From positions 1 to 33,330 of the forward strand of contig QQNC01000008.1 of the NCBI GenBank assembly GCA_003402695.1: a stretch of 33,330 nt of DNA. The letters run 5' to 3'. This DNA comes from Verrucomicrobiota bacterium. Its GTDB lineage: Bacteria > Verrucomicrobiota > Verrucomicrobiia > Opitutales > Opitutaceae. The notes under the pieces are model-generated. The model was not told the origin of the DNA and ran no database searches. It worked only from the letters and a program-made list of their open reading frames with translations. The position numbers and the translations under genes were made by a program. The number at the start of each line of letters is the position of its first letter. Within the stretch, counting starts at the first letter, position 1. Below, one piece after another: positions 1-33,330 of the stretch.

Positions 1-317
<317 letters not shown>

Positions 318-390
318 TCAATACACAACCGCGCCGGGGCGAAGCCAATTTCCTTCGCCACGCCCGCTGGCCGCGACAGGGCGCGGGTGC

Positions 391-1407
391 TCACTTCTTG
401 GGGGCGGGCGGGGGCAGGGAGAACATGATCGTGGGGCTGCCGGCAGGCTCGGGGAGCGGCGCTGGCGTGACCGGCGAAGGCTCGGGGGCGGGACCGGTCT
501 GCGACGTGAAGGTCGAACCGGTGAGCGGCATGGCGGCAAAGCCGCGCTCGATGAGCTCGGCGACTTTGACGTCGCGGGTCTTGGAATCCTGGCTGCCCAT
601 GACCACGACGATGAGACGCCGGCCGTTGCGCTGGGCGGTGGCGCTCAGGCAGAAGCCGGCGCCGTTGGTGAAGCCGGTTTTCAGGCCGTCCACGCCGTCC
701 ACCTTGCCGAGCAGGTGATCGTGGTTGGTCATGACAATGACGCGGTCAAAGGAGCGGACCCCCTCGCCAAATTTCCGCGTCTTGACGGACGTGTACTTGA
801 GCACGTCGGTGGTCAGCAGCAGATGGCGGCTGAGAATGGCGAAATCGAGCGGGGTGGTCAGGTCGCCATCGGCGAGGTGGCGGCTGGCGGGCGGAAGGCC
901 GTGGGCGCTCCGGAAGGTGGTGTGCGTCATGCCGATCTCCCGCGCCTTGGCATTCATCAAGTCCACGAAGGCCGGCACGGAACCGGCGGCGGTGCGCGCG
1001 AGGGCGGTGGCGGCGTCGTTGGCGGACTGGATCATCATGGCGAAGAGCAACTCCTCGACCGGGAAGACTTCCTTTTCCTTCAGCCAGACCTGGGTGCCGC
1101 CGATCTTGGAGTCGGACGCGGTGACGGTGACGGGCGTGGTCAGCGTGAGGGCGCCGCTCTGGAGTTTGTCGTGGAGCACGAGAAACGTCATGAGCTTGGT
1201 CATGCTCGCCGGCGGGCTGGCCTCGCCGGCGTGGTCCTCAAACAGCACCTTGCCGGTGGCGGCGTCCATGATGACGGCGCCTTTGTAGGCGTTGGCATCC
1301 GGGACGGTGGCGGGCCGGGAGGGGCGGGCGCGCGCGAAGGCGGTGGCCGGGGCGAGCGCAACGGCGCAGAGCAGGAAAACGGCGGGGAACGAACGCGGCA
1401 AAATCAT
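391..1407 (-). CDS. D-alanyl-D-alanine carboxypeptidase, peptidase S11 (PBP5/6-like)
   Basis: 338 residues. A signal peptide (about residues 1-26, hydrophobic core then AFA-RA) indicates export to the periplasm. The three active-site motifs of penicillin-binding S11 peptidases are present in order: SMTK at 68-71 with the catalytic serine, SAN at 128-130, and KTG at 243-245. Such enzymes remove the terminal D-alanine from peptidoglycan pentapeptides. The C-terminal part after about residue 290 is a proline-rich tail (PAPEPSPVTPAPLPEP) instead of the beta-rich PBP5 C-terminal domain and amphipathic membrane anchor. How it is held at the membrane is therefore unclear, and it may be soluble in the periplasm. 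It is divergently transcribed from the DnaJ-family gene across about 116 bases. Confidence 0.93.
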   Translation of the reverse strand: MILPRSFPAVFLLCAVALAPATAFARARPSRPATVPDANAYKGAVIMDAATGKVLFEDHAGEASPPASMTKLMTFLVLHDKLQSGALTLTTPVTVTASDSKIGGTQVWLKEKEVFPVEELLFAMMIQSANDAATALARTAAGSVPAFVDLMNAKAREIGMTHTTFRSAHGLPPASRHLADGDLTTPLDFAILSRHLLLTTDVLKYTSVKTRKFGEGVRSFDRVIVMTNHDHLLGKVDGVDGLKTGFTNGAGFCLSATAQRNGRRLIVVVMGSQDSKTRDVKVAELIERGFAAMPLTGSTFTSQTGPAPEPSPVTPAPLPEPAGSPTIMFSLPPPAPKK

Positions 1408-1523
1408 GCGTGAGAGCGAACAGGGATTTCGCGGCGCGGGGCGAGCAGAAACACGCGGCTATTTTTGCGTTCCCGGTGGTTGTGCTGCGGATAACTTCGG
1501 GTCAGGGTGGGGATCGATCTCCC

Positions 1524-2510
1524 ATGGCCGTTCAATTCAAGGACTATTACCAGACCCTCGGCGTGGCCCGCACGGCAACGCCGGAGGAAATCAAGCAGGC
1601 CTTCCGCCAGCTTGCCCGGATTCATCACCCCGACGTGGCCAAAAACAAGGCGACCGGAGAGGCGAAATTCAAGGAGATCAACGAGGCCTACGAGGTGCTG
1701 GGCGACCCGGAGAAGCGGAAGCGCTACGATGAACTCGGGCCGAACTGGCAGGACACCGGCGGCCAGCAGGCCTATGGCGGCGCGCCGCGCGGCGGCATGC
1801 GCGGGCGGGGTCCGGCGGGCGGGCCCGACTTCGAGTTTGATGGCACGGGCTTCAGTGACTTTTTCGAGTCATTCTTCGGCAGTGGCCGGGGCGGGGCGGG
1901 TCCGCGCCGGCGCGGACCGGTGGCGATGGACGAGGACGAGCCGGGTTTTTCCCAGGCCGGCAACGACGTGGAAGCGGATCTGCTCGTAACGCTCGAGGAC
2001 TCCTTCCGCGGTTCGAAGCGCAAGGTCACACTGCGCCGGCCCGCGCCGCGGGGCGGCGAGGATCGGGTCAATACCTATGAGGTGAAAATCCCGGCGGGGG
2101 TGCGCGAAGGCCAGCGCATCCGGCTCGCGGGGCAGGGCGGGGCGGGATCTGGCGGGGCCGCGGCCGGCGACCTTTACCTGCGGGTGCGGCTGGCGCGGCA
2201 TCCGGATTTTACCGTCGAGGGGACTGATTTGAACTACGATCTGGACCTCGCACCCTGGGAAGCGGTGCTGGGCGTGGTGGTGAAAATCCCGGCACTTGAC
2301 GGGCTCACCTCGTTGCGCGTGCCAGCTGGGACGGCGGCCGGCAGCCGGCTGCGGTTGCGCGGGCTGGGCTTGCCGCGCGAGGACAAGAACCGCGGTGACC
2401 TCTATGCCACCGTGCACATTCAGGTGCCGGCGACGGTGTCGGAGGAGGAAAAGGCGGAGTGGGGAAAACTCGCCAAGGCTTCCACCTTCAACCCGCGCAA
2501 ACCGGCCTGA
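1524..2510 (+). CDS. DnaJ-family co-chaperone without zinc finger (CbpA-like)
   Basis: 328 residues from the ATG at 1524 (MAVQFKDYYQTLGV). The frame stays open 114 bases further upstream, but homology to J-domains begins at this ATG. The J-domain covers about residues 6-70, with the HPD motif at 35-37 that stimulates DnaK ATPase activity. A Gly/Phe-rich region follows (about 75-135: PRGGMRGRGPAGG, DFFESFFGSGRGG). Two beta-rich DnaJ C-terminal substrate-binding domains then begin near DVEADLLVTLEDSFRG. The four CxxCxGxG zinc motifs of true DnaJ are absent, which places it with CbpA/DnaJ-type-II proteins. Role: cytosolic Hsp70 co-chaperone; in E. coli CbpA also binds nucleoid DNA. A GGGGA lies about 10 bases before the ATG as a weak possible ribosome site. 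Confidence 0.92.
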   Translation: MAVQFKDYYQTLGVARTATPEEIKQAFRQLARIHHPDVAKNKATGEAKFKEINEAYEVLGDPEKRKRYDELGPNWQDTGGQQAYGGAPRGGMRGRGPAGGPDFEFDGTGFSDFFESFFGSGRGGAGPRRRGPVAMDEDEPGFSQAGNDVEADLLVTLEDSFRGSKRKVTLRRPAPRGGEDRVNTYEVKIPAGVREGQRIRLAGQGGAGSGGAAAGDLYLRVRLARHPDFTVEGTDLNYDLDLAPWEAVLGVVVKIPALDGLTSLRVPAGTAAGSRLRLRGLGLPREDKNRGDLYATVHIQVPATVSEEEKAEWGKLAKASTFNPRKPA

Positions 2511-2540
2511 GCCGGAGGTCATTTTGATCTGACGGACGGG

Positions 2541-2894
2541 TCAGAGCCGCTCGTCCATCTTGCGCAAGCGTACGGCCATGACGGTCATCAGCTGGATGGC
2601 AAAATAGGGGTTCTGCTGGACGAGGAAGAGGAAACGCTTGTGATCGATGCCCACCAGCCTGGCCGGAGCGGTAACGGTCGCGGTGGCGTTGCGCGGCCGG
2701 TCCTCGATCAGGGCCATCTCGCCGAAGACTCCGCCGGCCTCGACGGATTCAACCACCTGACCGTGGATGACAATGTCCACCTGACCCGCAATGACGGCAT
2801 ACATGCGGTCGGCGGTATCGCCCGCGTGGAAGATGACTTGGCCGGCGGCGACATCGAAGGCGGCCGCATCCTGGTCGAACAGGTTAATTTTCAT
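2541..2894 (-). CDS. Stand-alone cyclic nucleotide-binding domain protein
   Basis: 117 residues consisting almost wholly of one CRP/PKA-type beta-roll domain. The phosphate-binding cassette FGEMALIEDRPRNATA starts at F57. E59 and R68 occupy the positions that bind ribose and phosphate in known cyclic-nucleotide domains, so binding capacity is plausible. There is no DNA-binding helix-turn-helix, kinase or transporter domain attached, so it is not a CRP-type transcription factor. The short C-terminal helix (MTVMAVRLRKMDERL) could mediate dimerisation. The ligand and partner are unknown. It converges with the DnaJ-family gene (30-base gap) and follows prfC at a distance of 94 bases on the opposite side. 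No Shine-Dalgarno is seen before its ATG. Confidence 0.88.
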   Translation of the reverse strand: MKINLFDQDAAAFDVAAGQVIFHAGDTADRMYAVIAGQVDIVIHGQVVESVEAGGVFGEMALIEDRPRNATATVTAPARLVGIDHKRFLFLVQQNPYFAIQLMTVMAVRLRKMDERL

Positions 2895-2988
2895 CGGTGG
2901 TTAACTTGCTACGAGTCAGCACCAAAAACACCCGGCGACAATTCGAACCGCCATCCGTCACCGCATCGTAACAATCAGGCGGCAGCTC

Positions 2989-4635
2989 TCAAACCTGCTC
3001 GAGGGGCAGGTCGTGGAGTTTTATCTCCGGGTTCTTCTCGATGAAGTAGCGCATGGTCCAGTCATTCGGGAAGAGGGCCACGGGTTGGTCGAGCTTGTCG
3101 GTGCCGAAGGCGACGCCGCTGGCGACGATGAGGCGGGTGACGTCGGGGAGTTTATCCGCCGGATTTGCGGGGGCGACCCACTTCATGATCGTCCAGCTGG
3201 TGGGATCGAGGCGGGACGCGGCGCCGTATTCGCTCTCGAGGCGGAATTGCACGACCTCGAACTGCAGTGCGCCGACGGCGGCGAGGAGAGTGGAGGTTGT
3301 CATGCCGGCGCGGAGGGTGAGCGACTGGACGACACCCTCCTGCAACAACTGCTCGAGGCCGGCGCGGAATTTTTTGGCGTCGGATGGGTTCGGGTTGCTG
3401 ATGAAGGTGAACACCTCGGGCGGGAAGCGGGGAATTTCGTCGTAGGCGATGCCCCGGTCCTCGGTGAGCGTGTCACCGATGTGGAACTCGCCGTGGCCCA
3501 CCAGGCCGATGACGTCGCCGGGCCAGGCCTCATCCACCGTCTCGCGTTCCTGACCGAAGAGCTTGTGGGAGGAGGAAAGACGGACGGTTTTGCCGGTGCG
3601 CTGGTGGGTGACGAGCATGTCGCGCGCGAACTTGCCCGAGCAGATGCGGATGAAGGCGATGCGGTCGCGATGACGCGGGTCCATGTTGGCCTGGATCTTG
3701 AAGACGAAGGCGGAGAAGCGCGGGAAGTCCACCGCGACGATCGGGCCGACCGTGGGCTGGTTGGTGTGGCCGGCGGAAATCTCGAGCATCGCATTCTTGT
3801 GCGGCTGCGGTGGGACGGAGTCGTGAAGGAAGCCGTCGAGCAGGAGCTGGATGCCGAAATTGTTCACGGCGCTGCCGAAATAGACGGGGGTCTGCTGGCC
3901 GGCGCGCACGGCGGCGAGGTCGAAGGTGTGGCCGGCGCCATCGAGCATCGCGAGCTGCTCGGTGACCTGCCCGTAGGTATAGTCGTCGAGCTTCTCGCGG
4001 ACCGCGGGGTCGGCGAGGGAGGTGACGTTGACGGGGGCCTGGAATTTGCCGCCGGCGACACGCTCGAACAGATGAACCTCGCGGGTGCGACGGTCGAAGA
4101 CGCCGCGGAACGACGGGCCGTTGCCGAGCGGCCAGATGACGGGCGCCGACTGCAGGCCGAGCACCTGCTCGAGCTCGTCGAGGAGCTCGAGGGCGTTGCG
4201 CGTGGGCCGGTCGCACTTGTTCATGAACGTGAAGATCGGGATGCCGCGGCGGCGGCAGATCTCAAAGAGCTTGCGCGTCTGGGCCTCGATGCCCTTGGCG
4301 GCGTCGATCACCATGACGACGGCGTCCACGGCGGTGAGCACACGGTAGGTGTCCTCGGAAAAATCCTTGTGGCCGGGGGTGTCGAGCAGGTTGACCGCGT
4401 AGCCCGCGTAATCGAACTGGAGGACGGTGGAGCTGATGGAGATGCCGCGCTGCTTCTCGAGTTCCATCCAGTCGGAGGCGGTGGCGCGCTGGTTTTTGCG
4501 CGCGGTCACGGAGCCCGCCAGGTGGATGGCGTTGCCGTAGAGCAGGAACTTCTCCGTGAGCGTGGTTTTGCCCGCGTCGGGGTGCGAGATGATCGCAAAG
4601 GTGCGACGGCGGGCGATTTCAGCGGCGGGGGACAT
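2989..4635 (-). CDS. prfC: Peptide chain release factor 3 (class II release factor GTPase)
   Basis: 548 residues. It is a translational GTPase with P-loop SHPDAGKTTL at 17-26, switch region ISISSTVLQFDY, G3 motif DTPGHKDFSEDTYRVL and G4 motif NKCDR. The DFSEDTYR sequence after DTPGH separates RF3 from EF-G (which has DFT.EV). Domain II and the C-terminal RF3 domain follow (NPNPSDAKKFRAGLEQLLQEGVVQ; MKWVAPANP). RF3 recycles RF1 and RF2 from the ribosome after peptide release, using GTP. E. coli RF3 is 529 residues, so this is a normal, slightly long member. The ATG is preceded by CCCCTTTCCGTC, pyrimidine-rich with no Shine-Dalgarno. A very similar leader precedes serS. Confidence 0.96.
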   Translation of the reverse strand: MSPAAEIARRRTFAIISHPDAGKTTLTEKFLLYGNAIHLAGSVTARKNQRATASDWMELEKQRGISISSTVLQFDYAGYAVNLLDTPGHKDFSEDTYRVLTAVDAVVMVIDAAKGIEAQTRKLFEICRRRGIPIFTFMNKCDRPTRNALELLDELEQVLGLQSAPVIWPLGNGPSFRGVFDRRTREVHLFERVAGGKFQAPVNVTSLADPAVREKLDDYTYGQVTEQLAMLDGAGHTFDLAAVRAGQQTPVYFGSAVNNFGIQLLLDGFLHDSVPPQPHKNAMLEISAGHTNQPTVGPIVAVDFPRFSAFVFKIQANMDPRHRDRIAFIRICSGKFARDMLVTHQRTGKTVRLSSSHKLFGQERETVDEAWPGDVIGLVGHGEFHIGDTLTEDRGIAYDEIPRFPPEVFTFISNPNPSDAKKFRAGLEQLLQEGVVQSLTLRAGMTTSTLLAAVGALQFEVVQFRLESEYGAASRLDPTSWTIMKWVAPANPADKLPDVTRLIVASGVAFGTDKLDQPVALFPNDWTMRYFIEKNPEIKLHDLPLEQV

Positions 4636-4805
4636 GACGGAAAGGGGTCACGCAAAGGTGCAAAGGGGAAAAGGGGAAGAATTATTTCTAGGGATGGGTG
4701 GAGCCCCGCTCCGCCGGCGAATGGGTTTGCGGATGGAACCGGCCGGCCCAGCCTCCGGTCGCAGAGGAGCGCCCCCATGATTACCTGCCCGCCGCCCCAG
4801 CATCC
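4636..4805. other. 170-base intergenic region between divergent prfC and monooxygenase
   Basis: The prfC-proximal end (about 4650-4682) is a purine-rich, loosely repetitive stretch on the plus strand (GCAAAGG-like and GGGGAA units). The remainder is GC-rich and keeps the monooxygenase frame open back to 4698 without any recognisable protein feature. I find no convincing promoter hexamers. Promoters for both divergent genes must lie here or overlap the coding ends. Confidence 0.5.
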
Positions 4806-5939
4806 ATGAGCCGTAAAATGATCGTGGTCGGGGGTGGAATTGGCGGGATGACGGCCGCCCTGGCCCTGCACCGCGCCCGGGTGGAGGTGACGGTCTTCGA
4901 ACGCGCTCCGGCTTTTGCCGAAGTCGGGACCGGGATGAGCCTCTGGCCCAACGCCACCCGTATTTTAGAGTCACTCGGGTTGCTGGAGCAGGTGATGGCG
5001 CGGGGCGAGCAGGTCACCCAGTTCAATCTGCACCGTCCCGACGGCCGCATGATCTCGAAGGTTTCCCTGACCGGGTATCCGACACCGGCGCTGTGCATGC
5101 ACCGGGCGGAGCTGCACCGGATCCTGTATCAGCCGCTGCCGGCGCGGTGCCTTGAAACCAACCAGGTTTTCCAGTCGTTCACCCAAGATGCCGAGGGCGT
5201 CACGGCGAAGTTTGCCGGCGGCCATGAAGTCCGGGCGGATGGATTGATCGGCGCGGACGGGATCAATTCGCTGATCCGGGCGCAGTTGCACGGGGCGGAG
5301 CCTGCGGCCTACCGGGGCTATTGCATCTGGCGCGGCCTGGCGCCCTATCCCGGCGGCCTGGTGCGGGGGCATATCAGTGAAACCTGGGGGGCCGGCCAAC
5401 GGTTTGGCCTCATGCCGATCGGGCAGGGCCGCATTTGCTGGTATGCGACCCGCAACGGTCCGCGGTCGCAGCCTGATGCCGCGGAGGGGCGCAAGGCCGA
5501 GGTGCTGGAGCTGTTCCGGCACTGGCACGGGCCGATTCCGGCGCTGATCGAGGCGACGTCCGCAGCCAGTATCTTGAAAAACGACGCCTGTGACCGCCCG
5601 GCGCTCCGGCCCTGGGGCCGCGGGGCGGTGACTTTGCTGGGCGACTCGGCCCATCCCATGACGCCCAATGTCGGCCAGGGGGCCTGCATGGCGATCGAGG
5701 ATGCGGCGTGGCTCGCGAAACTGCTGCCCGGGGCGCCGGACGTGGCCGCGGCCTTCCGGGCCTACGAGCGCCGGCGCCAGCCCCGGACGGCGTTCATTGC
5801 CCGGCAGTCCCGCCGCATCGGGATGATCGGCCAGTGGAAGAATCCGCTGCTGGTGCGCGGACGCAATTTCATCACCCGGCTTGTGCTGGCGCGACCCCCC
5901 GCCCTGCAGCTCAACGCCGTGTACGCCTACAAAGTCTGA
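4806..5939 (+). CDS. FAD-dependent monooxygenase (aromatic hydroxylase / epoxidase-like)
   Basis: 377 residues from the ATG at 4806 (MSRKMIVVGGGIGG). The Rossmann fingerprint GGGIGG is at residues 9-14, with E32 at the end of the second strand to bind adenosine ribose. A central DG motif (LIGADGINSLIR) is present. The GD motif in LLGDSAHPMTPNVGQGACMAIED has its aspartate near residue 280. These three motifs in this order define the FAD/NAD(P)H class A flavoprotein monooxygenases, such as salicylate hydroxylase, PHBH and zeaxanthin epoxidase. No membrane segment is evident. The substrate cannot be told from the sequence, and the neighbours (prfC, rlmI) give no pathway. Class A flavin oxidoreductases acting on natural products are an alternative. 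The frame is open upstream to 4698, but no homology is seen there. Confidence 0.88.
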   Translation: MSRKMIVVGGGIGGMTAALALHRARVEVTVFERAPAFAEVGTGMSLWPNATRILESLGLLEQVMARGEQVTQFNLHRPDGRMISKVSLTGYPTPALCMHRAELHRILYQPLPARCLETNQVFQSFTQDAEGVTAKFAGGHEVRADGLIGADGINSLIRAQLHGAEPAAYRGYCIWRGLAPYPGGLVRGHISETWGAGQRFGLMPIGQGRICWYATRNGPRSQPDAAEGRKAEVLELFRHWHGPIPALIEATSAASILKNDACDRPALRPWGRGAVTLLGDSAHPMTPNVGQGACMAIEDAAWLAKLLPGAPDVAAAFRAYERRRQPRTAFIARQSRRIGMIGQWKNPLLVRGRNFITRLVLARPPALQLNAVYAYKV

Positions 5940-6000
5940 GCGGCTGCGGGGCGCAGGATTGCTGGTTGCGAAATGGGGGAGGCTTGGGGTGAATGGGTGC

Positions 6001-7197
6001 ATGTCGACGCCCACGCTCAAACTCAAAGCCAACGCCAAGCCCCGTGTGCTGTCGGGCCACCCGTGGGTGTTTGCCAACGAAGTCGAAGGACTGCTGCCGG
6101 CCGAGCAGGACGGTGAGATCGTGGAATGCCGCGACCGCGCGGACCGGTTTCTCGGCACGGGCATCTATAACTCCAAGTCGCAGATCGTGTGGCGGCGGTT
6201 CAGCCGCGAGCGCGCGGCGCTCAACGCGGCGTATTTGCGCGGGGCGGTGGAGCGCGCCGTCGCACGGCGCGAAGGAGCAGGGATCAAGGAACAAGGAGCA
6301 GGGCTGAGTGGCCGGAACCGGCGGCTGGTGTGGTCGGAGTCCGATGACCTGCCCGGCCTCGTGGTGGACCAGTTTGGCGACACGCTGGTGGTGCAGATCC
6401 AGACGGCGGCGATGGAGAAACGGTCGGTTATGGTCGGCGACGTGCTGGCGGAGGTGCTGAAGCCGGCGGAGATTATTTTTCGCAACGATGCCCCCATCCG
6501 CCGGCTCGAGGGCCTGCCGCTCGAGGTGCACACGCGCTCCGGGGCGGCGTGGGAGCCGCGCTGGGTGAACATCGACGGCTTTGAATACTGGCTCGACCTG
6601 TCGGGCGGGCAGAAGACGGGGTTTTACCTCGACCAGCGGGCGCAGCATCCGCTGGTGGCGAAGTACTGTGCGGGGAAGCGCGTGCTGGATGCGTTCTGCA
6701 ACCAGGGGCCGTTCGCGCTGCACGCGGCGCGCGCGGGCGCGACGAAGGTGCTTGGACTCGACAGTGCCGAGGACGCCATTGCGGCGGCGCGGCGCAACGC
6801 GGAGCGCAACGGCGTGAAGGCGGAGTTCGGCGTGGCCAATGTTTTTGACTGGCTCAACGACGCATCGCGCGCGGGCGAGCCCTTGTGGGATGTCATCGTC
6901 CTGGATCCGCCGCCGTTCGCGAAATCCAAGAGTGCGCTCGAAGGCGCGCTGCGCGGCTACAAGGAGATCAATCTCCGCGCGCTGCAGCGGCTGGCCCCGG
7001 GCGGCATCCTCGCGACGTACACCTGCTCGCATCACATGCAGGACGCCGAGTTGCGCAGCGTGCTGGCGGGGGCGGCGGCCGATGCGAAACGCAAGGTGCG
7101 CGTGCTCGAGTTCTGCCACCAGCCGGCCGACCATCCCGTGCTCGTGACGATGATGGAGAGCGAATACCTGCGCGGCTACATCGTGCAGGCGGAATAG
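6001..7197 (+). CDS. rlmI: Class I SAM-dependent rRNA methyltransferase, RlmI-like
   Basis: 398 residues from the ATG at 6001. An N-terminal PUA RNA-binding domain (LSGHPWVFANEVEG, about 1-75) is followed by a linker and the RlmI central domain (SESDDLPGLVVDQFGD). The Rossmann methyltransferase then has the SAM motif VLDAFCNQGPFALHAARAGA and the motif DPPPF at 302-306. TYTCSHHM contains C342, a candidate catalytic cysteine as in m5C methyltransferases. E. coli RlmI methylates C1962 of 23S rRNA, but other members of this family are uncharacterised, so target assignment is inference. The linker carries an in-frame heptamer repeat array (6274-6301) encoding roughly GAGIKEQGAG. A GGGGTGA about 9 bases upstream may act as a weak ribosome site. 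Confidence 0.88.
   Translation: MSTPTLKLKANAKPRVLSGHPWVFANEVEGLLPAEQDGEIVECRDRADRFLGTGIYNSKSQIVWRRFSRERAALNAAYLRGAVERAVARREGAGIKEQGAGLSGRNRRLVWSESDDLPGLVVDQFGDTLVVQIQTAAMEKRSVMVGDVLAEVLKPAEIIFRNDAPIRRLEGLPLEVHTRSGAAWEPRWVNIDGFEYWLDLSGGQKTGFYLDQRAQHPLVAKYCAGKRVLDAFCNQGPFALHAARAGATKVLGLDSAEDAIAAARRNAERNGVKAEFGVANVFDWLNDASRAGEPLWDVIVLDPPPFAKSKSALEGALRGYKEINLRALQRLAPGGILATYTCSHHMQDAELRSVLAGAAADAKRKVRVLEFCHQPADHPVLVTMMESEYLRGYIVQAE
6274..6301 (+). repeat. In-frame heptamer array in rlmI
   Basis: Four consecutive 7-base units: GGAGCAG, GGATCAA, GGAACAA, GGAGCAG, followed by a diverged GGGCTGA. It encodes part of the linker between the PUA domain and the methyltransferase core (about residues 92-101). 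The period of seven is not a multiple of three, yet no stop codon arises within the four units in any forward frame. Confidence 0.8.
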
Positions 7198-7355
7198 GGC
7201 GGTCTTGTCGCAAAGGCGGACGAGGGCGCACGACGCCGGCGAGCAGTGCAGTGCCCGACATTTCTGGGCCATCTCTTCACGAACAGCCGGCCTATCCTGC
7301 TGCCGATCCGGGCGCGCAGCGGACGGCGGTTCCTCTAGCCGGACCCGCGCCGGCT

Positions 7356-7769
7356 TTAACGCGAAGGCGAAAGCCGGTTGGACAGCTGCTGGACCATCCC
7401 GTCGAAACTGGGGTCGAGTGAAATCAGCGGGCCGTCGCGCAGGAGGAGGAACGTGAAAGTACCGGACGGCAGCATGACGGCCGTCGTCCGGGGGCTCGCG
7501 ACGATCTGGGCCTCCGGAAGATTCTGCCGGAGCAGGGCCGGGTTGAGCCGGCCGTAGGCGTTGAAGCTGGCCTGCAGCCTGGCTTTCAGCGGCGCGTCCA
7601 GCATCACAAAGCCGAAGGTGGAGAACAGGCGCGGCTGCCCGGCAATCTCATCGGGGACCAGCCCGTTCGGTGGAATGACCGGCAAAGGCGCGGGGGCGGG
7701 AGGAGCGGGCGGGGTGGCGCAGGCGACGAGGGCCATTGCGGCCAGCACGAGCGGCAGGGTGAGTTTCAT
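7356..7769 (-). CDS. Predicted lipoprotein of unknown function
   Basis: 137 residues. The N-terminus MKLTLPLVLAAMALVAC is a short lipoprotein signal with an LVAC lipobox (C17), followed by a proline-rich linker (PPAPPAPAPLPVIPP) and a roughly 95-residue domain. I recognise no domain; visible features are FGFVMLDAPLKARLQASFNAYGR and a TFTFLLLRDGPLISLDP strand-like segment. It probably sits on the periplasmic face of the inner or outer membrane. It begins 10 bases after the stop of the upstream coiled-coil gene on the same strand, so the two are likely co-transcribed. Function is unknown and the call rests on the lipobox. Confidence 0.75.
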   Translation of the reverse strand: MKLTLPLVLAAMALVACATPPAPPAPAPLPVIPPNGLVPDEIAGQPRLFSTFGFVMLDAPLKARLQASFNAYGRLNPALLRQNLPEAQIVASPRTTAVMLPSGTFTFLLLRDGPLISLDPSFDGMVQQLSNRLSPSR

Positions 7770-7779
7770 GTGGGCGGCG

Positions 7780-8418
7780 TTATTTGCGCTCGTCCTTGGG
7801 TGAGCGCTCGAGTTCGCGGCGCATCGTCTTCAACTCGTTCACCTGTTTCTGCAGTTCCGCTCGCTCCGCGTCCGTGCGGGCGGCGTAGACCTGCTCGATG
7901 AGGTCGCGCTCGGCTTCCAGCAGGCTGACGCGCTCCTCGGCCAAGCGGGAGCGGTCCTCACTCGCGGAACCGCCCAGAATGGAGAGTTTGTGGGCGACTT
8001 CGGAGTCATTGAGCGTCTCGTCCAAGGCGCTGGGCTTGATGTTTTTTTTCTCGCGGGCGATCTCGACGTCCTTTTCGTGCAGGGCAATGGCGAGCTCGGT
8101 GATGCGGCTTTTGCTCACCTCGACGCGGGGGAGCAGCATGGTCGGGTCATCCTTGGCCGGAGTGCCGGCAGTGGCGGCGGGCGTGGCTGTCGTGGCCGTC
8201 GTGACGGGGGCAGGTTTGCCGGCCTTTTTCAGGGCATGTTCGGCGAGCCGGAGGCGGACGGCCTCCTCGAGCTTCTTCTGCTCCTGCGGTGACCGCGTCG
8301 CGGCCGGAGTTAGGCCGGGTGGTGGTTCGGCCAGCGGGGTCTGATCCGGGGTGTCGGCGGCGGCGAGGCGGAGGGTCAGGACCGTGGCGATCAGGGCGAA
8401 ACGAACGGTAGTTTTCAT
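7780..8418 (-). CDS. Predicted exported coiled-coil protein of unknown function
   Basis: 212 residues from the ATG at 8418; an in-frame TTG at 8439 is less likely because the signal peptide (MKTTVRFALIATVLTLRLAAA) starts at this ATG. After cleavage the chain has a low-complexity Pro/Ala/Thr segment (APVTTATTATPAATAGTPA). Two charged, heptad-like helical regions follow: VEVSKSRITELAIALHEKDV onward, and RLAEERVSLLEAERDLIEQV to the end. The C-terminus is highly charged (MRRELERSPKDERK). It appears periplasmic and probably oligomeric. It is the upstream partner of the predicted lipoprotein gene (10-base gap), which suggests an envelope-associated pair. I do not recognise a family. Confidence 0.75.
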   Translation of the reverse strand: MKTTVRFALIATVLTLRLAAADTPDQTPLAEPPPGLTPAATRSPQEQKKLEEAVRLRLAEHALKKAGKPAPVTTATTATPAATAGTPAKDDPTMLLPRVEVSKSRITELAIALHEKDVEIAREKKNIKPSALDETLNDSEVAHKLSILGGSASEDRSRLAEERVSLLEAERDLIEQVYAARTDAERAELQKQVNELKTMRRELERSPKDERK

Positions 8419-8483
8419 GCGGGGGGAGGTCAGCGTCAACCTAGGTGGGTCCGACGCAGAGTCGAGGGGATAGGCGGGATTGG

Positions 8484-8511
8484 ACCGCGCACCGGCCCGG
8501 AAGTGCGCGGT
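8484..8511. repeat. Inverted repeat (9-bp stem, 10-base loop)
   Basis: ACCGCGCAC at 8484-8492 and its exact reverse complement at 8503-8511. It lies in the 5' region of the coiled-coil gene and downstream of the eno terminator. It could be a backup terminator or an operator. There is no U-tract on either strand, so its role is open. Confidence 0.5.
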
Positions 8512-8519
8512 GCGGGCAC

Positions 8520-8544
8520 AAAAAAGGCCGGGCTGGGCCCGGCC
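8520..8544 (-). terminator. Rho-independent terminator of eno
   Basis: On the minus strand, GGCCGGGC, loop CCA, and GCCCGGCC form a perfect 8-bp GC stem that is followed directly by six Ts (A-run at 8520-8525 on the plus strand). It lies about 45 bases past the eno stop codon. Confidence 0.9.
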
Positions 8545-8554
8545 TGATCAATTC

Positions 8555-8583
8555 TGTCATTCTGCGCAACGCGAAGAATGACA
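8555..8583. repeat. Dispersed hairpin repeat, TGTCATTCT family
   Basis: TGTCATTCT at 8555-8563 pairs with AGAATGACA at 8575-8583 around an 11-base centre GCGCAACGCGA. It lies between the eno stop and its terminator. A related hairpin is at 21091-21120. Elements with this GTCATTCT...AGAATGAC form are common intergenic repeats in diverse bacteria. Confidence 0.75.
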
Positions 8584-8590
8584 ATCTGGG

Positions 8591-9895
<1,305 letters not shown>

Positions 9896-10033
9896 TTAAG
9901 ACGTGAAAGTCAGCTGCGAGTGAAAATGAGTGCCCGGGCAAGGGGAAGGCGAAAACGGGCGTAGGACACGCCGAGCTCAACCCTGTCCGCGCACGGTCAG
10001 GCCGGACGGCAAACCCGGGGCCGTGCCCGGCCC

Positions 10034-11059
10034 TCAAAACGGCGAGCGGCTCATGCCCAGGCGGGTCAGGAGCCTGCGGACGGCGCCGGGGGTTTTGGGC
10101 CGGAGTCCAGCCGGGATCTGCCCGGCGAAGCCGCCTTGGACTGCGAGGCGGCCGACGCTGATGCCTTCGTAATTGCGGGCATTGAGCAGCTCGGCGGTGA
10201 ACAACGCCGCGGGCACCTGGTCGAGATGGCCCTCGAACGCGGCGGCGTGAAGGGGGGTGTCGCCGTTGTCGTTGCGGATCAGGAGGAGATCGGCTGTCAG
10301 CCGCTCCCGCGGAATCTGGGAGAGCTGGCCGGTCTCGGCGGCGGCGTGGATGACGGTGAAGCCGGTCTGGCTCGCGATCACGAGGTTGTCGTGGGTGAGC
10401 AGCCCGGCGGGAACCTGCCCGAGATGACCCGAGATGGCGGCGGCGTGGAGGACGGTGTCGCCCGCGGTGGTGGCCTCGCGGAGGGCGGCGGCGGTGAGCA
10501 GGGTCGGCGGCAGCTGGTTGAGATGGCCGTTGAAGGCGGCGACGTGCAGGACGGTTTCGCCGCCGAGGTTGCGCTCGAGCAGGTGGGCGGCGGTAAGGAA
10601 TCCGGCGGGCAGCCGGTCGAGTGTGCCGCTTTCCGCCGCCTCGTGCAGCAGGGTGTTGCCGAGATGGGTCCGCGACAGAAGGATGGCGGGGGTGACGAGC
10701 GCGGCGGGTAACTGGTCGAGGTGACCATTGGCGGCGGCGACATGGAAGACGGTGTACCCGGAATTGCTGCAGGTGCCGAGCAGCGGCGCCGTGAGCAGGG
10801 CCGGCGGCACCTCGTCGAGATGGCCGCCGAGGGCGGCGTGATGCAGCGGCGTGTAGCCGGAGTCATTGCGGAGCGAGAGGGTGTCCGCGGTCAGCAAGCC
10901 GGCGGGGACCAGACGCAGGCCGCCATATTTGGCGATGGCGTGGAGCGGGGTGTTGCCGGCGGCATTGCGGGCGACCAGCCGCTCGCGGGTGAGGACCTCG
11001 GGCGGAAGCTTCGGGAGCAGGCCCGAGCGGGAGGCCTCGTGCAGGTCGTAGGTTTCCAT
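10034..11059 (-). CDS. Ankyrin-type repeat solenoid protein
   Basis: 341 residues built almost entirely of ten back-to-back repeats, each exactly 33 residues, starting at residues 3, 36, 69, 102, 135, 168, 201, 234, 267 and 300. The consensus is roughly xTPLHxAAxxGHLDQVPxxLLTxxLL, then xxRNxxG. The TPLHxAAxxGH half is classical ankyrin. The second helix differs, with Q[VLI]PxxLLTxxLL replacing the usual VVKLLLEAGADVN. The first and last copies are degenerate and act as caps. There is no signal peptide or membrane segment, so it is probably cytosolic and protein-binding; the partner is unknown. It is divergent from two stand-alone receiver genes (about 115-base gap). Function is unassigned. 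Confidence 0.88.
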   Translation of the reverse strand: METYDLHEASRSGLLPKLPPEVLTRERLVARNAAGNTPLHAIAKYGGLRLVPAGLLTADTLSLRNDSGYTPLHHAALGGHLDEVPPALLTAPLLGTCSNSGYTVFHVAAANGHLDQLPAALVTPAILLSRTHLGNTLLHEAAESGTLDRLPAGFLTAAHLLERNLGGETVLHVAAFNGHLNQLPPTLLTAAALREATTAGDTVLHAAAISGHLGQVPAGLLTHDNLVIASQTGFTVIHAAAETGQLSQIPRERLTADLLLIRNDNGDTPLHAAAFEGHLDQVPAALFTAELLNARNYEGISVGRLAVQGGFAGQIPAGLRPKTPGAVRRLLTRLGMSRSPF

Positions 11060-11174
11060 GGCGCAGCCGGGGCGAGGGAAGTTTCAGGGTGCCGCGGTGG
11101 CAAACTAAAAGCCGCGGTGGACGCGGGCAGAAATCGGTTTGCCATGCACGCGGGGCCAATCACCATCGCTCAAA

Positions 11175-11597
11175 ATGAATCCAGCGGAAGCCAAGTCAGC
11201 GTCGCCAATCCCCAAGGCCGCCGTGCTGCTGATCGATGACGAGCAGGCCCTGCTGGATGTTTTTGCGAGCGCGCTCTCGGGGGATTTTGACGTCGCCACC
11301 GCCACCTCGACCCGTGAGGCGGAATTCATCCTGCACAAGCGGTCCTTCAAGGTGGTGATCGCGGATCACCTGATGCCCGGCGGCAACGGCATGGGGTTTC
11401 TCGTGCGTGCCCGGGAGGAATACCCGCACATGCAGCGCATCCTCGTGACCGGCTACATGAAGCCCGAGATGCTGATGCGCAGCGTGAATGAGGCGGCGCT
11501 TTTCCGCTACCTGCTCAAGCCCGTGACGCTGCCGGAGTTGCGCCAGGTGGTGCACGATGCCGCCAAAATGCACGATGCCAGCGTGACTGCCGGCTGA
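11175..11597 (+). CDS. Stand-alone response-regulator receiver domain (copy 1)
   Basis: 140 residues from the ATG at 11175 (MNPAEAKSASPIPKAAVLLIDDEQ). It is a single REC domain: acidic pair DD in VLLIDDEQ, phosphoacceptor aspartate in VVIADHLMPGG, switch threonine in ILVTGYMKPE, and conserved lysine in RYLLKPVTLPEL. No output domain follows, so it probably works by protein interaction, like CheY or Spo0F. The TGYMKPE...LLKP segment resembles receivers attached to HD-GYP phosphodiesterases. No histidine kinase gene is nearby. A paralogous receiver follows after 43 bases on the same strand, so the two are likely co-transcribed. Confidence 0.9.
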   Translation: MNPAEAKSASPIPKAAVLLIDDEQALLDVFASALSGDFDVATATSTREAEFILHKRSFKVVIADHLMPGGNGMGFLVRAREEYPHMQRILVTGYMKPEMLMRSVNEAALFRYLLKPVTLPELRQVVHDAAKMHDASVTAG

Positions 11598-11640
11598 GGC
11601 GACCTGGGCTGCGGTCATCACCACCGCGCCCTCCATTTTC

Positions 11641-12027
11641 ATGACCGCTCCCGCCCCGGACTCGAAACCCTCTGTGCTGCTCATCGATGACGAGCCCAAT
11701 ATCCTGGAGCTGATGCGGGTTGGCCTGGAAAAGGACTATGAGATCGAGACCGCGGCCTCGGCGGAGGAAGCGACGCTCCTGACCGGCACGCGCCAGTACG
11801 ATTTGATCGTGTGCGACCAGATCATGCCCGGACAGAACGGGCTGGAGTTCCTGATGCAGTCCGCGGAGCGGCACCCCGCCACCCGCCGAATCATGCTGAC
11901 GGGCTACATCAATCCCGAACTCCTGTCCCGCGCCGTGCCACTGGCGGGATTATCGGCCTGTATCCTGAAGCCGGCGCTGCCCGACGAGCTGAAGCGGGCG
12001 ATCCAGAAGGCACTGGCGGCCAAGTGA
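11641..12027 (+). CDS. Stand-alone response-regulator receiver domain (copy 2)
   Basis: 128 residues; a REC domain with the DD pair in VLLIDDEPN, phosphoacceptor aspartate in LIVCDQIMPGQNG, switch threonine in IMLTGYINPE and lysine in CILKPALPDEL. It aligns along its full length with the preceding receiver (shared VLLIDDE, MPG.NG, TGY..PE and LKP.LP.EL), indicating a tandem duplication followed by divergence. The CxLKP position lacks the Tyr/Phe seen in copy 1 (RYLLKP). It has no output domain and its kinase is unknown. The leader GCCCTCCATTTTC before the ATG has no Shine-Dalgarno. Confidence 0.9.
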   Translation: MTAPAPDSKPSVLLIDDEPNILELMRVGLEKDYEIETAASAEEATLLTGTRQYDLIVCDQIMPGQNGLEFLMQSAERHPATRRIMLTGYINPELLSRAVPLAGLSACILKPALPDELKRAIQKALAAK

Positions 12028-12085
12028 GCCGGTTGTTGCCGAAATATCCGCCGGGGCCTCCCGTTCGCTGGCCGGTGACCGGCCC

Positions 12086-15000
12086 CTAGCGCGAGGCTTT
12101 GAGCCGGGCGGCCAGATACGGTGCGGTTGGGCTGCGCTTCACGCGCAGCAGGCCGGCGAGCTCACCCTGGTAAAGCAGTTCTCCGCCGTCGGGACCGCCG
12201 ACCGGGCCGAGCTCAAGGAGGTAGTCCGCCTCGGCGAGCAGGTCGAGGTGGTGCTCGATGACGACCACGGTGTGACCCTGGTCCACGAGGGAATGGAGCA
12301 CGCGGATGAGCTTCTCGCAGTCGCTCAGGTGCAGGCCGATGGTCGGCTCCTCGAGGAGGTAGAGGTTGCGGGGCAGCGTGCCGCGGCTGCGCTCGCGATA
12401 GGTGGCGAGTCCGGCGGAGAGCTCGGTCACCAGCTTGAGCCGCTGCGCCTCGCCGCCGGAAAGCGTGGGCGAACTCTGGCCGAGCGTGAGGTAGCCGAGT
12501 CCACAATCGACCATGAGCTGGCAGACCTGGGAGAGCTGCGAGTGAAAATCAAAGAACTGCGCAGCCTCCTCGAACGTGAGCTGAAGGACGGCGCCGATGG
12601 TTTTGTTTTTCCACGTGAGGTCGTTGAGTTCGGGGCCGTAGCGCAGGCCGCGACAATCGTCACAGGGCAGATACGTGTCGGGCATGAACGCCATCTCGAG
12701 CTTGATGCGGCCGGCGCCCTCGCAGGTGGGGCAGCGTCCGCCGGAGACGTTGAAGGAAAAGCGCGAGGCGGTGTAGCCGCGGATCTTGGCCTCCGGGAGC
12801 GAGGCAAAGAACTGGCGGATGAGGTCGAAGATGCCGAGGTAGGTCGCGGGCGTGGAACGGGGGGTCTTGCCGATGGGCGCCTGGTCCACCTCGATGACGG
12901 ACTTGAAGCCGCTCGCGCCGGTGAGGTCGGTGAAGGGCGGGGCAGTGGTCCGGTCATCGGCCAGACGATCGGAGGCGAAGCCGGTGGCCTTGACGAACTC
13001 GCGGCCGGTGAGGCGGGCCTTCCGGGCCTTGATTGCGTGGGTGACGGCGGGGTGGAGCAGGTCGCGGAAGAGGGTGGATTTGCCGGCGCCGCTGGGTCCG
13101 GCGGCCATGATCAGCCGGCCGTGCGGGAGACGAAGATCAAAGTGCTTGAGGTTGCGGAAGTGCGCGCCCTGCAGTTCGAGCCAGCCCGGAACGGAGGCTT
13201 CGTCCACCGGCCGGTAGGAGCCGCGCTGCGGATGCTTGAGGCCGGACTTGAGGAAGAGGCCGGTGAGGGATTTTTCGTTGCGGCGGATCTCGTCGGGCGT
13301 GCCGTTGGCGAGCAGTTCGCCGCCGTGGATACCGGCGGCGGGGCCGAGGTCGATGATGCGGTCGGCGCGGGCCATGAGTTCCTCGTCGTGCTCAACGACG
13401 AGCAGGGTGTTGCCCTTCGCGCGGAGGGCCTGGAGCGTGAGGATGAGCTGGTCGTTGTCGCGGGCGTGCAGGCCGATGCTGGGCTCGTCGAGCACGTAGA
13501 GTACGCCGGAGAGGTTGGAACCGAGCTGCGCCGCGAGCCGGATGCGCTGCGCCTCGCCGCCGGAAAGCGTCTCGGTGGGGCGGTCGAGCGAAAGATAGCC
13601 GAGGCCGACGTGGTCGAGAAACTTCAGGCGCTCCTCGATCTGGGGCACGATGTCCTGGGTGATGAGCTTGCCGCGTGCATCAAGCTCGAGGTTGCGCAGC
13701 TGGGTGAGAAGAAGAGACGGGGTGCTGGTGAGCAGCGCAGGCAGGGAGAGCGGAGGCTGTTTGCCCCGCTGATGCAGCTTCACGGCGCGACTGATGCGGT
13801 TGAGGCGTTCGCCGCGACACTCGGGGCAGGGCACGCCGGCTGCGGCCAGGTCTTCGCCGGGCTCGAGCCCGAGTTGGCGGAGGCGGTCGAGGTTGGCGTC
13901 ACCTTCGTCGTCGTCGGGCTCGAGCATCCACGGCAGGATGCGGCCGTGTCCGCGGCAGGTGGGGCACCAACCGCGCGGCGAGTTGAAGGAGAAATTTTTC
14001 GGCTCAAGCTCGGGGAAGGACTCGCCGGACTCGATATCGGTGCGCGTGGTGGAGAACCAGGACAATACCGCGCCGTCGGGGGTAAGGAGGAAGCACGCTC
14101 CTTTGCCGATGCGAAGGGCCGTCTCCAGGTCCGCGTTGGCAGTGGCCAGTGAGGAGAGGGCCGAGGTCAGTCCGGACTTCGTGGTGGCGGAGTCCTTGGT
14201 CGGGGCTTGTTTCTGACTTCTGGCGCCGGGCTTCTGACGCCTGGCCTTTAGGTCTGCCACCACGACTTCAACATCATGCTCTTTGTAGCGGTCGAGTTTT
14301 TGAAAGGCATCCACCCGGGTCAGCCGGCCGTCGGTGCGCATGAGTTCGTAGCCCTGGTTGGCGATCCACGTGGCGATGGGCTGGTGGTGACCCTTGCGGC
14401 CGCGGATGAGCGGGGCGCAGAGGTAAAGATGCTTGGCTTTCCGGGCCTTCGGGGTCGCGAGGATCTTCGCGAGGAGTTTTTTCAACGCACCCGGCGAAAG
14501 TGGGGTGACGGCCTTGTCGGTGTCGGGGTGATGCTGCACGCCGAGCCGCGCGTAGAGGAGGCGCAGGTATTGGGCGACCTCGGTGATGGTGGCGACGGTG
14601 GACTTGCGGGAACCGCGGGTGACGCGCTGCTCGATGGCGACGGTGGGCGGGATGCCGGTGAGCCGGTCCACGGCGGGGCGGGGCAGCTGCTCGACGAACT
14701 GGCGCGCGTAGGGCGACATGGACTCCATGAACCGCCGCTGGCCCTCGGCGAACACGATGTCGAAGGCGAGGGTGGACTTGCCGGAGCCGGAGACGCCCGT
14801 GACGACCGTGAGCTGACGGTGGGGAATCGTGAGCGAGAGGTTTTTGAGGTTATGCTCCCGCGCGCCGATGATGGTGAGGTCACCGGTGGCGAGGGCGAGC
14901 GGGGCCGAGGTTTCGTAGGCCGCAGCCTCCTCGGCGGCGAGGAGCACGAGGGCATCGTCCTCGGCGGTGGGCCGGCCGAGGGCGCCGCGGAGAAACGAGG

Positions 15001-17872
15001 CGGTGGCGGTGCTGGCGGTGGCGACTTTCTCGGGCGGACCCTCCGCGACGATCAGGCCGCCGCCAGCGCCGGCCTCGGGACCGATCTCGAGGATCCAGTC
15101 CGCGGACTTGAGCACGTCGAGGTTGTGCTCGATGACGATGACGCTGTGGCCCCGGTCCACGAGGGCCTGGAGAACACCGAGGAGGCGCTTGACGTCGTGG
15201 CGGTGCAGGCCGGTGGTGGGCTCGTCGAGGAGAAGCAGGGCCCCGGTGGAGCGGAGATCGGAGTTCGGAGATCGGAGATCGGGCGAACTCGAGACTTTAT
15301 TCTCCGAACTGGGCGCCGCGTAGCTGCCGAGATAACTGACGAGTTTCAGGCGCTGGGATTCGCCTCCGCTGAGGGTGTTGAGCGGCTGGCCCAGCGTGAG
15401 ATAGCCCAGGCCGACCGAGTCGAGACTCGCGAGGCGCGAACGGATGGAGGCGTGTTCGGCGAAGAGCGGGAGGGCGTCGGTGACGCTGGTGGCGAGGAGG
15501 TCGGCGACGGAGCGGCCGTTCCACTGGATGGCGAGGACCTCGGGCTTGAAGCGCTGGGCTTCGCAGACGGGGCAGGGCACAAAGACGTCGGAGAGAAACT
15601 GCATTTCGACGCGCTCGTAGCCAAGACCCAGGCAATGATCGCAGCGGCCGTCGCCGCTGTTGAAGGAGAAACTTGACGCGCTGAAGCCGGCGGCGCGCGC
15701 GGCGGGCGTTTGCGCGTAGAGCTCGCGGATGAGGTCCCACGCCTCGGTATAGAGCGCGGGATTGGAGCGTGGGGTGCGGGAGAGGGGCGACTGGTCGACG
15801 AGGACGACCGCGCCAAACGCGGCATCGCTCTTGATGGACTCGATGGCGGCCGCGTCCTCGGCGAGCTGCAGGCGCTGGGCCAGCAGGCCCTGGTAGATGA
15901 CGTTGTCGAGCAGGGTGGACTTGCCGGAGCCGGAGACGCCGCTGAGGCACACGAAGCGGTTCAACGGCAGGCGGAAGGAGAGGCCCGAAAGATTGTGCTT
16001 TGTGGCGCGCGTGAAATGGATCGACGGGTGCTTGGCGCGAACGGGGCGGCGGGCTGACGGTGTGGCGAGCGATTCGCGGCCGGAGAAGTAGGCGCCGGTG
16101 ATGCTGGCGGGCGAGTCGGTCAGGCCGGCGACGGTGCCTTGGAAGACGATGTGGCCGCCGCGTCCGCCGGGCTCGGGGCCGACCTCGATGACATGGTCGG
16201 CGGCGCGAATCATGGCCTCGTCGTGCTCGACCACGACGACGGTGTTCCCGGCGTCGGTGAGCGAGCGGATGATGCCGATGAGGCGGTTGATGTCGCGCGG
16301 ATGCAGGCCGACGCTCGGCTCATCGAGCACAAACAGTGTGTCCACGAGCGAGGTGCCGAGGCAGCTGGTGAGGTTGACGCGCTGGACCTCGCCGCCGGAG
16401 AGCGTCTTGGACTGGCGGTCGAGCGTCAGGTAGCCGAGGCCGACCTGCGCGAGGTAGCGGAGACGCGTGACGATGGAGTCGTAGGCGAGTTCGGACTGGT
16501 GGTCGCGGCTGGCGGGCCGGGCGTCGGCCAAGGCGGCGAGGAGGTCGGACACCGGCTGTTGATAAAGCTGTGGGAGGGTGTGGCCGCGCCATTTCCAGCA
16601 CAGCGCCTCGGGCTGCAGCCGCTGGCCGCCGCAGGCGGGGCAGGGGTTGTAGGTGCGGTAGCGCGCGAGGAAGACCCGCACGTGCATCTTGTAGGTGTTC
16701 TTCTCGAGCCAGCGGAAAAAGCCCTTGATGCCGTACCAGTATTTCGGCCAGGGCTTGCCCTGCTCCTCCCCGTAGCCGGGCTCGCCATCGATGATGTAGC
16801 CCTGCTGCGCCGGGGTCAGCGCGGCGAACGGGACGTCGGTCGGGATTTTTTTCTTCTTCGTGAAAACGAGGAGATCCTTCTTCGACTCGCCGTAGATTTC
16901 GCTTTCCCAGCACTTGATCGCGCCGTCATCAATCGAGAGGGACTGGTCGGGGATGGTCAGGCGGTAGTCGATGTCGATGACGCGGCCGAAACCGCGGCAT
17001 GTCGGGCACGCGCCGAGCGGGGAGTTGAAGGAGAAGAGCGGGGGCGTCGCGGCGCGGAAGGTGCGGCCGGTCGCGGGCGAGTGGAGTCCGCGGGAGAAAT
17101 GGCCGAAGCCGGCGAGGGGGTTGGCGGAGAAAATGCGGACCTGCCCCTGGCCAAAGTGGAACGCGGTCTCGACGGCCTCGATGAAGCGGGGTTTTTTGGC
17201 CGGTGCGACGTCGAGGCGGTCCTGCGCGACGACGAGATGATCGGCGACCGCAAGGGGCTTGGGTTCGGTGAGCAGGTCCTCCACGCGATGGACGGCGAGC
17301 GTGCCCGTTGCGTCTGGAACCAGGACGCGGACATAGGACTGACCCTTGAGGTTGGTCAGGATCTCCGTCCAGGTCAGGTTGGCGGGCTTGGGCACCTGGA
17401 AGCCGATGATCACGGTGCGGCCGGGGTGGGAGCCGTGGACTTTCTCCCAGATGGACTGCGGCGTGTCGTCCACGACCTCCTCGCCGGTCGCGGGATCGAA
17501 GCACCGGGCGGCGTGGCTGAACCAGACTTTGAAGAAATCCGTCAGCTCGGTCATCGTGCCGACGGTCGAGCGCGAGGTCTTGACCGTGTTGGTCTGCTCG
17601 ATGGCGATGGACGGGCGGATATTCTCGATCGAGTCGACCTTGGGCTTGTCGAGCAGGTCGAGGAACTGGCGCGTGTAGGCGCTGAAGGTCTCGACGTAGC
17701 GCCGCTGGCCCTCGGCATGGAGCGTGTCGAAAACGAGGGAGGACTTGCCCGCGCCGCTCAGTCCGGTGACGACGACATATTGCCCGAGCGGCAGGTCGAG
17801 GTCGAAGCCCTTGAGGTTGTTCTGGCGGACGCCACGGAGGCGGATGGATTCAAGGGAGACGGCTTTGGGCAC
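12086..17872 (-). CDS. uvrA: Double-length excinuclease ABC subunit A (tandem UvrA fusion)
   Basis: About 1928 residues, twice the usual 940. Two complete UvrA units are fused, giving four ABC ATPase sites. Walker A motifs are GLSGAGKSS (near 37), GVSGSGKST (near 645), GVSGSGKST (near 1025) and GPSGAGKST (near 1590). Signatures are LSGGEVQR, LSGGESQR, LSGGEAQR and LSGGEAQR. CxxC zinc pairs recur (CPTCRGFGR, CPACGGQR, CPVCEAQR, CPTCRGHGR). UvrA scans DNA for damage and loads UvrB in nucleotide excision repair. Chlamydial UvrA is similarly doubled. The start is uncertain: the GTG at 17872 gives a family-like N-terminus (PKAVSLESIRLRGV), and a TTG at 17911 is the alternative; no in-frame ATG exists nearby. 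The gene follows lexA by about 83 bases on the same strand. Two heptamer arrays interrupt it in frame. Confidence 0.93.
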   Translation of the reverse strand: MPKAVSLESIRLRGVRQNNLKGFDLDLPLGQYVVVTGLSGAGKSSLVFDTLHAEGQRRYVETFSAYTRQFLDLLDKPKVDSIENIRPSIAIEQTNTVKTSRSTVGTMTELTDFFKVWFSHAARCFDPATGEEVVDDTPQSIWEKVHGSHPGRTVIIGFQVPKPANLTWTEILTNLKGQSYVRVLVPDATGTLAVHRVEDLLTEPKPLAVADHLVVAQDRLDVAPAKKPRFIEAVETAFHFGQGQVRIFSANPLAGFGHFSRGLHSPATGRTFRAATPPLFSFNSPLGACPTCRGFGRVIDIDYRLTIPDQSLSIDDGAIKCWESEIYGESKKDLLVFTKKKKIPTDVPFAALTPAQQGYIIDGEPGYGEEQGKPWPKYWYGIKGFFRWLEKNTYKMHVRVFLARYRTYNPCPACGGQRLQPEALCWKWRGHTLPQLYQQPVSDLLAALADARPASRDHQSELAYDSIVTRLRYLAQVGLGYLTLDRQSKTLSGGEVQRVNLTSCLGTSLVDTLFVLDEPSVGLHPRDINRLIGIIRSLTDAGNTVVVVEHDEAMIRAADHVIEVGPEPGGRGGHIVFQGTVAGLTDSPASITGAYFSGRESLATPSARRPVRAKHPSIHFTRATKHNLSGLSFRLPLNRFVCLSGVSGSGKSTLLDNVIYQGLLAQRLQLAEDAAAIESIKSDAAFGAVVLVDQSPLSRTPRSNPALYTEAWDLIRELYAQTPAARAAGFSASSFSFNSGDGRCDHCLGLGYERVEMQFLSDVFVPCPVCEAQRFKPEVLAIQWNGRSVADLLATSVTDALPLFAEHASIRSRLASLDSVGLGYLTLGQPLNTLSGGESQRLKLVSYLGSYAAPSSENKVSSSPDLRSPNSDLRSTGALLLLDEPTTGLHRHDVKRLLGVLQALVDRGHSVIVIEHNLDVLKSADWILEIGPEAGAGGGLIVAEGPPEKVATASTATASFLRGALGRPTAEDDALVLLAAEEAAAYETSAPLALATGDLTIIGAREHNLKNLSLTIPHRQLTVVTGVSGSGKSTLAFDIVFAEGQRRFMESMSPYARQFVEQLPRPAVDRLTGIPPTVAIEQRVTRGSRKSTVATITEVAQYLRLLYARLGVQHHPDTDKAVTPLSPGALKKLLAKILATPKARKAKHLYLCAPLIRGRKGHHQPIATWIANQGYELMRTDGRLTRVDAFQKLDRYKEHDVEVVVADLKARRQKPGARSQKQAPTKDSATTKSGLTSALSSLATANADLETALRIGKGACFLLTPDGAVLSWFSTTRTDIESGESFPELEPKNFSFNSPRGWCPTCRGHGRILPWMLEPDDDEGDANLDRLRQLGLEPGEDLAAAGVPCPECRGERLNRISRAVKLHQRGKQPPLSLPALLTSTPSLLLTQLRNLELDARGKLITQDIVPQIEERLKFLDHVGLGYLSLDRPTETLSGGEAQRIRLAAQLGSNLSGVLYVLDEPSIGLHARDNDQLILTLQALRAKGNTLLVVEHDEELMARADRIIDLGPAAGIHGGELLANGTPDEIRRNEKSLTGLFLKSGLKHPQRGSYRPVDEASVPGWLELQGAHFRNLKHFDLRLPHGRLIMAAGPSGAGKSTLFRDLLHPAVTHAIKARKARLTGREFVKATGFASDRLADDRTTAPPFTDLTGASGFKSVIEVDQAPIGKTPRSTPATYLGIFDLIRQFFASLPEAKIRGYTASRFSFNVSGGRCPTCEGAGRIKLEMAFMPDTYLPCDDCRGLRYGPELNDLTWKNKTIGAVLQLTFEEAAQFFDFHSQLSQVCQLMVDCGLGYLTLGQSSPTLSGGEAQRLKLVTELSAGLATYRERSRGTLPRNLYLLEEPTIGLHLSDCEKLIRVLHSLVDQGHTVVVIEHHLDLLAEADYLLELGPVGGPDGGELLYQGELAGLLRVKRSPTAPYLAARLKASR
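14204..14252 (-). repeat. In-frame heptamer array in second half of uvrA
   Basis: Plus-strand units TTCTGAC (14211), TTCTGGC, GCCGGGC, TTCTGAC and GCCTGGC run without gaps to 14245, flanked by more diverged units at 14204 and 14246. They encode a basic, Gln/Arg/Lys-rich segment (KARRQKPGARSQKQ) around residues 1210-1221, between conserved parts of the second UvrA unit. Confidence 0.75.
15252..15279 (-). repeat. In-frame heptamer array in first half of uvrA
   Basis: Plus-strand units CGGAGAT, CGGAGTT, CGGAGAT, CGGAGAT. They encode SPDLRSPNSDLRS-type sequence (about residues 865-874) placed between the signature LSGGESQR and the Walker B strand LLLLDEPTTGLH. An inverted partial copy (CTCCGAACT) lies at 15302-15310. 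Confidence 0.8.
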
Positions 17873-17955
17873 AGGAGGGGAAACGAATGCGTCAGTGCGG
17901 CGGAAACACAACTGGGGCGCGAGGATTTCTCAACGGCCGTCCGGCCGGGGCGGAT

Positions 17956-18561
17956 TCAAGCCACTTGCCGGCGGATCACGCCCACGACGACGCCCTGGGA
18001 CTCGAGTTGGGCCGGGAAGATGTCGGCGTAGCGCGGATTGGCGGCGCGGAGCAGCACCCGCCCCTTCTCCTTCAGGAAAGTCTTCAGGGTCGTGGTGGTC
18101 TCGTCCACCAGGGCGGCAATGATGTCGCCCGGTTTCGGCTCCCGGCGGACGAGGGCGATCAGGTCACCGTCGAGGATGTGGGCGCCGGTCATGGAGTCAC
18201 CCGTGACCCGCAGAAACCAGAAATAGTCCTTCCGGGCGGAGCGCACGCCGAAGAGCGCGGGGTCGATGGTGATCGTCTCCTCCGGCGTCTGCTCCTGCAT
18301 GGCCGGAAAGCCGGCGGGGATCGAACCGAAGACGGGGGCGGAGAAGAGATGGCCCTGCACCTGCACGGCTTTGAAGCCCCACTTGCCGTCGGCGAGCTTG
18401 TCCAGCTGGCTCTTGCGGGCGAGCGACTGGAGATGCTTGAGGGCGGTCGGCTGGCTGCACTCGAACGTGCGGGCAATTTCCCGCGTCGAGGGCGCGACCC
18501 CGTGGTGGCGCTGATAGTCGTTTACGAAATCCAGGACGGCCTCTTGTCGTTCGGTGAGCAT
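17956..18561 (-). CDS. lexA: LexA SOS repressor / self-cleaving S24 protease
   Basis: 201 residues. The N-terminal winged helix-turn-helix (MLTERQEAVLDFVNDY, then STREIARTFECSQPTALKHL, residues 25-44) binds DNA. The C-terminal S24 peptidase has the cleavage bond Ala83-Gly84 in IPAGFP, catalytic Ser123 in VTGDSMTGAHILDGD, and Lys160 in TTTTLKTFL. All residues needed for RecA-stimulated self-cleavage are present. LexA represses DNA-repair genes until DNA damage. It is followed on the same strand by uvrA, consistent with a lexA-uvrA SOS operon. Two adjacent 14-bp palindromes (18565-18593) lie immediately upstream of its ATG, which suggests strong autoregulation. The reading-head helix ECSQPTALKHL differs clearly from the E. 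coli sequence, in line with a different operator. Confidence 0.96.
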   Translation of the reverse strand: MLTERQEAVLDFVNDYQRHHGVAPSTREIARTFECSQPTALKHLQSLARKSQLDKLADGKWGFKAVQVQGHLFSAPVFGSIPAGFPAMQEQTPEETITIDPALFGVRSARKDYFWFLRVTGDSMTGAHILDGDLIALVRREPKPGDIIAALVDETTTTLKTFLKEKGRVLLRAANPRYADIFPAQLESQGVVVGVIRRQVA

Positions 18562-18564
18562 AGG

Positions 18565-18578
18565 GTATCGGTCGATAG
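18565..18578. promoter_or_regulatory. Candidate LexA operator, proximal site
   Basis: GTATC-GGTC-GATAG on the plus strand: a 5-N4-5 imperfect palindrome (one mismatch to the distal site) starting 4 bases upstream of the lexA ATG. Binding here would block initiation or early elongation. Assignment is inferred from position, symmetry and adjacency to a second copy. Confidence 0.7.
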
Positions 18579-18579
18579 C

Positions 18580-18593
18580 CTATCAGCTGATAG
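18580..18593. promoter_or_regulatory. Candidate LexA operator, distal site (perfect palindrome)
   Basis: CTATC-AGCT-GATAG, a perfect 14-bp palindrome one base away from the proximal site. It has the same length and spacing (5-N4-5) as the published Verrucomicrobium spinosum LexA site TGTTC-N4-GAACA, but a different half-site sequence. Confidence 0.75.
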
Positions 18594-18645
18594 TGGCGGG
18601 CGGCCGGTTCAAGCTCAAATCGGCGACCACTCAGCGCGATCTCCG

Positions 18646-18728
18646 CCACAGAGGGAGGGGGGCTTGGACCCGGAGTTCACCGAGGAATTTCGCCGTGAAC
18701 CCGAATCGGGCCTCCGTGAACAGCTGTG
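18646..18728. repeat. Degenerate inverted-repeat element upstream of lexA
   Basis: CACAG at 18647-18651 and CTGTG at 18724-18728 bound the stretch. Inside, GTTCAC (18675-18680) is complementary to two GTGAAC copies (18695-18700 and 18716-18721), which are spaced 21 bases apart. It resembles a decayed copy of the CACAGAG...GTTCACCG type of repeat seen in many bacterial intergenic regions. No gene is visible here. Confidence 0.45.
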
Positions 18729-18755
18729 ACCAAATCTGCCGCTTGGAGCTATGGC

Positions 18756-18775
18756 GGGCGTCAAGCCCGACCTAC
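18756..18775. repeat. Half copy of the GTAGGTCGGGC hairpin repeat
   Basis: On the minus strand GTAGGTCGGGC TTGAC GCCC overlaps the end of the DeoR-type gene and supplies its TAG stop codon. It is one arm of the element seen complete at 26866-26919, with a CGGGC/GCCCG stem of its own. Confidence 0.7.
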
Positions 18776-19536
18776 GTGGCCAGCGTGAGCTTGGCGCCGG
18801 CGGTGGAGATGGCGCGGGTGACGGCGGGGCTGGGGCGGGTGTTGGTCACGATGGTGAAGCGCGGTTCAAACGGCGTGGTCAGGCTGAGGGCCTTGCGGCC
18901 GAACTTGGAATTATCGAGGGCGAAGATGCTGCGGGTGGCGGCGCCGATCATCTTGCGCTGCGCGGCGACGATGAGGGCGTTGTGGTTCCAGACGCCGTTC
19001 TCGGTGATGCCGGCGCCGCCGAGGATGGCGAGGTCGGCGTGCACCTGGTTGAAAAAGTCCTCGCACATCGGGCCGAGCACGACACCGAGCCGGCTGTAGA
19101 TGCTGCCGCCGGTGACAATGGTTTCCACGCTGCCGACCTCGCTGAAGAGGCTGGCGACGGGGAGGGAGTTGGTGATGACCTGCAGGCGCTTCTCGGCGAG
19201 GAGCCGGGCGACGGCGTAGGTGGTGCTGCCGCCGTCGAGGATCACCGTCATGCCCGGCTGCACCTGGGCGGCAACGAGGCTGGCGATGGCGAATTTTTCG
19301 TCGGGGTGGCGCTGGTTGCGGGCGATGAAATCGTATTCCTGCGCCACGACATCGGTCTCGATCAGCGAAGCGCCGCCGTGGTGGCGGCGCACGACGCCAC
19401 GCTCCTCGAGCTGGTCGAGGGCGCGCCGCACGGTGGAGAGCGAGCCGCCGAACTTCGCCGCGAGGGTGTGCAGGTCGGCGTATTGGTGGGCGCGGATATA
19501 CCGCTCGATGGAATCGGTGCGCTGCTTGCTGGTCAT
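18772..19536 (-). CDS. DeoR/GlpR-family transcriptional regulator
   Basis: 254 residues. The N-terminal winged helix-turn-helix (KQRTDSIERYIRAHQYADLHTLAAKF, then LSTVRRALDQLEERGVVRRHHGGAS) is typical of DeoR regulators that bind operators of sugar-catabolic genes. The C-terminal DeoRC sugar-phosphate-sensing domain carries VILDGGSTTYAVARLL, VITNSLPVA and FALDNSKFGRKAL. The DNS.FG motif near the end corresponds to the effector pocket. The effector is unknown. The ATG overlaps the TGA of the upstream glycosyltransferase gene (ATGA), so they are translationally coupled, which is an unusual partner for a DeoR regulator. Its own TAG stop is provided by a dispersed repeat. Confidence 0.9.
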   Translation of the reverse strand: MTSKQRTDSIERYIRAHQYADLHTLAAKFGGSLSTVRRALDQLEERGVVRRHHGGASLIETDVVAQEYDFIARNQRHPDEKFAIASLVAAQVQPGMTVILDGGSTTYAVARLLAEKRLQVITNSLPVASLFSEVGSVETIVTGGSIYSRLGVVLGPMCEDFFNQVHADLAILGGAGITENGVWNHNALIVAAQRKMIGAATRSIFALDNSKFGRKALSLTTPFEPRFTIVTNTRPSPAVTRAISTAGAKLTLAT

Positions 19537-20627
19537 GGCCGGGGGGAGTTCTGCACCAGCCGGGTGAAAAGGTCGAGATACGCGCGCGGTGCGGCGACGG
19601 GATCAAACCGGGCACTGGCCGAGACCCAGGCCTGGGCCCCGCGGCTGTGGCGGAAGGCCGTATCGGTCAGGAGGGGCTGCAGCCGGGCGAGGAACCCGGC
19701 GCGGTCGCCCTGGGGTAACACCCAGCCGGTCTGGTCGGGGAGGAAGCACTCGCCGATGCCCTGGGCTTCGTACACGACGGCGGGCAGGCCGTGAGCCTGG
19801 GCCTCGATGAGAAAGTTCGAGAGCGACTCGCTGCGGGAGGCATGGACGGCGATATCGGCGGCGCGGTAAAGCGCGGAGGGATCGGGTTGAAAGCCGAGGA
19901 GCTTGACCCGCGCGCCGAGTCCGCGGTCGGTCACGAGGCGCTGGCAGTCGGCGAGGGCGGGGCCGGTACCGGCGAGCCACAGCTGCCAGTCGGTGCCGGC
20001 CGGAAGGGTTGCCACCAGTTCGATGAGCTCCCGTTGATTCTTTTCCGGTCGAAACATGGCGACGCAGATCAGGACCGCCGTGCCGGGTTCCGCGCCATAA
20101 TGGGCGCGGAGGGCGGTGTTGCGGGTGCGGGAGGAATCGGGCGGAAAGACGAGCGAGTTGTAGATGACCGAGATCTTGGCGCCGGGCAGGGCATGCTGGG
20201 CGACGAGGTTGAATTTCGCCTCCTGGCTGTTGGCGACGATGTGCCGGACGGTGCGCAGGGAGCGCCGGAATAGGCCGGGCAGGGGTTTGCCGGTGCGCAT
20301 CGTGGCCAGCACCACCGCGGCGGGAAATTTCTTCTGGAGGCTGCCGGCGTAGCAGTTCGCCATCCGACCCATGCAGAGGACGACGTCGGGCGCGATCGCA
20401 GCCGTAGCGCGGATCAGGCCGGGGGCAAACCAGTCGAGCCTCGTGTCGAAGGATTGCAGCACCCGGCGGGTGACGGCCGGGCTGACGGTGGCGGCCAGGG
20501 CGCCGCCGGGGCGGAAGGTGAGCAGGCTAGTGTCATGCCCGGCGGCGGCGAACGCGCCGGCCAGCAGGATGGACTGCCGCTCCGTGCCGCCGCTGCGCAG
20601 GAAGTCCTGAACGACGAGGATTTTCAT
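19533..20627 (-). CDS. Glycosyltransferase family 4 (GT-B fold)
   Basis: 364 residues from the ATG at 20627 (MKILVVQDFLRSGGTERQS). The N-terminal FLRSGGTERQ motif and the C-terminal nucleotide-sugar region (LICVAMFRPEKNQRELIELV, LLGFQPDPSALYRAADIAVHAS, then the E-x7-E motif ESLSNFLIE) identify a retaining GT4 enzyme. It probably adds a sugar to a cell-surface glycan or lipid; donor and acceptor cannot be inferred. There is no signal peptide and a cytosolic or membrane-peripheral location is expected. The frame extends to 20732 without an ATG, but homology starts at 20627. The stop codon overlaps the DeoR-type gene start. Confidence 0.9.
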   Translation of the reverse strand: MKILVVQDFLRSGGTERQSILLAGAFAAAGHDTSLLTFRPGGALAATVSPAVTRRVLQSFDTRLDWFAPGLIRATAAIAPDVVLCMGRMANCYAGSLQKKFPAAVVLATMRTGKPLPGLFRRSLRTVRHIVANSQEAKFNLVAQHALPGAKISVIYNSLVFPPDSSRTRNTALRAHYGAEPGTAVLICVAMFRPEKNQRELIELVATLPAGTDWQLWLAGTGPALADCQRLVTDRGLGARVKLLGFQPDPSALYRAADIAVHASRSESLSNFLIEAQAHGLPAVVYEAQGIGECFLPDQTGWVLPQGDRAGFLARLQPLLTDTAFRHSRGAQAWVSASARFDPVAAPRAYLDLFTRLVQNSPRP

Positions 20628-20674
20628 TGCTCGGCGCGTCCGCGGGGCGAAAATCGGAAAGTCACCGTTCGCAT

Positions 20675-21064
20675 ATGAAACAATTGCTCGTCCGCTGGTT
20701 AGTGCTGGCCCTGGGAGTGCTCCTGGCCACAAGGCTCGTGAACGGCATTTCGTGCTCGGACGTCACCACGCTGATCGTGGTCGTGCTGCTGCTGAGTTTC
20801 TTCAATGCGATCCTCAAACCGGTGCTGCTGCTGTTTACGCTGCCGTTCATTTTGCTGACCATGGGGCTGGGGGTCATCCTGATCAATGCCTTGTTGTTCT
20901 TTTGGGCGGGAAATCTGGTCGCGGGTTTTCATGTCGCGAGTTTCTGGTCCGCCATCGGCGGCGCGGTGGTGGTCAGCCTCACGAATCTCGTGATCAGCGT
21001 GATCACGCGCGGGCCGCCCAAGCCGCCGAAGGCGCCGCCGCGGGGCGATGTGATCGACATCTAA
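20675..21064 (+). CDS. Phage holin family 4-like membrane protein
   Basis: 129 residues with four hydrophobic segments: LLVRWLVLALGVLLATRLV, LIVVVLLLSFFNAILKPVL, LPFILLTMGLGVILINALLF and FWSAIGGAVVVSLTNLVISV. A proline-rich cytosolic tail follows (RGPPKPPKAPPRG). The FFNAILKPVL...LP..LLTMGLG..LIN pattern is that of the chromosomally encoded holin-4-type family, usually 110-130 residues, whose function in non-phage settings is unknown. There are no phage genes around it, so it should not be read as prophage. It is divergent from the GT4 gene (47-base gap). Confidence 0.85.
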   Translation: MKQLLVRWLVLALGVLLATRLVNGISCSDVTTLIVVVLLLSFFNAILKPVLLLFTLPFILLTMGLGVILINALLFFWAGNLVAGFHVASFWSAIGGAVVVSLTNLVISVITRGPPKPPKAPPRGDVIDI

Positions 21065-21090
21065 GGCTGGGTCGCGATTTCCGATCCCTA

Positions 21091-21120
21091 GTTTGTCATG
21101 CTGCGTTCAGAATGACAAAC
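21091..21120. repeat. Dispersed hairpin repeat, TGTCAT...ATGACA family
   Basis: GTTTGTCAT at 21091-21099 pairs with ATGACAAAC at 21112-21120 around GCTGCGTTCAGA, which has an internal CTG/CAG pairing. It lies just after the holin-like gene and may terminate or protect its transcript. It shares TGTCAT, CTGCG and AGAATGACA with the element at 8555-8583. Confidence 0.7.
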
Positions 21121-21207
21121 CGACCCCAGGCAGGGTCTCTGGCCTGGCAGTGAGCCGGGCGTCGCGTTTCCATTTGACGGGTTTTGGCAGCGTGGCGACG
21201 TTGGGAG

Positions 21208-22605
21208 ATGGCTGAATCCATTGAATATGACCTGGTCGTCGTTGGCGGTGGTCCTGCGGGTTACGCGGGCGCGATTCGCGCCGGGCAACTCGGCAAAAAA
21301 GTGGCGTGCATCGAGATGGAGCGCGCCGGCGGCACCTGCCTCAACTGGGGCTGCATCCCGACCAAGGCGCTCCTGAAGAGCGCGGAGCTTTATCAGAAGA
21401 TCAAGAAGTCCGAGACCTTCGGGATCTCGGTCAAGGACGTGTCCTTTGACTTTGCCAAGGTCATGGAGCGCTCGCGCGGCGTCGCCGGCCAGATGGCCAA
21501 GGGCGTCGAGTTTTTGTTCAAGAAGAACAAGGTCGATTACTTCGTGGGCAAGGCGCAGATCACCGTGCCGGGCATGGTCGAAATCACCGAGGGCGAGCAC
21601 AAGGGAAAGTTCCTCCGCACGAAAAACATCCTCCTCGCGACCGGCTGCAAGATGCGCCGCATTCCCGATCTCGCCGTGGACGGCGAACGCGTGATGACCT
21701 CGCGCGAGGCGCTGGCCGGCAAGGTGCTGCCCAAGTCCATCGTCATCGTCGGCGCCGGCGCGATCGGCGTGGAGTTCGCGTATTTCTACAACGCCTTCGG
21801 CACGAAGGTGACGCTGGTGGAGATGCTGCCGCAGATCCTGCCGGTGGAGGATGAGGAAGTCGCCAAGCTGCTGCACCGCTCGTTCGAGAAGCAGGGCATC
21901 ACCGTGCATGTGGCCACGAAGTGTGAAAATTTCCGCGTCGGGAAAAGCTCCGTGAAGCTCAACCTCGTGAAGGACGGCAAGAGTGAGGAGATCGAGGCGG
22001 AGACGGTGTTGTCTGCGATCGGCGTGGTGCCGAACCTTGACGGCGTGCTCTCGCCGAAAGTGAAGCTCGAGCTCGACCGCAACTACGTGAAGGTCGGCGA
22101 CGATTATCAGACCAGTGTGAAGGGCATCTACGGCGCCGGTGACATCATTGGGCCGCCGTGGCTGGCGCACGTGGCGACCTACGAGGCCGTGAATGCGGTC
22201 CAGGGCATGTTCGGCCACAGCCAGCCGCATCGCGTAAAGAATTTCCCGGGCTGCACGTATTGCGCGCCCCAAGTGGCGAGCACGGGTCTGACCGAGAAGG
22301 CCGCGAAGGAAAAGGGCCTGAATTACAAGGTCGGCAAGTTCCCGTTCACCGCGTCCGGCAAGGCCGTGGCGTCGGCGGAGTCAGAGGGTTTCGTCAAGGT
22401 CCTCAGCGATGCGAAGACCGGTGAGATCCTCGGCGCTCACATCATTGGCGCGGATGCGACCGAGCTGATCGCGGAGTACGGCCTCGTGATCCAGCTGGAA
22501 GGCACGGTTGAGGACATCCACCACACGATCCACGCGCACCCGACGCTCAGCGAAGCCGTGATGGAGTCGGCGGCGGCGACGATGGGTGAGGCGATCCATA
22601 TCTGA
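21208..22605 (+). CDS. lpdA: Dihydrolipoyl dehydrogenase (E3)
   Basis: 465 residues from the ATG at 21208 (MAESIEYDLVVVGGGPAGYAG); a GTG eight codons upstream is less likely. It is a flavoprotein disulfide reductase. It has the FAD-binding motif GGGPAGYAG and the redox-active pair C44 and C49 in GGTCLNWGCIPTKAL. The NAD-binding motif is IVIVGAGAIGVEFAYFYNAFG, the second FAD motif is GIYGAGDIIG, and the catalytic H444-E449 dyad lies in HAHPTLSEAV. It reoxidises lipoyl groups of the pyruvate and 2-oxoglutarate dehydrogenase or glycine-cleavage complexes. No E1/E2 gene is adjacent, so the complex served is unknown. The GGGAG directly before the ATG is too close to be a normal Shine-Dalgarno. Confidence 0.96.
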   Translation: MAESIEYDLVVVGGGPAGYAGAIRAGQLGKKVACIEMERAGGTCLNWGCIPTKALLKSAELYQKIKKSETFGISVKDVSFDFAKVMERSRGVAGQMAKGVEFLFKKNKVDYFVGKAQITVPGMVEITEGEHKGKFLRTKNILLATGCKMRRIPDLAVDGERVMTSREALAGKVLPKSIVIVGAGAIGVEFAYFYNAFGTKVTLVEMLPQILPVEDEEVAKLLHRSFEKQGITVHVATKCENFRVGKSSVKLNLVKDGKSEEIEAETVLSAIGVVPNLDGVLSPKVKLELDRNYVKVGDDYQTSVKGIYGAGDIIGPPWLAHVATYEAVNAVQGMFGHSQPHRVKNFPGCTYCAPQVASTGLTEKAAKEKGLNYKVGKFPFTASGKAVASAESEGFVKVLSDAKTGEILGAHIIGADATELIAEYGLVIQLEGTVEDIHHTIHAHPTLSEAVMESAAATMGEAIHI

Positions 22606-22650
22606 GGCCGGCGGCGGTCGGACAGCGATCATCCCCTGACCGGGCTTAGG

Positions 22651-22679
22651 CCCTCCGTCGCCCTTTGGGCTACAGAGGG
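22651..22679. repeat. Nested hairpin repeat after lpdA
   Basis: CCCTC (22651-22655) pairs with GAGGG (22675-22679), and inside it GCCC (22660-22663) pairs with GGGC (22667-22670) around TTT, with two 4-base internal bulges. It has no U-tract, so it is more like a dispersed hairpin element than a classical terminator. Confidence 0.6.
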
Positions 22680-22680
22680 A

Positions 22681-22705
22681 AAATTTCACGCACGACGTGA
22701 AATTT
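22681..22705 (-). terminator. Hairpin downstream of tRNA-Arg, probable terminator
   Basis: AAATTTCACG (22681-22690) and CGTGAAATTT (22696-22705) form a perfect 10-bp stem with a 5-base loop, immediately next to the CCA end of the tRNA. On the minus strand the stem ends ATTT and is followed by T then CCC, so the U-tract is short and the call moderate. Confidence 0.5.
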
Positions 22706-22779
22706 GGTGCGAGCGCTGGGAATCGAACCCAGATCTATGGCTTCGGAGGCCACTACACTATCCATTGTGCTACGCTCGC
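22705..22779 (-). tRNA. tRNA-Arg, anticodon CCG
   Basis: The reverse strand folds as a full cloverleaf: acceptor GCGAGCG/CGCTCGC; D arm GCAC...GTGT with an 8-base loop; anticodon stem GTGGC/GCCAT with loop CTCCGAA (anticodon CCG, reads CGG); a 4-base variable region; and T arm CTGGG-TTCGATT-CCCAG. The discriminator is A and the CCA tail is encoded at 22705-22707. The body is 72 bases. It is isolated, with no neighbouring tRNA. Confidence 0.97.
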
Positions 22780-22865
22780 AGGAAAGAAACGCCCGCAAAA
22801 TCCCTGTCGCGGCGGGGCCTGTCGAGCGCAAAGAGGGGTGACAGTGGCGTCGGGCCAGCTCCGGC

Positions 22866-22913
22866 GTGGGTTGCGCGCTCGTGCGCAACGTGGCGCGCCA
22901 GCGCGCCACCCAC
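22866..22913. repeat. Cruciform element able to form a perfect three-way junction
   Basis: The outer stem is GTGG (22866-22869) with CCAC (22910-22913). Inside it are two abutting hairpins with no unpaired bases between them: GTTGCGC (22870-22876) with GCGCAAC (22883-22889), and GTGGCGCG (22890-22897) with CGCGCCAC (22902-22909). It lies downstream of dedA and upstream of the tRNA on the minus strand. Confidence 0.7.
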
Positions 22914-22934
22914 AGGGAAACCTGAACCCCGGCC

Positions 22935-23561
22935 TCATTCCGCCGGCTCCCGGGTGAACCGGTGGACGAAGAAATAGTAGATCACGCCCAACACGGCCAG
23001 CGCGCCGACCGCCCAGATCGTGATCCGGTGCAGTTCACCGTTCATCAACGCCGCATCCTTGCCGGCCTGGATGCCGACCCAGCAGAGGACGGTGCACCAG
23101 ACGGCGGAACCGAGGAGCGTGAAGACGGAGAACTTGAAGTAGTTCATCCGCACGATGCCGGCGGGAATGCCGATGAGGTGACGCACGACCGGGAGGAGGC
23201 GTGAGGCGAAGATGCCGAAGCTGCCGAAGCGGGCGGCCCAGCGTTCGGCCTGTTCCACCTTGGCCGGAGGGACGAAGAAGAATTTGCCGTAGCGCAGCAC
23301 GAGCGGGCGGCCGGCCCAGCGGGAGAGCGCGTACATCACGGTGGCGCCAATCCAAGAGCCGACCGTTCCGGCGATGACAATCCCGAGGAACGTCATGCTG
23401 CCCGACTTCTGCGCGGCGATGATGGCGGGCGGGATGATCAGTTCGCTGGGCAGCGGGATGATCGAGCTCTCGATCGCCATCAGCAACACGATCAGCGGAT
23501 AGCCGCCGGTCGCGAGGGATTGGTTGTACCAGTCGAAAAGGCCTTTGAAGAGGTCGTGCAT
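22935..23561 (-). CDS. DedA-family inner-membrane protein
   Basis: 208 residues with about five hydrophobic segments, for example GGYPLIVLLMAIESSIIPLP, FLGIVIAGTVGSWIGATVMY and ITIWAVGALAVLGVIYYFFV. Family landmarks are the E-SS-IPLPSE re-entrant region near residues 31-40 and the G-x-x-x-ASRLLPVVRHLIGIPAG motif with the two conserved arginines. DedA proteins are implicated in membrane lipid flipping (for example undecaprenyl phosphate or phosphatidylethanolamine recycling) and in proton-dependent envelope homeostasis. Its start lies only 6 bases past the A-run of the small basic protein terminator. It therefore either has its own promoter within the upstream gene or depends on readthrough. 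Confidence 0.92.
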   Translation of the reverse strand: MHDLFKGLFDWYNQSLATGGYPLIVLLMAIESSIIPLPSELIIPPAIIAAQKSGSMTFLGIVIAGTVGSWIGATVMYALSRWAGRPLVLRYGKFFFVPPAKVEQAERWAARFGSFGIFASRLLPVVRHLIGIPAGIVRMNYFKFSVFTLLGSAVWCTVLCWVGIQAGKDAALMNGELHRITIWAVGALAVLGVIYYFFVHRFTREPAE

Positions 23562-23566
23562 GGGCG

Positions 23567-23599
23567 AAAAAAAAGGCAGGCAACCGGGGGCTGCCTGCC
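23567..23599 (-). terminator. Strong rho-independent terminator of the small basic protein gene
   Basis: On the minus strand GGCAGGCA (from 23599 down to 23592) pairs with TGCCTGCC (23582-23575) around a 9-base loop, followed by eight Ts (A-run 23567-23574). The perfect 8-bp stem with a long U-tract lies 20 bases past the stop codon. Confidence 0.93.
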
Positions 23600-23618
23600 G
23601 AAAGGGGAGAGCCGTGGC

Positions 23619-23774
23619 TCAGACGTCGGGCTTGGTCTTGCGGAGACCCTGGACGCGATCGCCGGCCTTCCATTGACCGCGCTTTTTGAGCAGGTCGACG
23701 CGCTCGAACCGCTTGAGCACGTTGCGTTTAATGACGAGACCGGAGACACCTTGGAGGGATTTGTGCTGTGACAT
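23619..23774 (-). CDS. Small basic protein of the PVC superphylum type
   Basis: 51 residues from the ATG at 23774, starting MSQHKSLQGVSGLVIKRNVL and ending GLRKTKPDV. It is rich in Lys/Arg (about 14 of 51) with few acids, and has no signal peptide. The sequence matches my memory of the short basic protein conserved in Planctomycetes, Verrucomicrobia and Chlamydiae, which has no proven function; an RNA- or ribosome-associated role is suggested by its charge. The key visible pattern is S-GL-IKRNVLKRFERVDLLKK followed by a KxGDxVxGLxKTK stretch. It is flanked by a very strong terminator, which suggests high expression. No Shine-Dalgarno is seen; the leader is CCTCCCCTTTACTACC. Confidence 0.85.
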   Translation of the reverse strand: MSQHKSLQGVSGLVIKRNVLKRFERVDLLKKRGQWKAGDRVQGLRKTKPDV

Positions 23775-23801
23775 GGTAGTAAAGGGGAGGATTGCGACTC
23801 G

Positions 23802-24122
23802 CTAAAGGGGCCACTTGGTAGGGCTCGCCCCCGCCCATGACAAGTATTTTTCTCCCACGCGCTCGGCCCGCACGACGATCCACTCCGGTGTGTCGTAGGG
23901 ATGATGCCCCAGAACATGGATTTCCAGTGCAGGGAGCTTGTCAGATAGGCACTTAAGACAGAGACGGAACTCCTCGGTACGTTCCAGACGGCCCTGCCAG
24001 GTATAAAATGAGGCGATCGGCCCTTCCACCTGCGCGCAGGCTGCCAGGCCGAGGGACACGACCTCGGCGGCGAGTTTTTCGGCGTCGGTGCGCGTGGCCA
24101 AGGTTGTCCAAGCGATGAACAT
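23802..24122 (-). CDS. cutA: CutA1 divalent-cation tolerance family protein
   Basis: 106 residues from the ATG at 24122 (MFIAWTTLATRTDAEKLAAE). The frame is open upstream to 24182, but CutA homology starts here. Family landmarks are EKLAAEVVSLGLAACAQVEGPIASFYTWQGRLERTEEF, then LPALEIHVLGHHPYDTPEWIVVRAE, giving the ferredoxin-like fold that forms a stable trimer. CutA1 was named for copper tolerance in E. coli, but its physiological role remains unclear. Length is typical. It is divergent from rpoZ, with 111 bases between them. Confidence 0.92.
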   Translation of the reverse strand: MFIAWTTLATRTDAEKLAAEVVSLGLAACAQVEGPIASFYTWQGRLERTEEFRLCLKCLSDKLPALEIHVLGHHPYDTPEWIVVRAERVGEKYLSWAGASPTKWPL

Positions 24123-24233
24123 GCAGCAGCGTTTCCGCAGGAGGGAGGTCGGGGCAAGCCGGGAAATTGACCCTTGACGCATCGTGGGCCCAGCCTACTT
24201 CTAACCGTTTCACCGCAGCCATCCGCCCAAGCC

Positions 24234-24434
24234 ATGAGAGACGATTACATCAAAGACGCGCTCAAGATCATTCCCGATCCGAACATGCTCATCAACGTGG
24301 TTTCCCGCCGCGTGAAGCAGCTCCGCCGGGGCAACCGCCCGCTGGTCGAGTCGCTCGAGAAGCTTTCGGCCGAGGACACCGCGCTCCGCGAGATCAGCGA
24401 AGGCAAGATCAGCTACGAAGTCAGCGAGGCCTGA
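24234..24434 (+). CDS. rpoZ: RNA polymerase omega subunit
   Basis: 66 residues from the ATG at 24234 (MRDDYIKDALKIIPDPNMLINVVSRR). The N-LI-VVSRRVKQLRRGNRPLVE segment corresponds to the conserved omega core (the E. coli RFDLVLVAARRARQM region) that latches the beta-prime subunit. Omega assists assembly of RNA polymerase and binds ppGpp in proteobacteria. At 66 residues it is short but within range. The order rpoZ-smpB-thrB on one strand suggests a cluster, although a terminator-like hairpin separates rpoZ from smpB. A TTGACG at 24174-24179 could be a -35 element, but the expected -10 (TACTTC at 24196) is poor. The frame is open to 24174, but no homology lies there. Confidence 0.9.
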   Translation: MRDDYIKDALKIIPDPNMLINVVSRRVKQLRRGNRPLVESLEKLSAEDTALREISEGKISYEVSEA

Positions 24435-24460
24435 GCGGCGGACGAGATTCGACTTTTTAC

Positions 24461-24504
24461 AGGCGGCCCGTTCTGCTGTGGAGCAGACCCGGAGCCGCCT
24501 TTTT
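24461..24504 (+). terminator. Two-part terminator-like hairpin between rpoZ and smpB
   Basis: AGGCGGC (24461-24467) pairs with GCCGCCT (24494-24500), followed by Ts. Inside it TCTGCT (24472-24477) and AGCAGA (24482-24487) form a second stem around GTGG. The U-tract ends 18 bases before the smpB start, so smpB needs readthrough or a promoter overlapping this region. Confidence 0.8.
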
Positions 24505-24522
24505 CATGCACCGGTCCTCCCT

Positions 24523-24996
24523 ATGAGCGCGCAGAAGAAAGACGCCACCCGCTACACCGAGGTGCGCAACGCCAAAGCGCTGCGGGACTACTTCGTGGAC
24601 GAACGTTTCGAGGCCGGCATCGCGCTCAAGGGCACCGAAGTGAAGTCCATCCGCGCCGGTAAGGCGCAGATCAGCGACGCGTTCGGCCGCGTCGAGCGCG
24701 GCGAGGTCTGGCTGCACAACGTGCACATCGACCAGTATGCATTTGGCAACATCAACAACCACGAGTCCCGCCGCACCCGAAAGCTGCTGTTGCATGACCA
24801 CCAGATCCGGAAGATCGCCCAAGCACTCGGCACGAGCGGTCGCGCCCTGGTGCCGCTGCGGATGTATTTCAAGGAGGCGTTGGTGAAGGTCGAGGTCGCG
24901 CTCTGCACCGGCAAGAAGCTCTTCGACAAGCGCGAGACGCTGAAGAAGCAGGCCGTGACCCGCGATCTGGACAAGAGTTTGAAATTCCGCCGCTGA
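24523..24996 (+). CDS. smpB: SsrA-binding protein SmpB
   Basis: 157 residues from the ATG at 24523 (MSAQKKDATRYTEVRNAKAL). It has the OB-fold SmpB landmarks: ARRDY-like KALRDYFVDERFEAGIALKGTEVKSIRAGKAQISDAF, the HNVHIDQYAFGNINNHE RNA-binding stretch, RTRKLLLHDHQIRKI, ALVPLRMYFKEALVKVEVALCTGKKLFDKRET and a basic C-terminal tail. SmpB brings tmRNA into stalled ribosomes for trans-translation. The tail enters the empty mRNA channel. The tmRNA gene itself is not in this window. The gene overlaps thrB by one base (TGATG), so they are probably translationally coupled. The leader GGTCCTCCCT has no Shine-Dalgarno. Confidence 0.97.
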   Translation: MSAQKKDATRYTEVRNAKALRDYFVDERFEAGIALKGTEVKSIRAGKAQISDAFGRVERGEVWLHNVHIDQYAFGNINNHESRRTRKLLLHDHQIRKIAQALGTSGRALVPLRMYFKEALVKVEVALCTGKKLFDKRETLKKQAVTRDLDKSLKFRR

Positions 24997-25904
24997 TGAA
25001 ACCAGGACGCGACACTGTCACCGTCCGCGTGCCGGGCAGCACGTCGAATTGCGGCGCGGGTTTCGACACGCTCGGGCTGGCGCTTTCGATCTACAACCGG
25101 GTGATCCTCACCCGCGCCACCGGTGCCGCGCCGGTGCCCGAGCGGCCGGCCGACGGGCGCGCCCAGGCGATGGTGGCGGAGACGGCGGCGCGCTATTTCA
25201 AGACGGCGAAACTGGCGCCGGTGGGTTTTTGTTATCGCATCGAGGGCGAGGTGCCGCCGGCGCGCGGGCTGGGCTCAAGCGTGACGGTAATCGCGGGTGT
25301 GCTGGCGGGTCTCGATGCGCTGCACGGCACGGGCTGGACCCGGCACCAGCTCGTGGCGCTCGCCACGGTGTTGGAGGGCCATCCCGACAATGCGAGTGCG
25401 GGCATTCTCGGCGGTTTCACGGTGTCGCGGTGCGACCCGGCGACGGGCGCCTATCTCGACACCGTGCGGATCGACGTACCGGCCGAACTGGCCTTTGTGG
25501 TCGTTTCGCCGGAAGTGGAGTTGCTGACGAAGGAGTCGCGCGCGGTGCTGCCGGTGACGCTGCCCTATTTCGACGCGGTGCGGAGCATCAACAGCGCGGC
25601 CTATCTGACCGCGGCGTTCGCAACCGGCGACTTCGCGAAGCTCCGCCATGCCGGCGGAGATTTCATGCACGAACCCTACCGTTTGCCGGGGATCCGCGGC
25701 GCGCGTGCGGCACTCGCGGCGGGGACGGCGGCGGGCGCGTATACCGGCTGGCTGAGCGGCAGCGGCTCGAGCGTGCTCTGTGTGTGCGGGCGCGCGGAGG
25801 CGGAAAAAGTGGCGACGGCGATGCGGGAGGCATTCACCGGCGAAGCGGTGGCCTGCGTGGCGCGGGTCCTGACCGCCGACAATGCCGGCCTGCAGTTAAG
25901 CTGA
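24996..25904 (+). CDS. thrB: Homoserine kinase (GHMP kinase family)
   Basis: 302 residues. It phosphorylates L-homoserine to O-phosphohomoserine in threonine biosynthesis. The N-terminal VRVPGSTSNCGAGFDTLGLALSIYNRV matches the homoserine kinase start. The ATP-binding GHMP motif PPARGLGSSVTVIAGVLAGL begins near residue 87, and GHPDNASAGILGGFTV and the C-terminal GAYTGWLSGSGSSVLCV follow. The motif has V where many family members have A after GLGSS, a mild variation. The ATG overlaps the smpB stop codon. The 3' end overlaps the convergent receiver gene by 9 bases. Assignment over other GHMP kinases (mevalonate, ispE) rests on the N-terminal and LEGHPDN patterns. Confidence 0.93.
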   Translation: MKPGRDTVTVRVPGSTSNCGAGFDTLGLALSIYNRVILTRATGAAPVPERPADGRAQAMVAETAARYFKTAKLAPVGFCYRIEGEVPPARGLGSSVTVIAGVLAGLDALHGTGWTRHQLVALATVLEGHPDNASAGILGGFTVSRCDPATGAYLDTVRIDVPAELAFVVVSPEVELLTKESRAVLPVTLPYFDAVRSINSAAYLTAAFATGDFAKLRHAGGDFMHEPYRLPGIRGARAALAAGTAAGAYTGWLSGSGSSVLCVCGRAEAEKVATAMREAFTGEAVACVARVLTADNAGLQLS

Positions 25905-26315
25905 CGTCGTATTGACGCTGAACGGGTTGAGGCTGGCGGTCGGCCAGTGGCGGACGATTTCGTCGCAAAGCTCCCGCCACGTGAAGGGCTTGGACAGGAC
26001 GGACTTCACACTCGAGGCCTTCAGTTTCTCCTGCATGGCGGGGGTAATCTGATGGCCGGTGATCAGGATAAAATTCGCATCCGGAACGACTTTCTTCGCC
26101 TCAGTCATGAACTCGAAGCCATTCATGTCGGGCATTTCATAGTCGGTCACAACCATCCCGGCATCGAGCCGGGGGAGTGCCTCCAGCGCCTCGCGCGGAT
26201 TCAGGAAAGCCACGACGGGACGACCTAGATTCTCCGTCAAAAGCTGGGTGAGCAGCTTGGTGTAGAATTTGTCATCGTCGACAATCACCACGGATTTGCG
26301 CGCGGAGGTGTTCAC
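25896..26315 (-). CDS. Stand-alone response-regulator receiver domain (copy 3)
   Basis: 139 residues from a GTG at 26315 (VNTSARKSVVIVDDDKFYTK). No in-frame ATG is available near the domain start, so the start is tentative; the frame is open further upstream with TTG at 26444. A single REC domain is visible: VVIVDDDKF acidic residues, phosphoacceptor aspartate in MVVTDYEMPDMNGFEFM, threonine in ILITGHQITP, and lysine in VLSKPFTWREL. There is no output domain. It is less similar to the receivers at 11175 and 11641 than they are to each other. It overlaps the 3' end of convergent thrB by 9 bases and is divergent from trmL. No kinase is nearby. Confidence 0.87.
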   Translation of the reverse strand: MNTSARKSVVIVDDDKFYTKLLTQLLTENLGRPVVAFLNPREALEALPRLDAGMVVTDYEMPDMNGFEFMTEAKKVVPDANFILITGHQITPAMQEKLKASSVKSVLSKPFTWRELCDEIVRHWPTASLNPFSVNTTSA

Positions 26316-26404
26316 GGGGGTATTGGATGAACGTGTGGAGGGGTGGAGGGCAGGGCAATTAGGACCACGCTTGATTCGTAATCCTACGTAACAAGGATGC
26401 AGGC

Positions 26405-26869
26405 ATGTTGCACCTGGTCCTCTTCCAGCCCGAGATCGCACCAAACACTGGCAATATTGGCCGGCTGTGCGCCCTCACGCGTTCGCGCCTGCATTTGATC
26501 CACCCGCTGGGTTTCGCGATCACTGATCGGAATCTCAAGCGCGCCGGCATGGATTACTGGAAGTCGCTCGATGTCCACGAGCACGCGGACTGGGCGGCGT
26601 TCCGGTCGAGTCCGCACGCGCCGAAGCGACTGTGGTTGTTCACGACCAAGACTGAGCAAAGCTTCTGGGCGGTGCGCTACGCCGATGGTGACGGCCTGGT
26701 CTTTGGCAACGAAGGCTCGGGGGCGCCGGCGTGGCTGCATGACGAGGTCGGGGCGACGCAACGGGTGACCATCCCGCATGCGAATGCCGAATTGCGCTCG
26801 CTGAATCTCAGCACCGCGGCCGGTATCGCCTGCTACGAGGCGCTAAGACAGATCGGTCTGCCGTCGTAG
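26405..26869 (+). CDS. trmL: tRNA (cytidine(34)-2'-O)-methyltransferase TrmL
   Basis: 154 residues, a minimal SPOUT-fold (knotted) methyltransferase. Landmarks are LHLVLFQPEIAPNTGNIGRLCAL, LIHPLGF, LKRAGMDYW, LVFGNEGSGAPAWL (motif 2, SAM binding), and IPHANAELRSLNLSTAAGIACYEALRQ (motif 3 knot). TrmL methylates the wobble ribose of tRNA-Leu isoacceptors in E. coli. An AAGGA seven bases before the ATG is one of the few convincing Shine-Dalgarno sites in the window. Its AGGA is part of a short potential stem with ATCCT at 26381-26385. The TAG stop codon is contributed by the inverted repeat that starts at 26866. Confidence 0.95.
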   Translation: MLHLVLFQPEIAPNTGNIGRLCALTRSRLHLIHPLGFAITDRNLKRAGMDYWKSLDVHEHADWAAFRSSPHAPKRLWLFTTKTEQSFWAVRYADGDGLVFGNEGSGAPAWLHDEVGATQRVTIPHANAELRSLNLSTAAGIACYEALRQIGLPS

Positions 26870-26919
26870 GTCGGGCTTTACGCCCGATATCCGGATGTCG
26901 GGCGTAAAGCCCGACCTAC
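26866..26919. repeat. Long perfect inverted repeat (GTAGGTCGGGC family)
   Basis: A 22-base arm (26866-26887, starting GTAGGTCGGGCTTTACG) and its exact reverse complement (26898-26919) flank a 10-base loop that contains the palindrome ATCCGGAT. The left arm overlaps the trmL stop codon. It lies between convergent trmL and the peptide-ABC operon and could act as a bidirectional terminator, though it has no U-tract. A half copy is at 18756-18775. Confidence 0.9.
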
Positions 26920-26935
26920 CTCGAGGCACTCCGCG

Positions 26936-27919
26936 TCAAATCTCCCCGAGCCGCACGCAGGCGACTTCGCGGGCGGGGCCGTCGGCGACGAGGGGCGGGA
27001 CGGCGAGTTTGCACTTTGCCTGCGCGTACAGGCAGCGGGGATGAAATGCGCAGCCGGCGGGCGGGTTGATGGGCGAGGGCGGGTCGCCGGCGAGGACGAT
27101 GCGCTGGCGGGAGCGCTCGACGTCGGGATTCGGCGTCGGAATCGCGCTGACGAGGGCGCGGGTATACGGATGACGCGGTCGGTCGATCACATCCAGGGCG
27201 GGCCCGAGTTCGATGATTTTGCCGAGGTACATCACGGCCACGCGGTCGGAGATGTGCTTCACGACGGACAGGTCGTGGGCGATGAAGATGAGCGAGAGGT
27301 TCATCTTCCGGCAAAGCTGGGCGAGGAGATTCAGGATTTGCGCCTGGATGGAGACGTCGAGGGCGGAGACAGGCTCGTCGGCGATGATGATTTTCGGCTC
27401 GAGGGCGAGGGCGCGCGCGATGGCGATGCGCTGGCGTTGGCCGCCGGAAAATTCATGCGGGTATTTCTGCATGAAGCGGGGCGCGAGCCCGACGGTTTTC
27501 ATCAGGTTCGCCACGCGGGCGGGCACCTCCTCCGGCGGACACACGCCATGGACGAGCAGCGGTTCGGCCAGCGTTGCGTACACCGTCATGCGCGGGTTGA
27601 GGGACGCGTAGGGGTCCTGGAAAACCATCTGCATGCCGCGGCGCACCGCGAGCATCTCGGTGGCGGAGCAGTCAGAGAGGTTTTTGCCGTTCAGTACGAC
27701 GGTGCCGCCCGTCGTCGGCACCAGCTGCATAATTGTGCGGGCGAGGGTGGATTTGCCGCAGCCAGACTCACCGACGAGCCCGAGCACCTCGCCGCGGCGC
27801 ACGGCGAGGGTGACACCGTCCACGGCCTTCACAGTGCCGATGAGCCGCTTGCGCACGAAGCCTGAGTGGATCGGGAAGTGCGTGCTGACGTTGTTCAGCT
27901 GGAGAATGGTGTCGTCCAT
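26936..27919 (-). CDS. Peptide/nickel ABC transporter ATPase (DppF/OppF type)
   Basis: 327 residues from the ATG at 27919 ([20 protein letters not shown]). Walker A is GESGCGKST, the Q-loop lies in [14 protein letters not shown], the signature is [15 protein letters not shown], Walker B is [14 protein letters not shown], and the H-loop is in [15 protein letters not shown]. The C-terminal oligopeptide-transporter extension is present ([29 protein letters not shown]). This is the F-type partner that pairs with the D-type ATPase encoded 7 bases upstream. Together they would drive import of di- or oligopeptides (or nickel) through a permease pair. No permease or substrate-binding protein gene is in the window. 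The frame is open far upstream inside the partner gene, but that is overlap with a coding region. Confidence 0.93.
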
Positions 27920-27926
27920 GGGCCGG

Positions 27927-28901
27927 TCAGAGTTCGCCCGCCTGCACCCGCAGGCAGGCCTGATCATGGGTGGCGGAGACGGGGCCGAGCTCGGGTTTTT
28001 CGGCCTGGCACCGCGCGGTGACATATTCACAGCGCGGCGCGAAGGCGCAGCCGGCGATCGGCTTGGAGAGGTCGGGCGGCATGCCGGGGATGGTGAAGAG
28101 TTCGGTCCCCTTGTCTTGCATCGAGGGAATGGAGCGCTGGAGGGCCCGGGTGTACGGATGCTTGGGCGAGTAGAACAGCGTGCGGGTGTCGGCGGTCTCG
28201 ACGATCCGACCGGCGTACATGACCTGCACGCGGTCGCAGAGGCCCGAGACCACGCCGAGATCGTGCGTGATGAAGATGACGGCCATGCCCAGTTCACGCT
28301 GCATCTTTTTGATGAGCTCGAGGATTTGCGCCTGCACGGTCACATCGAGCGCGGTGGTGGGCTCGTCGGCGATGAGGAGTTCGGGCTTGGTGATGAGCGC
28401 CATCGCGATCATCACGCGCTGCCGCATGCCGCCGGAAAATTCGTGGGGGTAAAGGTGGATGCGCTGGGCGGCGTCGTTGATGCCGACCTCCTCGAGCATG
28501 GCGAGGGCGCGCGACAGGGCCTCGCGGCGGGAGATTTTCTCGTGGATGAGCAGGGGTTCGATGAGCTGCTCGGAAATCCGCAGATACGGATTCAGGGAGG
28601 TCATCGGGTCCTGGAAGATCATGGCGACCCGCTTGCCGCGGATGCTCCGGGCCTGTTTTGGGCTGCAGTGGAGGAGGTCTACGCCGTCGAAGAGCGCGGT
28701 GCCGCTCTCGATCCGGCCGGGCGGCGTTGGGACCAGGCCCATGATGGAGTAGCACGTGACGGACTTGCCTGAGCCGGATTCGCCGACGATGCCGAGGGTT
28801 TCGCCGCGTTCCACGCTGAAGCTGATGCCGTCGACCGCGCGATAGACTCCGTTGCGGGTGTGAAACCAGGTGCGGAGGTCAGTGACGGTGAGCAGGGGCA
28901 T
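27927..28901 (-). CDS. Peptide/nickel ABC transporter ATPase (DppD/OppD type)
   Basis: 324 residues starting [20 protein letters not shown]. Walker A is [10 protein letters not shown]-loop [15 protein letters not shown], signature [15 protein letters not shown], Walker [15 protein letters not shown], and H-loop [13 protein letters not shown]. The C-terminal extension has [15 protein letters not shown] and the cysteine-bearing [14 protein letters not shown]. It heads a two-gene unit with the F-type ATPase. The expected permeases DppB/DppC and binding protein are absent on both sides: convergent trmL lies after the F gene, and the LpxL-GT9 fusion lies before this one on the same strand with a 51-base gap. 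The leader CGTTTCTCCCTG has no Shine-Dalgarno. Confidence 0.93.
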
Positions 28902-28952
28902 CAGGGAGAAACGTCAGCGCAGAGGCATGGGACAGCGGGCGGGGGCGCAAGG

Positions 28953-30836
28953 TTAATTCGGTTTATTGATCGCAGCCGCGACGGTGGCGGCGGAAATGTC
29001 ACCGAGCGGGCTGCCGCCGGCCGGCGGACAGCCGGGCGGCTGAAGCATCGTGACCGGGGCGCGGAAGACCGGGCCGGTGCGGATCGGATTGGTCGGACCG
29101 AAGAGGGCGAAGAGCGGCACGCCGAGGGCATTGGCGAGATGCATGCCCCCGGTGTCGTTCGTGACGAGGAGCCGGCAGGCACGGAGGCGGGCGCAGTACT
29201 CGGGCAGGGTGGTGCGGCCGGCGAGGTTCTCGACGCGTTCACCGAAGCCGGCGGCCACGGCGTTCGTGATCGGGGTGTCGTTGGCCGTGCCGAAGAGAAC
29301 AAAGCGCCCGTTGGGCAGCAGTTCGATGAGGGAGCGCCAGTGGGAGACGGGCCAGCGTTTGGCGGGGTTGTTCTCCGAGCCACAAATGAGCCCAATCGGA
29401 GCAGCGGCGAGGGGCGTGGGGCGAGGGGCGTGGGGTGAGCGGTCCGGGGCGACGATCAGGCCGAAGTGGCGGAGGAAGTTTTCCCAGAGCTCGAGCTGGT
29501 GATGGGCACGCTCGTCAAAACCCGCGGGCACGACGTAGGCGTGCGAGAGCAGCGGGCGGCTTTTGCCGGGACGCCGGAGCCCAAACCGCTGGCGGCAGCC
29601 GGACAGCCAAGCCTCGAGGTCGCCGCGGAGGGAATTTGTGAAAAGCAGCCAGGTGTCGGGATAGGCGCGCCGCAGCCGCCAGAAATGCGCGAAATAACCC
29701 AGACCTTGCGGCGGCAAGGCGTGAAGGTGGTCGGCGACGCCCCAGGATTCGAGCAGCGGCAGGAACTGTGCCTTGGCAAGAAGGGTGAGTTCGGCGTCGG
29801 GCCGCGACGCGCGCAGGGCGCGGAGCAGCGGCAGCGCCATTACCACGTCGCCGAGCCAGTTGGGCAGGCGGATGAACAGGCGGGTCCGGCGGGGCAGGGC
29901 GGGGAGTCCGCGCAGGCGCTGGTCGGCGTCGAGCCAGTTGCGTTTGCTCTCCAGGTGGAAGCGCCGGGCCGGGACGTCCTGATGGCGCCAGCGGTCATGC
30001 GCCCAGAGCCAGGAGGCGCAGAGCTGGTCATCGCCGCGGAGCAGATCCTCGAGCCAGCGGTTGAGCGCGACGGTGATGCCCTCGGCGGTGCGGTCGGGGG
30101 CGATGAGGGCGGATTCAAATTCGACCCGCCAGAAGCCGGTGCGACGCGGATAAAACGAGCGAACCTCGGCGCCGTACTTGGCTGCGAGCAAACCCGGGAG
30201 TTCGGTCGTGGAGCAGACGCGGCCAAAGAACGTCGTCAGCACGCCCTGCATGCCGGCGTTCTGGTCCATGAGGATGCCGATGCAGCCCTGGCCCCTCAGG
30301 ATCTTGAGCGCCTCGGCGAAACCCTCCTTGCGCGACAGCAGACGCATGCCGAAGCGCTCGCGGGTGGACTGCACGAACGCGTTGGCGGCGGCGTTTTCGA
30401 GCGGGCGGAAAATGATGCCGAACTCCGGCAGCGGGACGGGACTGAGCAGCTTGAGCCAGGTCTGGCTCTCCCAGAGGGCGAGGTGCAACGTGGCGAACAC
30501 GACCGGGCGCGGCCGGGCGGAGAGTTCGCGGACAAGGGCGTCGGCGGAGGGAGCGAGGCGGGCGATGATGCGGATGCGGGCTTCGCTGAGGTACGGCGCG
30601 GCGAGGGACAGCAGGCCGGTTTCAACCAACTGCCGGGAGCCGGCGCGGGCGAGGTCCCGGTGCCAGGCGGGCGGGCGCTCGGGAAACGCATGGGCGAGAT
30701 TCGAGTGCGTGAGCCGGCGGCGTCGGCCGGCGATCCAGTAGAGCGACTCACCGAATCCCGCGGACAATCCTTGCAGCAACCACTCGGGGAGGTGGGCCAG
30801 GGTCCAGCCGAGGGTTTGGAGCAGCAATTTGAACAC
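28953..30836 (-). CDS. Fusion: lipid A acyltransferase (LpxL/HtrB-like) plus GT9 heptosyltransferase-like domain
   Basis: 627 residues from a GTG at 30836 (MFKLLLQTLGWTLAHLPEWL). Residues about 1-300 form an LpxL/HtrB-type acyltransferase with the H-x4-E catalytic motif HLALWE at 118-123, RPLENAAANAFV, and MDQNAGMQGVLTTFFG. Residues about 325-627 form a glycosyltransferase family 9 domain: LFIRLPNWLGDVVMALPLLRAL, GSENNPAKRWPVSHW, and TNDTGGMHLANALG (near 558), with FALFGPTNP. The first part would acylate lipid A at the inner membrane and the second would add heptose to the inner core. The order of domains is continuous, with no frameshift. A heptamer array (29404-29438) encodes a Pro-rich link (PHAPRPTP) between the two GT9 lobes. 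A second GT9 gene is divergent next door. Confidence 0.9.
   Translation of the reverse strand: MFKLLLQTLGWTLAHLPEWLLQGLSAGFGESLYWIAGRRRRLTHSNLAHAFPERPPAWHRDLARAGSRQLVETGLLSLAAPYLSEARIRIIARLAPSADALVRELSARPRPVVFATLHLALWESQTWLKLLSPVPLPEFGIIFRPLENAAANAFVQSTRERFGMRLLSRKEGFAEALKILRGQGCIGILMDQNAGMQGVLTTFFGRVCSTTELPGLLAAKYGAEVRSFYPRRTGFWRVEFESALIAPDRTAEGITVALNRWLEDLLRGDDQLCASWLWAHDRWRHQDVPARRFHLESKRNWLDADQRLRGLPALPRRTRLFIRLPNWLGDVVMALPLLRALRASRPDAELTLLAKAQFLPLLESWGVADHLHALPPQGLGYFAHFWRLRRAYPDTWLLFTNSLRGDLEAWLSGCRQRFGLRRPGKSRPLLSHAYVVPAGFDERAHHQLELWENFLRHFGLIVAPDRSPHAPRPTPLAAAPIGLICGSENNPAKRWPVSHWRSLIELLPNGRFVLFGTANDTPITNAVAAGFGERVENLAGRTTLPEYCARLRACRLLVTNDTGGMHLANALGVPLFALFGPTNPIRTGPVFRAPVTMLQPPGCPPAGGSPLGDISAATVAAAINKPN
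29404..29438 (-). repeat. In-frame heptamer array in the GT9 domain of the fusion gene
   Basis: Plus-strand units GCGGCGA, GGGGCGT, GGGGCGA, GGGGCGT, GGGGTGA. They encode SPHAPRPTPLA-type sequence (about residues 467-478), between the N- and C-terminal lobes of the GT-B fold. Confidence 0.8.
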
Positions 30837-30931
30837 GCGCGGATTGATTAGCGTTTGATTTGGAGGGCAATCTGCATCAAAGGATGCTGCCCCCGCGGTT
30901 AAAAGCAGATTCTGACCCCGGGTTTGCGACC

Positions 30932-31897
30932 ATGACCGAGCTTCTCATCATCAAACCCTCCTCCCTAGGCGACATTGTCCATGCGCTGCAGGTGGCCACC
31001 TCGCTAAAGGCGCAGGTGGAGGGGCTGCGCCTTTCGTGGATTGTGGGCGATAGCTTTGCGCCGATCGTGCGCGCCTGCGAGGCGGTGGACCACGTCTATG
31101 TCTTTGAGCGCAAGGGCGGCCCGAAGGGTTTTCTCAAACTCATGAAGGAGGTCCGGAAGACGAAATTCGACTACGCCTTCGATCTGCAGGGACTGCTGCG
31201 CACGGGGCTGATGATGTCCCGCGTGCACGCCAAGGTGAAGGCCGGCCGGAGCGACGCGCGCGAGTGGTCGGGGATGTTCTGCAACCGCAAGGTGCCGCTG
31301 CCGCCGGATGGCCGCCGCAGCCATGCGCTTGAGATCCTGCTGCAGTTTTGCCCGGTGCTCGACGCGAAACCGGAATTGCGCGGCACGCTAAAGTTTCGCG
31401 AGGTGGACGAACTCAAGCTCAGCTTTACCGAGGGGCGGGGCGGCGCGAAGCCGTTCCTGATGTTTCCCGACAGCCGCCGCGCGGAGAAGTGCTGGGGCGG
31501 GTTCAAACAGCTGACGGAGATGATTCTCCGCGAGAACAAGGCGCGGAAGGTCATCTGGGCCGGCAATAACCGCGTGACCGACCGCAACGCGTATTCCCCC
31601 GAGCAGTTCCTTAACCTGACCGCCAACACCAGCCTCGTGTCGCTGCCCGCGCTGATCAAGCGGGCCGACTGGGTGATTACGAACGACAGTGGCCCGATGC
31701 ACCTCGCGGCCGCGCTGGGTGTGCACACGCTGGGCATTTTCGGCCCGACGGACCCGCGGCTGTTCGGCCCGTATCCGCTGACTGGCCCGACGAACTTCGT
31801 CGTGCAGGCGCCGGTGGGCGACCTCAAGCTCCTCTCGGCCAAGGACGTCTACGCCCGCTTCCAGAAAATCCGGGCGCGCTTTGAGAAAGGCCGCTAA
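30932..31897 (+). CDS. Glycosyltransferase family 9, heptosyltransferase I-like
   Basis: 321 residues from the ATG at 30932 (MTELLIIKPSSLGDIVHALQV). Landmarks of ADP-heptose:LPS heptosyltransferases are present: the N-terminal IKPSSLGDIVHALQVATSL, a central FDYAFDLQGLLRTGLM, and ITNDSGPMHLAAALG (about 250-264) with LGIFGPTDPRLFGPY. The S-S-LGD-H-LP-like start resembles WaaC (heptosyltransferase I) more than WaaF. It would add the first heptose to Kdo-lipid A at the inner membrane; the exact sugar is inference. It is divergent from the LpxL-GT9 fusion across about 95 bases and lies 11 bases upstream of serS on the same strand, so co-transcription with serS is likely. Confidence 0.9.
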   Translation: MTELLIIKPSSLGDIVHALQVATSLKAQVEGLRLSWIVGDSFAPIVRACEAVDHVYVFERKGGPKGFLKLMKEVRKTKFDYAFDLQGLLRTGLMMSRVHAKVKAGRSDAREWSGMFCNRKVPLPPDGRRSHALEILLQFCPVLDAKPELRGTLKFREVDELKLSFTEGRGGAKPFLMFPDSRRAEKCWGGFKQLTEMILRENKARKVIWAGNNRVTDRNAYSPEQFLNLTANTSLVSLPALIKRADWVITNDSGPMHLAAALGVHTLGIFGPTDPRLFGPYPLTGPTNFVVQAPVGDLKLLSAKDVYARFQKIRARFEKGR

Positions 31898-31908
31898 CCC
31901 CTTCCGTC

Positions 31909-33177
31909 ATGCTTGATCCCAAACTTCTCCGCGAAACCCCGGACCTCGTCCGGGCCGCGATTGCCAAGAAACACCTCGAGGTGGATGTCGACGCCGTGCT
32001 GGCGCTGGATGCCGCCTGGCGCGCGCAGCTGCAGGAAGTCGAGGCGCTCCGGGCCACGCAGAAGGCGGCCAATACCGCGATGGCGGCGCTGCCCAAGGGC
32101 TCGCCCGAGTTCATCGCCAAGGTCGCCGAGATGAAGGCCGTGTCGGCGCAGGCGAAGGAGCGCGAGGTGAAACTGAAGGAGGCCGAGGAAAAGCTGCACC
32201 AGGCGATGCTGTCCCTGCCGAATCTGCCCCACGCCAGCGTGCCCGAGGGCCGCACGCCGGAGGACAATGTGGTCGTCTCGACGCAGGGTGACCCGGCGCA
32301 GGTCGGGGCGTTGGCCAAGCCCCACTGGGAGATCCCGGGCTTTGAGAAACTGTTCGATTTCGCCCGCGGGGCGAAGGTCACGGGCGCGGGTTTCCCGTTT
32401 TTCATCGGCGACGGCGCAAAGCTCGTGCGGGCGCTGCTGCATTTCTTTTTGGAAGAGGACGGCAAGGCCGGCTACGTCGAGGTCAGCCCGCCGATCTTCG
32501 TGAACGCCGCCAGCGCGACCGCGACCGGCCAGCTGCCGGACAAGGAAGGCCAGATGTACGAGACGCAGGACCGCCTGTTCGCCGTGCCGACGGCGGAGGT
32601 GCCACTGACGAATTTCTTCCGCGACGAGATCCTCGAGGAATCCGTGCTGCCGGTCTACCGCTGCGCCTACACGCCGTGTTTCCGCCGCGAGGCGGGCAGC
32701 TACGGCAAGGACGTGCGCGGACTCAACCGCGTGCACCAGTTCGACAAGGTCGAGCTGCTGAAATGGGTGCACCCGGCGACGAGCTACGAGGAACTCGACA
32801 AGCTGCGCGTCGATGCCGAGCAACTGTTGCGGAAGCTCGAGCTCCCGTACCGCGTGCTGCTGATGTGCGGCGGCGACATGGGCTTTGCGCAGGCAAAGAA
32901 ATACGATCTTGAGGTCTGGGGCGCGGGCCAGAAGCGCTGGCTCGAGGTGTCGAGCTGCTCGAATTTCGAGGCCTTCCAGGCGCGCCGGGCCCAGATCCGT
33001 TTCCGCTCGAAGGAAACCGGCAAGCCCGAGCTCGTGCACACGATCAATGGTTCGGGTCTCGCCGTGCCGCGCGTGCTGGCGGCGATCTTGGAAAACAACC
33101 TGCAGGCCGATGGCCGGGTGAAGATTCCTGCCGCGCTCGTGCCGTATTTCGGCAAGGAGTACCTGAGCTTCCAGTGA
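31909..33177 (+). CDS. serS: Seryl-tRNA synthetase
   Basis: 422 residues, full length. The N-terminal helical arm (about 25-105, VEALRATQKAANTAMAAL and MKAVSAQAKEREVKLKEAEEKL) binds the long variable arm of tRNA-Ser. The class II catalytic core has motif 2, FRREAGSYGKDVRGLNRVHQF, near residue 258, and motif 3, NGSGLAVPRVLAAILEN, at about 379-395. TAEVPLTN and the SSCSNFEAFQARR serine-pocket region are present. It charges tRNA-Ser (and tRNA-Sec where present). The leader before the ATG is CCCCTTCCGTC, nearly identical to that of prfC and lacking a Shine-Dalgarno. Confidence 0.98.
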   Translation: MLDPKLLRETPDLVRAAIAKKHLEVDVDAVLALDAAWRAQLQEVEALRATQKAANTAMAALPKGSPEFIAKVAEMKAVSAQAKEREVKLKEAEEKLHQAMLSLPNLPHASVPEGRTPEDNVVVSTQGDPAQVGALAKPHWEIPGFEKLFDFARGAKVTGAGFPFFIGDGAKLVRALLHFFLEEDGKAGYVEVSPPIFVNAASATATGQLPDKEGQMYETQDRLFAVPTAEVPLTNFFRDEILEESVLPVYRCAYTPCFRREAGSYGKDVRGLNRVHQFDKVELLKWVHPATSYEELDKLRVDAEQLLRKLELPYRVLLMCGGDMGFAQAKKYDLEVWGAGQKRWLEVSSCSNFEAFQARRAQIRFRSKETGKPELVHTINGSGLAVPRVLAAILENNLQADGRVKIPAALVPYFGKEYLSFQ

Positions 33178-33237
33178 CCGGGGCGGAGGTCGCGCTCCGG
33201 CCGCCGCAGGCGCGACTCCTGGAGACCACACCGGACC

Positions 33238-33330
33238 ATGAAGCGAAAAATGAAGAGCGACTGGCCCGCCATCGCCGCGGCCGTGGCCGCCCGGATTTCG
33301 CCCGGGACGTTGCATCCGGGCGCGATGATG
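33238..33330 (+). CDS. Start of an unidentified protein (runs off the window)
   Basis: An ATG at 33238 opens a frame with no stop to the window end (31 codons: MKRKMKSDWPAIAAAVAARI, then SPGTLHPGAMM); a second ATG four codons later is possible. The position 60 bases after serS on the same strand and the coding-like third-position GC use support a real gene. The fragment precedes any diagnostic motif. A tRNA-Ile lysidine synthetase start would look similar, but this is a guess that I cannot support from the bases present. Confidence 0.5.
   Translation, partial: MKRKMKSDWPAIAAAVAARISPGTLHPGAMM

Follow-up and report, generated by a model that had tools for sequence, protein, structure and literature searches.

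Among the closest described counterparts of the locus analysed here is the LexA system of Verrucomicrobia, whose motif is reportedly TGTTC-N4-GAACA, and tandem sites are said to occur in the lexA promoters of this phylum. In one study, LexA motifs are described as extremely stable across broad groups; nevertheless, motifs differ between bacterial groups and 17 LexA binding motifs had been reported by 2021 (PMC8565304). The same text models motif change as duplication-divergence-loss-reuptake (PMC8565304). How LexA motifs change has thus been modelled, yet it is hard to test. Our literature search found no paper joining Opitutaceae and LexA, and CTATC-N4-GATAG was unreported in titles and abstract openings.

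Predicted operators before lexA

The window, by which we mean the whole 33,330-nucleotide stretch of Opitutaceae DNA that was analysed, contains a lexA gene on the minus strand (17956..18561, with the ATG at 18561). Its 201-aa product combines an HTH and an S24 peptidase domain and matched the profiles PF01726 (LexA_DNA_bind, 42.7 bits), PF00717 (S24 peptidase, 71.8 bits) and TIGR00498 (120.9 bits, above the cut-off of 110.95). The closest named LexA record, with 98% identity, belongs to an uncultured Opitutae bacterium (metagenome). The roles of the Ala-Gly cleavage site and the Ser/Lys dyad are known from the LexA family, and in a 12-row LexA alignment the cleavage site Ala83-Gly84 and the Ser123/Lys160 dyad were invariant.

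Two 14-bp sites before this gene are very probably LexA operators. The predicted distal operator (18580..18593, forward-strand letters CTATCAGCTGATAG) is the perfect palindrome CTATC-AGCT-GATAG, in which all five arm pairs match and the centre is palindromic too, at -32 to -19 from the ATG. The predicted proximal operator (18565..18578, forward-strand letters GTATCGGTCGATAG) reads CTATC-GACC-GATAC on the lexA strand, with 4 of 5 arm pairs matching, at -17 to -4; neither was assigned a strand. Both have 5-N4-5 symmetry, lie 1 base apart and together span -4 to -32 of lexA, as a sequence-only reading of this DNA had correctly given in coordinates and letters. A CTTG at 18610..18613 (minus strand, around -52 from the ATG) may serve as a -35 element; 24 of the 25 lexA promoters in the turn-deletion clade described below have it between -50 and -56, and the remaining one has it at -72. 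A consensus scan found no sigma-70 promoter or terminator near lexA. The proximal operator stops 3 nt short of the ATG (18562-18564). If the operators do cover the promoter, a Shine-Dalgarno sequence would hardly fit into this gap, and translation of lexA may start from a leaderless message.

Lone 5-N4-5 palindromes are frequent (53 perfect ones in the window), so a single palindrome is little evidence. Tandem pairs with near-identical half-sites 15 bp apart were found twice in the window, namely the lexA pair and a G+C-rich case at 29014, and the same scan gave any pair in 1 of 30 mononucleotide shuffles. An exact search for STATCNNNNGATAG found no second copy in the window, in agreement with the sequence-only reading, and none elsewhere in the window's own genome (2.8 Mb, 92.31% complete, 330 contigs).

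We judge the sites to be real chiefly because the tandem pattern is conserved across the genus, which is stronger than these chance statistics. The pattern TATCNNNNGAN{4,5}TATCNNNNGA was present in 9 of 12 genus genomes, the own genome (G000) included, at 12 distinct places: 10 lexA promoters, 1 imuA promoter (in G003, where imuA sits detached from lexA) and 1 off-target place. The reversed-pattern control gave 0 places in the same 12 genomes. The expectation that the motif would also precede lexA in relatives was therefore borne out. Two genomes, G005 and G009, had no tandem site and, in two LexA searches, no LexA either. G011 lacked the tandem CTATC site as well; its LexA has the helix SQQG and its operator is TTGTC, and the genus thus includes both types. 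One site in G009, CTTTCAACTGATAG (L041), was considered as a relic operator and rejected, because neither lexA nor imuA could be recognised next to it.

Half-sites and recognition helices across the family

The recognition-helix codons S36-L44 (SQPTALKHL) lie at 18430..18456 on the minus strand. In an AlphaFold model of the window LexA (mean pLDDT 77.6; 93 and 90 for the blocks 31-40 and 41-50), the recognition helix covers residues 37-49. This model matched the LexA structures 3k2z (Z 17.3, rmsd 10.8 over 182 residues) and 3jsp (Z 16.2, rmsd 10.8 over 184 residues); 3jsp and 3jso, which was also matched, are LexA-DNA complexes. In E. coli LexA, the residues at the corresponding positions make base contacts. 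The turn before the helix has 1 residue fewer than in TGTTC-type LexA. Thermotoga LexA aligns gap-free in the HTH turn; short turns therefore also occur outside the clade described below.

The comparison set comprised 113 non-redundant lexA genes together with their upstream DNA; most come from Opitutaceae and some from other Verrucomicrobia. One homologue search gave 65 loci, of which 40 entered the set, the others being copies of genomes already included, fragments, or the distant loci L141-L148; the fragmentary G031 was likewise excluded. In 79 of the 113 genes a perfect 5-N4-5 palindrome lay no more than 60 bp from the start codon, against a mean of 5.4 and a maximum of 15 in 100 mononucleotide shuffles. 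Gaps of 2 and 6 also scored high (73 and 75), as is to be expected where one and the same palindrome extends towards its centre or beyond its arms. Since the palindromes stop 3 nt short of the ATG, they might instead fold within an RNA leader, as a hairpin or an attenuator, and bind no protein. This is extremely improbable, considering that the same geometry recurs in so many lexA promoters and that the N4 gap stays fixed while the arms change with the LexA helix.

A tree was built from 111 lexA rows (L138 and L139 left off) by a quick method with the helix columns left out; its branches carry SH-aLRT support only, and the program warns of long branches. Half-sites were called for 81 of the 111 rows, and the 30 without a call, among them L106-L110, L112 and L114, were excluded from the counts. 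For nine rows the call was made by hand (G032, G143, L131, G012, G010, G085a, G095a, L130 and G111), including the imperfect sites of G010 and G012, and two were removed (L133 and L031). TGTTC was the commonest class (38 of 81), followed by CTATC (12), CACTC (8), TGCTC and TGTCC (6 each), TTGTC (4) and TGTAC (2), while CATTC, TGCAC, TGGTC, TGATC and CGTCC occurred once each; CGTCC comes from an imperfect site (G095a) and may be TGTCC. Counting this imperfect case there are 12 half-sites in total, 11 of them within the window's family. TGCAC is the sole class outside it (L115, titled Chthoniobacteraceae), and CATTC and TGGTC were placed via the presumed G142 and G122. Half-sites changed at least 16 times on the tree, compared with a shuffled mean of 40.9.

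In LexA with an HTH turn 1 residue shorter, 25 of 25 half-sites do not start with TG, whereas 55 of 56 do so in LexA without the deletion, the exception being G095a, where TG stands in the opposite arm. A single origin accounts for the deletion clade (SH-aLRT 96), so this tie (25/25 vs 1/56) amounts to one evolutionary event. Within the clade, residue 38 is P in all 12 LexA with CTATC and Q in all 4 with TTGTC, and where it is A the half-site is CACTC in 8 of 9 cases and CATTC in the ninth. In terms of helices, SQPT is paired with CTATC, SQQ with TTGTC and SQAT, in most cases, with CACTC; the helices that follow the one-residue-longer turn are paired with TGTTC, TGCTC, TGTCC and others. Another genus, that of G028 (13 genomes), fits the same pairing. 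In 8 of its genomes a single CACTCANNTGAGTG occurs, 8/8 at lexA and 8/8 together with SQAT, and the control matched 4 places, spread over 3 genomes. In G091, whose helix is SQPT, lexA is preceded by CTATC, and this genome lacks CACTCANNTGAGTG.

Outside the deletion clade, LexA with H37 have C as the fourth base of the half-site (5/5) and LexA with S37 have TGC or TGA (5/5), each from two separate clades. On the other hand, a strict code is contradicted by P37, which occurs with TGTTC (16), TGTCC (2) and TGTAC (2), and by Q37, which is also found with TGCTC (2); P37 and Q37 thus occur with the classes of H37 and S37 too. Independent-pair tests on single residues had only 1-2 pairs and gave no significance. 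Near-identical SPFGVKR helices are accompanied by TGTTC in G082 and by TGTCC in G110 and G132; because of this mixture and the TGTTC site at recA in G110, the LexA of G110 probably reads both. Two LexA with different sites were found in one genome in G012 (TTGTC and TGTCC) and in G093 (TGTCC and TGTTC).

Several further promoters deserve mention. The operator of G133 (L268) is TGATC-N4-GATCA and that of G111 (L267) is the half-changed TGCTC-N4-GATCA, both with the helix stretch SSNAARS; this pair is perhaps an operator caught in transition. L106-L110, L112 and L114, mostly with SQSTVIGHL helices, showed none of the called palindrome classes up to 60 bp from lexA. In most of them the upstream DNA resembles the last part of a conserved coding region, and lexA may therefore lie inside an operon there. 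Distant Verrucomicrobia lexA genes (L134, L135, L137 and L139) are preceded by ATACTGTA...TACAGTAT-like palindromes, a further motif class in the phylum, which resemble the E. coli LexA box CTGT-N8-ACAG.

Taken together, a shift of LexA DNA specificity from TGTTC to CTATC is well supported by the comparison. The sequence-only reading had placed such a shift within the phylum: the shared geometry and a half-site that tracks the helix agree with it, but the change is not phylum-deep, since TGTTC remains the commonest class and the window's own genus is mixed.

Extent of the regulon

The same reading had expected the motif at recA and other SOS promoters, and here it failed. In the 200 bp upstream of recA (118 bp in G006), neither a CTATC nor a TGTTC palindrome was found in any of the 12 genus genomes, nor was a 4-of-5 palindrome with TC..GA; one genome has an unrelated perfect palindrome there. 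As a positive control, five other family members (G035, G074, G084, G095 and G110) carry TGTTCANNTGAACA at 358-392 bp upstream of the Walker motif of recA. Any TGTTCANNTGAACA occurred in 29 of 100 family genomes, and one place per genome was examined, so that at least 5 have it before recA. The ratio of 5 in 29 suggests that genomes without a recA site are probably frequent across the family, this genus being no special case; recA control can thus be detected but is not general. Exact TGTTCANNTGAACA had 0 matches in the four genus genomes sampled (G000, G002, G008 and G009). G084 (L215), listed as 100% complete, has a perfect TGTTC-type operator before recA, yet no LexA_DNA_bind match.

Degenerate sites that escape exact patterns could still belong to a broader LexA regulon. 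The two-mismatch pattern CTATCANNTGATAG shows a small excess in the 12 genus genomes (284 places vs 248 in the reversed control), and the own genome is 92% complete and split into 330 contigs. However, the own genome has 14 such places vs 13 in the control, recA upstream regions lack even the relaxed palindromes in 12/12 genomes, and the tandem pattern went off-target only once in the genus. We therefore consider a broader regulon unlikely. An exact single CTATC-N4-GATAG was matched in 28 of 100 family genomes, mostly at control level. G019 showed 8 exact matches vs 1 in the control, an excess without explanation; three of these overlap or cluster, and the genome gave no LexA match. With exact, two-mismatch and tandem patterns, nothing convincing was found beyond lexA and, in G003, imuA.

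Across 150 family genomes, ImuA lies directly behind the LexA gene in 49 of 66 cases (same strand, gaps of 27-471 bp), which implies that a usual role of LexA in the family is control of a lexA-imuA-imuB-dnaE2 cassette. G006 carries this cassette in two copies, and the copy scanned gave ImuA (44.6 of 150 bits, below the cut-off), a Y-family polymerase (PF00817) and the error-prone DNA polymerase profile NF004225 (above the cut-off). ImuA was not found in any of the 7 genus genomes tested (G000, G001, G002, G004, G005, G008 and G009), the sole match in G000 being recA itself. A RecA search that caught ImuA in G006 and G003 showed none in G007, G010 and G011.

The lexA gene could accordingly be a relic, lingering with its operator before loss after the error-prone cassette has gone. 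The 7/7 genomes without ImuA, the own one included, and the two genus genomes without any LexA speak for such a course. Against it, both operators are kept, and among G000, G002 and G004, the subclade where lexA precedes uvrA, lexA has a dN/dS of 0.032-0.055 and is under purifying selection. A relic is thus rather unlikely, and we prefer a LexA that still acts on its own promoter.

Since the motif is missing at recA and elsewhere in the own genome, the CTATC pair is best read as a changed autoregulatory operator and not as evidence of a rewired SOS regulon; SOS-wide rewiring is not supported. With no exact site at another SOS gene in the own genome, a working SOS switch would rest on lexA alone. 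The CACTC-type sites, 8/8 at lexA, together with recA genes lacking sites, likewise make these LexA look mainly autoregulatory. LexA regulons vary between bacteria, so the missing recA control limits the SOS claim and not the LexA assignment.

Gene order and comparison with known systems

In the window, lexA is followed on the same strand, after 44 bp without a terminator-like site, by uvrA (12086..17911, minus strand), a 1941-aa open frame of the tandem-duplicated type. Two UvrA-interaction stretches and ATP-binding stretches are spread along the full length of this frame, as in the tandem-duplicated form. Directly upstream of lexA lies a gene for a DeoR-family regulator (18772..19536, minus strand). 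An ankyrin-repeat protein gene (10034-11059) is located between uvrA and enolase, and the same order was seen in G002 and G004.

The deoR gene adjoins uvrA in all 12 genus genomes; lexA intervenes only in G000, G002 and G004 and not in the other 9. The simplest account is that lexA and its operators moved into the deoR-uvrA gap in an ancestor of these three. The deoR gene being next to the palindromes, they might belong to its product or to another regulator. This is very unlikely, because the deoR-uvrA gap has no site in all 9 genomes where lexA is elsewhere or missing, and the site accompanies lexA wherever it is located and changes with the LexA helix. Given the short gap without a terminator-like site, read-through from lexA into uvrA is plausible. 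Behind lexA, a sequence resembling (by eye) the upstream region of relatives' uvrA persists, and uvrA need not depend on this read-through.

It is most likely that the window LexA represses itself and, via read-through, uvrA. The explanation as a whole, autoregulatory operators of a CTATC-specific LexA with uvrA reached by read-through, appears quite probable, while binding, repression, cleavage and co-transcription with uvrA are deduced from sequence. LexA specificity would have changed from the family's commonest TGTTC to CTATC, with the 5-N4-5 spacing and the inner TC..GA retained. One LexA dimer would sit on each site, the pair covering -32 to -4 behind the CTTG at -52, and the bound dimers would keep RNA polymerase from the -10 region and the start of lexA. 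After DNA damage, the RecA filament would induce self-cleavage at Ala83-Gly84 and the promoter would open. With lexA between deoR and uvrA, read-through would make uvrA damage-inducible too.

A wider account, which is more tentative and could well be wrong, is that Opitutaceae LexA is a fast-evolving specificity switch. Loss of the turn residue may have freed the outer half-site bases (TG to CT, TT or CA), after which residue 38 would set the outer triplet, and residue 37 would tune the inner bases in proteins with the longer turn. With recA outside the regulon, lexA and its operators might have moved before uvrA as a minimal damage response, instead of new operators arising at repair genes.

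The 12 half-sites, 11 of them in one family, are paired with sequenced helices, some of which are few residues apart. Such matched helix-operator sets are suited to helix-swap binding tests of repressor-operator co-change, and they include a LexA whose regulon appears to have shrunk to a single operon.

Compared with the TGTTC-type LexA of Verrucomicrobia, the window LexA shares the 5-N4-5 geometry, the inner TC..GA and the position of the operator just before lexA. It differs in its CTATC half-site, in an HTH turn 1 residue shorter and in that recA is no target in its genus. In contrast to the lexA-imuA-imuB-dnaE2 cassette, no ImuA was found in the own genome, and uvrA comes after lexA. Genomes with two differently targeted LexA, such as G012 and G093, resemble the duplication-divergence-loss-reuptake model (PMC8565304). 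Here, however, the diverged LexA has not regained recA, and lexA itself adjoins uvrA instead of new operators having appeared at uvrA.
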